64,000 bases of DNA from Neobacillus drentensis. Lineage in GTDB: Bacteria; Bacillota; Bacilli; Bacillales; Cytobacillaceae. The stretch is taken from positions 5,566,001-5,630,000 of the forward strand of contig NZ_CP091110.1 in the NCBI RefSeq assembly GCF_021560175.1. Reading direction: 5' to 3'. The first letter of the stretch is position 1. The number at the start of each line of letters is the position of its first letter. Position numbers and translations under genes: made by a program. The notes under the pieces were generated by a model. That model was not told where the DNA came from and made no database searches. It saw only the letters and a program-made list of their open reading frames with translations. Positions 1 to 64,000 of this stretch are shown one piece after another.

Positions 1-82
1 ATTGAAGTTCTGACCAATAAAAATCCGAAAAACTTTATGGATTTATTCCAGCTTTTCACAGGGTATATACTTTATAAAATGC

Positions 83-107
83 AAAAACAGCCCTAAAGGC
101 TGTTTTT
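83..107. terminator. Bidirectional terminator hairpin
   Basis: A 10-bp perfect stem (AAAAACAGCC paired with GGCTGTTTTT) with a 5-nt loop and T tracts on both strands. It lies 2 bp beyond the stop of the minus-strand membrane gene at 109. Positions 1-82 show no gene I can support. Confidence 0.8.
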
Positions 108-108
108 G

Positions 109-1439
109 TTATCCGATATAGGAGATAATCGCAATTCCTATCAGTGCAATGATGGACAAATGCAGTCCATTGGCGCGAAGGCCCGTTTGAACTCCGGAAA
201 TCCCCGCAAAACGGCTGACCATCAGATTTAATCCCGAAAAAGGACTAAGAGCGGTTGAAATCGACCAGGTAAGCAGGAGCAATAAGGCCAGGCCAATATT
301 ACTAATCCCGATCTCGGCAGGATTTAATTGCATAGCAAGCGCACCCACGGCCGCAATTTGGTGGATCCCCATATAGGTGATACTTAAAACAATCAGCATC
401 ACGGCGAGCGCAAACAAGATAAACGACCGATCTGCCAAATGGCCAAGGAAGGTACTAACCCCATTCGCGGCACTTGTTCCCTTAATCGCAAAAGCCAGCA
501 TCCCCGCACTCATGAACAGCATGATTTCATTGTTCAACATCGGAACGGTGCGGTCGCGGAAGTCCACTAATGGAGCGGCCATTCGTTTCCAATCTTTCGA
601 CACTACCCCGTACCCTAAAGGAACTAGGATCGACATCAAACAGACGATAACGATCATCGACCAATGAGTGAATTTCTCCACCACCAAGCAGGCACTCTTT
701 AAAATGACCACAAATAGAACTAGCTTGATCATTTGCCGGCTGTGCTCTTTATCGATTGGAGCGTTGGGGGTTAATTTTTCCGAAAGCGGATTTCGTCTTT
801 CCCAAACAGCAAACAAAATATTTCCGACCACTAACGATAAGATCGAAAGGCCAATTCCGTACAGAATGTACTCTTCAAAGGATATATTCAAGTAGTGAAG
901 GACCAATGAAACCGATGCAAAATAGGGTGACCACATGACTGATGTTGAAAAGCCGACCAGGTAACTTTTTGCTGACATAGTGGATGGCAGTTTAATTTCC
1001 TCCATAAACTCATTTAAAATTCGGACCGAACCTAGATTGAGGACCGGCGCTAATAAAAAAAGAGTTCCGGTAATGCCCGCGTATAACTTTTTCGGCTGAT
1101 GCATGAGGTTTCTTAATAAGGCAGCAATCGAATCAAAGTACCCGCTCAGCCTTAAAGGAACCGATAGAAGCGGTGCAAGTGTCAACAGGCAAAGTAACGG
1201 CAGAATTAAGAATATCCCATCGCTAATTCCCTGGGCCCCCGTTCCTTTTGCGATTCGATGAGGATGCCCGCTGTCATCATGATGATGCCGAGCCAGCGCG
1301 GAAACCGGTCTGCTTTAAAGGCACTGCCTAAGAATGCCAATAATGAAAGCCCAACGACGACGAACTGCAGCCAATTGAGCTCGGCAAAATATTGAACTAA
1401 GAATAAGGCGCACATCCCCAAAATGAGGTAACTTCGCAT
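109..1439 (-). pseudogene. Frameshifted multi-pass membrane protein, transporter-like
   Basis: Two minus-strand frames lie end to end: a 77-residue N-terminal piece (1439 to 1206) and a 358-residue piece beginning at a TTG at 1185 and ending at 109. The second frame stays open upstream of that TTG to about 1249 and there encodes a natural hydrophobic continuation (GISDGIFLILPLL), so the two pieces form one protein of about 443 residues broken by one missing base. The likely sites are the C5 run at 1236-1240 or the T4 run at 1246-1249. The joined product is strongly hydrophobic with roughly ten membrane segments and resembles carriers of the ion-transporter superfamily, but I cannot name the family. 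A sequencing error would look the same as a real mutation. Confidence 0.65.
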
Positions 1440-1556
1440 AGTAAACGTCTCCCTGCCAGAATCATTTTAATAGTTTTGTATAATCAAGCTATATAATAAT
1501 CCCAGAAAAATGACAATACAAGGAATTTTTTATAAAGGAAAGTTACCTACTCTCTT

Positions 1557-3647
1557 TCAGTAGGTATTACTATAAAAGCTTTGTTTCGTAAAATTCTCGA
1601 CCAACTCCATTGAAATTGGTTTACTAAAATAGTAACCTTGCATTTTATGACAGCCAATGCTGCATAAGTAATCGTATTGCTCAAGCTCCTCCACCCCTTC
1701 TGCCACCACATTCATCCCGAGGTTTTTCCCCATTGCCACCAAGGAGCGGCAAACCGATTTTTGGTTGGAATTATGGTTCAGGTCTTGGATAAAGGATTTA
1801 TCAATCTTGATCGTATTAAACGGGTATTGAACCAAGTAACTAATCGAAGAGTAGCCGATACCGAAATCATCTAAAATGATATCAACCCCAAATCCCTGTA
1901 ACTCTCTCATCGTCGTCAAGGTTTTCTCAACGTTCGTCATCGCGGTCCGTTCCGTAATTTCTATTTTTAAAAAGTCCGCGGGTAACTTGTACTGTTTTAA
2001 CGCACGCTTAATGGTTTCAATGAAATTATCTTGATGAATTTGCCGGGCTGGAACATTAATCGAAATATAAAATGGAGCTAAGCCTTGGTCCATCCAGCGG
2101 CGCCGTTGGCTGCAGGCAGTATATAACACCCAATTACTTAGTTTTATGATAAGGTCCGATTCCTCCGCAATTTGAATAAATTCCCCTGGAGGAATACTAC
2201 CTAATATCGGATGTTCCCAGCGCAGCAGTGCCTCCAGACCAATAATCTCATTCGTATTGACATCCATAATCGGCTGGTATTCCAAATACAACTCATGATG
2301 TTCGATTGCCTGGTGAAGATATTGCTCAATCAGCATTTTTCTAGAAAGACTTTTGGACATGCCCGTTTGATATTGCTGAATTCCTGTTTTATTTTCCTTT
2401 GCCAGATACAGGGCATGATCGGCCCGCATCATGAGCACGTCCGCTTCCTCGCCATGGTCAGGAAAAATACTTGTCCCAATACTGACACTAAGTCGATACT
2501 CATGGTCCAGGACTTTAATGGGCTGGGCCATGACGCAGCTGATTCGCGCAGCCATTTCATCTATTGCCTGGCTATTGGGCAGGTTTTTCAATAAAATCAC
2601 AAACTCGTCCCCGCCCTGACGTGAGAGGATATCGTCTGATCGTAAATTTTCTTTTAACCTTCCGGCCATCATTTGAATAAATTTATCCCCCATTTTGTGT
2701 CCCAAAGAATCATTGATGTCTTTAAAACGGTCCAAATCAATAAATAAAATGCCGACAAAATGATGCTTTTCAGTCGCCTCAATCAGGGCTTTTTGCAGCT
2801 CCAAATCCATTTTTCTGCGGTTCGGGAGCCCTGTTAGTGTATCGTGAAAAGCCATATACTCCAGCTCTTCTTCGGTCTTTTTTCGATGGTCGATATCCAC
2901 AACGACCCGGTCGTAGCGGATAAGGCTATTTGTAAGTTCATCATATACGGGTGTGATATAATCTAAAATCCACTTATAGTCCCCATACTCCGTACGGATC
3001 CTGTATTCTAGGTTGGCAGAGCGGCCACTTTCAATGGAACGCAGCTGTTGCATGACTTGATCTTTATCACTTGAATGAAGGATCTCCTCCCACAAGCAGG
3101 TATTTTCAGTAAATGCCTGCTTGGAATAACCTAAAATAGGCTGGCAAGCTGAGGAAATCGCCAATGTTTTCATCGTTCTAGCGTCAACTGACCATAAACA
3201 GATGTTCAGTTCATTAAGGATTTTTTCCCATTGGGGGTTGTTAGGTGCTGCCGAGATCCGTTCCATTTTTTCAGGTTGTTCGAACATAAAGCCTAAAACT
3301 CCTTGGATTCCCCCACCGATTTCGAGTGGAAGGGAAAGGATTTGGACAGGGATACTGTGACCATTTTGATGACGAATGGAAAGTTGCTGCTGCATTTGTT
3401 CTCCTGATAGAACACTTTTAAGATGGTGAATAGTTTGATCAATGTGTTCATCATCTAGTTGAGAGATGAAGTTCCGTTTAAACTCTGTTCCTCTTGGATA
3501 CCCGGTGAGTCGCATAGCAGCATCATTTGAAAGGACAATGGTGCCATCTAGGTCGAGAATGTAACAGGGAAATGGCAGGTTTACCAGAATGGACTTAAAG
3601 GATAGGATAAAAGTCTTTAAATCGGAGTGCTTGCCTTGATTTCTCAT
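1557..3647 (-). CDS. PAS-PAS-GGDEF-EAL cyclic-di-GMP synthase/phosphodiesterase
   Basis: A 696-residue signalling protein without membrane segments, so probably cytoplasmic. Two PAS-type sensor regions (about 20-120 and 140-255) precede a GGDEF domain with an intact GGDEF motif at 345-349 and an RSDD inhibitory site at 336-339, five residues upstream as in c-di-GMP-inhibited cyclases. The EAL domain begins with EALLRW at 472 and keeps the later metal and catalytic motifs (EITER, DDFGIGYSS, KIDKSF, AEGVE), so both diguanylate cyclase and phosphodiesterase activity are possible. The ATG at 3647 has AGGGAG six bases upstream. The ligand of the PAS regions is unknown. A second c-di-GMP enzyme lies at 58791-60632. 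Confidence 0.93.
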   Translation of the reverse strand: MRNQGKHSDLKTFILSFKSILVNLPFPCYILDLDGTIVLSNDAAMRLTGYPRGTEFKRNFISQLDDEHIDQTIHHLKSVLSGEQMQQQLSIRHQNGHSIPVQILSLPLEIGGGIQGVLGFMFEQPEKMERISAAPNNPQWEKILNELNICLWSVDARTMKTLAISSACQPILGYSKQAFTENTCLWEEILHSSDKDQVMQQLRSIESGRSANLEYRIRTEYGDYKWILDYITPVYDELTNSLIRYDRVVVDIDHRKKTEEELEYMAFHDTLTGLPNRRKMDLELQKALIEATEKHHFVGILFIDLDRFKDINDSLGHKMGDKFIQMMAGRLKENLRSDDILSRQGGDEFVILLKNLPNSQAIDEMAARISCVMAQPIKVLDHEYRLSVSIGTSIFPDHGEEADVLMMRADHALYLAKENKTGIQQYQTGMSKSLSRKMLIEQYLHQAIEHHELYLEYQPIMDVNTNEIIGLEALLRWEHPILGSIPPGEFIQIAEESDLIIKLSNWVLYTACSQRRRWMDQGLAPFYISINVPARQIHQDNFIETIKRALKQYKLPADFLKIEITERTAMTNVEKTLTTMRELQGFGVDIILDDFGIGYSSISYLVQYPFNTIKIDKSFIQDLNHNSNQKSVCRSLVAMGKNLGMNVVAEGVEELEQYDYLCSIGCHKMQGYYFSKPISMELVENFTKQSFYSNTY

Positions 3648-3793
3648 AGAGGGCTCCCTTCAGCGGAATGTGGAAATACATCTTTATCATAGCGGATGAT
3701 TTACGTTTTTACTGTTTGAAATGTCACTTCTGGGGCGTTTTTTTGACAAAAAATATGTTATGGGATAGAACCTGGTGTTGTTCAACTACGTCA

Positions 3794-4245
3794 TTTGTTT
3801 CTTAGGCGGACTCTATGGACAAAAGCAGGAGGTCTTTTGGGTAGTTTTTCCATTAGACGGATTCTATTGGACAGTATCCGGCGGTTTACTAGATAATTTG
3901 TCCATTAGACGGACTCTATTAGACAAAATCAGGCGGTCTGCTAGATTATTTGTCCAATAGACGGATTCTATTAGACAAAACCAGACCGTCTACTAGATAA
4001 TTTGTCCAATAGACGGATTCTATTAGACAAAACCAGACCGTCTACTAGATAATTTGTCCATTAGACGGATTCTATTGGACAAAACTAGGCGGTCTACTAG
4101 ATAATTTGTCCAATAGACGGACTCTATTGGACAAAACCAGACCATCTACTAGATAATTTGTCCATTAGACGGATTCTATTGGACAATTTCCTCCGGCCAA
4201 CCACATAATTTGTCCATTAGACCGACTCTATTGGACAAAAATCCT
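3794..4245. repeat. 52-bp tandem hairpin array, family A copy 1
   Basis: About nine units. The motif TTTGTCC (or a variant) recurs at 3794, 3845, 3897, 3949, 4001, 4053, 4105, 4157 and 4209, almost exactly 52 bp apart. The best units contain inverted arms TTTGTCCAATAGA and TCTATTGGACAAA around a 5-nt loop (CGGAC or CGGAT). A second pair of arms, AGACGG and CCGTCT, spans the hairpin and the linker. There are no unique spacers. The array fills the gap between the 5' end of the GGDEF-EAL gene and the 3' end of the DinB gene. The same family recurs at 57072-57770. Confidence 0.92.
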
Positions 4246-4344
4246 CAGGTGACTAGTCATACTGTCAAAGAGCCACTTTTTAATCGACTAAATATTCAAG
4301 TCCCCCTCGGAAACTGTCCATTCGCAATGCTTCAAGCCCCCACC

Positions 4345-4794
4345 TTAGCGGACAAACGAAATAAAATCCACATTTACCGGTTCGAATCCGTCTTCTCGCA
4401 GCAGCCGATTAATCTGGCCTCGATGGTACTGACCGTGAAGCGCTACATGCGTAAGGATATCCCCGACTGACGTCGAAAACGCCTGCCCAGTACTATTTTT
4501 ATACACGATTACATCTTCCATGGTTGTCTCTGACAAACCGCCAAGAAGTCCTGAAAAGCGTTGTTGATTTTTCATAACCAGGTTTGAACATTCCTCGATC
4601 GTAAGCTCTGTCCAAATTGCTTGAGGATTGCTGTCTAAGCCTTGAAGACGATTAAACCATACCTCTTCCGCAAGCAGGAGATGAGAAAATAATCGTTTAG
4701 TCTGATGGTTCCGACCTCCTATCGCTTTCAGCGCCTCAAGAATTCGAAGATTAGCCCATTCCAAATGCTGAAACATCTTCATAATGGTGTCCAT
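4345..4794 (-). CDS. DinB family protein
   Basis: A 149-residue protein of the DinB/YfiT four-helix-bundle family, whose members often bind a divalent metal through three histidines; some are bacillithiol- or mycothiol-dependent transferases, but most have no known substrate. The pattern fits: WANLRIL near the N-terminus, a histidine in LFSHLLLAEEVWFNRL, and the C-terminal HVALHGQYHRGQI with closely spaced histidines. The start is the ATG at 4794 behind a G-rich Shine-Dalgarno. The gene stands alone, facing the 52-bp array at its 3' end. The exact enzymatic role cannot be inferred. Confidence 0.88.
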   Translation of the reverse strand: MDTIMKMFQHLEWANLRILEALKAIGGRNHQTKRLFSHLLLAEEVWFNRLQGLDSNPQAIWTELTIEECSNLVMKNQQRFSGLLGGLSETTMEDVIVYKNSTGQAFSTSVGDILTHVALHGQYHRGQINRLLREDGFEPVNVDFISFVR

Positions 4795-5151
4795 GTTCCC
4801 GCCCCCTCCACTAATGCACCTTCCATTTTTATTACCATCAAAACCACCTCTCCTCTATCTTACAACATTGTTAAAATATGGGATAGCACTGCAATATTTT
4901 CTCTTTCTGCAATACCTAAGATTACTTTTTTAAATAAGTAATCTTAAAACGTAAAATCATCGCAAATTCGGCTAAGTTTGCTTAAATCTCCCTCCAAATT
5001 CTTCATTTAAACAGCAAAAACATCCCATTAGACCCTTATTACCCTTCAAATTGGAAATTGTGGAGTTCGCTGTAAATCTCCTTTCCCGTTATGGTAAAGC
5101 TACCTAGGAATTTGATTGGAACGCGCGCGGGTCCTCGAGAGGTTTTTAGTA
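4795..5151. other. Intergenic region with an 11-bp inverted repeat
   Basis: AT-rich region between the divergent DinB and sigma-factor genes. It holds an 11-bp inverted repeat, TAAGATTACTT (4917-4927) and AAGTAATCTTA (4936-4946), which could be an operator or a hairpin. I could not assign a confident promoter. Confidence 0.5.
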
Positions 5152-5640
5152 GTGGATAGCTTTGAGGAGTTAGTAGAACAATATACGCCTATGATTCATC
5201 GAATCTTGCACTCTCTTTCGATTTACCGTAACAAAGATGAATTTCATCAGACTGCGTTAATTGCACTTTGGGAAGCACAGCTGGGATTTGATCCCCAAAA
5301 GGGAAGCTTCACGAATTATGCTTATAGCTATATCAAAGGGAAGTTATTACTTGAGCTGACACAGCACAGCCGTTATGAGGCCGGAAACGTGTATCCGAAC
5401 GAGGAATATTGGGAAGTAGTCGAAGGCGATTACTCGGATATCCCGCTTGAGCTGGAGCAGTTGTTATCTTATTGTGAAGGTTTATCGAAAAAGGAAACCA
5501 AATGGGTTGTCGCTGCCTTTGTAGAGGATTTGTCTGTAAAGGAAATGGCGGAACGGGAGAAGGTTACAGTTTCGGCTGTGAAACAGTGGAAGTTGAGTGC
5601 CCTTAAGAAACTGCGGGCAAGTCTTGCGTTACTAAAATAG
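5152..5640 (+). CDS. Small sigma-70 family RNA polymerase sigma factor
   Basis: A 162-residue sigma factor with a region-2-like N-terminal half (ELVEQYTPMIHRIL, then DEFHQTALIALWEA and FDPQKGSFTNYAYSYIKGK) and a C-terminal region-4 helix-turn-helix (LSKKETKWVVAAFVEDLS, then KEMAEREKVTVSAVKQWK). I chose the GTG at 5152 because GAGAGG lies nine bases upstream and the protein then starts at the usual (V/M)DSFEELVEQY; an upstream TTG at 5116 would add twelve residues of unlikely sequence. No anti-sigma gene is adjacent. In B. subtilis a sigma-like factor (YvrI/SigO) controls yvrJ, so a link with the YvrJ cassette at 7.6-8.6 kb is worth considering, but that is inference. Confidence 0.85.
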   Translation: MDSFEELVEQYTPMIHRILHSLSIYRNKDEFHQTALIALWEAQLGFDPQKGSFTNYAYSYIKGKLLLELTQHSRYEAGNVYPNEEYWEVVEGDYSDIPLELEQLLSYCEGLSKKETKWVVAAFVEDLSVKEMAEREKVTVSAVKQWKLSALKKLRASLALLK

Positions 5641-5652
5641 AACCTATTTTAA

Positions 5653-5686
5653 AAAGAAACAGAGGCCATTTCGCCTCTGTTTCTTT
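5653..5686. terminator. Bidirectional terminator
   Basis: A 14-bp perfect stem (AAAGAAACAGAGGC with its complement) and a 6-nt loop lie between the convergent sigma-factor gene and the C39-type gene, ending 4 bp before the latter's stop codon. It can serve both. Confidence 0.88.
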
Positions 5687-5690
5687 CGGT

Positions 5691-7337
5691 TTAGTTAGAG
5701 ATTGTGACAACTCTTCCTGGCAGAGTCTTGACCTTGCCGGTTTTTCCCGTTTCTCTTATGGTAATCGTATGTTTGCCGTTATTAAGTCCTAACGTGTTCA
5801 GCACAAAATGGTAGCCAGCATTCCCATTATTAAACTCAGGATACGCCTTTAGCACATCTGGTCTGGCATCTCTGTATGCCGCTTGGCCGACGACCTTTCC
5901 GTCCACAAGAACATCAATGGTCGAGACGGTGCTTTCATCTAAAAACCAGCCTGATATCGTTTTGCTTCCGCTGATCGTAGTATTGGCTGCCGGCTGATCG
6001 AGATATCCTCTGACATTCGAAATCGTGAATGTTTTTGTCGGCAATGTGGATACTAAACGGTTTCTTCCCGTTTCTCTAACCGTAATCGAATGGATTCCAT
6101 CTGCTAATTTTGTTGTATTTAGAAGATAATGATAACCAGCGTTAGCATTGTTGTAGGCAGGATAGGCATTTTTCACATCTGCTCTTACATCGCCATAGGA
6201 GGCTAGACCAACCACTTTTCCGTCTACCAGTACTTCAATCTTGGCAACATGACTTTGGTCCAAATACCAGCCTTTTACGTTATATTGTCCCTTTGTTATT
6301 TCATTTGTTACCGGAGTTTCTAAAGCTCCTTTTGCGTTTGAAACCGTGACGACCCTTCCAGGCAATGTACTGGTCCAGCCATTTTTGCCTGTTTCCTTGA
6401 TCGTAATCGTATGTGTACCATTACTCAATTTCTTTGTGTCCAATCCATAATGGAAACCAGCATTCCCATTGTTATAGTCAGGATAAGCCTTTTTCACATC
6501 CGCTCTTGCATCACCATAGGAGGCTTGGCCGGCCACTTTCCCATCAACCAATACTTCAATTTTTGAAACATTACTCTCATCTAAGAACCAGCCTGATAGA
6601 TTGTAAGTTTCATTGATGGATATACCTGCCCCTGGTTTATCAAGGTATCCTTTTGAGGATCCGTATGTAATTGCCTGTCTGCCAAATTGCTCCCAGCCTC
6701 TAAGGAAGGAGCTTCGCGATATCCTGCGGTTTTTAATATTAGCAAGTGGATCATTAAAGTAGACATAGTTTGAATCATAACCGGTGAGCAGGACACTATG
6801 CTCATGAAAGGTCATTCGAATCGGCCCGGTTGGTGTTTGGATGGTTTTCCATTGACTGCTCGGTACCGTGTTGAAGGTACTAGTCGAAATCACCCAGACC
6901 GGTTTGCCTTTGCTCAATTGTTTTAAAATCACATCGAACGAGTTTCCTGTTAAATCAATGGCATTGGTATATTTGTTTGCTAACTGATAGATCGGGCCAT
7001 GATAAACAGAATAACCGATCTTTCGCCCGGTAATGTCCCCAACGAAGCCGGTATTGGGATTTCCCCAGTAAATCGTACTTCCAGACAGTCGGTAAGGTGT
7101 CGGGTCCTTTTTCACTTGATTAGCTAACCCCATTTTGGTGACATTAATTCCTTTGTACCGAAGCAGCATGGTTAAGCTCGTTACCTCGCAGCCATTCTTC
7201 AATTCAGGTAATTGCGAGATAAGCGGTACGTTCAGCGTTGTCTGGGCATAAGAGGCAGAGGGTAACAGAAAACTGACAGCACTGATGACCCCAAAAGCAA
7301 TCGCTGATGAAAGGAATTTAAATTTCAAACGATTCAA
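5691..7337 (-). CDS. Secreted C39-like cysteine peptidase with three C-terminal repeats
   Basis: A 548-residue exported protein. Residues 1-31 form a signal peptide (hydrophobic core, then SASYA before QTT). Residues about 34-225 match the C39_2 (YvpB-like) papain fold: Cys50 in NGCEVTS, a histidine in TFHEHSVLLTGYD and FNDPL near 194-198. Three near-identical domains of about 105 residues follow (from about 231, 336 and 442), each starting G(Y/A)L and containing SGWFLDES or a variant, VLVDGKV, a YP..NN.NAG(Y/F)H motif and TI(R/K)ETG, probably beta-sandwich surface-binding modules. The start is TTG at 7337 with AGGAG eight bases upstream. The substrate is unknown; cell-wall or extracellular peptide processing is likely. 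The high identity of the repeats suggests recent duplication. Confidence 0.85.
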   Translation of the reverse strand: MNRLKFKFLSSAIAFGVISAVSFLLPSASYAQTTLNVPLISQLPELKNGCEVTSLTMLLRYKGINVTKMGLANQVKKDPTPYRLSGSTIYWGNPNTGFVGDITGRKIGYSVYHGPIYQLANKYTNAIDLTGNSFDVILKQLSKGKPVWVISTSTFNTVPSSQWKTIQTPTGPIRMTFHEHSVLLTGYDSNYVYFNDPLANIKNRRISRSSFLRGWEQFGRQAITYGSSKGYLDKPGAGISINETYNLSGWFLDESNVSKIEVLVDGKVAGQASYGDARADVKKAYPDYNNGNAGFHYGLDTKKLSNGTHTITIKETGKNGWTSTLPGRVVTVSNAKGALETPVTNEITKGQYNVKGWYLDQSHVAKIEVLVDGKVVGLASYGDVRADVKNAYPAYNNANAGYHYLLNTTKLADGIHSITVRETGRNRLVSTLPTKTFTISNVRGYLDQPAANTTISGSKTISGWFLDESTVSTIDVLVDGKVVGQAAYRDARPDVLKAYPEFNNGNAGYHFVLNTLGLNNGKHTITIRETGKTGKVKTLPGRVVTISN

Positions 7338-7594
7338 TGGACCAACTCCTTATCTTTCTCTTTGTCAATTAAGTAAACAATAAGGTTATTAATTTCCCCT
7401 TAACTAGACTACCAAATTTGGCAGGATATTCTATTATTCTAGCAGGAATTTCATGGTAAATATAGACCTTAATGACTACTAAGCAGCTTTAGATGCAGGA
7501 AGTATGGGGGACAAACGAACTAAACTATTTTTTATCTCAGCCTGTCCTTTTAGCCTCCAAATCTATATATATAAGGCGAAAGGAGGTGATAAAC

Positions 7595-7813
7595 ATGGCA
7601 GAAGCATTACTAGAAGGAACAAAACTACGCTTGGTATTTGATGGAGGCATTGATAATGAAGGAAACCCTATCCTCAAATCAAGAACCTTCAGCAACGTCA
7701 AAAAGGAGTCAACCGTCGATCAGCTACATCAAGCAGCACAAGCCATCTCAGCACTGTGCAACGATTCACTAAACAGTGTCGAACGCACCGACACCTTCGA
7801 AATCCTAGGCTAA
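7595..7813 (+). CDS. DUF1659 family protein
   Basis: A 72-residue small protein of the DUF1659 family (KLRLVFDGGIDNEGNPILK, then RTFSNVK). The ATG at 7595 follows a near-perfect ribosome binding site, AAAGGAGGTGAT, so the longer frame from 7493 is not needed. DUF1659 genes usually sit beside DUF2922 and yvrJ genes in Bacillaceae, as here. The function is unknown. Confidence 0.9.
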   Translation: MAEALLEGTKLRLVFDGGIDNEGNPILKSRTFSNVKKESTVDQLHQAAQAISALCNDSLNSVERTDTFEILG

Positions 7814-7880
7814 TCCTTCGATACCGAGTAACGTGAAGGCAGAACGAGATGTCCACCTGGCATAGACAGTGTCCACGTTT

Positions 7881-7893
7881 GGTGCCTGTCACC
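7881..7893. repeat. Short palindromic repeat GGTGCCTGTCACC
   Basis: An interrupted palindrome, GGTG-CCTGT-CACC, between the DUF1659 and DUF2922 genes, preceded by TGTCCACGTTT. The inverse copy GGTGACAGGCACC lies at 46723-46735. I know this motif as a dispersed element of Bacillaceae genomes; its role is unknown. Confidence 0.6.
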
Positions 7894-7976
7894 GTTTACA
7901 CTAATTGCAACAATGACACCAAAGATACTGTTAACACCATTAATAACTCTTATACCAGGAAAAGGAGGTGATTAGG

Positions 7977-8195
7977 ATGGCAAAGACGTTGGAATTGCAG
8001 TTTGGAACGGAGTACGGTAAGACGGCCCGCATCTCGGTTGATAATCCAAAGGAACCGATTGATGAGGAAGTGGTCAAGTTATCGATGGCACAAATTATTG
8101 CTGCGAATGTTTTCACGACGGGAAGCGGCAAGTTAGTGGCTTCAAAAGGAGCTAGGGTGATCAACCGTGACGTAACTGATTATGAACTTGCTTAA
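7977..8195 (+). CDS. DUF2922 family protein
   Basis: A 72-residue protein beginning MAKTLELQFGTEYGKTARIS with a conserved VDNPKEPIDEEVV segment, matching DUF2922. The ATG at 7977 follows AAAGGAGGTGATTAGG; the GTG at 7968 is inside the Shine-Dalgarno itself and is rejected. It is the second member of the DUF1659-DUF2922-YvrJ set. The function is unknown. Confidence 0.9.
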   Translation: MAKTLELQFGTEYGKTARISVDNPKEPIDEEVVKLSMAQIIAANVFTTGSGKLVASKGARVINRDVTDYELA

Positions 8196-8198
8196 TAA

Positions 8199-8407
8199 GA
8201 AAAGCGCAAGCGCCTTGTACATCCCCGATATAGGGCGACTTGTCGACTGACCGGCGAAGCAAGGTCAAAGACTAGACGCCCTTAATGCGTACAAAAAGCG
8301 ATAGCTTTATGTAGCCAAGCATAAGACGAGCCGGCCGAAAGGTTGCTCTTTAACCTTTTGGACGGATTGGCTGTAGACCATCGAGGGGCTAGGCGCTGGA
8401 GCTGGAC
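8199..8407. repeat. Dispersed MITE/REP-like element
   Basis: About 209 bp bounded by GAAAAGCGCAAGCGCCTTG at the left and GGCGCTGGAGCTGGAC at the right, with the ends partly inverted (GCGC...GCGC). It contains further inverted segments and no ORF. A shorter relative starts at about 63943 at the end of the window (AAGAAGCGTAAGGCGCTT and CTGGAGCTGGA). This end signature is familiar from high-copy elements in Bacillaceae. Here it separates the DUF2922 and yvrJ genes. Confidence 0.72.
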
Positions 8408-8421
8408 AATTCTTAAAACGG

Positions 8422-8459
8422 GAGGCCGGATTCGCTTTGAAGCCGGCCTCTTCTTTATT
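8422..8459 (+). terminator. Probable terminator after the DUF2922 gene
   Basis: GAGGCCGG (8422-8429) pairs with CCGGCCTC (8443-8450), followed by the T-rich tail TTCTTTATTC, on the plus strand, downstream of the repeat element and before yvrJ. Confidence 0.65.
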
Positions 8460-8493
8460 CAGACAGTCTCAATAGAGATAGGAGATGAATGTG

Positions 8494-8637
8494 GTGGAAC
8501 AAATCATTCCCCTTATAAGTGAAGTGGGTTTCCCGATTGTCGTGTCCCTTTATCTGTTATATCGGATTGAGTCAAAATTAGATTTAGTCGTCCAGTCAAT
8601 CCAGAATCTCCCCGACCGAATGAGGGAGCGGACATAA
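8494..8637 (+). CDS. yvrJ: YvrJ family small membrane protein
   Basis: A 47-residue protein. It begins VEQIIPLISEVGFPIVVSLY, followed by LLYRIESKLD, the typical YvrJ layout of one hydrophobic helix and a short amphipathic tail. The GTG at 8494 is preferred because AGGAG (8480-8484) is nine bases upstream; GTG at 8491 and ATG at 8485 are in frame but too close to the Shine-Dalgarno. It completes the DUF1659/DUF2922/YvrJ set, separated from the others by the 209-bp repeat. In B. subtilis yvrJ belongs to the SigO regulon; its function is unknown. Confidence 0.85.
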   Translation: MEQIIPLISEVGFPIVVSLYLLYRIESKLDLVVQSIQNLPDRMRERT

Positions 8638-8644
8638 CGTATTA

Positions 8645-8685
8645 AAAGCCACCCAGCACGAAAACAAACGTTTGCGGGTGGCTTT
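8645..8685. terminator. Terminator after yvrJ
   Basis: AAAGCCACCC pairs with GGGTGGCTTT. The loop contains ACAAACGTTTG, like the TetR-type palindromes near 52.9 kb. It can serve both strands between yvrJ and rpiA. Confidence 0.82.
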
Positions 8686-8782
8686 CTTGTATTTTTAAGT
8701 GAAACCTCAGGAATCCCTAAAAATAAGGAACGGTTTGATTAAGACCGGCCTCTACTTCATTGTTCTCCCCCAAACTTACCCC

Positions 8783-9463
8783 TTACTTTTCCTTAATCTG
8801 GACACCTTCATCATTGCTAACAATCACGATATCAGTCATATTCGTAAAAAGGCCGGTTTCTACAACCCCAAGTGTAAGTTTTAACTGTTGATGCAGCTTA
8901 CTCGGATTGGTGATAGAGTCAAATTGACAATCCAAAATATAATTACCATTATTCGTAATAAAGATTTTTTCTTCTTTCATTCTTAATTTCGGTGTACAAT
9001 CTAGCATTGCTAATCTTTGCGCCGTTAGTTCCCAACCAAACGGTACTACTTCAACGGGTAAGGGGAAGGCTCCAAGTGTTCGCACCAGTTTAGAATCATC
9101 GACCACAATAATAAGCCGGTCTGCTGCAGCATCCACGAGTTTTTCACGAAGTAACGATCCTCCGCCACCTTTGATTAGATTGTATTCGGGGTCCACCTCA
9201 TCGGCACCATCAATGGCTAAATCTAATCGGCTGACCTCGGAAAAATAAGCTAACGGGATGCCAAATTCCTTGGCCCATCCTTCTGTTCGCACCGATGAAG
9301 GCACTCCTTTCACACGGAAACCTTCACTGACTAATTCACCTAATTTTTTCATCATCCAATAGACAGTAGATCCTGAGCCCAAGCCAATGACCATTTCATC
9401 CTGAATATATTCCACTGCTTTTTCCCCAACAGCCTTTTTCTTTAGATCAACACCGCTAAGCAC
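8783..9463 (-). CDS. rpiA: Ribose-5-phosphate isomerase A
   Basis: A 226-residue enzyme that interconverts ribose-5-phosphate and ribulose-5-phosphate in the cytoplasm. The RpiA signature motifs are present: GLGSGSTVYW at about 27-36, DGADEVD at 85-91 and KGGGGSLLREK at 98-108. I chose the GTG at 9463 because GAGGTGG lies just upstream and the result has the usual length; a longer frame to 9541 would add residues with no counterpart. It is downstream of, and probably cotranscribed with, the DeoR-family regulator, which ties it to the carbohydrate island rather than to housekeeping. An acting pentose pathway would normally have another isomerase elsewhere in the genome; that cannot be seen here. 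Confidence 0.94.
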   Translation of the reverse strand: MLSGVDLKKKAVGEKAVEYIQDEMVIGLGSGSTVYWMMKKLGELVSEGFRVKGVPSSVRTEGWAKEFGIPLAYFSEVSRLDLAIDGADEVDPEYNLIKGGGGSLLREKLVDAAADRLIIVVDDSKLVRTLGAFPLPVEVVPFGWELTAQRLAMLDCTPKLRMKEEKIFITNNGNYILDCQFDSITNPSKLHQQLKLTLGVVETGLFTNMTDIVIVSNDEGVQIKEK

Positions 9464-9579
9464 AAAAACCACCTCGTTATTTTTCAGAATCAATCCATTT
9501 ACGTCTAGTTTAAAAATCTCTCTAATGATAACCATAATCACAAGTAGCCGGGTTCATCATGAAGCCGGCCTCCTGTTGT

Positions 9580-10356
9580 TTATTCGGCAATTTCTAACTC
9601 AATGTTATTAGCCGCAAAAAAATCACGTATTTCTTCAGAAACATGCTTATCGGTAATAAATATATCCATTTCATCAGGACGGGCAAAGGTTGCACTAGAA
9701 CTTTTATTCATTTTACTATGATCTAATAAAGCAATAACTTGATTAGAAACAGAAACCATAACCCTTTTTAATTCCACTTCATACAAACTAAAGTCAGAAA
9801 GTCCATCCCTTGTATTAAAAGCATAAGCCGAGGTAAACAGGAGATCGATATTAATTTTTCTTAACAGCTCTTCTCCTAATAGCCCTTCAACAGAATTAGA
9901 AGAGTTCCGAACAATTCCACCAATGATAATGACTGTTAAATAAGGATTTTCTTTTAGCATCGCTGCCGTTGCGATTCCACTGGTTACTACCGTTAACTTC
10001 ATTTTTGTCTCACTTAAATACTTAGCAAGTTCAAAACATGTCGTACTCGCATCTAACAAAATACATTGCCCATCGTGGATATACTTTAGCGCACTATAAC
10101 CAATTCGTTGCTTTTCAGCACGGAACTTTTTTTCACGATTTTCATAGGTTTTATCAAATGTAGTATCCGTTTCCTCCGCTTTCAGCATAGCCCCGCCATG
10201 AGTGCGAATAAGCAGCCCCTGCTTCTCCATCTGGTTTAGATCCGATCGTATCGTTGCGGCAGATATATCAAGTAAATTGGTTAAATCATTAACAGTTACA
10301 GTTCCTTTTTCTGTCAAAATTTCTATAATTAAATTTCTGCGTTGATCAGCGAACAT
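9580..10356 (-). CDS. DeoR-family transcriptional regulator of the sugar island
   Basis: A 258-residue regulator. The N-terminal DeoR helix-turn-helix (about 5-58, TVNDLTNLLDISAATIRSDL) is followed by a DeoR C-terminal sugar-phosphate sensor domain with the ISB-fold-like DASTTCFELAKYL and LTVVTSG segments. The ATG at 10356 follows GAAAGGGTGA. Proteins of this family usually repress sugar operons and respond to a phosphorylated intermediate. A 13-base core, TTTATTTTCGATA, occurs just upstream of this gene and again in the rpiB/isomerase divergent region, fitting autoregulation and control of the island. The effector is unknown. Confidence 0.92.
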   Translation of the reverse strand: MFADQRRNLIIEILTEKGTVTVNDLTNLLDISAATIRSDLNQMEKQGLLIRTHGGAMLKAEETDTTFDKTYENREKKFRAEKQRIGYSALKYIHDGQCILLDASTTCFELAKYLSETKMKLTVVTSGIATAAMLKENPYLTVIIIGGIVRNSSNSVEGLLGEELLRKINIDLLFTSAYAFNTRDGLSDFSLYEVELKRVMVSVSNQVIALLDHSKMNKSSSATFARPDEMDIFITDKHVSEEIRDFFAANNIELEIAE

Positions 10357-10360
10357 AGTT

Positions 10361-10384
10361 TCACCCTTTCATTTATTTTCGATA
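10361..10384 (-). promoter_or_regulatory. Candidate DeoR operator upstream of the regulator
   Basis: The segment next to the deoR start shares TCACCCTTT and TTTATTTTCGATA, with nearly the same spacing, with 19710-19732 upstream of rpiB. Part of the match overlaps the ribosome binding site here, but the distal core has no translational reason to be conserved. Confidence 0.5.
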
Positions 10385-10699
10385 ATTTACTAAACATTCT
10401 TCCAAAATAATATTAATAACCATATTATAAAGGTTAATAGCTAAAAAGTCCTGTCAAAACGCTGATTACGCTGAGTTTTTTTTCTTTTGTTTCATATTGA
10501 CTTTCAATTGATTTTGTTTCTCTTTAGTTTAAAATGACAAACTGATAAATAGTGATAAAGAAAGAAAGTAAATACAAAACCGATTTACCTCCATATGTAG
10601 TGGGCGATCCGTTAGAAAAATCCCCTCCGTAATTGATAGACACATGCCCAGTCTTTCAACTACAGAGGGGATTTAATCATAAAAATATGCCTGCACTTA
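10385..10699. other. Intergenic region upstream of deoR
   Basis: AT-rich region. On the minus strand it contains a TATAAT box (10424-10429) and TTGACA (10452-10457), but they are 22 bp apart, too far for a standard promoter. The rest holds the terminator at 10618-10674. No small gene is seen. Confidence 0.45.
10618..10674 (-). terminator. Terminator of the dhaK-tpi unit
   Basis: AAATCCCCTC (10618-10627) pairs with GAGGGGATTT (10665-10674), with further pairing inside, and is followed by T residues on the minus strand. It lies 26 bp beyond the TPI-like stop, so deoR-rpiA is a separate transcription unit. Confidence 0.82.
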
Positions 10700-11476
10700 C
10701 TAGTCAAATAAATGGGATTCTAGTTGGTAAAGGATTTTCTGAAAGCTATCAATTTCCCAGGCTGCCCTGCCAACGAAAAGTCCATTTACATTTTCAAGAT
10801 TAATATAGTTAAGAAAATTATCATGATTAACACTGCCACCATACAAAACAGGGATTTCCATACCAGTATCATCAAAAAGTCCAATCAAAGTTTGACGAAG
10901 AAAATCATGAATTTCTTCCACATATTCCACTTCGGCTGGAATCCCTTGCTCCCCAATTGCCCATACAGGTTCATATGCAATTACTACTTGTTTAGCCTGT
11001 TCCTTTGACAATCCCTTCAAACAAACTTTAAGCTGTGCGGATAATGTCTCTTTAGAAATCAAATTATTCTTCTGTTCGATGTTTTCACCGATACAGATAA
11101 GTGGTTTAATGGAGTACTCTAAAGCAGCAAGGATCTTTTTATTAATGGCTTCATCCGTTTCATTATAATATTGTCTCCGTTCCGAATGCCCTAGTTCAAT
11201 CATATCTATGCCGATTTCATCTAACATCCGAGGGGAAATTTCACCCGTATAGGCGCCGCTATCCTCCCAATGCATGTTTTGCGCACCCAAATAAATCGTT
11301 GAACCGGAGATAACCTCTTTAATCGGAAACAAAGATGTATGGGAAGGGATAATAAATAACTGGATGTTAGGCGAAATTGCTTCTGCAATCTTTTTAAGCT
11401 CGTGTGTAAAGTCCAAACCTTCTGCAATCGTCTTTGTCATTTTCCAGTTGGTACCAATCCAAATTTTCTTCTTCAT
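10700..11476 (-). CDS. Triosephosphate isomerase-like protein, probably tetrulose-phosphate isomerase
   Basis: A 258-residue TIM-barrel enzyme with the full TPI catalytic set: Lys12 in TNWKM, His97 in ELGHSERR and Glu169 in AYEPVWAIG, plus YGGSV and the terminal phosphate-binding segment. It deviates from housekeeping TPI in the flexible loop (GEQGIPAEVE) and near the end (FVGRAAWEID). Paralogs such as EryH of Brucella and LerI convert L-erythrulose-1-phosphate to D-erythrulose-4-phosphate, and they occur beside RpiB-like isomerases and DhaK-type kinases, exactly the context here. It is 12 bp downstream of a TIM-barrel isomerase gene and ends the operon. The family is certain; the tetrulose role is inferred. 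Confidence 0.88.
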   Translation of the reverse strand: MKKKIWIGTNWKMTKTIAEGLDFTHELKKIAEAISPNIQLFIIPSHTSLFPIKEVISGSTIYLGAQNMHWEDSGAYTGEISPRMLDEIGIDMIELGHSERRQYYNETDEAINKKILAALEYSIKPLICIGENIEQKNNLISKETLSAQLKVCLKGLSKEQAKQVVIAYEPVWAIGEQGIPAEVEYVEEIHDFLRQTLIGLFDDTGMEIPVLYGGSVNHDNFLNYINLENVNGLFVGRAAWEIDSFQKILYQLESHLFD

Positions 11477-11488
11477 AGTCCGCTCCTC

Positions 11489-12388
11489 TTACCTGCTGCC
11501 AACTAAACTTAAGGCATCTTCTAAAATCGTTCTAACCGTTCTCTCGTTAGCATGACGGTTTTCTAAATCCTTGCCTCGTACCTCTACAGCCACGCGAAGG
11601 CCCTTTTCAGATTGAAGGCTGAGTTCATCCGCTTTTCGTAAAATATCATTGATTTTTCCAACAGTTAAGAATCCCGGTTCGCCGATTTCCATATGGTAAT
11701 CACCATACAATGGACTTGCTTGATCCAAAACGGCATTCGAAAAATGAATTTGATGGGTGTGGAATTTCGCTAATTCCAAAGCATCCAAAATATCCTCTCC
11801 ATTTAGGGCTGCATGGGCCGTATCGAAGGCTAGACCAATATTTTGATAGTCCGCTTTGACTCTTGAAAGTAATTGGACTGTTTCATCCATGGGGCCAATC
11901 AGACGCTTCTTATGAGCATAGCGATCAAGATGTTCAACCAGCACATTCATCTGATAGCGAGAAGCTTCCTCACAGATTTCGCATAAACTCTCATAAAATC
12001 CTTCTACAGCCTCTACTCGACGCTCAGCACCAGGGTCTGCCCCAGGAACAAAAGCAATATTGGAAGCACCACATTCTGCTGCTAAGTAGATGCTTTCCTT
12101 TATCCTTTTAACGGATTCCAGACGAAGTTGTGTATCAACGGAGGAAACATCAAGGTTGTACTGATCAATTAAAAAGGTTAACCATTGGGTAAGTTGGAAA
12201 TGATGCTTCTCCTTTAATGCTAAGATCCCATTTCGTTCCTGTTGGTCTTGCCCATCTCCAATTTCATAAGATTGATAGAATCCTTGATCTGCCATTTTTT
12301 CAATTAAGCTTACCGTAAAACCTTTTTCACTTTTAGCTGGAAAATAAATCTCAGGTACAAGCAGGGAAGGAATAAATTGAGTACTCAT
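11489..12388 (-). CDS. Sugar phosphate isomerase/epimerase (TIM barrel), paralog 1
   Basis: A 299-residue member of the xylose-isomerase-like TIM barrel (AP endonuclease 2) superfamily. Expected metal ligands are visible: Glu in VLVEHLDRY, Asp and His in LAFDTAHAALN, His in QIHFSN and Glu in AVEVRGK. It is closely related to the protein at 17699-18595: both begin with IPSLLV near the N-terminus and share GFYQS, EIGDG, GEPGFLT and LQSEKGL-type segments. The ATG at 12388 follows AAAGGAGAAATG. It lies between the LsrF-like aldolase and the TPI-like gene. It probably epimerises or isomerises an intermediate of the pathway; the substrate is unknown. Confidence 0.83.
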   Translation of the reverse strand: MSTQFIPSLLVPEIYFPAKSEKGFTVSLIEKMADQGFYQSYEIGDGQDQQERNGILALKEKHHFQLTQWLTFLIDQYNLDVSSVDTQLRLESVKRIKESIYLAAECGASNIAFVPGADPGAERRVEAVEGFYESLCEICEEASRYQMNVLVEHLDRYAHKKRLIGPMDETVQLLSRVKADYQNIGLAFDTAHAALNGEDILDALELAKFHTHQIHFSNAVLDQASPLYGDYHMEIGEPGFLTVGKINDILRKADELSLQSEKGLRVAVEVRGKDLENRHANERTVRTILEDALSLVGSR

Positions 12389-12485
12389 CTTTCATTTCTC
12401 CTTTAATTGGCTTTGTTGAATTTGTCTATTGATTTCGCTCCAATCAACAGGGTCTAAAATGTCCTTTAACAGGACCTATGATTGA

Positions 12486-13304
12486 TTAATGATTAATACT
12501 TATCATTTCTGAGTCATGCTGATAAGCCTGAACCGCTTCTTCAGGGGTTCCATTTTTATGAATAATCGTATTTAACCCGGCCACCACACCAATTGGATTA
12601 CGATTCAGGGTTATGTTCCGGCCAACCGCAATCCCCTTTGCACCTACATCAAAGCAATGCTTTATATATCGAAAATAATCAAGGAGGTTAGCGGTTTTGG
12701 GGCCCCCTAAAACAAATACAGGACATTTGGCCGATTCTATGATTCTAGCATCCCCTGGTTCTCCGGTAAGTCTTGTTTTAATAATATCTGCCCCAAGCTC
12801 CATGCCAATCCGTGCAGCAGCCGCAATCTTATCAATTTGATTGGATTCCAGGCTTGTCACATGGTAGCTATATGGCAAGGTTTCGCACATAAATGGAACA
12901 TTCCATTCATCCGCTGCTCTCGCAAGATCCCAAGCTTGTTTATGAGACGCTGCTTCGTTTTCTGCCCCAGGAAAAGTCATCGAAATGACACCATCGGCTC
13001 CAAGCTTTAGTGCATCTTCGACAGAAAGTAAAGAAGTTGTGTCAGGAATCCGTGCATCAAATACACTTGTAGATAAGTCAGCACGTACAATCATCCCAAG
13101 GTTAGCAAAGGATTCCGCATACAATTTGGCCATACCATATGTAACAATGACAGCATTTAGTCCGTTTTCAACAAGACTTGGGATCAAATCAATGGTACGA
13201 TCAATTCCTTCCGTTTTGGTTGAAAAATAAAATCCATCCAGTGCCAGCGTAATTGATTTTCCATCATTTGCAAAAACCTTAGACATTCTTCTTGTTTTGG
13301 TCAT
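12486..13304 (-). CDS. Class I (DeoC/FbaB/LsrF-like) aldolase
   Basis: A 272-residue Schiff-base aldolase of the FbaB/LsrF group. Lys176 in ADIIKTRLTG is the expected Schiff-base lysine, and GGPKT and the phosphate-binding AKGIAVGRN follow. The ATG at 13304 has GGAGAACG upstream. Relatives condense or cleave DHAP-type donors with aldehydes. With erythrose-4-phosphate made by neighbouring isomerases, one possible product is sedoheptulose-1,7-bisphosphate, which the divergent GlpX-type phosphatase could hydrolyse; alternatively it cleaves a pathway-specific phosphorylated ketose. LsrF itself is a thiolase, so the reaction cannot be set from sequence. Confidence 0.83.
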   Translation of the reverse strand: MTKTRRMSKVFANDGKSITLALDGFYFSTKTEGIDRTIDLIPSLVENGLNAVIVTYGMAKLYAESFANLGMIVRADLSTSVFDARIPDTTSLLSVEDALKLGADGVISMTFPGAENEAASHKQAWDLARAADEWNVPFMCETLPYSYHVTSLESNQIDKIAAAARIGMELGADIIKTRLTGEPGDARIIESAKCPVFVLGGPKTANLLDYFRYIKHCFDVGAKGIAVGRNITLNRNPIGVVAGLNTIIHKNGTPEEAVQAYQHDSEMISINH

Positions 13305-13387
13305 ATCGTTCTCCTTTTTTCAACTTTCCACCTTCATATAGAAAATTCTTTTTAAAAAAGACCTCACAGCGGAGATCTTTTTTCACA

Positions 13388-14317
13388 TTACAATGCTTCC
13401 ACTTCGGTCTCTTTTGGCAGCAATTCAGCTTGAACAAGAATTTTCTTCAGTTCCTCAATCTTTTCTGCACCAAGGGGGCGAGCAGGAGCCAGAACATATG
13501 TAGAGATATCTATTCCCCTTAATTTCATCGCTTCCTTTACAACGCTTACAAACGGAGAATCCAACTTATACATGGTCGGCATGAGAGCCATCCGTTTATG
13601 TAGGGCTAAAGCTTGTTCGAAACGGTTCTCTTTATATGCCTTGTATACACCAATCCCCAATTCAGGGGCAATGTTAACACTTGCACTAATTGCTCCATCT
13701 CCGCCAAGGCTCAATGTAGGGAGTAAATGGTCATCAAATCCGGAAAAAACAGCAAACTCAGGAAACTTTCCTTTTACGGTTAAAATCATATCGCGAATAT
13801 GAGCAATACTCTCAACAGTCTCTTTGATCCCCACAATATTATCATGTGCTTCGACCAATTTAACGACAAAGTCTGGGTTCAAATCCTGTCCTGATAAGCC
13901 TGGATAATTGTAAAGCAGAATCGGCAATGGCACAGAAGCAGCAATTTCACTATAATGGGCAAATAAATTTTCTTCTGTTAATGGCCAGTAATAAGGATTG
14001 ATAATAACGACACCGTCTGCACCTGCCTGCGCTGCATGCTGACTTAAATCGATTACTTCACGAGTATTCGTGCTTCCGGTACCAATTAATACGGGCACCC
14101 TTCCATTCACATAGCTCGTTGCAAAAGAAGCGACCTCCTTACGTTCATCAACCGACATTTGCGTAAATTCTCCGCCGCTTCCCAGGAAGAACAATCCGTC
14201 CACACCAGAATCAATTAAAAAGTCAATGACCGTCGCCATTCCTTTTTTATCTAATTTTCCTTGCTCGTTAAAAATTATGGATACTGGTGGAATAATCCCT
14301 TGAAATTTTACTGACAT
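13388..14317 (-). CDS. DapA-family aldolase, YagE/YjhH-like 2-keto-3-deoxy sugar acid aldolase
   Basis: A 309-residue member of the dihydrodipicolinate synthase/N-acetylneuraminate lyase family. Pyruvate-binding motif GSGGEFTQMS lies at about 47-56, catalytic Tyr136 in LLYNYPG and Schiff-base Lys165 in VGIKETVES. From memory, segments such as FFLGSGGEF, INPYYW and GYDDHL/GGDGAISAS are very like E. coli YagE and YjhH, which cleave 2-keto-3-deoxy sugar acids to pyruvate and an aldehyde. That points to a sugar acid rather than lysine synthesis. I chose the ATG at 14317, behind GGGGGAAG, over the ATG at 14335. It is 37 bp downstream of dhaL in the same unit. Confidence 0.88.
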   Translation of the reverse strand: MSVKFQGIIPPVSIIFNEQGKLDKKGMATVIDFLIDSGVDGLFFLGSGGEFTQMSVDERKEVASFATSYVNGRVPVLIGTGSTNTREVIDLSQHAAQAGADGVVIINPYYWPLTEENLFAHYSEIAASVPLPILLYNYPGLSGQDLNPDFVVKLVEAHDNIVGIKETVESIAHIRDMILTVKGKFPEFAVFSGFDDHLLPTLSLGGDGAISASVNIAPELGIGVYKAYKENRFEQALALHKRMALMPTMYKLDSPFVSVVKEAMKLRGIDISTYVLAPARPLGAEKIEELKKILVQAELLPKETEVEAL

Positions 14318-14371
14318 ATAACTTCCCCCATTCATAATTGAATTTTTAGTTCTTAACGTGAACCATCCCGC

Positions 14372-15040
14372 TTACTCTTGCACAAAAGCTTTCTCTACCC
14401 ATTCTCTCATCGATCTAAAGATAATAGATACTGTCGTTGCCCCGGCATCTTGATAACCAATTGCTCTTTCACCCAGCGACTTGGCTCTTCCAAACTTGGC
14501 TACAAACTCCTTCGTCCTTTCAACACCTTGTTCAGCCTTTTCCTCAGCCGATTTTAGCCCTTCTAGTAAACTTTGATTTTCTTCGACACTTTGTTTTAAT
14601 GCCAGAACAGCGGGTTCAAGTGCATCAATCATGGTTTTATCTCCTAATTTAGCTTTTCCCCGCTCTTTAATGGAAGTCACCGATCCCTCAAGAATCTTCG
14701 TTAATAGAGGTAGATTCAGTTCCTCCTGTGGATCAATTCCTTTTACGCCACCAACAAACAATGTTCCGAAAATGATCCCAGAAGCGCCGCCCATCGAAGA
14801 AATCATCGACATACCAATCGTTTTAAATACATCATTAATCGTCGCAAACTCTTTTTGTCTTAGGTTTTCTTCCGCCTTTGTGAAGCCAACTGACATGCCA
14901 ATCCCATGGTCCCCATCACCGATAGCGCTATCAATTTTCGTTAAAAGCGGTTTGCTTTCCTTCACCTTCTCCCCCACATATAGGAACATTTCTTTTACTT
15001 GAGCAGCAGTTAGACGAACTTCTTGTAAACTATTTGGCAT
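14372..15040 (-). CDS. dhaL: Dihydroxyacetone kinase-type subunit DhaL
   Basis: A 222-residue nucleotide-binding subunit. GDGDHGIGM at 41-49 supplies the Asp ligands that hold Mg-ADP/ATP, SSMGGASGIIFG follows, and DAGATT near the C-terminus is the usual end motif. The ATG at 15040 is chosen since GGAGG is eight bases upstream; it overlaps the end of dhaK by 11 bp, implying translational coupling. No dhaM (PTS phosphoryl donor) lies in the window, so the partner could use ATP directly, as erythrulose kinases do, or borrow DhaM from elsewhere. Confidence 0.93.
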   Translation of the reverse strand: MPNSLQEVRLTAAQVKEMFLYVGEKVKESKPLLTKIDSAIGDGDHGIGMSVGFTKAEENLRQKEFATINDVFKTIGMSMISSMGGASGIIFGTLFVGGVKGIDPQEELNLPLLTKILEGSVTSIKERGKAKLGDKTMIDALEPAVLALKQSVEENQSLLEGLKSAEEKAEQGVERTKEFVAKFGRAKSLGERAIGYQDAGATTVSIIFRSMREWVEKAFVQE

Positions 15041-16049
15041 ATACATTTCCTCCAGTAAGTGCTTTTTTGTAGTATGGAGAATCGGCAGGTGCATTATATA
15101 AATCTTTTAATTCATCATCCAGCTTTAATAGGGTAATAGAAAATCCAGCCATTTCCTGTGTCGTGCAATAGCTGTTAACATCCATGTCGTAGGCCTTAAT
15201 TCCTTTTTCCGCCAAGACCCTTGCTACCCTGCGGTTGATAATAAACAATTCCATTAGAGTAGTCGATCCAAGGCCGTTTACTAAAACTGCTGCCTCATCT
15301 CCAGCCTGCAGGCTGCTTTCCTCTAATAACTTATCCATCAATCGATCCGTCAGTTCATCAGCCGGCATCATTTTCGTGCGTTCCATTCCGGGTTCACCAT
15401 GAATACCCATTCCAACTTCAATTTCATCATCAGCCAGTATATAAGGAGGTTCCGTTGCACCAGGAATCGTTCCGGGCGCTAAAGCAACACCGATTGAGAA
15501 GGTATGATCATTGGCTTTTTGAGTCACCTTTGTTACTTCCTCCAAGGATAGACCTTTTTCTGCAGCTGCACCTGCGATCTTGACTACAAAAACATCGCCA
15601 GCAATCCCTCTGCGATCCTCTTTCCGTTCTACCGGGGCAGAGGCAACATCATCCGTAACCAGGACCGTTTTCGTTTCAATCCCTTCCATTTCTAGTAATT
15701 CTGCGGCCATACCAAAGTTAAGAACATCTCCTGAATAATTTCCGTAGATAAATAGAACACCTTTTCCTGAATCAACCGCTTTGGCCACTTCCATTACGTT
15801 ATTTGGCGGCGGAGCTGCAAACACATTGCCCAATGTAACGCCATCAGCTAGACCCTCGCCGATTAATCCTAGAAAAAGAGGTTCGTGACCGCTGCCTCCC
15901 CCCGTTACAACGGATACTTTATTTTTACGATTGCGGCGAATGATTCCGTTTTCATTTTGAATTTTTTCATAAGAATGGCCAAAGGCAGCTAGAAAGCCCT
16001 CAATGGTCTCTTCTACTACATTTTCGGGTTGGTTAATAATTTTCTTCAA
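15030..16049 (-). CDS. dhaK: Dihydroxyacetone/erythrulose kinase subunit DhaK
   Basis: A 339-residue ketose-binding kinase subunit. VVTGGGSGHEP lies at about 47-57 and His217 in MGIHGEPGMER is the residue that forms a hemiaminal bond to dihydroxyacetone. DhaK-type kinases also phosphorylate D- or L-erythrulose in tetritol pathways. It is the first gene of a six-gene unit with a strong own promoter (16120-16148) and an operator-like AT-rich element over the start site. The neighbours (TPI-like, RpiB-like) favour a tetrulose substrate over dihydroxyacetone, but both fit. Confidence 0.93.
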   Translation of the reverse strand: MKKIINQPENVVEETIEGFLAAFGHSYEKIQNENGIIRRNRKNKVSVVTGGGSGHEPLFLGLIGEGLADGVTLGNVFAAPPPNNVMEVAKAVDSGKGVLFIYGNYSGDVLNFGMAAELLEMEGIETKTVLVTDDVASAPVERKEDRRGIAGDVFVVKIAGAAAEKGLSLEEVTKVTQKANDHTFSIGVALAPGTIPGATEPPYILADDEIEVGMGIHGEPGMERTKMMPADELTDRLMDKLLEESSLQAGDEAAVLVNGLGSTTLMELFIINRRVARVLAEKGIKAYDMDVNSYCTTQEMAGFSITLLKLDDELKDLYNAPADSPYYKKALTGGNVYAK

Positions 16050-16088
16050 ACTAAACTCCCCTTTCTATGAAAAAGAAATACTTAAGTC

Positions 16089-16117
16089 TTTCGTTTATTT
16101 TTATTTGTTTTCATTTA
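16089..16117 (-). promoter_or_regulatory. Candidate operator near the dhaK start site
   Basis: Sequence with CTTTCGTTTATTT and TTTGTTTTCATTT lies just downstream of the -10 box. It resembles the TTGTTTTCGTTTTGTC and ACAAAAACGAAAG elements at 19.55 and 19.76 kb, so it may bind the DeoR protein. The site limits are approximate. Confidence 0.4.
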
Positions 16118-16119
16118 CT

Positions 16120-16148
16120 ATCATAAACTTCACCATTTATTGTGTCAA
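16120..16148 (-). promoter_or_regulatory. Promoter of the dhaK unit
   Basis: On the minus strand, TTGACA (16143-16148) and TATGAT (16120-16125) with a 17-bp spacer: a near-consensus sigma-A promoter about 70 bp upstream of dhaK. Confidence 0.78.
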
Positions 16149-16214
16149 TTTTCATTTTTAAAAATATGGATAAATTTTCCCTTAATTTTCGACAAATGTT
16201 TAAGATTAAAAGAA

Positions 16215-16246
16215 AACAAGAAGGCTGTAAGATCAGCCCCCTTGTT
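16215..16246 (-). terminator. Terminator after the MFS gene
   Basis: AACAAG and AAGGCTG pair with CAGCC and CTTGTT across a short loop, with a T-rich tail on the minus strand, 10 bp past the MFS stop. It splits the island into an isomerase-isomerase-MFS unit and a dhaK unit. Confidence 0.75.
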
Positions 16247-16256
16247 CTTTACTAGA

Positions 16257-17567
16257 TTATTCTTCTATTGGTTTAATTGGCTCTTTTACAATAAACCAAT
16301 AGAAAAAGGCTGCGCATCCAGCGATAATCCCGCCGGAAATGAATGCCATCGAATAGGAACCTGTTGCATCTAAAATCATCCCTGTCACTAATGGTGCAAA
16401 TGCCCCTCCGAAGTAACCGCCAAAGTTTTGAATCGCACCGACGGAACCAACCATAGCAGGAGGTGCAACGTCTCCGGACAATGCCCAAGCACTGCCTGTA
16501 ATTGCTGATATTACACAAAGGGCAAGAGTCATTAAGGTAATCGTGATGGCTAATCCATGTACAAAAGGAAGAATGATAACAAAAGCTGCTGCTAGAAGGG
16601 CACTAACCGCGATGAGTCCACGTTTCGCATTAATGGGTGAACAAATCTTTTTATCAGCTAACTTCTTAGCAATATAACCGCCGCCAAGGTTGCCGGCAAT
16701 TCCGCCGACCCAAGGAATGGCAGCATAAATGCCTAGTTCTTTAAAGGAAACATTCTGGGTGTTTAATAGATATAGAGGTAAGAACGTTAAGAAAATATTC
16801 CAAATCCAAATGGTACAGAAGAAACCAAAAATCATGCCCCAAACGCTTTTATACTTAAATAACTCTCTCCATTTAATATTAGTAGACTCAACGGTATCAG
16901 TACTTGCGCCGCCCTCTGCCTTAATATAGTCATACTCTTCCTTAGATAGGAACTTACTCTGATCGGGTGATTTGTAGAATTTCATAAATAAAAGGATAAA
17001 GACGATACCAATCCCACCAGTAATGAAAAAGAGGGAACGCCAGCCGAATGCAACCTGAATGGCCACTAGGATAGGAGGAGCAAGGGCAGGACCTACTTTG
17101 GAGGAAGCATCCCAAAATCCTGTTGCAAGTCCACGTTCACTCTTCGGGAACCATTGTGAAGTAATTTTGGCATTCGATGGCATACATGGTGCTTCCCCGA
17201 CTCCAAGCAAGAACCTGGCACCAATTAATGTCAGCAGTTTGTTGCATGCCCCTGTTAAGGCAGTGGCAATACTCCACCACAAAACCGCAATTGAATACAC
17301 CCGCTTCGCACCAAATTTATCAATTAACCAACCGGAAGGAAGCTGCATGACCGCATAGGTCCAAGAAAAAATGGTACCTAACAGACCAATATGCGTCATA
17401 TTTAAATCTAGCTCTTTAATCATGGCTGGGGCTGCAATCGAAAGGTTTGTTCTGTCAAGGTAGTTAATGATTCCACCAATTAGCAGCCAAATAACGACGG
17501 TCCAACGGAAATTCTTTTTCGTTGCCTTGACGGGTAAATCCGCCCGAAGCGCTTGTTCTGTTTTCAT
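16257..17567 (-). CDS. MFS transporter, anion:cation symporter (ACS) type
   Basis: A 436-residue, 12-helix major facilitator protein. The ACS-family layout is clear: NYLDRTNLSIAAP in the first helix region, GWLIDKFGAKRVY as the loop 2-3 motif and GVGEAPCMPSN. ACS carriers such as glucarate, galactarate, hexuronate and tartrate importers move organic anions with protons, which suggests a sugar acid substrate and matches the YagE-like aldolase. The ATG at 17567 has AGGAGG upstream. It is the last gene of the first unit, closed by the terminator at 16215. Confidence 0.9.
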   Translation of the reverse strand: MKTEQALRADLPVKATKKNFRWTVVIWLLIGGIINYLDRTNLSIAAPAMIKELDLNMTHIGLLGTIFSWTYAVMQLPSGWLIDKFGAKRVYSIAVLWWSIATALTGACNKLLTLIGARFLLGVGEAPCMPSNAKITSQWFPKSERGLATGFWDASSKVGPALAPPILVAIQVAFGWRSLFFITGGIGIVFILLFMKFYKSPDQSKFLSKEEYDYIKAEGGASTDTVESTNIKWRELFKYKSVWGMIFGFFCTIWIWNIFLTFLPLYLLNTQNVSFKELGIYAAIPWVGGIAGNLGGGYIAKKLADKKICSPINAKRGLIAVSALLAAAFVIILPFVHGLAITITLMTLALCVISAITGSAWALSGDVAPPAMVGSVGAIQNFGGYFGGAFAPLVTGMILDATGSYSMAFISGGIIAGCAAFFYWFIVKEPIKPIEE

Positions 17568-17608
17568 GTAAATCCTCCTATACCTTTTATTAGTTCAGCC
17601 CAGCTCAT

Positions 17609-17623
17609 TAGATAACGCTTACA
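17609..17623. promoter_or_regulatory. Weak cre-like site upstream of the MFS gene
   Basis: The segment TAGATAACGCTTACA differs at two positions from the WTGNAANCGNWNNCW CcpA consensus. It is weak alone and listed because a better site lies at 19491. Confidence 0.3.
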
Positions 17624-17698
17624 TTTCATTAAGAAAGGGAATCCCCATCTTAACGAGTAAGAAAAGGATACAACTCGGAAACCTACGCAGCTTTGACT

Positions 17699-18595
17699 CT
17701 ATTTACTAGCTACTAAATTCATCGCACTTTCTAAAGCGGCACGAATCACTTTTTCATTGGCAAAATAGTCATGTTTGTTTCTCCCCTGCACTTCCACCGC
17801 GACCGGCAGCCCTTTTTCAGATTGAATTCTAAGTTCAGAGGCTTTTTGCAAAATATGAGACATTTTTTCGATTGTTAAGAAACCTGGCTCACCGATTGGC
17901 ATATGGTGGTCTCCATATAATTCACTTTTCGCATCTTCTACTACATTCGCAAAATGAAGACGGTCCATCACAGATTGAGCCAATTCCAGCGACGTAAACA
18001 GATCTTCACCGTTCAGGGTCACATGTGCAGTATCAAATACAATCCCTGCATTCGAATAGGTTTCACGAACCTTTGAGATTAGCGGTACTGCCTCACTCGT
18101 TAAGCCTAATACCCGCTTTTTGTGGACTTCCCGATCCATCGCTTCTATCGACACATGAATATTAAACGTAGCCGCTTCCTCACAAATTTCGCAGAAGCTT
18201 TCATACAGGGCTTCAAGTCCCGCTTGCCGCAAGTGGATACCTGGATCGGGACCTGGAACAAACCCAACCGTAGTTACACCGCACTCAGCAGCTAGGTATA
18301 AGCTTTCTTTAATCTGACTAACGGTTTTCTTCCTCAATGCAGCATCAAGTGCTGAAACATCTAAATCTGTCTTATAGGTTAAAAAGGTTAACCATTGAAA
18401 AATCGATAAGTTATTCTTTTCTTTGGCTTGTAAAATTCTTTTTCGGTCCTCTTGGTCATACCCATCACCGATTTCGAAAGATTGATAGAATCCTTGAGAC
18501 CCTAAAGTCTCAACAACACTCGCAGCGAACCCCTTCTCATCTTTTACAGGAAAAAAGACCTCGGTCACGAGCAAAGAAGGAATTAGTTTGCTCAT
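17699..18595 (-). CDS. Sugar phosphate isomerase/epimerase (TIM barrel), paralog 2
   Basis: A 298-residue paralog of the protein at 11489-12388, of the same length and with the same motif order (SIEAMDRE, IVFDTAHVTLNGED, LHFANV, GEPGFLT and VAVEVQGR). The start ATG overlaps the upstream stop as ATGA, so it is translationally coupled to the 18592-19422 gene. The pair shows duplication within the island with both metal-site sets kept, which suggests two different epimerisation or isomerisation steps, or two stereoisomeric inputs. The substrate is unknown. Confidence 0.83.
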   Translation of the reverse strand: MSKLIPSLLVTEVFFPVKDEKGFAASVVETLGSQGFYQSFEIGDGYDQEDRKRILQAKEKNNLSIFQWLTFLTYKTDLDVSALDAALRKKTVSQIKESLYLAAECGVTTVGFVPGPDPGIHLRQAGLEALYESFCEICEEAATFNIHVSIEAMDREVHKKRVLGLTSEAVPLISKVRETYSNAGIVFDTAHVTLNGEDLFTSLELAQSVMDRLHFANVVEDAKSELYGDHHMPIGEPGFLTIEKMSHILQKASELRIQSEKGLPVAVEVQGRNKHDYFANEKVIRAALESAMNLVASK

Positions 18596-19422
18596 GAAGT
18601 TTTCACACCATTAACAATTGGTTTCAATTTTTCATCTACATAGTTACTAATATCAAAGATACATTGATCCGCATTCGTTTTCGTTTCTTCTGTCTCTTCC
18701 TCTACCATGATCCAGCCATCATAACCGTAATCAACTAGAGCTTGGACGATCGCTGGGAAGTCAATATCACCCGTGCCCATCTTTTTCCACTCAAAGTCTT
18801 TAGAGCAGTCTTTAAAATGAACATGCTTGATAATCGGTAAATATCTCTTCACAATTTCAACAGGGTCCATTCCACCTGCAGCAATGTGGCCAACATCAGG
18901 AGTATACCAAATATATCTTGTATCAAGTTCGTCAAATAGCAGATTATAATCGCTTTCAATTCTAAAGTAAGAAGTGGATGGAGAATGTGGATGGAATACG
19001 GCTGTTACACCATTTTCATACGCACGTTTCCCAACTGCGTTTACACAGCTAATGATGTCTCTTTGGCGTTTTACTAGATTGTCGCGATTAGGACCTACTC
19101 GTGCTGGCAGATTTAATTTCGCGTTCGGGAAATGTTTTAAAAAGTTAATATAATAATCTGCCCGCGCTTTCTCTTCTTCTGATTCTTGTTCACTTTCCCA
19201 GCTGAACGGTAAGGTAATAGCAGCTAACTCAAGTTCCAGACTATCCAATTTCTCTTTCAGTTTTTCCGGGGCGTCATTATATTCGCCCAATAAAGCATAC
19301 TGAACATCAATCCCTTTGAATCCAGCCTTCTTAACGGTATCCATAAGATGATCTAAGCAGTCTACCTTCTCATCATAATCGAGTACCCATGTTGAACCGT
19401 GACAACCAAACTTAATCGTCAT
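18592..19422 (-). CDS. IolE/hydroxypyruvate isomerase-like TIM-barrel protein
   Basis: A 276-residue TIM-barrel protein of the AP-endonuclease-2 superfamily, distinct from the two paralogs below it. It shows FHPHSPST, YTPDVGHIAAGGMDP, HVHFKDCS and a final WIMVEEE, the usual metal ligands, arranged as in inosose dehydratase (IolE) and related isomerases. It is the first gene of the minus-strand unit, with its ATG at 19422 after AAGGGGGAAATGG. No inositol genes accompany it, so an IolE reaction is not implied. Confidence 0.82.
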   Translation of the reverse strand: MTIKFGCHGSTWVLDYDEKVDCLDHLMDTVKKAGFKGIDVQYALLGEYNDAPEKLKEKLDSLELELAAITLPFSWESEQESEEEKARADYYINFLKHFPNAKLNLPARVGPNRDNLVKRQRDIISCVNAVGKRAYENGVTAVFHPHSPSTSYFRIESDYNLLFDELDTRYIWYTPDVGHIAAGGMDPVEIVKRYLPIIKHVHFKDCSKDFEWKKMGTGDIDFPAIVQALVDYGYDGWIMVEEETEETKTNADQCIFDISNYVDEKLKPIVNGVKTS

Positions 19423-19490
19423 TTGCCATTTCCCCCTTAAAAAACATCAAAGATTGAGCTTCCTACGACTACCGCAGCTTTTTAAAATTC

Positions 19491-19505
19491 TAGCAAGCGT
19501 TTGCA
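19491..19505. promoter_or_regulatory. cre (CcpA) site in the leader of the sugar island
   Basis: The 15-base segment TAGCAAGCGTTTGCA matches the WTGNAANCGNWNNCW consensus except at one position and has a palindromic core. It lies about 30-45 bp downstream of the minus-strand start site, fitting catabolite repression by roadblock. Confidence 0.68.
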
Positions 19506-19541
19506 AAACCTGCCGGCAAACAAGTTGTTGCTCTAGTTAGA

Positions 19542-19569
19542 ATATTATCACTTGTTTTCGTTTTGTCAA
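19542..19569 (-). promoter_or_regulatory. Promoter of the isomerase-MFS unit
   Basis: On the minus strand, TTGACA (19564-19569) and TAATAT (19542-19547) with a 16-bp spacer. TTTTCGTTTTGTCA overlaps the -35 box and may be an operator for the DeoR protein. Confidence 0.7.
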
Positions 19570-19709
19570 TAAGTTTTTTAAAATTAATAGTAACTCGACA
19601 ATAAATGAAAATAAAACAGTATGAAATTAGTGATTATGTATATTACCAGCCATAAATACTCCTCAGTCTTCATATATCAATAGGATAAGTCTCAATAAAA
19701 CCAGTAAAT

Positions 19710-19732
19710 TCACCCTTTATTTATTTTCGATA
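19710..19732. promoter_or_regulatory. Candidate DeoR operator in the divergent region
   Basis: The core TTTATTTTCGATA (19720-19732), with TCACCCTTT just before it, repeats the arrangement next to the deoR start at 10361-10384. It lies upstream of the rpiB -35 box. The intergenic space 19423-19816 otherwise holds the cre site and the two divergent promoters. Confidence 0.5.
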
Positions 19733-19755
19733 TTTTTCACTTGTTGATATTTTAA

Positions 19756-19784
19756 TTGACAAAAACGAAAGAAAATGAAAAGAT
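19756..19784 (+). promoter_or_regulatory. Promoter of rpiB-glpX
   Basis: TTGACA at 19756-19761 and a weaker AAAGAT at 19779-19784 with a 17-bp spacer. ACAAAAACGAAAG overlaps the spacer and mirrors the element in the opposite promoter, so one repressor could control both directions. Confidence 0.5.
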
Positions 19785-19816
19785 GTGATTAAATAAACCA
19801 AACAGGAGTGATAAAA

Positions 19817-20281
19817 ATGAAAGTTGGAATCGGCTCAGATCATAACGCGTTTCATATGAAAGAAGAAGTAAAGTCATATATTGCTAGCTTAGGTCATGAA
19901 GTGATCGACTATGGCTGTTACTCTGAAGACGAAGTGGATTATCCAGGTGTTGCATTTCAAGTAGCCAATGATATCACAGAAGCAAAGCTTGAAAGAGGGA
20001 TTTTATTTTGCGGAACGGGAATTGGTATGTCGATTGCAGCCAATAAAGTTCCTGGTATTCGCTCGGCCCAATGCCATGATGTATATTCTGCAGAACGCGC
20101 TCAACTAAGCAACAATGCCCAAATCATAACGGCAGGTGCAAAAGTAATTGGTGTGGAGCTTGCCAAAAAAGTAGTCGAATCATACTTAAGCGTTTCTTTC
20201 CAAGGAGGTAACTCCGCACGAAAAATCAATCAAATCATTGATAAAGAAAAACAATTCCTGCTTAATAGTTCATCCTGTTAA
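19817..20281 (+). CDS. rpiB: RpiB-family isomerase, probably acting on a tetrulose or pentose phosphate
   Basis: A 154-residue RpiB/LacA/LacB-fold isomerase. SDHNAFHMK lies near the N-terminus, the catalytic Cys65 in LFCGTGIGMSIAANK, and CHDVYSAERA follows. The ATG at 19817 has AGGAG upstream; the GTG at 19808 is too close to it. It is divergent from the minus-strand units and 54 bp ahead of glpX. RpiB paralogs such as EryI and DerI interconvert D-erythrulose-4-phosphate and D-erythrose-4-phosphate, a natural partner for the TPI-like and DhaK proteins. A plain ribose-5-phosphate role is possible but less needed because rpiA is also in the island. Confidence 0.9.
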   Translation: MKVGIGSDHNAFHMKEEVKSYIASLGHEVIDYGCYSEDEVDYPGVAFQVANDITEAKLERGILFCGTGIGMSIAANKVPGIRSAQCHDVYSAERAQLSNNAQIITAGAKVIGVELAKKVVESYLSVSFQGGNSARKINQIIDKEKQFLLNSSSC

Positions 20282-20335
20282 TTGTTAACATTTTATTAAA
20301 AGGGTTTAAATAATGAATACCAGGAGGTTAACAAT

Positions 20336-21301
20336 ATGCCTACAAAAAGCAGGGTCTGCACACAGAGCTTGGTGATGGATTTTCTCGAAGTCTCTCAACA
20401 AGCGGCGATTGCCGCCTACCCTTGGATTGGAAAGGGTAACAAAATGGAGGCAGATGGGGCTGGCACCGAGGCAATGCGGGATCGTTTGAATCTAATTGAT
20501 ATGCATGGCAGAGTAGTCATAGGTGAAGGGGAAATGGATGAAGCCCCCATGCTGTACATTAATGAGATACTTGGAACAGGAACCGGCCCCTGCGTCGATA
20601 TCGCTGTTGACCCTGTTGAGGGCACAACCTTAATGGCGAAGGGTCAGGAAAATTCACTTGCTGTTATCGCTGTAGCCCGGCAAGGAACTTTGCTTCATGC
20701 TCCAGATATGTATATGAAAAAGATGGCTGTTGGCCCAAAAGCAAAAGGGTGGATTAATATCCAGCTGTCTTTGACTGAAAACATGAAAGCCGTAGCCCAG
20801 GCACTCGGAAAAAATATTAAAGATTTAACGGTCATGATACAGGATCGCCCCCGTCATGAAGAGTTAATCAACGAGGTCATTGAAGCAGGTGCCCGTGTGA
20901 AGCTATTTTCCGATGTTGATATTACCGGGGCAGTCGCAACCGCCATTGATGATATCGATGTTGATTTATTGGTAGGAATTGGCGGAGCGCCAGAAGGGGT
21001 AATTGCGGCAACAGCATTAAAATGCATGGGAGGGGACTTCCAAGCAATTCTTCTTCCCCACGATGAGGCAGAGTTTAATCGTTGTGTCAAAATGGGAATT
21101 TCACACCCCGAAATACCTTTAAAAATGGATGATATTGTTAACACCAATGACTGTTTCTTTATCGCCACTGGAATTACCGGCGGGATGCTGTTAGAAGGGG
21201 TAAAGAAGCGAGAAAATGGTGCCTTGATGACCCACTCTCTCGTCACAATTGGCGGAGAAATGAAAAATTCACAATATGTTCATGCAACCTTCAGTTCTTA
21301 G
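20336..21301 (+). CDS. glpX: GlpX-type class II fructose/sedoheptulose bisphosphatase
   Basis: A 321-residue metal-dependent phosphatase of the GlpX family. Motifs: IGEGEMDEAPML at about 62-73, DPVEGTT at 92-98 and the GIGGAPEG and GDFQAI segments. The ATG at 20336 follows CAGGAGGTTAACA. It is cotranscribed with rpiB. Class II enzymes accept fructose-1,6-bisphosphate and often sedoheptulose-1,7-bisphosphate. Beside an erythrose-4-phosphate route and a class I aldolase, the second substrate is attractive: aldolase plus this enzyme would turn erythrose-4-phosphate and DHAP into sedoheptulose-7-phosphate. That is inference; the family call is firm. Confidence 0.93.
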   Translation: MPTKSRVCTQSLVMDFLEVSQQAAIAAYPWIGKGNKMEADGAGTEAMRDRLNLIDMHGRVVIGEGEMDEAPMLYINEILGTGTGPCVDIAVDPVEGTTLMAKGQENSLAVIAVARQGTLLHAPDMYMKKMAVGPKAKGWINIQLSLTENMKAVAQALGKNIKDLTVMIQDRPRHEELINEVIEAGARVKLFSDVDITGAVATAIDDIDVDLLVGIGGAPEGVIAATALKCMGGDFQAILLPHDEAEFNRCVKMGISHPEIPLKMDDIVNTNDCFFIATGITGGMLLEGVKKRENGALMTHSLVTIGGEMKNSQYVHATFSS

Positions 21302-21317
21302 AGAGTTCTTAAATAAC

Positions 21318-21350
21318 AACAAGGGGCGCCCCCTAGGATGCGGCCCTTAT
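21318..21350 (+). terminator. Possible terminator after glpX
   Basis: An imperfect GC-rich inverted repeat, AAGGGGCGCC with GCGGCCCTT, followed by ATTTTCTATTT, 17 bp after the glpX stop. Pairing is imperfect. Confidence 0.5.
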
Positions 21351-21442
21351 TTTCTATTTACTTTCGTACGCTGGGGTGGGCCAGACAGCAAAGTGGGCGC
21401 CTAATTGAAAGATAGTTGGTAAAAACGTGTGAACCGAATATT

Positions 21443-21877
21443 TCACAATTCCCCATCTTCCTCCGCCTCCTCCTCCGTCTCCTCCTGCTCGTCCACTTCT
21501 TGAATTTTCTGAATCTCCTCCGTCAACTGTTCAAACGCATGGAGCCGAAACTTGGCACTAGCAATCAAGTCATCAATAATCTGCACAAAGGTATCATACT
21601 CCACCCTATTTTCACTGCATTGCTTGATCAGCCTCAAAAAATCATCTTCATATAAATGATATCGCTCATTAAATACATCCGAATCCATCGTTAAAAAATA
21701 CTCTTCATCGACAACAAATTCATTAAAAATCTTCTTCGTTAACCGGCTCTTCGTTACTTCTATTTCACTTTGGTCCTTATCACTTTTATAATGCTGGGCG
21801 TCCTCATACTCCGAGCACAGCGTCGCATAGATTTTTTCAAGCAGCTCTGTTGGTTCTAAATATTTCAAATCAGCCAT
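21443..21877 (-). CDS. Uncharacterised acidic protein
   Basis: A 144-residue soluble protein I do not recognise. It is predicted helical, with many charged residues, and ends in a strongly acidic Glu-rich tail (EVDEQEETEEEAEEDGEL). The start is the ATG at 21877 with GGAGGATTTTGCTT upstream; a TTG six bases earlier is less likely. It stands alone between the convergent glpX and the azoreductase. The codon pattern and clear ribosome binding site support a real gene. Confidence 0.75.
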   Translation of the reverse strand: MADLKYLEPTELLEKIYATLCSEYEDAQHYKSDKDQSEIEVTKSRLTKKIFNEFVVDEEYFLTMDSDVFNERYHLYEDDFLRLIKQCSENRVEYDTFVQIIDDLIASAKFRLHAFEQLTEEIQKIQEVDEQEETEEEAEEDGEL

Positions 21878-21930
21878 AAGCAAAATCCTCCGAACCCTCT
21901 TTTTCTAAATTATCTCCATTTACATAAAAA

Positions 21931-21959
21931 AACCTACCTCTGTTAAACAAAGGTAGGTT
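21931..21959 (-). terminator. Terminator of azoR
   Basis: A near-perfect 29-bp palindrome beginning AACCTACCT and ending AGGTAGGTT, with a T tract on the minus strand (A run at 21926-21932 on plus). Confidence 0.83.
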
Positions 21960-22023
21960 AAGCACGCTCTCCTTGCAATGGTAAACAAGGGGGCATCGTA
22001 TGTTTTTATAGTGCTTTGAAAAA

Positions 22024-22656
22024 TTAAGCCTTAACAGCGGAAAGACGTTTTGCTACTTCAGCAACTTTCGCTAGACCATCAGCAATAATGGTTTCTGCTT
22101 GAGCTGGTGCTGCATTATGTCCTTCGATAATGACCTCATCAACGATTTCCATTCCGAAGACGCCGCCAAATACGTTTTTGACATACGTTGCAGCCATTTC
22201 CATTGGTGCTGTTTCTGGAGTGGAATAGATGCCGCCGCGAGCGCTTAGGATGACAGCTTTTTTATCAGGCATTAAGCTGATTAATTCTCCAGTTTCGCTA
22301 TACTTAAATGCGAATCCAGCTGCGTAAACATAGTCGATAAAGGTTTGTAATTTAGCTGGGATCGTTAAGTTCCATAGTGGGAAGGCGAATACCACTAAGT
22401 CTGCTGCTGAAAGAGCGTCCATCGCTTTTTGTTTGGCAGCTACAATACGTTGTTCGATATCGGATAATTCTTCGCCAGCTTGTAATTTGCCAAAAGCATT
22501 AAAAAGATCTTGGCCAAAGTATGGCATGTCTTCTGCAAAGACATCATAAGTGGTTACGTTCACACCCTCAAGGTTCTCCATGAAAGTCTCATACATTTTA
22601 CTAGAAACAGCTTCAGAAGCTGGACGATTGTTTGCTTTTACTACTAATACGTTCAT
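22024..22656 (-). CDS. azoR: FMN-dependent NADH-azoreductase
   Basis: A 210-residue flavodoxin-fold oxidoreductase of the AzoR family, which reduces azo dyes and quinones with NADH and protects against thiol and quinone stress. The N-terminal VLVVKANNRP replaces the usual flavin-phosphate loop region, FPLWNLTIPAKLQTFIDYV is the canonical flavin and dimer motif, and SARGGIYS follows. The ATG at 22656 has AGGAGATTATATAA upstream. It is a single-gene unit closed by the hairpin at 21931. Confidence 0.93.
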   Translation of the reverse strand: MNVLVVKANNRPASEAVSSKMYETFMENLEGVNVTTYDVFAEDMPYFGQDLFNAFGKLQAGEELSDIEQRIVAAKQKAMDALSAADLVVFAFPLWNLTIPAKLQTFIDYVYAAGFAFKYSETGELISLMPDKKAVILSARGGIYSTPETAPMEMAATYVKNVFGGVFGMEIVDEVIIEGHNAAPAQAETIIADGLAKVAEVAKRLSAVKA

Positions 22657-22825
22657 TTATATAATCTCCTTTGTTATCTTCTTGAAATTAATTATCTCGA
22701 ATTGATAATATATAAAAATAAAATAAACCGCAACAAAATTGCTCAGGGATTTTATAAAAGACTAGTTATAATTATCTAGTTTTAAAGAACTATAAATTCC
22801 TATAATTATACAAAAATAATATAAA

Positions 22826-22872
22826 CAAAGGGACGGTTCTCCTGCTTTGGAAGCAGAAGAACCGTCCCTTTG
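22826..22872. repeat. Long hairpin GGGACGGTTCT family, copy 1 (also terminator)
   Basis: A nearly perfect stem: CAAAGGGACGGTTCT pairs with AGAACCGTCCCTTTG, with an inner CTGCTT/AAGCAG stem and a TGG loop. It lies 6 bp past the stop of the YfcC-like gene and can end that transcript. Copy 2 is at 41284-41324. The conserved stem sequence suggests a dispersed element used as a terminator. Confidence 0.78.
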
Positions 22873-22878
22873 CTTTTA

Positions 22879-24330
22879 TTACATCCCAACATAAGCGGAA
22901 ATGGCTGCAAATACAGCTGAAATTACCCATAATATTGGGAACAGTTTCATGATTAATTTGATCCATTGGCCGAAGCTAATCCGGGCGATTGCCAAGCCTG
23001 CTAAGAGTACTCCGCCAGTGGGGGAAATGAGATTCGTCAGTCCATTCCCAAATTGGTAGGCCGTAACGGCTGCTTCGCGATTAATGCCTACTAACTCCGC
23101 TAAAGGCGCCATTACCGGCATCGTTAAGGCGGCCTCACCTGAGGAGGACGGCACAAAGAAGGTAATCACATTATGGGCGAGCAACATGATGGTCGTAAAC
23201 GCAAACTTCGGCAGACCTTCCATCATATTCGCAAGTGAATTGAGGATCGTATCAATGATCATCCCATTTTCAGCAAGAACTAATATCCCGCGGGAAAGCC
23301 CAATGATGACGGCCGCATAAACAAACTCACCGCAGCCCTTAACAAAGTTTTCCGCTAACTCTTTTTGATTCATCTTCGCCACAATACCAGCATACAAACC
23401 TAATCCCACAAACACCGCACCAATTTCCGTCATATACCAGCCTTTTGAAAGAATTCCCCAAACAATTAAACCAAGGGCTACCACAAATCCAGAGAGGATC
23501 AACTTATCGCGTCCAGAGAAAACAATTTCCTTGCCGCTGTCGGCTTTAATAAAACGTTCACGGTTTTCCTTATCATTTTTATAAACAACCGACTTCTTGG
23601 GATCCTTCCTTACTCGATTGGCATACCACATCGTAAAGGCTATCGATACGCCTGTGAAAACAATCCATTCAATAAAGCGAAGCCACAATTGCGGGTTGCC
23701 TTCCACTCCGGAAACCCCCTGAGCAATCAGCACTGAAAAAGGATTCAAGGTGGATCCAACATAACCAATTTGAGTACCTAAAAATAAGATTAAAATAGCG
23801 GTAATCGAGTCAAATTTTAAAACGAACATCAATGAAATAAAGATGGCGTAGAGTGGAATGGTTTCTTCACTCATCCCGAACGTCGATCCGCCCAGACTGA
23901 AGATCATCATCGAGATAGGAATAACCCAGATTCCTTTATTTTTCAACCGCCGTGCGAGGGCAATTAATCCCCGGTCAATTGCACCTGTCTGCAAAATGAT
24001 TCCGAATGCCCCTCCGACAATCAGCACAAATGCCACTACATCCGCCGCATTAATGACTCCGGCCATTGGCGCACTTAAAATGCCTGATAGCCCTTGACGT
24101 AAGTCTCCATTTTTCCCAACCTTTGAGATGGTGTGGAAGGTACCTGGGACAATGACCGTTCGTGCTGAGCCGTCTACTGTTACCTCTTTCCGGTCGAATT
24201 GCCCGCTCGGAATGATCCATGTTAACAGGGCTACTGCAATAATGATAATAAAAATAAGGGTGTAACTGTGAGGCAAGGCCCACTTCTTTCGTTTTTTAAT
24301 AACCGTTGGCTGCAATGCTTTTGCTTCCAT
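22879..24330 (-). CDS. YfcC-family membrane carrier
   Basis: A 483-residue integral membrane protein of the YfcC/DcuC-like group in the ion-transporter superfamily, with about twelve helices and the conserved VGGAFGIILQTGAID, GMSEETIPLYAIF and FVPSSSGEAALTMPVMAPLA segments. The family carries organic anions or peptide-like solutes; specificity is mostly unproven. It is the last gene of a minus-strand run with the amidohydrolase, FrlR-like regulator, frlD and frlB, and a half-matching FrlR operator precedes it. It may import the substrate of this locus in place of the ABC system found in B. subtilis. The ATG at 24330 has a weak ribosome binding site (GGAAATGAGG). Confidence 0.85.
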   Translation of the reverse strand: MEAKALQPTVIKKRKKWALPHSYTLIFIIIIAVALLTWIIPSGQFDRKEVTVDGSARTVIVPGTFHTISKVGKNGDLRQGLSGILSAPMAGVINAADVVAFVLIVGGAFGIILQTGAIDRGLIALARRLKNKGIWVIPISMMIFSLGGSTFGMSEETIPLYAIFISLMFVLKFDSITAILILFLGTQIGYVGSTLNPFSVLIAQGVSGVEGNPQLWLRFIEWIVFTGVSIAFTMWYANRVRKDPKKSVVYKNDKENRERFIKADSGKEIVFSGRDKLILSGFVVALGLIVWGILSKGWYMTEIGAVFVGLGLYAGIVAKMNQKELAENFVKGCGEFVYAAVIIGLSRGILVLAENGMIIDTILNSLANMMEGLPKFAFTTIMLLAHNVITFFVPSSSGEAALTMPVMAPLAELVGINREAAVTAYQFGNGLTNLISPTGGVLLAGLAIARISFGQWIKLIMKLFPILWVISAVFAAISAYVGM

Positions 24331-24363
24331 CGTGGTTCCTCATTTCCTTTTCAAGTGACGTTT

Positions 24364-24375
24364 TATAACGTATTA
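24364..24375. promoter_or_regulatory. Imperfect FrlR-like operator upstream of the YfcC gene
   Basis: TATAACGTATTA keeps the left half of the TATAACGTTATA palindrome seen upstream of frlB and frlR. It lies between the amidohydrolase stop and the YfcC start. Confidence 0.4.
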
Positions 24376-24388
24376 TCATTAAACCTAT

Positions 24389-25972
24389 TTATTGCGAAAC
24401 GCATATCCTCTTACTATCATAAACAATTTTTCCATCTGCGATCGTTAAGACCACTTTCGCCTCTCGCAACTCTTCAGCTGACGTTTCAAAAAGATTCCGG
24501 TCAAAGACAGCAATATCCGCATATTTCCCCACTTCAATCGAACCAGTCTTGTCCTCCATGAACTGATGCTTCGCCCCGTTGATCGTCCATGCTTTCAACA
24601 ATTCTGCGATCGGCATTCCCCGTTCCGGAAACCAGCCTCCTGAAGGAGAACCATCTGGAAATAAGCGCTTGGATGCAGCATAAATGGAATCGGGTACGCT
24701 CGTTAAAAATAAAGGCAAATCCGTTCCCGCTGTAATCGCAATCCCAGCGTCAAGCATCGTCTTATAGTCGTAAAAGCGGTGTTCATTCTTCTTTCCAACC
24801 ACTTCACCCATATAGGCCTCCCGATAAGAAGGATTCAACAGCAGGATTTGCGCATATACTTCCGCAAAAATCTCAAGTTCGCCCATCCTTTTCAAATCAT
24901 CCTGATGTGGGTACTCTAAATCACTAATCGAATGTCTCGCATCACGCCGCCCATTGACACGACGGCATTTTTCTAAAATACTCACTGCCTGTCGAATCGC
25001 AGCATCCCCTTCAGCTGTTAAACAACATTTTAACCCATGACGGTCCGCTTCTAAAACTGAATTTTCAATATTTCCATAATCTACTGTTTGTAAATTCCTG
25101 ATCCCCGGCATATCCGCATACGGTTCTAGCATATCTCCTGTATGATTAGCAACCACGCCATCTACCATCAGCTTATAGCCTTGAAAGTGGAGGTGATCAT
25201 CTTGATAGTTCTGCTGGTAGGCAAGACCTGCTGCTAGATTAAGAGGTTCTAAGACAGGTTCTAGGACAAAATGCACGCGAAGCGGCAGCCGGCCCTCATC
25301 ATGTAATTCTGTTAAAACCGGCAGCAGTTCATACTCATCAAAACCGATGTCTTTGATGGATGTTACCCCTCTAGAGGCTAACAGCTGACAGAAACTCAAG
25401 AATTCCTCTTTAACCTTTTGCCGGTCTTGGAGCATATCGTTTAATAAAAGAGCCCTTGCCTCCGCACTGCAGGCATCAGGAGTAAATTGATAGTGATCGA
25501 TGGCTGTTTGATTCATCCAGCAATAGCTTTTATTATGGTTTATGACAATGACAGGTCTGTTTGGAAATGCCTGATCAAGTAGATCCGACTCAGGCAGACA
25601 CCCCCACACTTCTTGATCCCAGCCAAATCCATATAAATTCTGTGAATCATCTAAATTCTTAGCATGATTGACTAATAGTGCTAACGCTTCCTCCATGGTG
25701 GAGGTTTTAGATAGATCTACCCCTCTGTTCATGGACATATAGCCTGTGAAAAAAACATGGTTGTCATGAATTCCAGGCATTACAAGCTGGTCGCCAAGCT
25801 CATATCGCTTTGTTTCCGGGCCCATCCATTGCTGTTGTTCGTCCTGTGTTCCAACAGCAACAATTTTGTTATCCTGAATGGCAATAAACCCTGCGAACGG
25901 TTCGTCCTCTTTGCTTGAAAAAATAACATTCGAAACGAGCACGATGTCTGCAGCATTATGTGTACCTTTCAT
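24389..25972 (-). CDS. YtcJ-like amidohydrolase with altered HxH motif
   Basis: A 527-residue metal-dependent hydrolase of the YtcJ/AepA branch of the amidohydrolase superfamily. The N-terminal beta-domain leads into VMPGIHDNHVFFTGY, where the usual HxH metal pair reads HVF, so the second histidine is replaced. A later metal or catalytic segment, AGTDLP, is present, as is the closing KTGSIEVGKYADIAVFD. The loss of one ligand may change metal binding or reflect a mononuclear site. The gene follows the FrlR-like regulator after 252 bp of repeats and a hairpin, and precedes the YfcC carrier. It could cleave an amide from a conjugated Amadori compound; this is speculation. Confidence 0.82.
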   Translation of the reverse strand: MKGTHNAADIVLVSNVIFSSKEDEPFAGFIAIQDNKIVAVGTQDEQQQWMGPETKRYELGDQLVMPGIHDNHVFFTGYMSMNRGVDLSKTSTMEEALALLVNHAKNLDDSQNLYGFGWDQEVWGCLPESDLLDQAFPNRPVIVINHNKSYCWMNQTAIDHYQFTPDACSAEARALLLNDMLQDRQKVKEEFLSFCQLLASRGVTSIKDIGFDEYELLPVLTELHDEGRLPLRVHFVLEPVLEPLNLAAGLAYQQNYQDDHLHFQGYKLMVDGVVANHTGDMLEPYADMPGIRNLQTVDYGNIENSVLEADRHGLKCCLTAEGDAAIRQAVSILEKCRRVNGRRDARHSISDLEYPHQDDLKRMGELEIFAEVYAQILLLNPSYREAYMGEVVGKKNEHRFYDYKTMLDAGIAITAGTDLPLFLTSVPDSIYAASKRLFPDGSPSGGWFPERGMPIAELLKAWTINGAKHQFMEDKTGSIEVGKYADIAVFDRNLFETSAEELREAKVVLTIADGKIVYDSKRICVSQ

Positions 25973-26019
25973 CGAAGCACCTTCATCCTACTTTTGATTT
26001 TTTGTAGACAATGTCAACA

Positions 26020-26135
26020 TATCAGCAGTTTTCATGGCGTTATCGGCGGTTTTCAAGCATTTATCGGCGGTTTTTGAATTTTATCAGCAGTTTTTACGAA
26101 TTTATCGGCGCTTTTCAACCATTTATCGGCGATTA
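26020..26135. repeat. 20-21-bp tandem array, family E copy 1
   Basis: Six degenerate units with core TATCRGCGGTTTT starting at 26020, 26041, 26062, 26082, 26103 and 26124. The spacing is 20-21 bp. It lies between the GntR regulator and the amidohydrolase. The same core recurs in inverted orientation at 48734-48825. Confidence 0.8.
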
Positions 26136-26165
26136 TAATAAAAGCGCTGTCATTAGCTGTATATA

Positions 26166-26207
26166 ACCGCCCTTTTCCATAACGATATGAAACGTTATGG
26201 AAAAGGG
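26166..26207 (-). repeat. 17-bp perfect inverted repeat downstream of frlR
   Basis: CGCCCTTTTCCATAACG (26166-26182) and its exact complement (26191-26207) flank an 8-nt loop. There is no T tract after it on the minus strand, so it is not a standard terminator. Its inner ends are the half-operator ATAACG/CGTTAT. It could be an mRNA stability hairpin or a processing site. Confidence 0.7.
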
Positions 26208-26224
26208 CGAAACTATTCAATTTA

Positions 26225-26938
26225 CTATAAAGTAAATTGATAGCGATCTCCGATAATGTACTGCTTCCCGGCGTGGACAGGGCGGCCATGCTGATCATAA
26301 ATAACGGCATTCATAAAGAATAATGGCTTCCCAATGCTTGTTTCGAGCAACTGGGCCTGTTCCTCATCTGCTAACGCGATTTCCAGTGTGGTTTTTCCAG
26401 ATTGAGTAGGGAATATTTCGTACTTTTCCCGCAATAAATCATAGAGGGAGCCATCCAATGTCTCATCCACTAAAAAGGAATAGCGATTATAAGGATAATA
26501 GTTATTTTCCAGCATTAATGGGTTATCACCGGCAAATCTTTTCCTTTGAATATACAAGACCTTTTCGTCCTTCTCCAGCTGTAAAGCCTTGCGAAGATCA
26601 GCGTCCCCTTTCATTACTTCTGTTTTCGTTACCTCACTGTGGGAAGTAAAACCATTGGCCTGGCAAGCCGCAGTAAACCCCATGACGTGTTCAATTTTCC
26701 GATCTATTTTAGGAAGGCTGACAAATGTCCCTTTACCCTGCTGTTTAACTAAGTATCCTTCCTTCACCAACTCTTCCACGGCCTTTCTAACCGTGATTCG
26801 GCTGACATTATACTGCTCACTTAATTCCGGTTCAGTAGGAATTTTTTCACCCTGCTGATACGTATCATTTAAAATAGCAGCCTGGATCGCCTTTTTTAAT
26901 TGTCTATATAATGGTTCTTGATGGTCCGCGTTTAACAT
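26225..26938 (-). CDS. frlR: GntR/HutC-family regulator, FrlR-like
   Basis: A 237-residue repressor. The N-terminal GntR winged helix (about 1-75, PTEPELSEQYNVSRITVRKA) is followed by a UTRA effector domain (about 90-235), whose members sense sugar phosphates. It lies immediately downstream of frlB-frlD as B. subtilis-type frlR does near its operon. The palindrome TATAACGTTATA stands 19 bp upstream of its start and twice upstream of frlB, fitting autoregulation. The ATG at 26938 is behind GGGGGTAAACG. Confidence 0.88.
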   Translation of the reverse strand: MLNADHQEPLYRQLKKAIQAAILNDTYQQGEKIPTEPELSEQYNVSRITVRKAVEELVKEGYLVKQQGKGTFVSLPKIDRKIEHVMGFTAACQANGFTSHSEVTKTEVMKGDADLRKALQLEKDEKVLYIQRKRFAGDNPLMLENNYYPYNRYSFLVDETLDGSLYDLLREKYEIFPTQSGKTTLEIALADEEQAQLLETSIGKPLFFMNAVIYDQHGRPVHAGKQYIIGDRYQFTL

Positions 26939-26956
26939 CGTTTACCCCCGCTTGTT

Positions 26957-26968
26957 TATAACGTTATA
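26957..26968. promoter_or_regulatory. FrlR-type operator upstream of frlR
   Basis: The perfect 12-bp palindrome TATAACGTTATA between frlD and the regulator start. The same sequence precedes frlB. Confidence 0.72.
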
Positions 26969-27016
26969 TCATCATTATAACAGAAGGGCAGCAAAGGTTT
27001 CGCTATACACAAGGAA

Positions 27017-27832
27017 TTAATAGGGAACACCGTACCCAAATGAGCCTTCTACCAAACAACTTTTCGCTGCGAAGGCAGCAGCTTCCTTCATGGATTCAGC
27101 TATATCTTTATTTTTTAAAAAGTGCAGTAAAAAGGCGGTAATAAACGAATCCCCTGCGCCCATCGTATCGACTGCCTTTACATAATCTGGTGCTTGGTAG
27201 TAGTAGTGTTCACCATCAAAAGCAATCGCTGGGTCGCTTCCACGAGTAGCAACTAAAATTTGACCATCCCTCTTACGGTTTGCCTTTAAAAATTGCTCCG
27301 TCTCGTTATGCGACAGGTGGCTGCAAGAAAAGAAAGCATAGTCAACAAAAGGAATGTTCTGGTCGATTTCTTCTTGCTGAAAATCATCGGAAAAATCAAA
27401 GGACAGCGGTACACCAAGGGTGCTTAATGGTTCTAAAATATGGCCAGTATGGCTGTACAACCCGGTATGCATGATCGAGAATCCCTTGATATACTCGATA
27501 TCCTCTTTCGTCAACTGAAGCGGGTTTTCACGGGTGACTCCGCCTGCATTACTCCCTAAAAAGATGCGGTCACCATCCTCTAAGGTTACACGGGCACAGC
27601 CGTTTTCCCCGCTAAAGTGCCGGCAATGAGATAAATCGATTTCGAGCTCCTTTAGTACCTTTTCAACGTGCTCCCCTTCTGAATCGTCACCGAAGGTCCC
27701 CATAAACGCTGCTTCGACATCTAACTTTTTCGCAAAGACACTAAAGTTTACTGCGTTTCCACCTGGATACATCGTTTTAATATGAACATATTTATCTACT
27801 ACATTATCGCCAATACCTAAAACCTTCATCAT
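27017..27832 (-). CDS. frlD: Fructoselysine 6-kinase (PfkB family)
   Basis: A 271-residue ribokinase-family enzyme that phosphorylates fructosamines at C6, the step before deglycation. Substrate motif PGGNAVNFSVFAKKLG-like sequence lies near 24-38 and the catalytic DTMGAGDSF (GAGD with the base Asp) near 225-233. The start at 27832 gives two adjacent Met codons behind GAGGGTGAAACG; either could be used. It is 17 bp downstream of frlB. Its size and the short C-terminus SFGYGVPY fit FrlD rather than a general ribokinase. Confidence 0.88.
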   Translation of the reverse strand: MMKVLGIGDNVVDKYVHIKTMYPGGNAVNFSVFAKKLDVEAAFMGTFGDDSEGEHVEKVLKELEIDLSHCRHFSGENGCARVTLEDGDRIFLGSNAGGVTRENPLQLTKEDIEYIKGFSIMHTGLYSHTGHILEPLSTLGVPLSFDFSDDFQQEEIDQNIPFVDYAFFSCSHLSHNETEQFLKANRKRDGQILVATRGSDPAIAFDGEHYYYQAPDYVKAVDTMGAGDSFITAFLLHFLKNKDIAESMKEAAAFAAKSCLVEGSFGYGVPY

Positions 27833-27849
27833 AACGTTTCACCCTCGAT

Positions 27850-28818
27850 TTAGTAAGATACTTTCCCCATATAACGGCGAGTTTCTAATGGATGATTTCG
27901 AACATCTGCTAATGCGGAACGGTAGACACACATAATGCTGTAGAACAGGATTGGATTAAAGAATTCGACCACTTCATCGGCAATCGTATTGATTCCCAAT
28001 TCTTTCGCGTCAACCACTTCTACCTTTTCAGCGTACTGCTGAAGGAAGGTTTTTGCACGGTCATCTAATGCGCGTGTGCGGCCTTCGTTCATTAATAAAA
28101 TAAATGGAGTTTCTTTATCGGTTACTTCAAATGGTCCGTGGAAGTACTCGCCTGAGTGAATAGATGCTGCATTCAGCCATTGCATTTCCATTAGAGAACA
28201 AATAGCGAATCCATAAGCATGTCCGTAAGACGCACCGCTCGATAAGATATAAAATAACTCTTCATCTTTGTATTTATCCGCAAATTCCTTTGTTCTTTCA
28301 GCTACTTGCTGCTCGCCCTTCTTAATGATGCCGTTGATTTTTCCGATTCCATTTTGGAAAGCCTCGTAGTGTGCATATCCTTCTGTCACGTTAAGGGTTT
28401 CGACTACAAGTTCTAAGATAATCGCCATTGGGTTATTTTTCACATCGGTGTCCGCGCCCCACTCATATACGAAGGCTTGATCAGAATAGCTTAATAACGC
28501 TGCTTCATTGTTATGCGTTAAACCAATGGTATGAGCACCGTGCTCTTTTGCTACTTTTGCAGCTTCAACAGATTCTGGTGTGTTTCCGCCATGTGAACAT
28601 ACAATCACGAGTGAATCTTTGTTCAGCCGTTTTGGTGTCGCATGAACAAACTCGTTGGCTGTGTATAAGCCAGTTACTATTTTTCTAGCTTCGCTCTCAA
28701 GGAAGTATTTTGCTGGATACATATCCACCAGCGACCCCCCGCATGCTACTAAATATACCTCAGTAATCCCTTGTTCAGTTTGAGAATGGATCGTGTTAAT
28801 GACGTTTACTGGATTCAT
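27850..28818 (-). CDS. frlB: Fructosamine-6-phosphate deglycase (SIS domain)
   Basis: A 322-residue tandem-SIS isomerase-type protein that splits fructoselysine-6-phosphate or a related fructosamine-6-phosphate into glucose-6-phosphate and the amine. VYLVACGGSLVDMYPAKYF and CSHGGNTPE mark the first SIS half; SGEYFHGPFEV and the C-terminal HPLETRRYMGKVSY are very like B. subtilis FrlB from memory. It is the first gene of the minus-strand run, controlled by two overlapping operators at 28839-28860. Whether the amine is lysine, another amino acid or a peptide cannot be told. Confidence 0.9.
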   Translation of the reverse strand: MNPVNVINTIHSQTEQGITEVYLVACGGSLVDMYPAKYFLESEARKIVTGLYTANEFVHATPKRLNKDSLVIVCSHGGNTPESVEAAKVAKEHGAHTIGLTHNNEAALLSYSDQAFVYEWGADTDVKNNPMAIILELVVETLNVTEGYAHYEAFQNGIGKINGIIKKGEQQVAERTKEFADKYKDEELFYILSSGASYGHAYGFAICSLMEMQWLNAASIHSGEYFHGPFEVTDKETPFILLMNEGRTRALDDRAKTFLQQYAEKVEVVDAKELGINTIADEVVEFFNPILFYSIMCVYRSALADVRNHPLETRRYMGKVSY

Positions 28819-28838
28819 TTGATTCTCTCCTTTTTATT

Positions 28839-28860
28839 TATAACGTTATATAACGTTATT
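28839..28860. promoter_or_regulatory. Two overlapping FrlR-type operators upstream of frlB
   Basis: TATAACGTTATA at 28839-28850 and TATAACGTTATT at 28849-28860 share two bases. They lie 21-42 bp upstream of the frlB ATG, a position fit for repression. Confidence 0.75.
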
Positions 28861-28997
28861 ATTATGACTTAAATATAACCGCTTTCATGCAGGGAGTCAA
28901 TAACTAATTTTTTTATTTAATCTAAAATTCATTTGTGGGGTTAGGGTGTTATCTGTTGTAGGGTACAAGTTGTTTTTCTGGAGGATTATGATTGCTT

Positions 28998-29410
28998 CTT
29001 ATCTGTCGAAAACCAATTTGGGGTTCTCCTACGGGGGTTATAAAACCTTCTTATCTGCCGAAAATCAATTTGGGGTTCTCCTTCAGGGGTTATGAACCCT
29101 TCTTATCTGTCGAAAGCCAATTTGGGGTTCTCCTTCAGGGGTTATGAACCCTTCTTATCTGTCGAAAATCAATTTGGGGTTCTCCTTCAGGGGTTATGAA
29201 CCCTTCTTATCTGTCGAAAACCAATCTGGGGTTCTCCTTCAGGGGTTATGAACCCTTCTTATCTGTCGAAAGCCAATTTGGGGTTCTCCTTCAGGGGTTA
29301 TGAACCCTTCTTATCTGTCGAAAACCAATCTGGGGTTCTCCTTCGGGGGTTATGAACACTTCTTATCTGTCAAAAACCAATTTGGGGTTCTCCTTCAGGG
29401 TTATAAACAA
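28998..29410. repeat. 52-bp tandem array, family B
   Basis: Eight units starting with CTTATCTG (one reads CTTATCTGCC) at 28998, 29050, 29102, 29154, 29206, 29258, 29310 and 29362, exactly 52 bp apart. Each holds inverted arms GGGTTC...GAACCC (the first unit is degenerate in the right arm). The sequence is unrelated to family A, but the period is the same. Units differ at few positions, which suggests recent expansion. It occupies the gap between frlB and the OsmC gene. Confidence 0.93.
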
Positions 29411-29418
29411 GTATTTAT

Positions 29419-29452
29419 AAAAGTAACTGCCATAACTAAGGCAGTTACTTTT
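29419..29452 (-). terminator. Terminator of the OsmC gene
   Basis: AAAAGTAACTGCC (29419-29431) pairs perfectly with GGCAGTTACTTTT (29440-29452), 6 bp past the OsmC stop. T residues follow on both strands. Confidence 0.83.
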
Positions 29453-29457
29453 AAACC

Positions 29458-29883
29458 TTATATCGCCTTTTCCCCTTTAACCCCATTAATGGAGTAGCTA
29501 ACCGTAATTTCAGCATTTAAGGTATGAGAAACGGAGCAATATTTGTCCTTAGACAACTGAATGGCACGGATGACTTTGTCTTCCGGTAATTCCCCATCTA
29601 AGGCATAATGGAGATTGATGTTGGTAAATCGTTTGGGATGCTCCTCTGCCCGTTCGCCTTCCACATCTATTTGAAAGGAACTGGGCTCGAGACGCATTTT
29701 ATGGAGAATGGAGATAATATCCATTCCGGTGCAGCCTGCAACGGCCTGGAGGAGGAGCTCGGTCGGTCTTGCTCCCGTATTTTCTCCACCGACCTCCGGA
29801 GCGGCATCCAATTTGGTTTCATGGCCGGAAGGAGTTGTGCCTGCAAAAGCCATTTTCCCATTCCAATTAATTGTTAAATCCAT
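29458..29883 (-). CDS. OsmC family peroxiredoxin-like protein
   Basis: A 141-residue OsmC/YhfA-type protein; the family reduces organic hydroperoxides through two cysteines. Both are present: VAGCTGMDII in the middle and KYCSVSHTL near the C-terminus, as well as the conserved GGENTGARPTELLL. I prefer the ATG at 29883, nine bases from GGGGA; the ATG at 29892 is directly next to it. It is a single gene ending in a strong hairpin. The cysteine layout fits the YhfA-like subgroup, whose substrate is less clear than Ohr. Confidence 0.88.
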   Translation of the reverse strand: MDLTINWNGKMAFAGTTPSGHETKLDAAPEVGGENTGARPTELLLQAVAGCTGMDIISILHKMRLEPSSFQIDVEGERAEEHPKRFTNINLHYALDGELPEDKVIRAIQLSKDKYCSVSHTLNAEITVSYSINGVKGEKAI

Positions 29884-30002
29884 CTTAGACATTCCCCTTT
29901 CTATTTGCTTATTCTAGCCATTAGGGTCGTTTCTTATTTTTATTTTATATAACTAGCTGTTTCTATATTTACTTTATGTAAAGTGCTTTTATGAAGAACA
30001 AA

Positions 30003-30030
30003 AACCCCTTCCACACTAGCGAAAGGGGTT
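30003..30030 (-). terminator. Terminator of the secreted acidic repeat protein gene
   Basis: AACCCCTT pairs with AAGGGGTT across a 12-nt loop, with a T tract on the minus strand. Confidence 0.78.
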
Positions 30031-30044
30031 CCTTACTTTATAAA

Positions 30045-31436
30045 TTATTCTTTAACTGCCTCTTCAGTTACAACTTGGTCGTCTGCTTCCACTTCAGTTG
30101 CTTCTGTCTTCTCTTCAGTAGTGACTTGATCTTCAGCTTTAACTTCTGGAGCTACTACTGCATCTTCGTCTGCTTCCACTTCAGTTGCTTCAGGCTTTTC
30201 TTCAGCAGTGATTTGATCTTCAGCTTTAACTTCTGGAGCTACTACTGCTTCTTTGTCTGCTTCCACTTCAGTTGCTTCATTCTTCTCTTCAGTAGTGACT
30301 TGATCTTCAGCTTTAACTTCTGGAGCTACTACTGCATCTTCGTCTGCTTCCACTTCAGTTGCTTCAGGCTTTTCTTCAGCAGTGATTTGATCTTCAGCTT
30401 TAACTTCTGGAGCTACTACTGCTTCTTTGTCTGCTTCCACTTCAGTTGCTTCAGGCTTTTCTTCAGTTCCAGCTTTATCTTCAGAAACTTCATCAGTTAC
30501 AACTGCAGTTTTATCTTCAGTAACTGCTTCACCAGCTAGTACAGCAGAATGTTCATTGGCATGAGCCTTTGCTGTTTCACTCGCATGCGCACTTGCTTGA
30601 GATTTTGCTTTATTAGCAGCGGAAGGATTTACCTTAGCTTCTGTTTTCACTTCTTCTAAAGATGACTCGGCATCTTCTTTTTCAACATCTTCCAAAGCTG
30701 ACTCTGCATCTTCTTCCTCTTTCGTTTTCACCACAGCATCCTGGTCTTTAACGATTTTTTTAGAATCCGCATCATCATCTTTATCAGCGTCTTCTTTCTC
30801 CTCGGATTTAGCTTCTAGATTAGCTTCCACTTCAGTTGACTTTTCGTCCTCTTTCACAGACACTTGATCTTCTTGTTTAGGAGTTTCAACTTTAATAGCT
30901 TCATCTTCTGTTTTAGGAGTTTCAACTTTAATAGCTTCGTCTTCTGTTTTAGGAGTTTCAACCTTTTCAGTTTCCTTTTCAACATCCGTTACAGGTTCAG
31001 TCGTTTGAGTTACTGGAGTAACAACCGGTTTAGCTTCATCCTTTACTTCCACGACTGGTTGTTGAGCCGGAACTTCCTTCGTTACAGTCTCTTCCGTTTT
31101 ACCGACCTTCCCAAGAACTGCTGAGTTCGGATTTGCATGCTGCTTAGCTGTTGCACTTGCATGCACGCTTGCTTGAGATTTGTTCACTTTTTCAGCTTTC
31201 GGTTGCTGAACCTTCACTTCTTTTACCACTGGCTTAACAGTAACAACAGGCTTAGAAATATGCTTTTCCTGCCCATTTGCCTTTACAGTAGCTTTAACCT
31301 GAACAGCATGTCCTGCTTTAGCATGGTCTGGTCCAGCCGCTAGGGTAAAATGACCTCCTGCAAAAACTCCAACTGACAAAGCTCCAGCTAATACGAAAGA
31401 TTTCATCACTTTACTAGGGTTTAAATAATGTTTCAT
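30045..31436 (-). CDS. Secreted acidic low-complexity repeat protein
   Basis: A 463-residue exported protein with a signal peptide (about 1-34, ending TLAAG). The mature part is highly acidic and repeat-rich. A 23-residue block, KSQASVHASATAKQHANPNS in the first copy, recurs as KSQASAHASETAKAHANEHS. KVETPKTEDEAI recurs three times with variation. The C-terminal third has four or five units of about 29 residues built on EATEVEADKEAVVAPEVKAE. No enzyme domain or LPXTG anchor is visible. It lies 40 bp downstream of another secreted low-complexity gene, probably one operon. A surface or matrix role is likely, but I do not recognise the family. Confidence 0.8.
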   Translation of the reverse strand: MKHYLNPSKVMKSFVLAGALSVGVFAGGHFTLAAGPDHAKAGHAVQVKATVKANGQEKHISKPVVTVKPVVKEVKVQQPKAEKVNKSQASVHASATAKQHANPNSAVLGKVGKTEETVTKEVPAQQPVVEVKDEAKPVVTPVTQTTEPVTDVEKETEKVETPKTEDEAIKVETPKTEDEAIKVETPKQEDQVSVKEDEKSTEVEANLEAKSEEKEDADKDDDADSKKIVKDQDAVVKTKEEEDAESALEDVEKEDAESSLEEVKTEAKVNPSAANKAKSQASAHASETAKAHANEHSAVLAGEAVTEDKTAVVTDEVSEDKAGTEEKPEATEVEADKEAVVAPEVKAEDQITAEEKPEATEVEADEDAVVAPEVKAEDQVTTEEKNEATEVEADKEAVVAPEVKAEDQITAEEKPEATEVEADEDAVVAPEVKAEDQVTTEEKTEATEVEADDQVVTEEAVKE

Positions 31437-31476
31437 TTTATAATTCGCTCCTTTTAATTTGCGTATTCCGTAGGCT

Positions 31477-32394
31477 TTAGCTGCGGGTAACGGTTTTTAA
31501 AAAAGGAGCTGTCTGCGGCGGTGGTGATGGCGGTGCATTTACCCATTGGTGGTGCTTTAGGTTATAGCGGGAAAGAAACGGCTGAACAAGCTTTATTTCA
31601 TAGTGCTTGTTCCACTCAAACCACTTTTCCAAAAAGCTAATCGTATGTAAGCCCTGGCTAACGCGGTCATTCGACTGGCCGCCGCTGCCGCTATTAGAAC
31701 GCGGTGCTGGGTTCAAAGACTGATCGACAGTCGGAAGTTCTTCTTTACTTGCCGGAACCTTTTTCTTTACTGGCACTGGTGCAGCAGGCTCCATACGCTT
31801 GACCTTCTTAGATTTCATCTCCACTGAAACGGGAACTGGCTCTTTTGGAGCTGCCGTTCTTTTCTCAACAGCACTATCCGCTTGTTTAAGAGGTTGATCC
31901 GTTACGGATTGATTTTTTTCTTCCTGCACGGTGTTTACAACAGTGGGCTTCTCTTCGTTCTTGATGGCTGAATGGCCATATCCATTACCATTTGCCTGAG
32001 ACGGCAAGGTTTTGGGGCCTGGGATTTGTTTCTGAGAAACCGCTTGTTTCGCGCCTCGTTGGACAGCCTGAGACGGCAAGGTTTTGGATCGTACGGTTTG
32101 TTTTGGTGAAACCGCTTGTTTCAGGCCACGCTGTACAGCCAGACCTTTTGCATTACTAGCAGGTGCTGGTACCGCAGCCTTTTTTTCCATAACAGTATTT
32201 ACCTGTTGAGGTTTCAAAGGGACGTTTCCCTGACTCACAGCTTTAGTAGCTTGTTTCAAAGAAGGCTGTGCCTCTGCCACATGGGCATTCTCTTGTCCGC
32301 TGGGCTCATGTTTCTCGGCAAACGCTTGGTTTGGCAGAAATAGAGCGGCCCCCGCCATAAGAGCAGGTATAATAAACGATCGGAAGTGCAACAT
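31477..32394 (-). CDS. Secreted basic/proline-rich low-complexity protein
   Basis: A 305-residue exported protein with a signal peptide ending NQAFA at about 26. The middle has duplicated segments (VQRGLKQAVSPKQTVR and VQRGAKQAVSQKQIPG, each leading into KTLPSQA) and many Lys, Pro and Ala residues, in contrast to the acidic neighbour. The C-terminus is less repetitive (FLEKWFEWNKHYEIKL). I chose the ATG at 32394 because GGGGG lies just upstream; the ATG at 32412 lacks a site. The opposite charge of the two adjacent exported proteins suggests that they could associate; that is inference. Confidence 0.75.
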   Translation of the reverse strand: MLHFRSFIIPALMAGAALFLPNQAFAEKHEPSGQENAHVAEAQPSLKQATKAVSQGNVPLKPQQVNTVMEKKAAVPAPASNAKGLAVQRGLKQAVSPKQTVRSKTLPSQAVQRGAKQAVSQKQIPGPKTLPSQANGNGYGHSAIKNEEKPTVVNTVQEEKNQSVTDQPLKQADSAVEKRTAAPKEPVPVSVEMKSKKVKRMEPAAPVPVKKKVPASKEELPTVDQSLNPAPRSNSGSGGQSNDRVSQGLHTISFLEKWFEWNKHYEIKLVQPFLSRYNLKHHQWVNAPPSPPPQTAPFLKTVTRS

Positions 32395-32531
32395 CTCACC
32401 CCCTTTCCTCATTTGTTACGTTCTACGACAAAATTCGAGAATATTAAACCTTTTTTGACCGCTGTTTTTAGAAACAATTCTTTTTTCCTATACTCACTCC
32501 ATCTATTTACCTGACTTTTTTAAAAAAAAAA

Positions 32532-32551
32532 TCCCTCTTCAATGAGAGGGA
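32532..32551 (-). terminator. Terminator of the DUF4153 gene
   Basis: TCCCTCT pairs with AGAGGGA, followed on the minus strand by a run of nine or more T. Confidence 0.83.
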
Positions 32552-32558
32552 CCTAAAT

Positions 32559-34304
32559 CTATTTAATTTGAACAAAAACAAACACAACCGCATTGTTCTG
32601 CTTTGTTTGCTTCTCAATGCTAACATTTTGGACCGCAATCGTTATCTTGGCACGGTCATTTTCCTTTGTGAATGTGGCTTCTTCTGCTTTAATCGTCCCT
32701 TTATCAGCCTGATAATCATCAAACTTATCAAAGATCTCTTGTGTATTGAATCTGATAAGCTCTTTACCGTTTTGGTCCGCTACTTTCAAATCGCTCCGTT
32801 TATCTTTTGTTTCTTTCAACAAGGAAAAAGTTTTACTTTTCTTTTTAAAATGACTAATTTCCTTCTCACCATTATGGTCGAAGGGATAAAGATCAGTTTG
32901 AACAAATCGATCAAAACCCTCAATATTTATCGACATAGGTGGCTCAACCGTCAGGTAAACGGATTGGTTTTCCACGCCTGACGCTTGATACTCACGAAAG
33001 CCAAACGTATCCTCAAAATCATCAGAAACATTAAAATTTTTCGGTATCCAGTGAATTCCCTTTAGATAGCCCATTTGGTCTAAGTAATGAACCGATTCGG
33101 TAATAATCTCTCTATCCTTTTCTGAGACTGTCTTGTTAGGCTTAATCTGATTATTTTCAAGCATATCATATTTTAAAAGCTCATTTTCAAGCGTGGAAAT
33201 CTGACTGTTTCGGCTGATGGTAAACGCATCAACTGGAGGAATAATCGAAATAGCCGAAAAAATAATTAACAAGGCGGCAATCACGCCATTTTTCCATACA
33301 GGTAAAAAGCTTAATAAAACACCAGCAATAATGGCAAATAGACCAAATAAAATAACGTAATATCGGGTATGTGTAATGCCTGTATCCGTTAGACTTATGA
33401 GCGATGAAGCTATCTGAAAGAGCACAATCGGGATGAGTACCTTTGGGAAGACTTTTCTAAAAAAAGCCGTAAACTTATTCTCAAGTTCACTAACTAAGAT
33501 ATAAAGCAAAATAACCGTAATAGCGTACGAGACGAGCATAGGCTCCAGCAGGTTATCCTCCCAAAAGGCCCCGCCAATGGTTTTGAAAATATAAACTACT
33601 AAGATGAGCGTAAACACACCTAGTAATGGGATTAGGATATAAGATAGCAGGATTTCTAGAAACTTCGGACAATGTGCAGCTTGATCAATGCTGTTGTCCT
33701 TCGCCCTTGAATAATTAGGAATAAGCGATAGGAAATACAATGGTGCAAAAAGAATAAAGATAACATTCGCTGTATGCGGGTAAGCCGTATAACCAATCTG
33801 AAAAATCAACTCATTAAAAGCAACTAGGATAATATCGATTCCAACAAAGATAATTCCAGAGAAAAAGAGGGAAATAAAAAATGACTTAAAGGTTATCATA
33901 AAGCTTTTATTAAAACTGTTACTGCTTTTGATTACAGGCACCCAGATAAAGGCCCAAAGCAGCGCAAACAAGGCCACAACCGTTCTAATTTCTATCTCTG
34001 TACTTAAATTTGGAGCCGGCCTAACAATCAAGTAGTATCCACCCGTTAGAATGATCGCCGCTCCCATCAGCGCCAGTCGAGACGAAATTTTCGGAAAGAT
34101 TCGTTCATAGACTACTTGAGTGACGGAGCTAACGAATGCACCCAGGATAAAGGTTAATAGTAATTTCGTATCATCCTTTTCCGTGCTGATTGAATAGGCA
34201 TTATCCAAGACTGCGGCTAACAAGAATAATGTGGTTAAAGGGAAACGGCTAATGGCGTCAGTCAACCCAGCAAGTCGATCTTTACACTTTTTCAACCATT
34301 TCAT
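32559..34304 (-). CDS. DUF4153 membrane protein
   Basis: A 581-residue integral membrane protein: about twelve hydrophobic helices in the first 370 residues, then a soluble C-terminal region of about 210 residues. The layout and FPLTTLFLLAAVL start match DUF4153 proteins (function unknown). The ATG at 34304 has AGGGAGG nine bases upstream; a longer frame to 34370 starts without one. It stands alone, with a strong terminator at its end and 744 bp of non-coding sequence upstream. Confidence 0.82.
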   Translation of the reverse strand: MKWLKKCKDRLAGLTDAISRFPLTTLFLLAAVLDNAYSISTEKDDTKLLLTFILGAFVSSVTQVVYERIFPKISSRLALMGAAIILTGGYYLIVRPAPNLSTEIEIRTVVALFALLWAFIWVPVIKSSNSFNKSFMITFKSFFISLFFSGIIFVGIDIILVAFNELIFQIGYTAYPHTANVIFILFAPLYFLSLIPNYSRAKDNSIDQAAHCPKFLEILLSYILIPLLGVFTLILVVYIFKTIGGAFWEDNLLEPMLVSYAITVILLYILVSELENKFTAFFRKVFPKVLIPIVLFQIASSLISLTDTGITHTRYYVILFGLFAIIAGVLLSFLPVWKNGVIAALLIIFSAISIIPPVDAFTISRNSQISTLENELLKYDMLENNQIKPNKTVSEKDREIITESVHYLDQMGYLKGIHWIPKNFNVSDDFEDTFGFREYQASGVENQSVYLTVEPPMSINIEGFDRFVQTDLYPFDHNGEKEISHFKKKSKTFSLLKETKDKRSDLKVADQNGKELIRFNTQEIFDKFDDYQADKGTIKAEEATFTKENDRAKITIAVQNVSIEKQTKQNNAVVFVFVQIK

Positions 34305-34606
34305 TCCATCAAACCTCCCTTTACAGATGATTCCATATATTTCTAATAAAATTATATCATGTATCGCCACCCGATATGGGTATTTCCTACTCTTTTATCC
34401 CCTTCAAAAACTGACATTTTATATTTATCTTTCAAAGAAATTCGATTCGACAAACTTCACTAAAACCCTTCACATTTCCCGGGTAATTAACAAGATGATC
34501 TAATTTATTCCAAAAACAGCCAGTTTCTAATATCCTAGGTTTTACACAAGATATTCAACACGTTAGAAATGGTTTCAGTTCCAATGATCAAAATATAACT
34601 TAAGAT

Positions 34607-34905
34607 TTGTGACCCCCACGGTAAATCGGAGACGGATATGGTCAAAATAACCTGAAATTGTGACCGCTACGGTAAATCGGATGCCGATATGGTCAAAATA
34701 ACTTGGAATTGTGACCCCCACGGTAAATCGGATGCCGATATGGTCAAAATAACTTAGAATTTGTGACCGCCACGGTAAATCGGTTGCCGATATGGTCAAA
34801 ATAACTTAGAATTGTGACCGCCACGGTAAATCGGTAGCCGATATGGTCAAATAACTTGGTATTGTGACCGCCACGGTAAATCGGTTGCCGATACGGTCAA
34901 AATAA
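34607..34905. repeat. 50-52-bp tandem array, family C
   Basis: Six units starting TTGTGACC at 34607, 34658, 34709, 34761, 34812 and 34862. Each carries CGGTAAATCGG, a GATATGGTCAAAATAA-type end and partial inverted arms (GTGACC with GGTCA). The rest of the 34305-35026 gap shows no gene. Confidence 0.9.
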
Positions 34906-35026
34906 AGAACCATGCTTCGTATTATTTCACCTCTTGGCTTAAAAAGCTCATAACCTATGATAGGTCACAGTATCTTCAGTAATTTTTGAATAAACGGATC
35001 TTACTGCATGGAAAACACGAGATTAA

Positions 35027-35060
35027 AAAAGCTTGTAGAAACGCCGCTCTACAAGCTTTT
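35027..35060 (-). terminator. Terminator overlapping the TDT carrier stop
   Basis: AAAAGCTTGTAGA pairs perfectly with TCTACAAGCTTTT across an 8-nt loop; the TAG stop lies inside the stem. T residues follow on the minus strand. Confidence 0.85.
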
Positions 35061-36110
35061 CTGCCCCACTGACTTGGAGTAAGGAATACTATGAAATACA
35101 AAGTGGTATATCATGCCCAAAAACACAAATACCCAGGCAGCCAGTGCAACATACACCATAAACCGAGGTATCACTGTTAAAAACGGAACCCCCAGCGCCT
35201 TAGACAACTGATAGGTGCTTGTCGTATACATCGCTAACGGAAACGCCATTCCCCAAAACTGCGGATCATACGATAAAGGATAACGATGATACAGATAACG
35301 CCAAATCATCAGGATAATCATCAGCGGAATCCACCAGGTACCCATAATCCAGAAAAACAACGTAAAGCCTTTTAAAAACGGAGTAATTTCAACCAGCAGC
35401 GGCCAATACTTGGCATTCAAAATGAGCGAAGAACCTGCCAACGTCGTAATCGCAACCGCCCCCATATTAATCCAGTACGGAGGTGTCATGGCTGAATGAT
35501 CAAGCTTTAAAAAGGTAAAGCGGTAAAAAATCAACGTGATGATGTTGAGATACAACATACACCCAAGAAAATACATACATAACGTAAAAAACAAGACAAC
35601 ATCATGCCCCCGCTCCATATGGGACACAAGCAGCGTGCCAAGGATCGAGATTGAGTGCGTAGCGACCGCCGCAATCAACCATGCCCCATTAATCCCTTCG
35701 GCTAGCGCCGGCTTATCCTTGCGAATCGTAACCGCGGAAAAAAAGGTATACATAATCACGACCCATAAAAGAATCGCCAGCCCCCATAAATACATGGCAG
35801 CCGTATAAAGATTCGTCATAATCAAAAGCTGACAGCCAAACATACTGGTTCCGGCGACAAGCGTAAAAAATCCGGGACCGACGGTATGGCTCGTTAAATC
35901 GGCAGCCATTCTAGGAAAATAGCAAAACAGCCGAATAATCGTTAAGATCCATAAACCAATATAAGCCGCTGTATTTAAATAGAGCAAAATCTTCGCAATC
36001 AAGTCCATTCCAAGATAATAAGTTCCGATGGAGAGTGCCCCCGTGGCCATTACCAGCGCAAAATAGCCCGGAAATAGATGAACTGCTTTTTGTTTGATGA
36101 AAGTAAACAC
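35049..36110 (-). CDS. TDT/SLAC1-family transporter (TehA-like)
   Basis: A 353-residue, ten-helix membrane protein of the tellurite-resistance/dicarboxylate transporter family. FPGYFALVMATGALSIG, HTVGPGFFTLVAGTSMFG and a conserved C-terminal WGMAFPLAMYTTSTYQLSK are typical. Family members move malate, sulfite or small anions, or act as anion channels, so the substrate is uncertain. Single gene. Confidence 0.88.
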   Translation of the reverse strand: MFTFIKQKAVHLFPGYFALVMATGALSIGTYYLGMDLIAKILLYLNTAAYIGLWILTIIRLFCYFPRMAADLTSHTVGPGFFTLVAGTSMFGCQLLIMTNLYTAAMYLWGLAILLWVVIMYTFFSAVTIRKDKPALAEGINGAWLIAAVATHSISILGTLLVSHMERGHDVVLFFTLCMYFLGCMLYLNIITLIFYRFTFLKLDHSAMTPPYWINMGAVAITTLAGSSLILNAKYWPLLVEITPFLKGFTLFFWIMGTWWIPLMIILMIWRYLYHRYPLSYDPQFWGMAFPLAMYTTSTYQLSKALGVPFLTVIPRFMVYVALAAWVFVFLGMIYHFVFHSIPYSKSVGQKSL

Positions 36111-36241
36111 GGTCTCCCCCCTATTTCGTTTTTTTCCTCTATCATTTTATCATATAAAAGTTATATATCCCTGTCGGATTAATTAGAATTATAACGACCG
36201 TTAAATTACTTTTTTAAAAGAAATGCCATGTAAAAACAAAA

Positions 36242-36281
36242 AGAAGCGTGAAGAACTTGGAAATGGTTCTTTCACGCTTCT
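36242..36281 (-). terminator. Terminator of the GreA/B-like gene
   Basis: AGAAGCGTGA and AGAAC pair with GTTCTTTCACGCTTCT with one bulge, followed by T residues on the minus strand. Confidence 0.8.
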
Positions 36282-36297
36282 CTTTCGTTTCTGTTTT

Positions 36298-36765
36298 CTA
36301 AGCCTCTTTTATTTCTTGCCCTGCATCTAAAAGGTGGCCGACATATGAAATGTCTTTGATTGTGACCAAAACTTCACCAGTTGGAACTTTTAACGATATA
36401 CTTTCACCGATCTTCCTAAGGAGAAGTTGTCTGCCTACCGGTGACAAAAAGGAAATATATCCCGAATCCGGATCAATTTGCTCAGGGAAACAAATAACAT
36501 AATCCTCTGTTTCATGTTCCTCATCGTACCATACGGTTACCTTTGTACCAATATACACTTTCGGAAAAAAAGAAATGGAACTTTTACGCTTATTGCTTAT
36601 TAGAAGCTCCTCAACTTCTAATAAGTAGATATTAAAAAAGTGCTTTAACCGATCATGTACAGGTGTTGATGAAAGATAGAGGTTAATTAGCTCCTTTATA
36701 TTTTCATCAATATAAACCAACTGTTGAACAAAGTATTCCTTACTTAGGTACACACTATGGTTCAT
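36298..36765 (-). CDS. GreA/GreB-family transcription factor-like protein
   Basis: A 155-residue protein. Residues about 75-150 match the C-terminal FKBP-like domain of GreA/GreB: ISFLSPVGRQLLLRKIGESI followed by VPTGEVLVTIKDI. The N-terminal 70 residues are helical but do not show the acidic tip of true GreA, so it may bind the RNA polymerase secondary channel without cleavage activity. The ATG at 36765 lies behind GGGGGTTATC. Neighbours give no clue. Confidence 0.83.
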   Translation of the reverse strand: MNHSVYLSKEYFVQQLVYIDENIKELINLYLSSTPVHDRLKHFFNIYLLEVEELLISNKRKSSISFFPKVYIGTKVTVWYDEEHETEDYVICFPEQIDPDSGYISFLSPVGRQLLLRKIGESISLKVPTGEVLVTIKDISYVGHLLDAGQEIKEA

Positions 36766-36869
36766 AGTAGATAACCCCCAAGCTTGGATTAAACCGTTTG
36801 CAAAACTTTACTGACTTTTTCATGATGCAATCCTCCTGAATATAAAAATAAAACCTAGTATAAAAAAAG

Positions 36870-36899
36870 CAGATAACCGAGTACTACTCGAGTTATCTG
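36870..36899 (-). terminator. Second hairpin downstream of the YhgE gene
   Basis: CAGATAAC and CGAGT pair with ACTCG and GTTATCTG, with one bulge, followed by a T7 tract on the minus strand. Confidence 0.68.
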
Positions 36900-36980
36900 T
36901 ATTCCTTTACTAAAGGTCTCTGTATAATATTACCACACCCAAGTAAATAAATCATAATTCACTTTCCTATCCGCCAAAAA

Positions 36981-37000
36981 GGGCAGTGATATCACTGCCC
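36981..37000 (-). terminator. Terminator of the YhgE gene
   Basis: A perfect 20-bp palindrome, GGGCAGTGATATCACTGCCC, followed on the minus strand by TTTTTGG. Confidence 0.8.
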
Positions 37001-37020
37001 CAATCCGTCTTTAGATCATT

Positions 37021-39360
37021 CTAAACTTCAGCGGTTCTCCCAATCTGTCTTTTAAACTTTGTGATAAAGAATGTTAATGTTGCAGCTAAGAATAGTACAA
37101 AGAATATGGCAAGATGCCCGATATTAGTCCACATATATCCATAGTCACCGGTTGATATGACTGCCCTAAAACCAGAAATAGAATAAGTCATTGGCAAGTA
37201 ATGGTTGATATGTTGTAAGAAATTCGGACTAAGTTCAATTGGATACGTTCCCGCACTGCCTGTTAACTGCAAGATCAAGAAAATAACAGCTAAGAAACGT
37301 CCAGGATTATCGAGTGCTGTAACAAGGAACTGGATAATCGCCATAAAGGTCCAGCTTGTAATAATGCTTAACATAATAAAGTAAGGAACACTCTTGACTT
37401 CTAGCCCTAGTCCCATCAATAACACGGCATCCGCTAACAATGCCTGCCCAATCCCCACAGCTAAAATAACCCCGGCTTTTCCCATGAACCAGCCAAATCC
37501 ACTCTTCGGTTCGACAGCCGGATCAAACATTGGGAAGATAACAGACAACATAAGCGCACCGACAAATAAACTTAATGACAAGAAATAAGGTGCTAAGCCG
37601 CTGCCGTAGTTTGGAACATGATTCATCTTGGTATCCTTCAGGCTAACGGGTTTAGCAAACATATCATATACACGGTTATTCGCTTTGACATCACTGGCAT
37701 CCTTCGCTCCGTTATCCAATTGATCGCTCAATTCTTTTGAACCATCCGCAAGCTTAGCCATTCCGCTCGTTAAATCGGATGAACCATCCGCAAGCTTGGT
37801 CATTCCGGTCGTTAAATCTTTTTCACCGGTATAAAGCGATGTGGTACCGGCAGCTAATTGATTCGCCCCTTGGGCAAGCTGATTGGTTCCATTTTTCAAT
37901 AGGGTAGAGCCTGACGCTAATTGTCCTAAACCAGATGTCAGGCTGCTTGAGCCATTTACAATTTGGCCGAAGCCTGTTTGCGCTTCATCTAGTTTAGAGC
38001 CAAACTGGGCCAAACCTTGCTTTAACTGCCCTTGACCATCTAGTACCTGTTTTGCTCCGCCGGACAATTGGTTAATTCCCTCCGCCAATTGTCCCTGACC
38101 TTGATTCAACTTGGCTGCACCGTCTGCTAAGGAACCTGCGCCTTGCTTAATTTGCTCAGCACTGCTCGACAACCCGCCAACACCTGCAGCGACCTGCTGG
38201 CTGCCTTGTGATAGTTGCATCAAGCTTTCCTTTAAAGCAGTCAATTGTGCCTTTTCAGTTGGGTCAGTTGTACGATCCGCCATGCTGCTTACCTGCCCGA
38301 GCAGCTGCTGCAGACCAAGGCTGACAGAATCAGCACCTGACTTGGTTTGGTCAGCTCCTGTTTTCCATTTATCTAAGGATGCAGTGAGCTGTGAAGAACC
38401 AGTTTGTATCTGCTGTGAACCAGTTTGCAGGCTAGGCATATTGGCAGCTGCAGACGCTAACCCATCCGATAATTGCTGGGTGCCCGCTTCTGCTTGAGTT
38501 GCACCGGTCAATAACTTGGCGTTGGCATCCTTCATTTGGGTAAGGCCAGTGCTAAATTGCTCCAATCCGGTTTGAACTTGTTGAGAACCAGCTGAAGCAG
38601 AAGCCACTCCATCTGAAAAAGCAACCGACTTCTCAGCTAAAACTTCAAGGTTTCCCTTGATCGTTTTGGCCCCATCATCAACGGATTTTGCCCCATCCGC
38701 TAATTTTGTTGCGCCACTGCCAGCAGTGGTAATTCCATCTTTTAAACTTTTAGCACCGTCTTTAGCTTCGGAAATACCATTATGAAGCTCTCCAGCACCG
38801 TCACTTGCCTTGTTCAATCCGTTTGCGACATCTTTCAAATTATCAAACACAGACTCGGCATACGTTTTTGTGACAGAACTCGACACTTCTTCTTTTATTT
38901 TTTCTATCGCAGAATCGCCAATTTTCGATGATAAATAGTTATTCCCTTCATTAACGGTATAAATCAGATTTAATTTTTCAGGATGATCACTTTGCAGGGT
39001 TGTCGCATTTTTTGAAAAATCTTTCGGAATTTCGATCTCTAAATAATAATCTTGCTTCTTCAAGCCTTGTTTGGCCTTCGCTGCACTGACAAACTCCCAG
39101 TTAAAGCTTTTTTTCTCCTTTAAATTCTCAACTAAATCCTTACCAATTGTTAACTTCTCTCCATTGTAAGCCGCACCTTGGTCGCTATTTACAATCGCCA
39201 CCGGCATTCGGTCCAAATGAGCGTATGGATCCCAAAAGGCCCATAAATAGGTTCCGCTGTAAAGCACCGGTATCGTCATCACACCGATAATAGCGATTAG
39301 CAATTTGCGCGTGCGAAGAATCCTCATAAATTCACTTTTCACCGATGTGAAAGCTTTCAT
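37021..39360 (-). CDS. YhgE/Pip domain membrane protein
   Basis: A 779-residue protein of the YhgE/phage-infection-protein family, related to ABC-2 type permeases and to type VII secretion accessory proteins. A first membrane helix (about 20-40) precedes the conserved RMPVAIVNSDQGA segment. A long extracellular stretch has many short heptad-like repeats of the LADGA/LSGGA type, and five or so C-terminal helices (from about 595) close the protein. I chose the ATG at 39360, six bases after GAGGTG, over a frame to 39417. Pip of Lactococcus is a phage receptor component; the native role is unknown. TGACC/GGTCA half-sites upstream suggest control by a TetR-type regulator. Confidence 0.9.
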   Translation of the reverse strand: MKAFTSVKSEFMRILRTRKLLIAIIGVMTIPVLYSGTYLWAFWDPYAHLDRMPVAIVNSDQGAAYNGEKLTIGKDLVENLKEKKSFNWEFVSAAKAKQGLKKQDYYLEIEIPKDFSKNATTLQSDHPEKLNLIYTVNEGNNYLSSKIGDSAIEKIKEEVSSSVTKTYAESVFDNLKDVANGLNKASDGAGELHNGISEAKDGAKSLKDGITTAGSGATKLADGAKSVDDGAKTIKGNLEVLAEKSVAFSDGVASASAGSQQVQTGLEQFSTGLTQMKDANAKLLTGATQAEAGTQQLSDGLASAAANMPSLQTGSQQIQTGSSQLTASLDKWKTGADQTKSGADSVSLGLQQLLGQVSSMADRTTDPTEKAQLTALKESLMQLSQGSQQVAAGVGGLSSSAEQIKQGAGSLADGAAKLNQGQGQLAEGINQLSGGAKQVLDGQGQLKQGLAQFGSKLDEAQTGFGQIVNGSSSLTSGLGQLASGSTLLKNGTNQLAQGANQLAAGTTSLYTGEKDLTTGMTKLADGSSDLTSGMAKLADGSKELSDQLDNGAKDASDVKANNRVYDMFAKPVSLKDTKMNHVPNYGSGLAPYFLSLSLFVGALMLSVIFPMFDPAVEPKSGFGWFMGKAGVILAVGIGQALLADAVLLMGLGLEVKSVPYFIMLSIITSWTFMAIIQFLVTALDNPGRFLAVIFLILQLTGSAGTYPIELSPNFLQHINHYLPMTYSISGFRAVISTGDYGYMWTNIGHLAIFFVLFLAATLTFFITKFKRQIGRTAEV

Positions 39361-39822
39361 GTTATTCACCTCATTCATCATTTTCAACCATTCTGACTGA
39401 ATTCGCCATTTGGTCATTTTTAAGCAAAAAAAGAAACGTTTGTTGATTGACCGTTAAAAAAATTCATGCAGGCGGTCCGTATCCATGAGAAGTACATCAA
39501 ATTGACCATTTTAGTATTTCGGTCATTTAATTGACTGTATTACTATACCACGACTGATGATTGGATTCAACTATAAATACTGGTAAGTTGATTCGATCAT
39601 CAGTCCTAATAACCTGGAGGTTCCAGCCTATTTTTTTCAAAACAAAAATTTTCACACATTTACAAATTACGACAATTGTCTACCAAAAAATTTAGTAGAA
39701 TAAGTAATAAATATTTAAGGTTATTTTAAGAATGTTGTAATATAATTGTAATGTTTGATTTAAGGCGAAAAGTAAAGTCGGTTGACGTTGATTGCTGGGT
39801 CACCGGTTGAGGGGGAATCTTT
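39361..39822. other. Divergent control region between the YhgE and L,D-transpeptidase genes
   Basis: Non-coding. It holds an inverted pair AAATTGACC (39499-39507) and GGTCATTT (39521-39528), two further TGACC/GGTCA half-sites near 39410 and 39450, and GAAACGTTTGTT near 39432, a close match to the palindromes at 52.9 kb. No small gene is visible. Confidence 0.5.
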
Positions 39823-41265
39823 ATGGAAAGTTCAGTAAGCGAAACAGTGGAAATTGATAGGCGACGCGTAAAACCGTCTAAATGGTACAAAAACTGGAAG
39901 TTTATCACACCAAGTATCATCGTGATCTTGGCCATTATTTTGGGCAGTATCAACTATTATCAGGCAAACCACTTTAATGCAAATATAAAGATTAATGACA
40001 TAAAAGTCAGTGGACTAACCGCTGACGAGGCACTAAAGACATTAAAAACGGCTGTCTTAACCAACGAAGTATACGTCGGGCAACAGCAGATTTTAGATGG
40101 ACAAGATACGAAAATGGAATTTACAGAAAAGGATCTGCCAGCCGTCAAAAAATTATTAGCAAACCAAAAGACACTATTTCCTTCTTCTAAGGCGAAAAAC
40201 TATACATTAATGCCAAGCAAAATGGATCAGTATCGCAGCCAGACAATGAAGAAACAAGTCGAAGAAAAGCTTCTTTCCATGAACAAAAGTTTAAAAGCGC
40301 CACAAGATGCCGAAGTTCATTTAGAAGAAGGTAAAATCGTCGTCTCTAAAAGCGTGAGTGGAAAACAATATGAGATTGCCAGTCTATTAAAGGACTATGA
40401 AAAACAGGAATATAAAAGTGATATCCATTTGAATCCTGTCTATATCGAGCCAATCAAAGAAGACAGTCCAATCATAAAAGAGGAAAAAAATAAGCTAGAG
40501 GCACTACTAAAGCGAACGGTGGATTATAAGGTACAGGACAAAGTTTATTCCTTAAAAGCGAGCGATTTAATTAAAAGCGCTGCGGTGACAAAAGATTTAA
40601 AGGTTTCCATTGATGCAACTGATTTAAAAAACAAGATTTCTGAAATTAATGAAACTCAATCGACTTTAGATAAAAATTTCCAATTCAAGACTCATTCAGG
40701 TTCAGTCATTTCGGTTAAAGGAGAAGGCTATGGCTGGGCATTAGATGAGGACAAAGAAGCCGCTCAGCTTCAGGACGCTTTCGAAAAGGGCGAGAAATCC
40801 CTTTCTGCTTCTGCTATTATCGGGCATGGCTGGAGTGGTGAAGGCTACGGTTACAATACGACCTCAAATAATGGCATTGGCGATACGTATGCTGAAGTAT
40901 CAATTGCCGAACAGAAGATTTGGATTTACAAAAACGGAAAATTAGTCGTTACAACGAATGTTGTAACTGGTAAACACAGCACGGGTGAAGATACATCAAA
41001 AGGAGTTTGGTATATCCTTTACAAACGAACACCATCTACCCTCAGGGGCTCTCACGTAGGCAGTGGTTCCTATGAGGTGGAAGTCCAATATTGGGCGCCA
41101 TTCACCAACAGCGGCCAAGGGTTCCACGATGCCAGCTGGCGGTCAAACTGGTCAAGCACCGCCTACTTAAAGGCAGGATCCGGTGGCTGCGTCAATACAC
41201 CATCAAGTATCATGAAAACCGTATATAACAATCTCAGCACACATGAGCCGGTTGTCATTTATTAA
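39823..41265 (+). CDS. L,D-transpeptidase (YkuD) with peptidoglycan-binding region
   Basis: A 480-residue membrane-anchored cell-wall enzyme. One N-terminal helix (about 31-47) is followed by an extracellular region of the type-4 peptidoglycan-binding kind (about 60-330) and a C-terminal YkuD domain (about 350-480). The catalytic motif is complete: HDASWRSNW supplies the histidine and GSGGCVNTP the nucleophilic cysteine. It cross-links or modifies peptidoglycan through meso-DAP or related residues. The ATG at 39823 has GGGGGAATCTTT upstream. It is followed by a GGGACGGTTCT-type hairpin. Confidence 0.92.
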   Translation: MESSVSETVEIDRRRVKPSKWYKNWKFITPSIIVILAIILGSINYYQANHFNANIKINDIKVSGLTADEALKTLKTAVLTNEVYVGQQQILDGQDTKMEFTEKDLPAVKKLLANQKTLFPSSKAKNYTLMPSKMDQYRSQTMKKQVEEKLLSMNKSLKAPQDAEVHLEEGKIVVSKSVSGKQYEIASLLKDYEKQEYKSDIHLNPVYIEPIKEDSPIIKEEKNKLEALLKRTVDYKVQDKVYSLKASDLIKSAAVTKDLKVSIDATDLKNKISEINETQSTLDKNFQFKTHSGSVISVKGEGYGWALDEDKEAAQLQDAFEKGEKSLSASAIIGHGWSGEGYGYNTTSNNGIGDTYAEVSIAEQKIWIYKNGKLVVTTNVVTGKHSTGEDTSKGVWYILYKRTPSTLRGSHVGSGSYEVEVQYWAPFTNSGQGFHDASWRSNWSSTAYLKAGSGGCVNTPSSIMKTVYNNLSTHEPVVIY

Positions 41266-41283
41266 AATCACGGGAAAATCACG

Positions 41284-41324
41284 GGGACGGTTCTTCTGCT
41301 TCTTATAAGCAGAAGAACCGTCCC
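41284..41324. repeat. Long hairpin GGGACGGTTCT family, copy 2
   Basis: GGGACGGTTCTTCTGCTT pairs perfectly with AAGCAGAAGAACCGTCCC around CTTAT. It is the same element as 22826-22872, here 19 bp after the L,D-transpeptidase stop, where it could act as a terminator. Confidence 0.8.
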
Positions 41325-41390
41325 TTTGCATCTAAAGAATACGGATTGGAGATAGTAATGGTATCCATGTAAAAAGTAGGAGGATCCATC

Positions 41391-42614
41391 ATGAACTTAC
41401 AATCTGGAACTTATTATTGGCCAACCACTTTTCCTGACGCCCCATCCTATCCTGTCCTTGAAGAGGACCTCACTTGTGATGTGTGTATTATTGGCGGCGG
41501 CAGCTCTGCGGCACAGTGTGCCTATTACCTAGCTGACACCGGTTTAGATGTCGTCGCGATTGAAAAAGGAACAATCGGAAGCGGCAGTACGAGTACCAAT
41601 ACCGCATTAATTCAATATTCCGGTGAAAAAATGTTTACCGACCTTGTCCATACCTTCGGACAAGCGTACATCGAGCGTCATTTGCAATTATTAAAAGAAG
41701 CCATCAACGAAATAGAGGCGGCAGCAAAAGCGGCCGAAATCGACAGCGAATTTACCCGCCGGGATACCCTGTATTCCGCTAGCAGCAAAGACGACGTTGC
41801 CAAGCTAAAAAAAGAATATGATTTTTTAAAGTCCCAAAACGTTGAGGTCGATTTTTGGACTAAGGAAGAGATCGAAAAAAATTATCCATTTAGCCGGGAA
41901 GCAGCGATTTATTCCTACAACGATGGCGAACTGAATCCTTTCAAGTTTACTCATGCTTTGATGGATAATGCCGCAAAAAAAGGCGTTCGTATTTATGAAA
42001 ATACGGAAATGAATGGCCACCATTATGATGTGGAAGCGAAACGGATGGTCATTTCAACCAAGACGGGACACTCGATTAAAGCACGCCATGTGATTTTTAC
42101 TGCCGGCTATGAGGGAATCGATATTAAAAAAGAGAAAATGGCTTCTTTTGTCAGTACCTATACGGTTACTACAAATCCAGTCGATGACTTTTCGACATGG
42201 TATAACCGCACACTCCTTTGGGAAACTGCCCGCCCTTATTTATTTATGCGAACAACAGCGGACAACCGAATCATTATTGGCGGACTTGATGATAATACAA
42301 CGTATGCTGACGACCGGGATAGTAAGCTGATGCATAAAAAGGATCAGCTGATCAAGGAATTTAATAACCTGTTTCCGACTATTCAGGTGAAACCAGAATA
42401 CTATTTAGCCGCCTTTTATGGAGGGACTGTGGACTGCCTTCCGATTATCAGTGTGTACGATGAATACCCCAATAGCTATTTCCTATTTGCTTTTGGCGAT
42501 AACGGAACCGTATACAGCCAGCTGTTGGCGAAGCTGATAGTTGAAGCGATTGTTAAAGGAAGCAGCAAGGATATGGAGTTGTATCTTCAGAATCGCCCGT
42601 TGCTTAAGAAGTAG
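41391..42614 (+). CDS. FAD-dependent oxidoreductase (DAO family)
   Basis: A 407-residue flavoprotein of the glycine/D-amino-acid oxidase family. The Rossmann FAD-binding motif is CIIGGGSSAAQCAYYL (about 33-48), STSTNTALIQY follows at the flavin, and a second FAD segment near the C-terminus is FAFGDNGTVYSQ. The ATG at 41391 follows TAGGAGGATCCATC. Similar Bacillus proteins are annotated only as oxidoreductases; the substrate is unknown. Single gene. Confidence 0.88.
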   Translation: MNLQSGTYYWPTTFPDAPSYPVLEEDLTCDVCIIGGGSSAAQCAYYLADTGLDVVAIEKGTIGSGSTSTNTALIQYSGEKMFTDLVHTFGQAYIERHLQLLKEAINEIEAAAKAAEIDSEFTRRDTLYSASSKDDVAKLKKEYDFLKSQNVEVDFWTKEEIEKNYPFSREAAIYSYNDGELNPFKFTHALMDNAAKKGVRIYENTEMNGHHYDVEAKRMVISTKTGHSIKARHVIFTAGYEGIDIKKEKMASFVSTYTVTTNPVDDFSTWYNRTLLWETARPYLFMRTTADNRIIIGGLDDNTTYADDRDSKLMHKKDQLIKEFNNLFPTIQVKPEYYLAAFYGGTVDCLPIISVYDEYPNSYFLFAFGDNGTVYSQLLAKLIVEAIVKGSSKDMELYLQNRPLLKK

Positions 42615-42690
42615 GAAATGTCCCCCTATCTTTATCTGAATAAATAATCCAATACTACATATCCTATTTCTGTTTAGGGGGTGACAAATT

Positions 42691-42894
42691 ATGACGAATC
42701 AAAATAATAAAGAAAATCAACAAAACAATAACAGTATTGCGGACAGCTTAAAGAATACGGCCGGTTCTGCATTTGAAACGGTTCACAATGCCTTAGAAAC
42801 GACTGAGAATGTTGCCATGAAAGCAGTTGATGCTACGAGCAACGCGGTAAACAGTGTCACTGGCAACAACAACGACCGTGACAATCAAGAATAG
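42691..42894 (+). CDS. Small hydrophilic helical protein
   Basis: A 67-residue Asn- and Gln-rich protein I do not recognise. The central part has alternating Ala, Thr and Val with the repeated pattern NALETTENVAMKAVDATSNA, similar in feel to LEA-like or stress small proteins. The ATG follows TAGGGGGTGACAAATT, a strong site, and a terminator follows directly, so it is a real short transcript. Confidence 0.75.
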   Translation: MTNQNNKENQQNNNSIADSLKNTAGSAFETVHNALETTENVAMKAVDATSNAVNSVTGNNNDRDNQE

Positions 42895-42899
42895 AAAAA

Positions 42900-42935
42900 G
42901 GTGTCCCAAAAAAGTATTAACTTTTATGGGACACC
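42900..42935. terminator. Bidirectional terminator between the small gene and ecsC
   Basis: GGTGTCCCA (42900-42908) pairs with TGGGACACC (42927-42935); short T- or A-rich flanks serve both strands. Confidence 0.8.
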
Positions 42936-42949
42936 CTCTATTACCCGTA

Positions 42950-43747
42950 TCAAACCTGGTCTAACCGCTCAAGAATTCTTCTTTTTCCATATAACATCAT
43001 CCCAGTTTCAGCTAAATCATGAATCATAGACCTATTTGTAAACGCCCCGAAAATAATTCCTGCAATCGGGACCATCTGAAACAGCTTCTTCCAGCCAAAC
43101 TGATCTCTGTACGTATAGACAACCTCTCGCCAGCCTTGCAGCTGAGAAATCGTTTCATCCGAGCTGCTTCCTCGCCCTGAATAGATCGAGAGCTCATGAA
43201 GGATGGCTCGTTTTCCAACAATATCAGCTGAAGAAAACTGCAAGCATTTAACCATAAACACCCGCTCATCTTGATCGCTTGGGTCATAGCCATGAATAAT
43301 CGCAATTTCCTGCAGTGTTTTTAAGGAAATGGCGATTAAAGCGGGGATATCGATCGCCAATGTAAAAATTCCGCCTATCCCTGTGCTGGCCCCTTGAATG
43401 GCAGCGAACTTCTTCCTCTGCCTGGTAAGCTCTTGGCTCACCTTATTCATAGTCGTTATCGGGATATCTTTGATATCTGCTAGATCGTGGATCGGCTTCC
43501 CGATCTCTTTTTCTACCTTTTTAAAAATCGTCTCTTTTTTAATGAGATAGCTGCCGCCTGTTTGGATATAAGAACCGATTTCTTCAAGCAAGCTTCCCAC
43601 TTTATTGTGAATGAAGGATGGAGTTATTTTATCTAAAAGCTTAAACGGAAGCCGGCCTAGCCGCTCCCAAATCCACAAATCACTCTGGTCTTTTTCCCAT
43701 TTTTCTATGACGGAAAGTTGATTCACTAGTTCTTCTCTTGTTTCCAT
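42950..43747 (-). CDS. EcsC family protein
   Basis: A 265-residue protein matching EcsC throughout. It shows the GASTGIGGIFTLAIDIPALIA hydrophobic segment, IHGYDPSDQDERVF and a C-terminal VPIAGIIFGAFTNRSM. In B. subtilis EcsC is the third product of an ABC transporter operon, but stand-alone EcsC-like proteins are common and uncharacterised. The ATG at 43747 has AAAGGTGAT upstream; the frame to 43777 adds residues without a site. Confidence 0.85.
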   Translation of the reverse strand: METREELVNQLSVIEKWEKDQSDLWIWERLGRLPFKLLDKITPSFIHNKVGSLLEEIGSYIQTGGSYLIKKETIFKKVEKEIGKPIHDLADIKDIPITTMNKVSQELTRQRKKFAAIQGASTGIGGIFTLAIDIPALIAISLKTLQEIAIIHGYDPSDQDERVFMVKCLQFSSADIVGKRAILHELSIYSGRGSSSDETISQLQGWREVVYTYRDQFGWKKLFQMVPIAGIIFGAFTNRSMIHDLAETGMMLYGKRRILERLDQV

Positions 43748-43921
43748 TACTGCTTCATCACCTTTATTTCTTATCAATGGTTGATTTATATACGAACACG
43801 AACCTATTTGGTTTCAAAATGGAAAAATAGGCGGACAGCGGGAACAAATTTTTGTACCTATGTTTTGCTTATTATTTACGATTGTTAGTCACCTGTATAC
43901 CACTTTGATGAAAACATAAAA

Positions 43922-45190
43922 CTACAGCGGATTTTTTATAATCGTTACATTCCTATTTAAAAATGCCCAATGCTGAGGTGCTGGCAAACTGATGTGCCAA
44001 TACGTTGTTCCGGCTAATCCGTAAATATCAAGCAGTTTATACTTTTCCAGATAACTGCGGATATCCTCAAACCAAACAACGTGCTCCTCGGTGCCAGACC
44101 AATAACGAAACCATGGTGATTTCGCTGTTTCGTCATATTGAATCGATTCTCCCACTGAAATGGCTTTATTTTGGGCATTGAGCACAGACAATCCTTGAGT
44201 AGCATGAGTAGCAGCCACTTTGTCATAGCCATACAACGGCAGCGCCATGAATAATTTTGGCGGGCTGACTTGCGTAATGGCATATTTAATCACTTGTTCT
44301 ACCCATCCATATGGTGAGATCGGATCGGGCGGTCCACCTGGGTAGCCATAATCCATCGTCATAACCGCCATCAAATCAACCGCATTTCCAATTGCCGCAT
44401 AATCATACGCCCCGACAATCCGATTGGCCGGTAAATCGGCTGCCTTGGCGTGAACGTTAACTTGTAAAAGTAAATTCCCTAATTGCTGCTTTAAATCTTG
44501 TAAGAACATTGTAAAATCATGACGACGTGCCGGCGGGATAAATTCTAGATCAAGGCTCACCCCTCCAAACCCTCTACTAATAGTGAGATTGACAATGCTA
44601 GCAACTAAATTCTGTCGATAGGCTGGATTCCCAAGGACCCCTCCTGCCAGCTCGGCACTAAAGCCACTGGCGATATAGTTCCGGATCATTAATAATGGTG
44701 TCATATTTAATTGCTTGCACTTTGTAACAATGGCAGTATCGTCTATTTGAGCATAAGCGTACCCCTCATTGGTAAACGCATAGTTCACGACCGCAACATA
44801 AGTGAGTTGGTTGGATAAGGAATCTAATAGGGAAAGGTTAGGCCCTGAAGGAACAAAAAACCCAATCGTCCGAATGGCTAATTTGGTCGGAGAAGGAATG
44901 GTAATAATCTGCCCGATGTGAAGTTTATTTATATTGATCCCCGGATTAGCTGTACGAATCAAGGAAAGGTTGGAATTAAATCGTTGCGCTATTTCCCAAA
45001 GGGAATCACCTGCTTTTATTTGATAAGCTCTTGTTGGCAGAGATTGGTCAGGAAGATACAGGGCAAGACCTGGAACAATTTCAGTTGTAGATGGTAACCC
45101 GTTCACACGAACAATGGTTGAAATGGAAACCTTATATTTTTCGGAAATGGACCACAGATTTTCAGCCGTACCAACGACATGTACACTCAT
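43922..45190 (-). CDS. LysM-LysM-GH18 spore-cortex-type hydrolase
   Basis: A 422-residue protein with two LysM peptidoglycan-binding modules (about 3-48 and 54-100; typical GDSLWEIAQRFN) and a glycoside hydrolase 18 domain (about 107-420). The catalytic strand reads GGVSLDLEFIPP, keeping the terminal DxE. The architecture is that of B. subtilis YaaH/SleL-type N-acetylglucosaminidases that attack spore cortex during germination. There is no signal peptide, as usual for proteins assembled on spores. The ATG at 45190 follows GAGGTGAGGACG. Confidence 0.9.
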   Translation of the reverse strand: MSVHVVGTAENLWSISEKYKVSISTIVRVNGLPSTTEIVPGLALYLPDQSLPTRAYQIKAGDSLWEIAQRFNSNLSLIRTANPGININKLHIGQIITIPSPTKLAIRTIGFFVPSGPNLSLLDSLSNQLTYVAVVNYAFTNEGYAYAQIDDTAIVTKCKQLNMTPLLMIRNYIASGFSAELAGGVLGNPAYRQNLVASIVNLTISRGFGGVSLDLEFIPPARRHDFTMFLQDLKQQLGNLLLQVNVHAKAADLPANRIVGAYDYAAIGNAVDLMAVMTMDYGYPGGPPDPISPYGWVEQVIKYAITQVSPPKLFMALPLYGYDKVAATHATQGLSVLNAQNKAISVGESIQYDETAKSPWFRYWSGTEEHVVWFEDIRSYLEKYKLLDIYGLAGTTYWHISLPAPQHWAFLNRNVTIIKNPL

Positions 45191-45256
45191 CGTCCTCACC
45201 TCTTCATTACCATCATATTAGCAGGAGGGGGGAGAATATACTTCGTGTATGAACGA

Positions 45257-45287
45257 AAAAGCGGACTTTTGTCACAAGTCCGCTTTT
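45257..45287. terminator. Terminator of the LiaH-like gene
   Basis: AAAAGCGGACTT pairs with AAGTCCGCTTTT around a 7-nt loop, followed by T residues on either strand, 8 bp past the PspA-family stop. Confidence 0.85.
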
Positions 45288-45294
45288 CTTTTTC

Positions 45295-45921
45295 CTACTT
45301 TTCTAGTTTTTTCTTAAGCTGCTCCACTCGCTCATCAATCGTACTGCTCAAGAAAGAACTCTTCACCTTCTGCTCTAAACGATCGAGATAACCCTCAATA
45401 TCCTTAAATTTGGAGTAGGAGGAATCAGCGTAAGAATCATTTTCAAGAACCTGGTTCATTTGCAGGTTAGCACGGGTTACATTTTCCCTGCCCATTAACT
45501 CCATCCGGCGGATTTGCATATCCTTCACGCTTCGCTTCATTTCTTCATACTTTCGTTCCAATTCACTAAGCTGCTCGGTCACTTGGGTCAGTGAAGCTTT
45601 CAGACGCTGCGCCCTCTCATCGTAGTGCTGCTGCTCGGCGGCCGCAAATTGATAGAGCTCGGTCTCCCCAGCAATGGAGGCAATCTCCGCTTGGTGCTTT
45701 CTCTTTTCAGCCAGCTTTATGGCCTCATTATATTCTTTTCCAAATTCTTCTCTTAATTTTACTTGCCGCCCTACTAGCTCTCCAACCTTCTCTGTTTCCC
45801 GCTCACATTCACGCAGGTACTGGTTGAGCTTAGCAATAGGGTTCTGCTGTTCCTTTTTAGTCAGAGCCTCATTTAAATCCGCAACAATGATATCTTTGAT
45901 TCGTGTTAATAAGTTTGTCAT
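45295..45921 (-). CDS. PspA/IM30 family protein, LiaH-like
   Basis: A 208-residue, almost wholly helical coiled-coil protein. The N-terminal LLTRIKDIIVADLNEAL and PIAKLNQYLRECE match PspA/Vipp1/LiaH, which form oligomers that protect the membrane during envelope stress. It lies 24 bp downstream of a LiaI-like membrane protein, as liaH follows liaI in B. subtilis. The LiaFSR regulators are not in the window. The length is slightly below LiaH (225). Confidence 0.87.
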   Translation of the reverse strand: MTNLLTRIKDIIVADLNEALTKKEQQNPIAKLNQYLRECERETEKVGELVGRQVKLREEFGKEYNEAIKLAEKRKHQAEIASIAGETELYQFAAAEQQHYDERAQRLKASLTQVTEQLSELERKYEEMKRSVKDMQIRRMELMGRENVTRANLQMNQVLENDSYADSSYSKFKDIEGYLDRLEQKVKSSFLSSTIDERVEQLKKKLEK

Positions 45922-45945
45922 GTCAGTTCTCTCCCTTTTTTAAAA

Positions 45946-46284
45946 TTATTTTTTCAATTCGTTCCATTGGTTTTCAAAGTTTACAAATGGATCCTTGTTT
46001 TTGGGTGTTTTTTTGCTCTTGTTCCATTCTTTATAAACGAGGTAAAGGACATAAGCTGCGGCCACTCCGATTAGAGCTGGGATGTGGTGGATGGTGGAAG
46101 ATAGGACAATTAAGCCAATAATGACTAGACCAATCTTCCAAGCAATAGAATCGGTTTTAAGAAACTGTCTAAAGATAAAGTAAAGTAACACGAGACTTAC
46201 CAACAAGCTGACAATCGGGCCAATCGAGTGAAGTAATATAAGTGCAGCCAGCCCGCCAGCTAAAATTAAACCAAATTTTTTCAT
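45946..46284 (-). CDS. Small membrane protein, LiaI-like
   Basis: A 112-residue protein with four closely spaced hydrophobic segments in the first 85 residues and a basic, hydrophilic C-terminal tail (KEWNKSKKTPKNKD). Position and size suggest the membrane anchor partner of the PspA-family protein downstream, as LiaI is for LiaH, although sequence identity cannot be judged here. The ATG at 46284 has AAGGAGGAATT upstream. The pair is probably one operon. Confidence 0.75.
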   Translation of the reverse strand: MKKFGLILAGGLAALILLHSIGPIVSLLVSLVLLYFIFRQFLKTDSIAWKIGLVIIGLIVLSSTIHHIPALIGVAAAYVLYLVYKEWNKSKKTPKNKDPFVNFENQWNELKK

Positions 46285-46446
46285 GTTAATTCCTCCTTGG
46301 AATTGTTTTTTTAGTTGTTTTCTTATCTTGATATCATCTTACCTTTTTTCGTTTGTTGCCATAATTGCGCTAGAGCTTGATTTTTGTATCAGACTTAAGA
46401 CGTAGTTGATATGAGACCTGATAAGTTAGGCATGGAGGTGAATGAA

Positions 46447-46650
46447 TTTTGCCCATGTGGAGTGCGGTTTGGTTGGAATGGTCAAAATAATCTATTTTTG
46501 TGACCATGTGAGTGTTTTTCCGGGTGGAACGGGCACACTAATCTGTTTTTATGACCATGCGAGTGATTTTCTGGGCGGGACGGGCACAATAAATCCTTTT
46601 TGTTACCTTTTGGACGTATTTTGTATTTTCTGTGGGAACGGGCACAATAT
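46447..46650. repeat. About 51-bp tandem array, family D
   Basis: Four degenerate units starting TTTTTGTGACC or a variant at about 46447, 46495, 46546 and 46597 and ending GGGCACAATAA or GGTCAAAATAA. The last end motif is shared with family C at 34.6-34.9 kb. The arms TGTGACC and GGGCACA partly pair. The region 46286-46440 ahead of it holds no clear gene. Confidence 0.78.
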
Positions 46651-46692
46651 GCTCACTGACATACCCCAGGTCGGTTCCTATATACATAAAAA

Positions 46693-46717
46693 CCCTACAA
46701 GCATTATGCTCGTAGGG
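46693..46717 (-). terminator. Terminator of the NlpC/P60 gene
   Basis: CCCTAC pairs with GTAGGG and, inside, AGCAT with ATGCT; a T5 tract follows on the minus strand. Confidence 0.8.
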
Positions 46718-46722
46718 CTAAC

Positions 46723-46735
46723 GGTGACAGGCACC
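46723..46735. repeat. Short palindromic repeat GGTGACAGGCACC
   Basis: Inverse copy of the motif at 7881-7893, 1 bp past the NlpC/P60 stop; CACCAT and ATGGTG overlap it and the stop codon. Confidence 0.6.
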
Positions 46736-46736
46736 A

Positions 46737-48212
46737 TTAATATGGTGATTTTGCGCCTAGGTATCTAGTTTTCCAATAAGAAGAGGTCATATCAGAGATG
46801 ACTACCCCTGTTGATGCTGCGCTGATGAATTTGTTGTCTCCTAAATAGATGCCAACATGGGATGGTCCGACTTTATAGGTTTCAAAAAAGACCAGATCCC
46901 CTACTCGTGGCGAACTGACTGGTGTTGCCGCATCCCATTGTGTTGCAGCTGTACGTGGTAGGGAGATTCCTACTTTATTAAATACGTATACAGTAAAGCC
47001 ACTGCAATCAAATCCTGCTGGCGTGTTTCCGGCCCATTTGTACGGAGAGCCGATATATTTCTTCGCTTCCGAAATCACTCCATCAACAAGAGAAGTTGAA
47101 GCTACAGCCGGTTTTTGGGTTGCTTCCGCTTTTGGTGCAGCTGGTTGCTGTGGTGCCTGTGCTGTTGGTGCCGCCGCTTGCTGTGGTGCTTCTGCTGCTG
47201 GCGCTGGCTGCGTTACCTCCGCTTTTGGTGCTGGCGCTTGTTGTGTTACTTCCGCTTTTGGCGCTGGCGCTGGCTGCGTTACCTCCGCTTTTGGTGCTGC
47301 CGCTGGCTGCGTTACTTCCGCTTTTGGTGCTGCCGCTGGCTGCGTTACTTCCGCTTTTGGTGCTGCCGCTGGCTGTGTTACCTCCGCTTTTGGTGCTGCC
47401 GCTGGCTGTGTTACCTCCGCTTTTGGTGCTGCCGCTGGCTGCGTTACCTCCACTTTTGGTGCTGCCGCTGGCTGCGTTACCTCCGCTTTTGGTGCTGCCG
47501 CTGGTTGCGTTACTTCCGCTTTTGGTGCCGCCGCTGGCTGCGTTACCTCCGCTTTTGGTGCTGGCACTTGTTGTGTTACTTCCGTTGCGGGCGTTGCTGG
47601 TGCAGCTGGTGTTGCCGGTTGTTGCGCCGCTTCCACTGTTGGTGTAGTCATCTTAGCGGTTTCCACCGTTTTTTGCGGTGCCACTGTGGTTGTGTTAGTA
47701 ACCTCACCACCACCACTAACATTTAACGTCTGCCCAGCATAAATCATATCAGAGTTTAAATGATTCGTAGATTTAAGCTGAGGTACGGTTACATTAAAGC
47801 GTGCTCCAATAACGGAAAGAGAGTCACCTTTTTGAACGGTATAAGAAGAATCACTATGACTCGTTTCGGCTAATTTCAATTGCTGACCATCCCGAATCAA
47901 ACTGGAAGTCATTCCATTCAAACGTTTTAATTCACTTACCGTTGTACCATTATCTCTAGCAATCTCCCAAAGGGTATCACCTTTTTTTACTGTGTAAGTA
48001 AGGGAGAGTTTTTGATTAATATAGATTGTATCACTAGAAAGAGAATTCCACTCTTTTAATTGATTAATAGACAAATGATTTGTATGAGCAATTTTCCAAA
48101 GGCTGTCTCCTGGACGGACCGTATACGCTGGTTCTTGTGCACTCGCTGAAGCTCCAAAAGCAGTGAGAACAAGCCCAGCGGTTGCAGCTGCTGTTACTAA
48201 ATTTTTCTTCAC
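46737..48212 (-). CDS. LysM x3 - repeat linker - NlpC/P60 cell-wall endopeptidase
   Basis: A 491-residue secreted DL-endopeptidase. Signal peptide 1-25 (ASASA before QEP) is followed by three LysM modules (about 29-72, 73-114, 124-166), a linker with eleven tandem 11-residue units of type [11 protein letters not shown], and a C-terminal NlpC/P60 domain (about 376-491). The catalytic Cys is in [13 protein letters not shown] and the His in [10 protein letters not shown]. The layout is that of B. subtilis LytE/LytF/CwlS. The linker DNA is a 33-bp tandem repeat, so its copy number should vary between strains. The ATG at 48212 lies behind AGGAAGGTAGG. It is probably important in cell separation or elongation. 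Confidence 0.93.
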
Positions 48213-48368
48213 TTTTTATACTTCCTACCTTCCTTTATTTACTTCAATAGACATATTAATGCAATTTCCGACAAATAACCATCCGACAAAAGTGGGAGTT
48301 TACTAAAGCAAATACGTAGAAAGGTAGGACTTTTTATTAAGAAAACGTTTTTATTTGCCAAAATAAAA

Positions 48369-48389
48369 GAGAAGTGCTGAACACTTCTC
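48369..48389 (-). terminator. Probable terminator of the small gene at 48398
   Basis: GAGAAGTG pairs with CACTTCTC across CTGAA, with CTTTTATTT on the minus strand. Confidence 0.6.
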
Positions 48390-48397
48390 CAGTAACA

Positions 48398-48637
48398 TCA
48401 ACCATTATCTAATTCGATTCCAGACGAAAACATCTCCCCCAGATACTCGGCATGCGCTAAATACTGCTCCACAAAATCCATTAAAGTGATCGGTATTCCG
48501 GTATCTTCTAACCAATAATCAAAACTGATCGCTTTATTCTTTTTGATGATATCATTTTGGCACCAGATGGGGGCAAGCGGATGATCCATACCAGTCAGAG
48601 CCTCGGAAATCTCTTGGATGGTGGTAATTGACAACAC
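48398..48637 (-). CDS. Small uncharacterised protein
   Basis: A 79-residue soluble, acidic protein I do not recognise (contains HPLAPIWCQNDI and TLMDFVEQYLAHAEYLGEMF). The annotated start is a TTG close behind GGGGTG, so the true start is uncertain. It lies between the NlpC/P60 and RND pump genes and has its own hairpin terminator. Confidence 0.6.
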   Translation of the reverse strand: MLSITTIQEISEALTGMDHPLAPIWCQNDIIKKNKAISFDYWLEDTGIPITLMDFVEQYLAHAEYLGEMFSSGIELDNG

Positions 48638-48733
48638 CCCTTTTCAAAAAATGAAAACCTCTTTTCTTTAATGTATGTAAGAAATGAAATTTAACTCACA
48701 TGGAAAAAAGCTTAGGTACCTATTTTTAAAAAA

Positions 48734-48825
48734 GCCGATAAGTGGGGCAAAACCGCCGATATCCTTCCAAAAACCGCTGATAAAAGTTCATAAACTGCTG
48801 ATATCTACCCAAAAACCCTGATATT
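48734..48825. repeat. 21-bp tandem array, family E copy 2
   Basis: Five units with (G/C)C(C/T)GATA cores at 48734, 48755, 48776, 48797 and 48818, exactly 21 bp apart. Reversed, they read TATCRGCGGTTTT as in the array at 26020-26135. Confidence 0.82.
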
Positions 48826-48844
48826 CAATCTCTCCATACAAAAA

Positions 48845-48873
48845 GCCCCGCAAGACTCATCATCTTGCAGGGC
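48845..48873 (-). terminator. Terminator of the RND pump gene
   Basis: GCCCC and GCAAGA pair with TCTTGC and GGGC with one bulge; T residues follow on the minus strand. Confidence 0.75.
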
Positions 48874-48879
48874 CATTTC

Positions 48880-51800
48880 TTAGTTTTCTTGTTCTTCGGA
48901 TCGATTTTTCTTAAATAACTTCGATAAGATCTCATATACAATCGGTACCACGAACAACGTTAACAACGTCGAACTGATTAAACCACCAATTACGGTAATA
49001 CCAAGACCTTTCGAGATCAAACCGCCGCCACCTGAGCCGAGTGCTAACGGAATTAATGCACCAACCGTTGCAATGGCTGTCATCAGGATCGGACGTAACC
49101 GAGTCGCTCCGGCTTCGAGAACCGCAGCACGCATTTTCAATCCATCACGTTCCATATGGATAATCCGGTCGACGAGTACAATCGCATTCGTGACGACGAT
49201 ACCAATCAACATCAAGAGACCCATCATGACCGAGACGGAAATCGTCTCACCGGCTATCAATAGACCGACAAACGAACCAATGACCGCGAACGGTAACGAG
49301 AACAGAATCGCAAACGGTGCGACCCCTTCACGGAAGGTTACGACAAGGATGAAGTAGACGATCGCAATCGCGGCTAACATCGCAGCACCAAGCTGTGTAA
49401 AGGTATCGGTCATATCTGCTTGGACTCCGGCAGTGCCGACCGTAACACCTTTTGGCAAATCAAGTTTATCTACTTTTTTCTTGAGACTATCAGTTGCCTT
49501 TTTAACATCCTTACCAAGAACGGTTCCAGACACACTTGCGTAGTATTCACCTTTACTGCGCGCCAGTGTATTTAACGTTGTTCCTTTTTCCACTTTTACA
49601 AGTTGTGAAAGCGGTACAGTCCTCCCCATCGCTGTTGGGACAGGAGTTTTTAACATTTCATCAATGGATGCCGGCTGTTTTGACTGTTCCTGCTGAACGA
49701 TCACATCCAGCGATTCACCGTTTTTCTCAATCGTCGTTAACACATCCTGCGTCTTCGTCGGGTTCAGCATCATCACGAGCTGACCTGTGGTTAACCCATA
49801 TTTAATCAAATCATTCTGAGCTACTTTAAAGGTGTACTCCACATAAGGATCTTCTGCACTAGAGGTAACATCCTTGAGACCCTTATCCTTCTTCATCACT
49901 TTTTCAACCTGATCGACAGCTGCATAGAGTTTATCTAGGTTTTCACTGTAGAAAGTGTAGCTGACTTCGTTGGAGCCAACGGACGAGGCACCCATATTTT
50001 GGCTCTTCCATGTACCCGATTGATCTAGGTTTTTCACATATTTCTCAATTTTATCTTTTACCTTAGGGAAATCCTTTGTATCCGGATCAAAAATCAGGTA
50101 CATTAATCCCCCGCCGCCGCTGCCGCCAAACATGGCAGTCGATGTATCTGCTTTATCCGTCACAGATATTTGAACAATATCAATATCATTACGTTTTAGC
50201 ATCTTGTCTTCCACGTATTTAACGTTCTCTAAGGTCTCATCCTTTAACTCACCTGCTTTTGGCGTGTAAGTTAAATACATGACCTTGTCTTGTTCACTGC
50301 CCAGGAAACTAAAGCCGATTAATGGCGTCAGCGCCAAACTGCCAGCCAATAGCACCACCGCAATGATGGACGTAATGACCTTATGATTAAGGGCCTTTTC
50401 CAGCCCCCACTTGTACCATTTCGCTAGCTCACCGACATCTTTATGACGTTTTCCTGTCTTTTCCCCATATAACTTTTTCCTAAATAGGGTATGTGACAGT
50501 GCCGGTACAACCGTAATCGCGACAAGTAACGAAGCACCCAGCGCAAACGTCATTGTTAACGCAAACGGAGCAAACAACTCCCCGACCATTCCGCCAACAA
50601 AAATTAATGGCGCAAAGACCGCAACGGTTACTAATGTGGACGATAAAATTGGTTTAAACATCTCAATCGTCGCCTCACGTACAAGGGCACGTCCAGTTAA
50701 TTTCTCGTCTTTTAAATGCAAGCGGCGATAAATATTCTCCACGACAACAATCGAGTCATCGATAACCCGGCCAATCGCTACCGTAATCGCTCCAAGCGTC
50801 ATAACATTAAGCGTAATATCGAGCCAGTGGAGAATCATCAATGCCATGAAAATCGACACTGGAATCGAGATAATCGACGTAATCGTTGATTTGAAGCTTC
50901 GTAAAAACAATAAAATAATCAATACGGCAATGAAGCCGCCAAAGACTGCTTTTTCCACCATGGTTGAAATGGATTCTTGAATTGGTTTACCTTGGTCAAG
51001 GGTCACATCTATATGTAGACCATCGATTTTTGCCTTTTGCTCTTTTACCAAATCCTTGACACTATTAACGACATCAACCGTGTTGGCGCGCTGCTCTTTC
51101 ACAATTTGAATCGCAATGGCTTCTTTCCCATTTGTCCGGGAAACGGACTGTACTTTACCCACTGTTTCAATTTTTGCAATGTCACTTAATTTTACAAGTG
51201 GGGATGGATGCGTTTTAGTCGGTGTGACAGGAATGATTGTATTTTTCAATTCATCCGCGGTCATATATTTGCCGTCAATGCTAACAGCCTGCTCACCCTC
51301 TTTAAACTGATAAAGGCCTAAAGAAACCGCCATATTGCTGGCTTGAATCATTTGTTTCACTTTATCTTCGGTTAGACCAAGTTCCTTCAATTTGGCTTGG
51401 TTATAGGTAAGGTCAACTTCATCGATATGCTGACCGGTAATCGTGGCAGACGCCACACCATCGATTTTTTCAATTTTTGGAACGAGGATATCTTCTACAG
51501 TTGAAGTTAAATCCACTATATTTTCTTTTGAACTGCTTACACTGAGAGCCACAACCGGCATCATATTCATACTGATGGCCGTAACCTTTGGTTCTTGTGC
51601 TCCATCTGGCAACTTCACGTCATCTAATGCTGATTTCAAGGCACGTTTTGCCTCGTCCATGTCGATACCGTATTCATATTCGACCTGAATACTCGACATA
51701 TTTGAATAGGAATTAGAATGGACTGATTTTACATGATCGAGACCTTCGGATGCTTTCTCGATCGGCATTGAGATATCTTCCATTACCTTTTCAGGCGTAG

Positions 51801-51963
51801 CTCCAGGATAAACACCTGTGACCATCAAGTATGGAATCGATATATTCGGGATGGTTTCCATATTCATTCGCGTACCTGAATAGATCCCAGATACCGTAAC
51901 AATAATCGTCAGCAGCCAGACGGCCAGTTTATTTCTAAGGACAAAATTTGCAATACCTTTCAC
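48880..51963 (-). CDS. swrC: RND family efflux transporter, SwrC/AcrB type
   Basis: A 1027-residue RND transporter with twelve helices and two large extracytoplasmic loops. KLAVWLLTIIVTVSGIYSG starts helix 1, and NISIPYLMVTGVYPGATPEKV is the porter-domain entrance. GRVIDDSIVVVENIYR in helix 4 keeps the Asp pair of the proton relay. Gram-positive members such as B. subtilis SwrC (surfactin self-resistance, swarming) lack an outer-membrane partner. I prefer the GTG at 51963, six bases after AGGTG, which starts the protein at (V/M)KGIANFVLRNK; a longer frame to 51999 overlaps the operator. A TetR regulator is divergent. Confidence 0.92.
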   Translation of the reverse strand: MKGIANFVLRNKLAVWLLTIIVTVSGIYSGTRMNMETIPNISIPYLMVTGVYPGATPEKVMEDISMPIEKASEGLDHVKSVHSNSYSNMSSIQVEYEYGIDMDEAKRALKSALDDVKLPDGAQEPKVTAISMNMMPVVALSVSSSKENIVDLTSTVEDILVPKIEKIDGVASATITGQHIDEVDLTYNQAKLKELGLTEDKVKQMIQASNMAVSLGLYQFKEGEQAVSIDGKYMTADELKNTIIPVTPTKTHPSPLVKLSDIAKIETVGKVQSVSRTNGKEAIAIQIVKEQRANTVDVVNSVKDLVKEQKAKIDGLHIDVTLDQGKPIQESISTMVEKAVFGGFIAVLIILLFLRSFKSTITSIISIPVSIFMALMILHWLDITLNVMTLGAITVAIGRVIDDSIVVVENIYRRLHLKDEKLTGRALVREATIEMFKPILSSTLVTVAVFAPLIFVGGMVGELFAPFALTMTFALGASLLVAITVVPALSHTLFRKKLYGEKTGKRHKDVGELAKWYKWGLEKALNHKVITSIIAVVLLAGSLALTPLIGFSFLGSEQDKVMYLTYTPKAGELKDETLENVKYVEDKMLKRNDIDIVQISVTDKADTSTAMFGGSGGGGLMYLIFDPDTKDFPKVKDKIEKYVKNLDQSGTWKSQNMGASSVGSNEVSYTFYSENLDKLYAAVDQVEKVMKKDKGLKDVTSSAEDPYVEYTFKVAQNDLIKYGLTTGQLVMMLNPTKTQDVLTTIEKNGESLDVIVQQEQSKQPASIDEMLKTPVPTAMGRTVPLSQLVKVEKGTTLNTLARSKGEYYASVSGTVLGKDVKKATDSLKKKVDKLDLPKGVTVGTAGVQADMTDTFTQLGAAMLAAIAIVYFILVVTFREGVAPFAILFSLPFAVIGSFVGLLIAGETISVSVMMGLLMLIGIVVTNAIVLVDRIIHMERDGLKMRAAVLEAGATRLRPILMTAIATVGALIPLALGSGGGGLISKGLGITVIGGLISSTLLTLFVVPIVYEILSKLFKKNRSEEQEN

Positions 51964-52010
51964 GGTTACACCTACCCTTGATTGACTTACTAAGCTCAAG
52001 TATTTATACT

Positions 52011-52028
52011 AATGACCAATCAGTCATT
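52011..52028. promoter_or_regulatory. TetR-type operator in the pump/regulator gap
   Basis: AATGAC-CAATCA-GTCATT is an 18-bp inverted repeat between the divergent RND gene and tetR-type gene, 31 bp from the regulator start. It fits TetR-family operators. Confidence 0.7.
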
Positions 52029-52058
52029 TGTCAATAAATGACGCTAGGAGCAGATGCA

Positions 52059-52886
52059 ATGAAAAAACTACTAATTATGGAAAAAGCACTTGAGCTTTTT
52101 GCAAAGCAAGGGTTTGAAGCGACTTCCGTGCAACAGATAACCGAACATTGCGGCATTTCAAAAGGGGCCTTTTACTTATCCTTCAAGTCAAAGGATGAAT
52201 TAATTTTGGCTTTGATTGAACATTTTATGAATCAACTTATTTCAAATATTGACTATGTAGTCAGAAACACGAACAAGGACGAGCTGCTCTATACCTTTTA
52301 TTACACAACCTTCCATACTTCTTATCAGCACTCAGATTTCGCGCGATTATTGATGAAGGAACAGTCACACACCTTCAATCAGGACCTTTTGGTAAAATTG
52401 CACCATTACGACCGCATTCTCGAGAACACGATCTTAGTTATGCTCGACCAATTATATGGGGATCGGGTCAGTGAGACGAAATATGATTTAATGTATTGCA
52501 TTAAAGGCTTTATGAATACGTATTCCCAGTTATTTTTCTTTTATCATGTCCCGCTGGATTTGGAGCTTTTAGCCCAGTCGTTAGTGGAAAAGACAAACCT
52601 GTTGGCGCAGCATACAACGGTTCCGTTTATTTCGGAAGAACTGATGGAGATGGTTAAAACTCCGCTGACGGAAGAGGTCAGTAAAGAACGGATTATCGAT
52701 TTATTGGAGCAGAAAATTGAGGAAATGGATGAATCAGTGGAAAAGGAGTCACTGCTTATACTCAAGCAGCAGCTGGTTGAACCAACCCACAGTCCTGTCA
52801 TTATCCGAGGGTTACTAGAGAATATCCGCAATCAGCCGCATTGTAAGTGGATCTCCTTTTTACTTCGTCGGTATTATGATTTTTAA
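52059..52886 (+). CDS. TetR/AcrR family regulator of the RND pump
   Basis: A 275-residue regulator. The N-terminal TetR helix-turn-helix spans about 3-50 (EKALELFAKQGFEATSVQQIT, then HCGISKGAFYLSFKSK). The longer than usual C-terminal ligand domain (about 70 residues beyond common TetR proteins) ends in a coil. The ATG at 52059 has AGGAG eight bases upstream; the ATG at 52038 is close to the operator and without a site. It probably represses the divergent pump. Confidence 0.9.
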   Translation: MKKLLIMEKALELFAKQGFEATSVQQITEHCGISKGAFYLSFKSKDELILALIEHFMNQLISNIDYVVRNTNKDELLYTFYYTTFHTSYQHSDFARLLMKEQSHTFNQDLLVKLHHYDRILENTILVMLDQLYGDRVSETKYDLMYCIKGFMNTYSQLFFFYHVPLDLELLAQSLVEKTNLLAQHTTVPFISEELMEMVKTPLTEEVSKERIIDLLEQKIEEMDESVEKESLLILKQQLVEPTHSPVIIRGLLENIRNQPHCKWISFLLRRYYDF

Positions 52887-52916
52887 AAAGCAGACACGCA
52901 ACGTGTTCTGCTTTTT
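52885..52916 (+). terminator. Terminator of the TetR-type gene
   Basis: AAAAAGCAGA pairs with TCTGCTTTTT; a T7 tract follows. Confidence 0.85.
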
Positions 52917-52934
52917 TTATGGAGTAACAAAAAT

Positions 52935-52950
52935 AAACAAACGTTTGTTT
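52935..52950. promoter_or_regulatory. Palindrome AAACAAACGTTTGTTT, copy 1
   Basis: A perfect 16-bp palindrome in the convergent gap between the TetR-type gene and the symporter gene. The sequence resembles TetR-family operators, but it lies downstream of genes. Confidence 0.5.
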
Positions 52951-52990
52951 AAATTCCCTAAATCAACAAATTTCGTGTCTAAAAAAAACT

Positions 52991-53006
52991 AAACAAACGT
53001 TTGATT
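52991..53006. promoter_or_regulatory. Palindrome AAACAAACGTTTGATT, copy 2
   Basis: A near-perfect second copy, 56 bp from the first. Similar cores are at about 39432 and in the loop of the terminator at 8645-8685. Confidence 0.45.
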
Positions 53007-53096
53007 AAAAAAGGCACGAAGCCTTGATATTGTTAAATTCCAAGCCAAAATAACGTAAAAAAATTGTCAAATCCCGCACATCACTGCAAAAAAAAA

Positions 53097-53124
53097 GACA
53101 GAGTGCAATCTGCATCTCTGTCTC
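53097..53124 (-). terminator. Terminator of the symporter gene
   Basis: AGACAGAG and TGCA pair with TGCA and CTCTGTCT; an A11 run on the plus strand gives a T tract on the minus strand. Confidence 0.82.
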
Positions 53125-53133
53125 CTTCTTATC

Positions 53134-54378
53134 TTAAGCGGCTAAATTACTTTCATCTTTAAGCTTATGACCTTCCCATTTTGACACCACAACGGCAGCC
53201 AGGGAATTACCAACGATATTAACACAAGTACGTGCCATATCCAAGATACGGTCAATACCAGCGATAAACGCAAGACCTTCAACAGGAATCCCAACACTTC
53301 CTAATGTCGCAAGAAGGACAACGAACGATACGCCCGGAACACCGGCAATACCTTTAGACGTTACCATCAAGACCAGCACTAACGTAATTTGGTGAGTAAT
53401 ACTCAAATGAATTCCATACATTTGGGCAATAAACAAGGCCGCAATCGCTTGATAAAGCGTAGACCCGTCAAGGTTAAACGAATATCCAGTTGGAATAACG
53501 AAAGAAGTAATCGCTTTTGGACAACCGATTTTCTCCATTTTTTCCATAATCTTTGGAAGAACTGTTTCAGAGCTTGCGGTAGAATAGCCTAACAATAATT
53601 CATCTTTTAGATAGGCGATGAACTTGAAGATATTGACTCCCGCAATTTTTGCCGTGATACCTAAAACAACTAAAATAAAGAAGATCATGGCTGCGTAAAC
53701 GACGATCACTAATTTTCCTAACGGAATGAGTGAGGTTAAACCGAATTTGGAAACCGTCACACCGATTAGGGCAAAAACACCAAGTGGTGCGAATTTCATA
53801 ACCTGGTTGGTTACATAGAACATGGCATCGGCCGTACCTCTAAAGAAGTTGATAATTGGCGTACCTTTTTCGCCAATCGCTGCAAGACCTAGACCAAACA
53901 TAACCGAGAAGAAAATAATGGCTAACATATCACCATTTGCTAATGATTGAATAATGTTCGTAGGAACGATATTAACGACGGTATCGACCATGGAATGAGT
54001 TTCAGTTGTTTTCGCTGTTTCCACATACGTATTGATATCTGTCTTTGTTAAGTGGGAACGATCAACACCCGTTCCAGGATGGAAGACATTCGCAAATAAT
54101 AATCCTACGATAATGGCAATAGTGGTAATAATTTCAAAATATAGAATGGTTTTGCCGCCAAGTTTACCAAGCGATTTCATATCGCCAGTACCAGCAACCC
54201 CAACAATAATACTTGAGATGACAATTGGAACAACGATCATTTTAATTAAGCGAATAAAGATATTCCCAATTGGCTGCAGAAAATCAGCTACATGGGGATT
54301 TCCGTAAAATATTGCACCTACAATAATACCCAGGGCTAGACCAATGAAAATTTGCCATGCAAGACTTATTCTTTTCAT
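53134..54378 (-). CDS. Glutamate/dicarboxylate:cation symporter (GltP/GltT/DctP family)
   Basis: A 414-residue DAACS-family carrier with eight helices. LIKMIVVPIVISSIIVGVAG, the YSTASSETVLPKIMEKMEK serine-rich hairpin loop, FVIPTGYSFNLDGSTLYQ and TSKGIAGVPGVSFVVL are all conserved, so it is likely active for glutamate, aspartate or C4-dicarboxylates with Na+ or H+. The ATG at 54378 has AAGGAGAG upstream; a longer frame to 54411 lacks a site. Confidence 0.92.
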   Translation of the reverse strand: MKRISLAWQIFIGLALGIIVGAIFYGNPHVADFLQPIGNIFIRLIKMIVVPIVISSIIVGVAGTGDMKSLGKLGGKTILYFEIITTIAIIVGLLFANVFHPGTGVDRSHLTKTDINTYVETAKTTETHSMVDTVVNIVPTNIIQSLANGDMLAIIFFSVMFGLGLAAIGEKGTPIINFFRGTADAMFYVTNQVMKFAPLGVFALIGVTVSKFGLTSLIPLGKLVIVVYAAMIFFILVVLGITAKIAGVNIFKFIAYLKDELLLGYSTASSETVLPKIMEKMEKIGCPKAITSFVIPTGYSFNLDGSTLYQAIAALFIAQMYGIHLSITHQITLVLVLMVTSKGIAGVPGVSFVVLLATLGSVGIPVEGLAFIAGIDRILDMARTCVNIVGNSLAAVVVSKWEGHKLKDESNLAA

Positions 54379-54734
54379 AAATTCTCTCCTTTTCCTTAAA
54401 TTAAAACTCATTACTATATTAACAAAAGTATAAATTAGATTTAATCAATATCATATCATGATACTACAATATAATTCTAGATATTTCTTTCGACATACAC
54501 AACACTGAAAATAATGGCAGTTCCTAATTTAAACTAATTTTATTACTATTGTTTTAGTGTAAATTCCCCATAACTCGCGCTTTCGTTAAGTATTTTAGGA
54601 TAATGCTCATGGTTTTATATTCCTATATTGGGTTGCTGCACCACTAAAAGTGTACCCTATTAAGATTTGAATAAAACGGGGAGAAATGGTCCATGCTGTT
54701 ACTAGAAAAAGAAATCGTTTTGGAGGTTGTGCAA
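54379..54734. other. AT-rich divergent intergenic region
   Basis: Upstream region of the symporter gene and of the small plus-strand gene. A perfect 10-bp palindrome, TATCATGATA, lies at 54454-54463. I see no gene and no clear promoter. Confidence 0.4.
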
Positions 54735-54935
54735 ATGGGGAGAGATTTAGAAAGTATTTTTAGAGAGTTAACAATCGTGAAAACGAAGGAATTGGAAGAT
54801 TGCAATCAAGAGCTTTCGAATCCGGATTATAACAGCGTGGTAAAGAAAGCATTATTGGTTTATAAACACGGACTTTTAGAAAGCTTAGAAATGTACGACC
54901 TTTATCTTGAAAAAAGAGATTCGCTCCTTATCTAA
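54735..54935 (+). CDS. Small uncharacterised helical protein
   Basis: A 66-residue charged helical protein (MGRDLESIFRELTIVKTKEL...) I do not recognise. The ATG at 54735 has GGAGG eight bases upstream; an in-frame ATG at 54693, with GGGGAG upstream, would add 14 residues and is also possible. A terminator follows within 5 bp. Confidence 0.7.
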   Translation: MGRDLESIFRELTIVKTKELEDCNQELSNPDYNSVVKKALLVYKHGLLESLEMYDLYLEKRDSLLI

Positions 54936-54938
54936 CAC

Positions 54939-54965
54939 AAGGCTCCTTTATGGGGGCCTTTTTCC
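54939..54965 (+). terminator. Terminator of the small gene
   Basis: AAGGCTCC pairs with GGGGCCTT with one mismatch, followed by TTTTT. Confidence 0.75.
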
Positions 54966-55028
54966 ATTTCAGTTAATAATACATCCCCTCGCTGCTGAAT
55001 AATTATAGTTAAGGAGAGGGGAAATAAA

Positions 55029-55247
55029 ATGGACAATCGTGGTTTCTTTCAATTTGTACTATATAAACTCATATCTCTTTCAGTCGAGCTGACTTTACTT
55101 TATATCCTCGTCCTATTGTGTGAATGGTTTGCTGAAAAAAAGGGATATAACATCTTTGAACGGTCCTTCTTAGTCACGCTCGTCACACTGCCAATCGTCA
55201 CATTGATAATTTGGACCATTATTATCGCTAGATTCAAATTGTTTTAG
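55029..55247 (+). CDS. Small two-helix membrane protein
   Basis: A 72-residue protein with two hydrophobic segments (about 11-30 and 48-67) joined by a charged loop (EWFAEKKGYN). The ATG follows AAGGAGAGGGGAAATAAA. The family is unknown. Confidence 0.72.
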   Translation: MDNRGFFQFVLYKLISLSVELTLLYILVLLCEWFAEKKGYNIFERSFLVTLVTLPIVTLIIWTIIIARFKLF

Positions 55248-55456
55248 AAAAATCAAATTGATATAAAATCAGCTTAAAAATGCTAAAATCAGCTCCAAAT
55301 TTCTCATTTGATGGCCAAAAAGTGGCTTTTCACCCCAAAAAAGTCTCCAAATTAGAAAAAGTGGAATTCGAATTCCCCCGTAAAACCCGATATCGTAGAG
55401 ATGCCAGAAAGGTCCAATTCGATCACAAATCTCTGCGGATGAAAGGGTGTAAGCAA

Positions 55457-56269
55457 ATGCTCCATTTAAAATCAGGCAATATCGAAAAATTCGAACAGTA
55501 TTCTCAATTTGGTACCCTACAGGAATTTAATCACCATATCGAGATGTGGCTGTTAGAACATAAGCAAGCTTTTTCAAAAGGAGAATTAATCGGTTTAAAA
55601 AGATTGGTACGATATGCCGCTAAAATCCCTGGTGTTTGCAATGCCAAAATCGGCACCGTCTTAAAATCCATCCACGAGGAATACCATAACAACGGCATCT
55701 CCCGTTCAACCTTTAAGCGGATGATCCTGAAGGCTAAAGAACTAGGCATCATTACTGTCTTTGAAACAGAAAGAAAAAACGGTTCACAAACCAGCAATCT
55801 ATACCAATTTAATCGTTTTCCTTCAAATGAGCCACCTAAAGAAAAAACGGTGGACCACCCTAAAGAAGCTAGTAATCTTTTAAAAACTGAAAAAGATCAA
55901 AAGATAAAAAAACGTATAGAAGAACCAGCAAAATTAGACCATACCTATGTGAGCGATCGTGTTCCACAGCCGTTTGTCCAACTCGTTAAGTGCTTCTTTA
56001 ATGATGCAAAGACCATCGAGGAGTATTGGAAAATGGCAAAAATCACGGCCTATCAAAACCTGTGGGAGAATGATCCTGAACTAATTCAAGATGTCGCCAT
56101 TCAATCCTTTAAGCAGCTAATCAATAAGCTGAAGCTCAGCCGTAAGATCCAAAATCCGTTCGCCTATTTTTATGGAATCTCTTACAATAAGTTTTGCAAC
56201 CTTTTCCACAAAAAAATGCAGGATGAGTATGAGTTGAATGATACAGAAGTAGAATTCAGGATTGTTTAA
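55457..56269 (+). CDS. Uncharacterised protein with putative winged-helix region
   Basis: A 270-residue soluble protein. Residues about 50-120 hold a likely DNA-binding winged helix (IGTVLKSIHEEY, NNGISRSTFKRMILKAKELG, then IITVFETERKNGSQTSNLY). A Lys/Glu-rich linker and a second helical domain follow. I recall closely similar unnamed proteins from other Bacillus genomes that start at this Met; the frame reaches back to 55280 but has no site there, while AAAGGGTG lies seven bases before 55457. It may be a replication- or plasmid-type regulator, but no partner gene supports this. Confidence 0.7.
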   Translation: MLHLKSGNIEKFEQYSQFGTLQEFNHHIEMWLLEHKQAFSKGELIGLKRLVRYAAKIPGVCNAKIGTVLKSIHEEYHNNGISRSTFKRMILKAKELGIITVFETERKNGSQTSNLYQFNRFPSNEPPKEKTVDHPKEASNLLKTEKDQKIKKRIEEPAKLDHTYVSDRVPQPFVQLVKCFFNDAKTIEEYWKMAKITAYQNLWENDPELIQDVAIQSFKQLINKLKLSRKIQNPFAYFYGISYNKFCNLFHKKMQDEYELNDTEVEFRIV

Positions 56270-56333
56270 CCTCCCGTCCAAACTTCTGATATGATAAGGA
56301 AGAGAATCTATCCATTTAATAGGAGTGGACATC

Positions 56334-57035
56334 ATGAAAGCTTTTTTCTTCGACCTAGATGATACCTTATATGACCAGCTGCAGCCATTTCAAGCGGCTT
56401 ATCATCGAGTTTTTTCAACCATTACCGATATTTCGATTCTAGCACTCTTTAAAAAAAGCAGAGAATACAGTGATAAAGTGTTTGCACTAACAGAATCAGG
56501 AGAAATGTCTTTAGAGAGTATGCATCAATACCGAATGATAAATGCGTTTAAAGATTTCGGTTATTCTATCTCGACCGATGAGGCTGATGCCTTTCAAAAA
56601 GAGTATAAAGATCACCAGTACAAAGTTTCGCTTATTCCGGAAATGAAGAATATCCTTCATTATTTAAACAAGAAGGACATTCCGATCTATGTTACCACCA
56701 ATGGGCCCGCCCGCCACCAGCGGTTAAAGCTAGCTTCATTGGATATTGCTGACGTGATTCCCGAGTCCCATATCTTTATTTCAAGTGAAGTGGGATATGC
56801 CAAACCGCGAAAAGAATTCTTTGAGTATGTGAATCGAAAAACGAATACACATCCTGCCGATTCGTATATAGTGGGGGATTCTTTTGAGAATGACATCATC
56901 GGGGCCGATCTTGCAGGCTGGAACTCTATTTGGATCAATCCCACGAACAAGCCAAAGACAATCGATTCGGTTCAGCCCACTTATGAGATAAATTCCTATC
57001 CGCAGCTTGAGGAACTTATTAAGTTATTATTTTAG
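56334..57035 (+). CDS. HAD family hydrolase
   Basis: A 233-residue haloacid-dehalogenase phosphatase. All four motifs are visible: FDLDDTLYD (about 6-14, with nucleophile Asp), VTTNGP, the Lys in KPRKEFF, and VGDSFENDIIGA. The helical cap is of type C1. The ATG at 56334 follows AGGAGTGGACATC. The substrate is unknown; such proteins often hydrolyse small phosphate esters. Confidence 0.9.
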   Translation: MKAFFFDLDDTLYDQLQPFQAAYHRVFSTITDISILALFKKSREYSDKVFALTESGEMSLESMHQYRMINAFKDFGYSISTDEADAFQKEYKDHQYKVSLIPEMKNILHYLNKKDIPIYVTTNGPARHQRLKLASLDIADVIPESHIFISSEVGYAKPRKEFFEYVNRKTNTHPADSYIVGDSFENDIIGADLAGWNSIWINPTNKPKTIDSVQPTYEINSYPQLEELIKLLF

Positions 57036-57071
57036 GCTTATTTGATGTAGGTTTTGAGTCTAGTAAGATAG

Positions 57072-57770
57072 TTTGTCTATTAGAGGGACTTTATTGGACA
57101 GAAAGCGGCGGTCTACTTCTTTTTTTGTCCATTAGACGGGCTCTATTGGACAATACAAGGCGGGCGACTTCTTTTTTTGTCCTTTAGAGGGGCTCTATTA
57201 GACAAAACCGGCGCTCTACTTCTTTTTTTGTCCTTTAGAAGAACTCTATTGGACAAAACCGGCGCTCTACTTCTTTTTTTGTCCATTAGACGGGCTCTAT
57301 TGGACAAAAAACGGGGGGCGACTTCACTTTTTGTCCTTTAGACGAACTCTATTAGACAAAAAACGGGGGGCGACTTCACTTTTTGTCCTTTAGACGACCT
57401 CTATTAGACAAAATCGGCACTCTATTTCATTTTTTGTCCTTTAGACGGACTCTATTAGACAAAATCCAGTGGTCTACTTCTTTTTTTGTCCTTTAGACGG
57501 ACTCTATTGGACAAAACCGGTAGTCTACTTCTTTTTTTGTCCTTTAGACGGACTCTATTAGACAAAATCGGCACTCTATTTCATTTTTTGTCCTTTAGAC
57601 GGACTCTATTAGACAAATCCAGCGGTCTACTTCTTTTTTTGTCCTTTAGACGGACTCTATTAGACAAAACCGGCACTCTACTTCATTTTTTGTCCTTTAG
57701 ACGGACTCTATTAGACAATACAAGGCGGGCGACTTCATTTTTTGTCCTTTAGACGTACTCTATTAGACCT
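57072..57770. repeat. 51-52-bp tandem hairpin array, family A copy 2
   Basis: Fourteen units with TTTGTCC or TTTGTCT at 57072, 57124, 57176, 57227, 57278, 57330, 57382, 57433, 57485, 57536, 57587, 57638, 57689 and 57741. Consensus arms TTTGTCC(T/A)TTAGA and TCTATTAGACAAA flank CGGAC; linkers read CCGGCRCTCTACTTC or variants. The family is the same as at 3794-4245. The 57771-58023 remainder before the DUF5317 gene is AT-rich with no gene. Confidence 0.93.
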
Positions 57771-58023
57771 ACTCCTACCTTCTTAATCCCCCATCATCTC
57801 CTCCCTAAGGTTCGCCCTTCTAGTTTTTCGACAATTTCCGATAAAATACAGCATCTATAATTTAAAAAATCAACAATTTTGACATAAATTTTTCCAATTC
57901 CCGTATTGCATTCGACAATATTTTTTGGTTAGATAGATAGGGTATTGTAAGAATATTTTTCCTTCATGGAATTTTTGCGCTTTTATTACTAGCTTTATAT
58001 TCTAGCATAGGCAGGTTAAATGG

Positions 58024-58626
58024 ATGGTATTTGATGGCATTATTATTTCGTTTATTGTCGGTTTTCTTCGCAAAGGGAACTTAAGAGCACTTGCACAATT
58101 AAAGTTAAAGTGGGGGTGGATTTTCCCTCTGCTATTAGTGGTGGAATTAGCTGTTTTTAAGCTTCAGAACAGCAATAAAATTCTAGGACAATGGAGCGGA
58201 TCGATCTACATAATAGTCTATGTTTTAGGCCTCCTATTTCTATTTATTAACCGTAAAAATCGAGGATTTACGCTCATTCTAATTGGGGTATTTCTTAATT
58301 TTATTGTAATGATTCTAAACGGGGGACGAATGCCAGTATCGGTTCAAGCAGCATCAATTTTGGATCCAAGCTATACCGAAGTACTAAAAAAAAGTTTATA
58401 TGCTAAACATACAATGTTAACATCTTCAACACATCTCGGATTTTTGGGGGATGTAATCCCAATCTCTAAACCCTATCCAAGGACACAAATCATCAGTATT
58501 GGCGATATCGTGATGAATATTGGAATCTTCCTTTTTATTCAGTACCTAATGGTTGGTCATTCACTTGTGAAAAAGGTCGTTGCTGCCTCCCTTTCTTTGA
58601 AAGGGGGTGAAAAGTATGAAAAATAA
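58024..58626 (+). CDS. DUF5317 membrane protein
   Basis: A 200-residue protein with four or five membrane helices, matching DUF5317 (LNGGRMPVSVQAA, HLGFLGDVIPI). The function is unknown. Its ATG is at 58024, and its end overlaps the following 35-residue micro-ORF by 11 bp, so the two are translationally coupled. A GGDEF/HD-GYP gene follows after a terminator-like hairpin. Confidence 0.85.
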   Translation: MVFDGIIISFIVGFLRKGNLRALAQLKLKWGWIFPLLLVVELAVFKLQNSNKILGQWSGSIYIIVYVLGLLFLFINRKNRGFTLILIGVFLNFIVMILNGGRMPVSVQAASILDPSYTEVLKKSLYAKHTMLTSSTHLGFLGDVIPISKPYPRTQIISIGDIVMNIGIFLFIQYLMVGHSLVKKVVAASLSLKGGEKYEK

Positions 58627-58723
58627 TCAAAAACAAGGCATTAAATTAACTGGTATTCTTTATAATGCAATCATTATTGGTTGTGTTATTATTGCATTAA
58701 CATCTGGCTATAAATTAGTATAA
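58616..58723 (+). CDS. 35-residue single-helix micro-protein
   Basis: ATG at 58616 follows AAAGGGGGTGAAAAGT, a strong site inside the DUF5317 gene end. The product MKNNQKQGIKLTGILYNAII continues as a single hydrophobic helix ending SGYKLV. The overlap and its closing terminator support it as a real gene. Similar short single-helix proteins may follow DUF5317 genes elsewhere. Confidence 0.72.
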   Translation: MKNNQKQGIKLTGILYNAIIIGCVIIALTSGYKLV

Positions 58724-58737
58724 AAGTAGTACCATAA

Positions 58738-58763
58738 GGGGAAGTAAATTTTTTTACTTCTCC
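58738..58763 (+). terminator. Terminator after the micro-ORF
   Basis: GGGGAAGTAAA pairs with TTTACTTCTCC with one G-U pair. Confidence 0.7.
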
Positions 58764-58790
58764 TACATTATTTATATGAGAGTGATGAAC

Positions 58791-60632
58791 ATGCGCATTT
58801 TAAAAACACCTGCCAATACATATCTTTTCTTGATTTCAGCGATAGGCTCTTTGTCTTTTGCTTTTTTATTAAAACTTCCAGAATCCACCCAAATGGATTT
58901 GATTATGATCCTTGCTCTTGCAGGATCCATACTACTACTTAATTACTACACCATTTTAATACCTCCAAAGGGCAATTCTCTTTCAATGGACTCGTCAATC
59001 TACTTAGCAAGTCTTTTTATGTATGGACTAGATACAACTCTACTTGTTTTATTCATTTATTCCATCATTTTCTTTATTTCACAGAGAAGGATTGCCTGGT
59101 GGAAACACCTGTTTAATTTCGCTGTCTATTCGTTAATGATTATCTGTGCCTATTATTCTTTTATTTTTACTAATGGTTCGACGGGTCCAATCCGTCTAAA
59201 TAACATCTTTCCCTATTTAATTTCTTTTTGTACTTATTTCGGCTTGAATCTATTATTAGTTGGTATTTATTTCATAATCGCAGCAACCGTTAGCATCATC
59301 AACTATTTCAAGGAAATTGTAAAAGAGACCATTGCTACCTACTTTAGTACCCTTGTGCTTTCGTTAGTATTAGTTATTTTAATGAAACCCGATGAGTTAT
59401 TCGGTCTATCGTTATTTACCTGTATCGCATTCTTATTATCATTAGCATTCAAACAGCATTTTAATTTATTTAAAGAAGTAACCGAAAAAGCAAATAAAGA
59501 TTATTTAACCGGGTTGAATAACCATGGTTATTTTAAAGAAATTCTAGCAAAGCTCGTAAAGGATGCACAGGACGATGATGGGTCACTAAGCGTAGCCATC
59601 CTCGACATCGATGATTTTAAAAAATACAATGACCTGTACGGGCATATCCAAGGAGACCATCTTCTCCAGGAATTTGGGGCCCTCTTGCAAACGGAAGCCG
59701 ACAAGGCCAATTATATTGTGGCCCGTTATGGCGGTGAGGAATTTGCGATTGCCATGCCAAATACAGACCGAAATAAGGCTTATTCATTCATGAACGAGTT
59801 GAGAAAGAAAGCCAATGACACCTATTACAGCGGGGTTGAACGTCTCCCCTACGGCTGTTTTTCCTTTTCATGCGGGATCGCTGAATGCGAAAAGGAAACC
59901 TATAGTATTTCAGAACTTTTAAACAAAGCAGACCAAGCTATGTATGCAGGGAAAAACCAAGGAAAGAACCTAGTGCAAATTTACAATGCGAATTCTGAGT
60001 ACACGGTCCATCATTCTTTGTTCCTTGAAAAGGAGCTAGAAGAAGCGGAATATCAATTGAAAATTTTCCTCTCAAAGGATGTATATACCTATCGCCATAG
60101 TAAGCGCGTCTACCAATACGCGGTCGATTTTTCACGGATGTTGAACCTAAGTATTCACGAACGTAAAACATTGATTCTTGGAGCGCTGGTTCATGACATT
60201 GGAAAAATTGAAATTCCACGGGAGATTTTAACGAAAAAGGGGAAGCTTGACCCTCATGAATGGGAAATGATGAAAAAGCACGTGACGTTTGGAAAAGAGA
60301 TTATTTCAACCAATAAGAAGTTAGAAGACTTGATTCCTTTGGTCGAACTTCATCATGAACGGTATGACGGTAAAGGCTATCCCTATGGATTAGCGGGAAA
60401 ATCCATCCCAAAACTAGCACGAATCCTTTGTTTAATTGATTCCTTCGATGCGATGACAACCGAACGCCCTTATCAAAAAACTAAGACTTTCCAAGAAGCC
60501 ATTGTGGAATTGCGTGAGTGTTCAGGGAAACAGTTTGATCCGCAGTTTATTGAGCTGTTTATTGAGATGATTAAGCAGTGGGATAATTCTGAGGAAGAAA
60601 TTGAAAAAAAGCTAGTTCCGGTTAATAGTTAA
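58791..60632 (+). CDS. Membrane GGDEF/HD-GYP cyclic-di-GMP enzyme
   Basis: A 613-residue protein. Six to eight N-terminal helices (about 5-220) lead into a GGDEF domain whose active site is RYGGEEF (about 312-318), then an HD-GYP domain with VHDIGKIEIP (about 467-476) and HHERYDGKGYP (about 521-531). Both motifs are intact, so it could both make c-di-GMP and degrade it to GMP. No RxxD inhibitory site precedes GGEEF. The ATG at 58791 is the best of three closely spaced in-frame starts (58776, 58785, 58791), though none has a strong site. It follows the DUF5317 pair. Confidence 0.9.
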   Translation: MRILKTPANTYLFLISAIGSLSFAFLLKLPESTQMDLIMILALAGSILLLNYYTILIPPKGNSLSMDSSIYLASLFMYGLDTTLLVLFIYSIIFFISQRRIAWWKHLFNFAVYSLMIICAYYSFIFTNGSTGPIRLNNIFPYLISFCTYFGLNLLLVGIYFIIAATVSIINYFKEIVKETIATYFSTLVLSLVLVILMKPDELFGLSLFTCIAFLLSLAFKQHFNLFKEVTEKANKDYLTGLNNHGYFKEILAKLVKDAQDDDGSLSVAILDIDDFKKYNDLYGHIQGDHLLQEFGALLQTEADKANYIVARYGGEEFAIAMPNTDRNKAYSFMNELRKKANDTYYSGVERLPYGCFSFSCGIAECEKETYSISELLNKADQAMYAGKNQGKNLVQIYNANSEYTVHHSLFLEKELEEAEYQLKIFLSKDVYTYRHSKRVYQYAVDFSRMLNLSIHERKTLILGALVHDIGKIEIPREILTKKGKLDPHEWEMMKKHVTFGKEIISTNKKLEDLIPLVELHHERYDGKGYPYGLAGKSIPKLARILCLIDSFDAMTTERPYQKTKTFQEAIVELRECSGKQFDPQFIELFIEMIKQWDNSEEEIEKKLVPVNS

Positions 60633-60650
60633 TTTCACTAGAAAACAACT

Positions 60651-60677
60651 AATCCTCTTCCATATCGGAAGAGGATT
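60651..60677. terminator. Bidirectional terminator
   Basis: AATCCTCTTCC pairs perfectly with GGAAGAGGATT across five bases, between convergent genes. Confidence 0.83.
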
Positions 60678-60734
60678 TTACCTGATGATCTAATCTTCTG
60701 CTTGTAGAGGCTTTCTTCGAATTAATAGACTCCC

Positions 60735-62069
60735 TTAGTAAGTTCTCTCCCCCTTTTTGTTTGTCCAAAAAGAGAAAAGAACCAATATCAATAGAATTCC
60801 TAAACAAACAAAAATACTTAAACGGTTCTGCTCACTAAATGCAAATACCACACAGCTAATCATTAACACCAATGCCGCAAAGACCGTCACATAGGGAAAT
60901 CCCCATACACGGAAATGCGGCAGCCTACTATAGGTTTTACGAAGCTTCCATTGTGATAAACAAATCGCAATCCAAACCATAGATACAGTAAATCCTGGAA
61001 TAGCCATTAAATAACCAAATACACGATCTGGCGAGAAATAAGCAACAAACGTTCCCCCAACAAGAACGACAGCACTCAAAATCACACTGTATAATGGTAT
61101 CCCGTTTTTAGCCACATACGAAAACTGTTTCGGTGCTTCCCCTTCTGCAGCTAAGGAATATAACATCCGAGTACAGCCATAGATCCCTGAGTTCGCCGCC
61201 GACAAAACAGCCGTAATGAGGACAAAGTTCATAATATGGGCAGAACCAGGAAATCCAACTGCAGATAACACTTGGACGAACGGACTATCCTGACTGCCGA
61301 CTTCGTTCCATGGAATTAACCCACAAATGATTAAGATAGGAACTGTATAAAATATCACAATCCTCCAAATGACTCCTTTAATCACCTTAGGTAATACCTT
61401 TTCGGCATCCTTTGTTTCGGTTAGCGTCAATCCAATCAGTTCTGATCCACCATAAGAAAAGATTACTATTAATAGGGCCGAGAACACGCCTGACCAGCCA
61501 TGCGGAAAGAACCCCTGGTGCTGCGAATAGTTTTGCAGGTAATGAGTTCCATTGCTTGGGATTATTCCAAATAAAATACCCGCACCTAGGATGATAAATA
61601 AAACGATCATGGTAATTTTAATACCAGCGAACCAAAATTCAAACTCACCGTACTTTTTAACATTCATAAAATTGATCGCTACAATAAAAATAGCGCTAAT
61701 AAAACTTAATGACCATAATGACATCGAAGGAAACCAGTACTGCAGAAAGCTTCCTGCGGCGATTACCTCAATCACACAAACGGTGAGCCACATGAAACAA
61801 TACAGCCACCCAATCACAAAGGATACTCTAGCTCCCAATGCTAATCGTATAAATCCCTTCATATTCAGCCCAGGATAGGCAATCGCCATTTCGGCAATGG
61901 CACTCATGACAACGAGGAGCAATAATCCTGCGAACAGATAAGAAAATATAACAGCTGGCCCCGCAATGGAGACCGTTTCAGAAGTTCCTTTAAATATTCC
62001 TGTGCCAATCGCTCCCCCGATGGCCATCAAACGGATATGCCGTGGCAACAATCTTTTTTGTAATTCCAA
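60735..62069 (-). CDS. Amino acid permease (APC superfamily, AAT family)
   Basis: A 444-residue, twelve-helix permease. IGGAIGTGIFKGTSE in helix 1 and FSYGGSELIGLTLTETKDAEKVLP in helix 6 region (residues near 205-230) are characteristic of the AAT group (AroP, GabP, LysP-like proteins). The leader contains a T-box element, so expression is switched on when one tRNA is uncharged. The specifier cannot be set with certainty (CUU or UUC), which would point to leucine or phenylalanine. The ATG at 62069 is behind AGGAGGAAACTATTT. Confidence 0.9.
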   Translation of the reverse strand: MELQKRLLPRHIRLMAIGGAIGTGIFKGTSETVSIAGPAVIFSYLFAGLLLLVVMSAIAEMAIAYPGLNMKGFIRLALGARVSFVIGWLYCFMWLTVCVIEVIAAGSFLQYWFPSMSLWSLSFISAIFIVAINFMNVKKYGEFEFWFAGIKITMIVLFIILGAGILFGIIPSNGTHYLQNYSQHQGFFPHGWSGVFSALLIVIFSYGGSELIGLTLTETKDAEKVLPKVIKGVIWRIVIFYTVPILIICGLIPWNEVGSQDSPFVQVLSAVGFPGSAHIMNFVLITAVLSAANSGIYGCTRMLYSLAAEGEAPKQFSYVAKNGIPLYSVILSAVVLVGGTFVAYFSPDRVFGYLMAIPGFTVSMVWIAICLSQWKLRKTYSRLPHFRVWGFPYVTVFAALVLMISCVVFAFSEQNRLSIFVCLGILLILVLFSFWTNKKGERTY

Positions 62070-62160
62070 AATAGTTTCCTCCTAAATAGCGCCGCCCATT
62101 TACCACGATGGGTAGCTGGGCAGTCCCTCGAGCAATGACAAACACCCAATAAATACAAAA

Positions 62161-62402
62161 AGCCCCTACTGATCCAATCAGTAGGGACGACTTTTATCGC
62201 GGTACCACCCTAGTTGCAGACGAAGTCTGCCTCTCGACTTTGTTAACGGTTCATTGACCGTCTTTCCCTTATAAAGGTCCTCTTTACTTCGAGAAAGATG
62301 CTCTGGGACTGAAGTTCATCCTTATCTTTGTACTGATTCGCACCTTCCATCAGCTCTCTAAAAACAGTGAGATAAGCACTACTAATATTCCCTTCATTGC
62401 TC
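62161..62402 (-). promoter_or_regulatory. T-box leader (tRNA-sensing riboswitch) of the permease gene
   Basis: On the minus strand the invariant T-box AGGGTGGTACCGCG lies at 62198-62211. A terminator hairpin (CCCTACTGAT with ATCAGTAGGG, 62164-62186) and a T tract follow it. Upstream are stem-I features: GAGAGCTGATGGAAGGTGCG, GATAAGG and GAACTTCAGTCC, the specifier region, with the codon CUU or UUC. The full antiterminator alternative is expected from the T-box bases. Confidence 0.93.
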
Positions 62403-62589
62403 AATTATGTAAATTTTAAAGAAGTAGTTCCAAATTTCAAGTATGTTCTGTATTATAGAATTTGAATTATTATTCTGTCAATACTTTTTCACAATACTAT
62501 TTTAAGAAAGATTTATATTAGCAACTCTTATAGCTTACTACTAAAAAAGGTGTTAAAATGAATCAAATTCAACAAGAAGGAGCACATGC

Positions 62590-63942
62590 ATGCAACAAAA
62601 AATATCATTTTCAACCTACGCCATTATTGGGACAATGCTATTCGGAATGTTCTTTGGCGCCGGAAATTTAATCTTCCCTATCCAGATGGGACAACTTGCT
62701 GGGACGCACTTTTGGCCGGCATTAATCGGCTTCCTCGTAACAGCCATTGGGTTGCCGTTTATGGGGATTTTAGCGTTCGGTCTATCTGGGAGTAATGGAC
62801 TACGTGACTTAGCGGGACGCGTCCATCCACTATTTGGAGTCGTCTTTGCGATGGCACTTTACCTAACGATTGGACCGTTCTTTGCGATTCCACGGACCGC
62901 TACGGTACCTTTCGTGGTTGGTTTTGAACCATTTATTAATCCAGCACACACGAATTTATATCTAGGACTCTTTAGCTTCGAATTTTTTGCCATTGTGTAT
63001 TATTTTTCTTTAAATCCCGCGAAAATCATCGACTATATCGGGAAATATTTAACACCGGCATTTTTAGTATTTTTATTTGTTTTAATCGTTATTGCGATTG
63101 TTAAGCCGATGGGCAGCTTCGGAAAACCAATTGGCGATTATAGCGGGTTAGCATTTATAACAGGCTTTAAAGAAGGCTATAACACCATGGATGCCCTCGC
63201 CTCCCTTGCCTTCGGGATTGTCGTCATCAATGCAATTAAGGGACAAGGTATCACCGATACGAAGGCAATTGCGAAAGCCACTTGGAAATCAGGTATTTTT
63301 GCAATGGCTCTCATGATGTTGATTTACGGACTGATCACCTATATGGGGGCATCGAGCGTATCTGCAATTGGGACATTTGATAATGGCGGATTGATTTTTG
63401 CTGCGGTTGCTCAGCATTATTTCGGGTCCTTCGGGGCGATATTATTGGCGATTATTATCGTACTTGCTTGTTTAAAAACGAGTATCGGATTGATTACCTC
63501 GTGCAGCGAATTTTTTAATGGAGTCTTTCCAAAAGTAAGCTACAAAATGTTTGTGTTAGTCCTAAGCCTTTTATCGTTTATCATCGCGAACTTCGGCTTA
63601 AATAATATCATTCAATTCGCGGTACCGGTGTTAATGCTATTGTATCCTTTAGCGATTGTTTTGATCTTATTGGCTCTTTTCTCACCACTATTTGGCCACA
63701 AACAAAGTGTGTATGCCGTTTCTATGCTTTTAACTTTTTGCGTGAGTTTCTTCGACGGATACAGCACGCTAGTCAGCAGCTTACCTGGCGCGACGGTCCC
63801 GGTATTCGAATCAATAAAAACGTTCTATATGAATAACTTACCGCTCAATGACATTGGGCTTGGCTGGATTTTACCGGCTGCAGTAGGGGCAATAATTGGC
63901 TATTTTTGGCCGACAAAGTCTAAAAAGGCCGCTATGAATTAA
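62590..63942 (+). CDS. brnQ: Branched-chain amino acid carrier BrnQ
   Basis: A 450-residue, twelve-helix LIVCS-family symporter for leucine, isoleucine and valine, driven by Na+ or H+. FGMFFGAGNLIFPIQMGQLAG in the N-terminus, RTATVPFVVGFEP and the FKEGYNTMDALASLAFGIVV helix are diagnostic. The ATG at 62590 lies after AAGGAGCACATGC. It stands divergent from the T-box permease gene. Confidence 0.93.
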   Translation: MQQKISFSTYAIIGTMLFGMFFGAGNLIFPIQMGQLAGTHFWPALIGFLVTAIGLPFMGILAFGLSGSNGLRDLAGRVHPLFGVVFAMALYLTIGPFFAIPRTATVPFVVGFEPFINPAHTNLYLGLFSFEFFAIVYYFSLNPAKIIDYIGKYLTPAFLVFLFVLIVIAIVKPMGSFGKPIGDYSGLAFITGFKEGYNTMDALASLAFGIVVINAIKGQGITDTKAIAKATWKSGIFAMALMMLIYGLITYMGASSVSAIGTFDNGGLIFAAVAQHYFGSFGAILLAIIIVLACLKTSIGLITSCSEFFNGVFPKVSYKMFVLVLSLLSFIIANFGLNNIIQFAVPVLMLLYPLAIVLILLALFSPLFGHKQSVYAVSMLLTFCVSFFDGYSTLVSSLPGATVPVFESIKTFYMNNLPLNDIGLGWILPAAVGAIIGYFWPTKSKKAAMN

Positions 63943-64000
63943 AAGAAGCGTAAGGCGCTTCCATATCGACAAGCACAAGACTAGCCTGGAGCTGGATCAA
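63943..64000. repeat. Truncated dispersed repeat relative at the window edge
   Basis: AAGAAGCGTAAGGCGCTT and CTGGAGCTGGA resemble the two ends of the 209-bp element at 8199-8407, with a much shorter interior. The window ends within or just after it. Confidence 0.55.

Follow-up and report, generated by a model that had tools for sequence, protein, structure and literature searches.

Near the start of the window, a stretch of 64,000 nucleotides from Neobacillus drentensis (contig NZ_CP091110.1, positions 5,566,001 to 5,630,000), the gap between two genes encoded on the minus strand holds a tandem array that we call A1. The 3' end of a DinB-family gene is directed towards the array, which is flanked on the opposite side by the 5' end of a 696-aa ORF, judged by eye to code for a putative GGDEF/EAL-type protein. 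Each unit of A1 is a 31-bp dyad of the form TTTGTCYNNTAG-N7-CTANNRGACAAA, followed by a linker of 20-21 bp, and arrays built from this dyad are referred to here as family A. Further arrays, one of them also of family A, are found elsewhere in the window (Table 1).

Table 1. Genes and repeat arrays in the window (coordinates of the window)
Feature	Position	Strand	Remarks
696-aa ORF	1557..3647	-	
Array A1, nine units	3794..4240		spacing 51, then 52
Dyad unit 1	3794 (start)		degenerate
Dyad unit 2	3845..3875		12-7-12
Dyad unit 3	3897..3927		
Dyad unit 4	3949..3979		CCGTCT word in its linker
Dyad unit 5	4001..4031		second CCGTCT word in its linker
Dyad unit 6	4053..4083		
Dyad unit 7	4105..4135		sole perfect 13-bp inverted repeat among the nine
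Dyad unit 8	4157..4187		
Dyad unit 9	4209..4239		this end of A1 conserved at the orthologous locus of G012
DinB-family gene	4345..4794	-	
Period-52 array, family B	28995..29408		different sequence; 8 copies, intergenic
Array of period 51-52, family C	34595..34905		different sequence; 6 copies, intergenic
Further array, period 51	46475..46601		2.5 copies, intergenic
Array A2, family A	57072..57771		14 units, 51 or 52 bp apart

The preliminary description of this sequence had counted nine units at about 52 bp, and this was borne out both by a repeat search (eight register copies, every spacing equal to 52) and by TRF (3802-4240, period 52, 8.5 copies); eight of the nine units are strong, the first one being weak and set off by 51 bp. 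With up to three mismatches allowed, the dyad pattern matches 41 times in the window and not once in 100 shuffles, and the 41 matches correspond to A1 (3.8-4.2 kb) and A2 (57 kb), on both strands. A chance origin of A1 is excluded. Hairpins of 12-13 bp had also been attributed to every unit. Full pairing (13 of 13) is found in the unit at 4105 only, and the others fall one to five pairs short, with 8, 9, 11, 12, 12, 12, 13, 11 and 12 Watson-Crick pairs from the first unit to the last and fold energies of -4.6 to -15.8 kcal/mol. The loop had been given as CGGAC or CGGAT, which is correct for eight of the nine units, while the unit at 4209 has CCGAC. Pairing of AGACGG in the hairpin with CCGTCT in the linker had been suggested as an alternative fold; it is possible with two linkers and weaker than claimed, AGACGG being present in seven units and CCGTCT in two of nine linkers (Table 1), and CCGTCT is missing from most linkers shown for other arrays. 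We set this fold aside, given the small number of linkers that offer it.

At least 20 family-A arrays, some with just two or three units, are present in this 6.26-Mb genome, a lower bound obtained from 150 scored candidates, so that the true number may exceed 20. A search of 60 genomes, with stricter filters and 121 candidates per genome (a zero in this search does not amount to absence), recovered the family in at least 14: this one, 10 others among the 36 of the same genus, and three from beyond the genus (G040, G054 and G056). Exact matches to a two-unit pattern were obtained from Litchfieldia salsa, Paucisalibacillus globulus and Bacillus sp. ISL-18. Viral contigs contained no copy of the same pattern, blastn of A1 against plasmid and phage collections gave no match, and on these results a phage or plasmid origin was rejected.

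Spacing was measured on 355 units from 59 sources in 12 genomes, chosen by half-site score. Neighbours less than 60 bp apart (n = 274) are separated by 52 bp in 186 cases, by 51 in 87 and by 50 in one; hence 273 of 274 distances are 51 or 52 bp, and this spacing holds while loop and linker vary from array to array. Longer distances comprise fourteen of 102-105 bp, four of 114-115 bp in L073 and one of 183 bp in L065, where the sequence contains N, and several long gaps contain units with an 8-bp centre. L073 (4497-4987, genome G056) is a family-A array with a period of 114-115 rather than 51-52. Centre length in 362 units is 7 bp in 337, 8 in 21, 6 in 3 and 9 in 1. Within the 48 arrays of at least three units, differences between units amount to 37.3% in the linker, 29.8% in the loop, 21.0% at positions 1-2, 16.8% at positions 7-9 and 2.9% in the core half-site, whose conservation is somewhat overstated because the units were picked by half-site score. 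The core is less variable than the linker in 48 of 48 arrays and less than the loop in 45 of 48, and within the dyad the centre varies most.

Core sites of tyrosine recombinases have inverted arms of about 10-13 bp and a centre of 6-8 bp, and the 12-7-12 geometry lies within these ranges. If the units were core crossover sites, with the arrays both produced and remodelled by site-specific recombination, this would fit the variable centre, the conserved arm core and the changed unit number at an orthologous locus described below. However, the linkers are unlike exchanged cassettes, and the model has no need of a fixed linker of 20-21 bp; we consider it very improbable.

Tandem repeats with a constant length of 52 nt have been described in Bacillus (Subirana & Messeguer 2021, PMC8161180), the class being delimited by a length of 51-53 nt and a minimum of four repeats, of which 60% or more have the same length (+/-1). 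According to the main text and tables of that paper, 176 genomes yielded 1886 arrays with a length of 51-53 nt and 781 with a length of 20-21 nt. About 30% of the Bacillus species examined there have 52-nt repeats, whose sequences are species-specific, and none is listed for B. subtilis 168. The text offers no firm explanation of the constant length, and its authors propose a nucleoid protein or a small RNA. A1 has the length and repeat number of these arrays and belongs to this class. With the published repeats it shares the period of 51-53, the non-coding location and the number of repeats (mostly 4-10). Further shared features are the presence in one genome of several families that agree in length and differ in sequence (A, B and C in the window, others in the genome sample), short conserved words, often with their reverse, inside each repeat, and patchiness between species; G011, a relative in which the search gave no family-A match, bears other 52-bp arrays. 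TRF applied to a 400-kb sample of this genome, made of evenly spaced pieces, gave a period of 51-52 in 8 of 26 arrays, and a 400-kb sample of G011 gave 8 of 31; another 8 arrays in this genome and 12 in G011, unfiltered for coding status, have periods of 20-22 or 41-43. The family 30_53_11 of B. thermoamylovorans (PMC8161180) carries TGTCCAATAG, which is the half-site of family A, on one side and an ACGAG variant, also found in G056, on the other. The fixed dyad geometry, the covariation test and the gene-context bias reported here are absent from the main text of PMC8161180. A period-21 array of 5.4 copies at 26020-26131 of the window matches the second class of Subirana & Messeguer, and period-21 arrays are also present in the samples of this genome and G011.

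Dyad geometry was compared in the 29 consensuses that are exactly 52 nt long, of which 18 come from the 27 in Table 1 of PMC8161180 and 11 from the 17 sampled here; nine of the published consensuses (50, 51, 53 or 54 nt) and six of the sampled ones (50-51 nt) were left out. All 29 have their best dyad axis on a base; they are not independent, several containing TGTCC and some being related to each other (horikoshii 22 and sp. m3-13 20, thermoamylovorans 4 and 5, L088 and L091). The axis has p <= 0.05 in 21 of them, the eight above this value being cellulosilyticus 37 and 61, horikoshii 22, alcalophilus 9, L103, family B, L118 and L120b. In shuffled sequences the two kinds of axis, on a base and between bases, are equally frequent whatever the score. 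An extra family, L076/L079 (like coagulans 8), has its axis on a base as well, two further entries examined with it being members of families that the 29 already include, and a looser run on 44 consensuses gave six between-base axes, all in consensuses of 50, 51, 53 or 54 nt. The mean profile of the 21 significant cases is 0.05 and 0.19 at offsets 1-2 from the axis, 0.71-0.95 at offsets 4-13, 0.33-0.57 at offsets 14-17 and low further out. Shuffles picked for high scores show a similar, flatter hump, so axis parity is stronger evidence than the profile. As far as we have searched, it is new that 52-nt families of different letters have one common dyad geometry, and no account of it was found in the open-licence literature, including the main text and tables of PMC8161180.

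These data bear on one view of such arrays, a neutral satellite in which a functionless chance sequence is multiplied through slippage and unequal crossover. Orthologous arrays do differ in unit number (nine against about four), family A is missing from many of the relatives searched, and sequences are species-specific in the main text of PMC8161180. Against these points, all 48 arrays combine a nearly fixed core half-site with a drifting linker, one period extends over families of different sequence in several genera (present data; PMC8161180, main text and tables), and the dyad axis is on a base in every length-52 consensus. We regard a purely neutral origin as highly unlikely.

The preliminary description had doubted strict RNA selection, seeing in the arms single mismatches and no compensatory changes, and we reached the same view. 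Among 59 distinct units, five of five covariation measures lie under the shuffled mean. The family-A dyad is 86.2% paired, compared with 33-48% in slid versions. In 149 units, arm-arm matches are fewer than under independence at position 1 (90 vs 97.0), position 7 (73 vs 79.2), position 8 (62 vs 77.1) and position 9 (92 vs 100.2), slightly more at positions 2 (109 vs 104.9) and 6 (134 vs 132.9), and about as expected at the rest. Counted per array as distinct pairs, changes in both arms are below independence at positions 8 (4 vs 7.2 expected) and 9 (2 vs 4.7) and close to it at position 7 (13 vs 12.8), all of them small numbers. One-sided changes are frequent in family A, and compensatory stem changes, as expected of a structured RNA, were not found. 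With fewer paired changes than expected and frequent one-sided ones, the arms look like two half-sites that are read separately and not like a stem. On covariation, we rejected the RNA hairpin as the selected unit in our main reading.

An RNA element would consist of hairpins of 10-13 bp in a transcript that continues from the 3' end of a gene, with a role as mRNA-end stabiliser, small RNA or titrator of an RNA-binding protein. All nine A1 units fold, complementarity is kept in families with different arm letters, and the arrays are located past gene ends; in addition, the 52-nt repeats of B. coagulans are reported to be transcribed in an RNA-seq analysis (PMC8161180, main text; PMC8625621). 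The covariation measures and the scarcity, at positions 8 and 9, of changes in both arms speak against such an element, as do the lack of an Rfam match at A1 at gathering score and the spacing of 51-52 bp, which hairpin folding alone does not demand. We judge it unlikely. An array of intrinsic terminators was also discarded, since the region 3600-4900 contains one terminator-like site where 0.9 would be expected and the units do not each have a T tract.

Another class of tandem extragenic palindromes, likewise outside genes, are the REP/BIME elements. A Y1 (RAYT) transposase would act on the imperfect hairpin, recognised in its single-stranded DNA form, and spread the units, which would agree with the mismatches in mid-stem, the sub-families common to several loci and the syntenic gap that holds no array in relatives, and Y1_Tnp matches are present in 53 of the 60 genomes. 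REP elements flank the RAYT gene; however, 20 Y1_Tnp loci (6.5 kb each) have no family-A unit or 52-bp array, and Y1_Tnp does not track family A among the 60 genomes, G020 having family-A matches and no Y1_Tnp match. The period of family A is also a strict 51-52 bp. The REP/RAYT tags GTAG and CGTC (named in the title of PMC3733652), which mark one end of the palindrome, are both missing from the 59-unit consensus. A link to a REP-type Y1 transposase is not supported by the loci and the genome comparison, and we regard this origin as improbable. A hairpin-rich array unlike family A, with a period of 35/77, adjoins a Y1_Tnp gene in G054 (L147, 3515-3919), as a RAYT-type pair would.

Two other systems resemble A1. 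CRISPR arrays also have palindromic repeats at regular spacing, but the linkers of A1 are related copies of one another and not unique spacers, so it is the entire 52-bp unit that repeats. Plasmid centromeres such as sopC of F are formed by tandem units, each an inverted repeat for a dimeric protein, and A1 has the same layout. Unlike them, its family is chromosomal, with 20 arrays found at separate loci, and has another period, and A1 gave no match in the plasmid and phage collections.

Placement relative to genes was examined in 62 clusters, of which 20 are in convergent gaps, 36 in tandem gaps, 4 in divergent gaps and 2 are untyped (one with a short doubtful ORF). The background of this genome (n = 224 gaps) consists of 35 convergent, 151 tandem and 38 divergent gaps. 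When gaps are counted, p = 0.0005 for the convergent excess and 0.018 for the divergent deficit; when bases are counted, p = 0.002 for each. These values are optimistic because the clusters span 12 genomes and include orthologues, while the background comes from one genome and the gene calls are plain ORF picks. Tandem clusters are closer to the 3' end of the upstream gene in 27 of 36 cases (p = 0.002). This 3'-end bias could also mean only that arrays are excluded from promoters. A random distribution between strains had been named beforehand as a result that would speak against the hairpins; occurrence is indeed patchy (at least 14 of 60 genomes), but placement is non-random, with convergent gaps and gene 3' ends preferred. 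Sub-family orientation relative to transcription in tandem clusters is the same in 7 pairs and opposite in 2, orthologues among them.

Two of the four arrays typed as divergent sit downstream of rRNA/tRNA operons. The six proteins scanned beside these four arrays (GerA, MFS, a sigma-70-type factor, a TMEM164-family protein, TsaE and arginase) have no common theme, and autoregulation by a neighbour was discarded. Arrays immediately 3' of rRNA-tRNA operons were seen in L026 (3877-3959) and L034 (4383-5028).

The locus of A1 itself differs between genomes. Among 20 DinB-relative loci examined, the 696-aa ORF or a relative adjoins in 5, this genome included. The syntenic gap has no array in G009 and G003, one short piece with half-site-like words in G034, and about four units in the close relative G012, compared with nine here, the end unit on the DinB side being conserved. 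In G003, where the gap is empty, a 52-bp array of different sequence is found beyond the DinB-family gene (L156, 432-620). Along the chromosome, 13 of the 20 family-A arrays found in this genome lie within 1 Mb of coordinate 0 (dnaA at 1.7 kb), with p = 0.0025 for a cut-off chosen afterwards and a KS p of 0.006. The G011 sample lacks this proximity, its 8 arrays of period 51/52 being at 2.2-4.5 Mb on a contig of 5.2 Mb whose dnaA is at 35 kb, and we therefore dropped it as an argument.

A geometry shared across families and the preservation of half-sites instead of stems point to a DNA-binding factor. Our preferred reading, to which we assign a probability of roughly 0.5, is that A1 is a ladder of half-sites for a putative DNA-binding protein with an architectural function, rather than an array of RNA hairpins. 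The TTTGTCYNNTAG half-sites would be paired inversely around the 7-bp centre, with a pair every 51-52 bp, that is, about every five helical turns; a dimeric sequence-specific protein would then sit on each dyad, always on the same face of the helix, and could bind cooperatively along the array. Presence or absence at one locus and differing unit number are observed directly; arrays would spread between loci by copying, and would gain or lose whole units. The output would be architectural (an anchor for the nucleoid, an insulator or a topological barrier where genes end) and not an RNA-encoded product. The strict period, the dyad geometry, the half-sites conserved over loop and linker, the lack of covariation and the 3'-end bias are the observations that this reading brings together. 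No binding protein or co-occurring gene was found among the neighbours of the four divergent arrays, three neighbours in the window and Y1_Tnp.

Several observations count against the protein ladder. The palindrome is kept despite differing inner letters, which is not simply explained by a single protein, and palindromes with family-specific inner letters favour hairpin models. The same applies to the high pairing of the dyad and the slight excess of arm matches at positions 2 and 6. Irregular cases are the period of L073, the 183-bp gap in L065 and the 8-bp centre in 21 of 362 units, and the reported transcription of the B. coagulans repeats (PMC8161180, main text) is another point on this side.

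A broader proposal, which we put forward tentatively and consider possible rather than probable, is that the species-specific 52-nt satellites of Bacillaceae form a single system, alike in dyad geometry despite their different letters. A fast-evolving family of DNA-binding proteins would polymerise on them and so create, across the chromosome, sites of anchoring or insulation where genes end. The arms would lie mostly at offsets 4-13 from an on-base axis, with half-sites alternately some two and three helical turns apart, and the 21-bp satellites would be the two-turn version. If this were true, the system would be a bacterial counterpart of satellite-based chromosome architecture; should such a factor exist, bacteria would own a satellite-based chromosome element. 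The geometry and the kept half-sites already indicate which probe to build and which mutations to try.

Two further features of the window may be mentioned. Rfam at gathering score gave nothing at A1 and a sole match elsewhere in the window, a T-box leader on the minus strand at 62180-62406. On the plus strand of A1 (3868-4209), right arm and linker together make up six promoter-like sites, with TGGACA or TAGACA, 18 nt, and GATAAT or CATAAT; the region 3600-4900 contains 13 promoter-like sites, compared with 3.3 expected.
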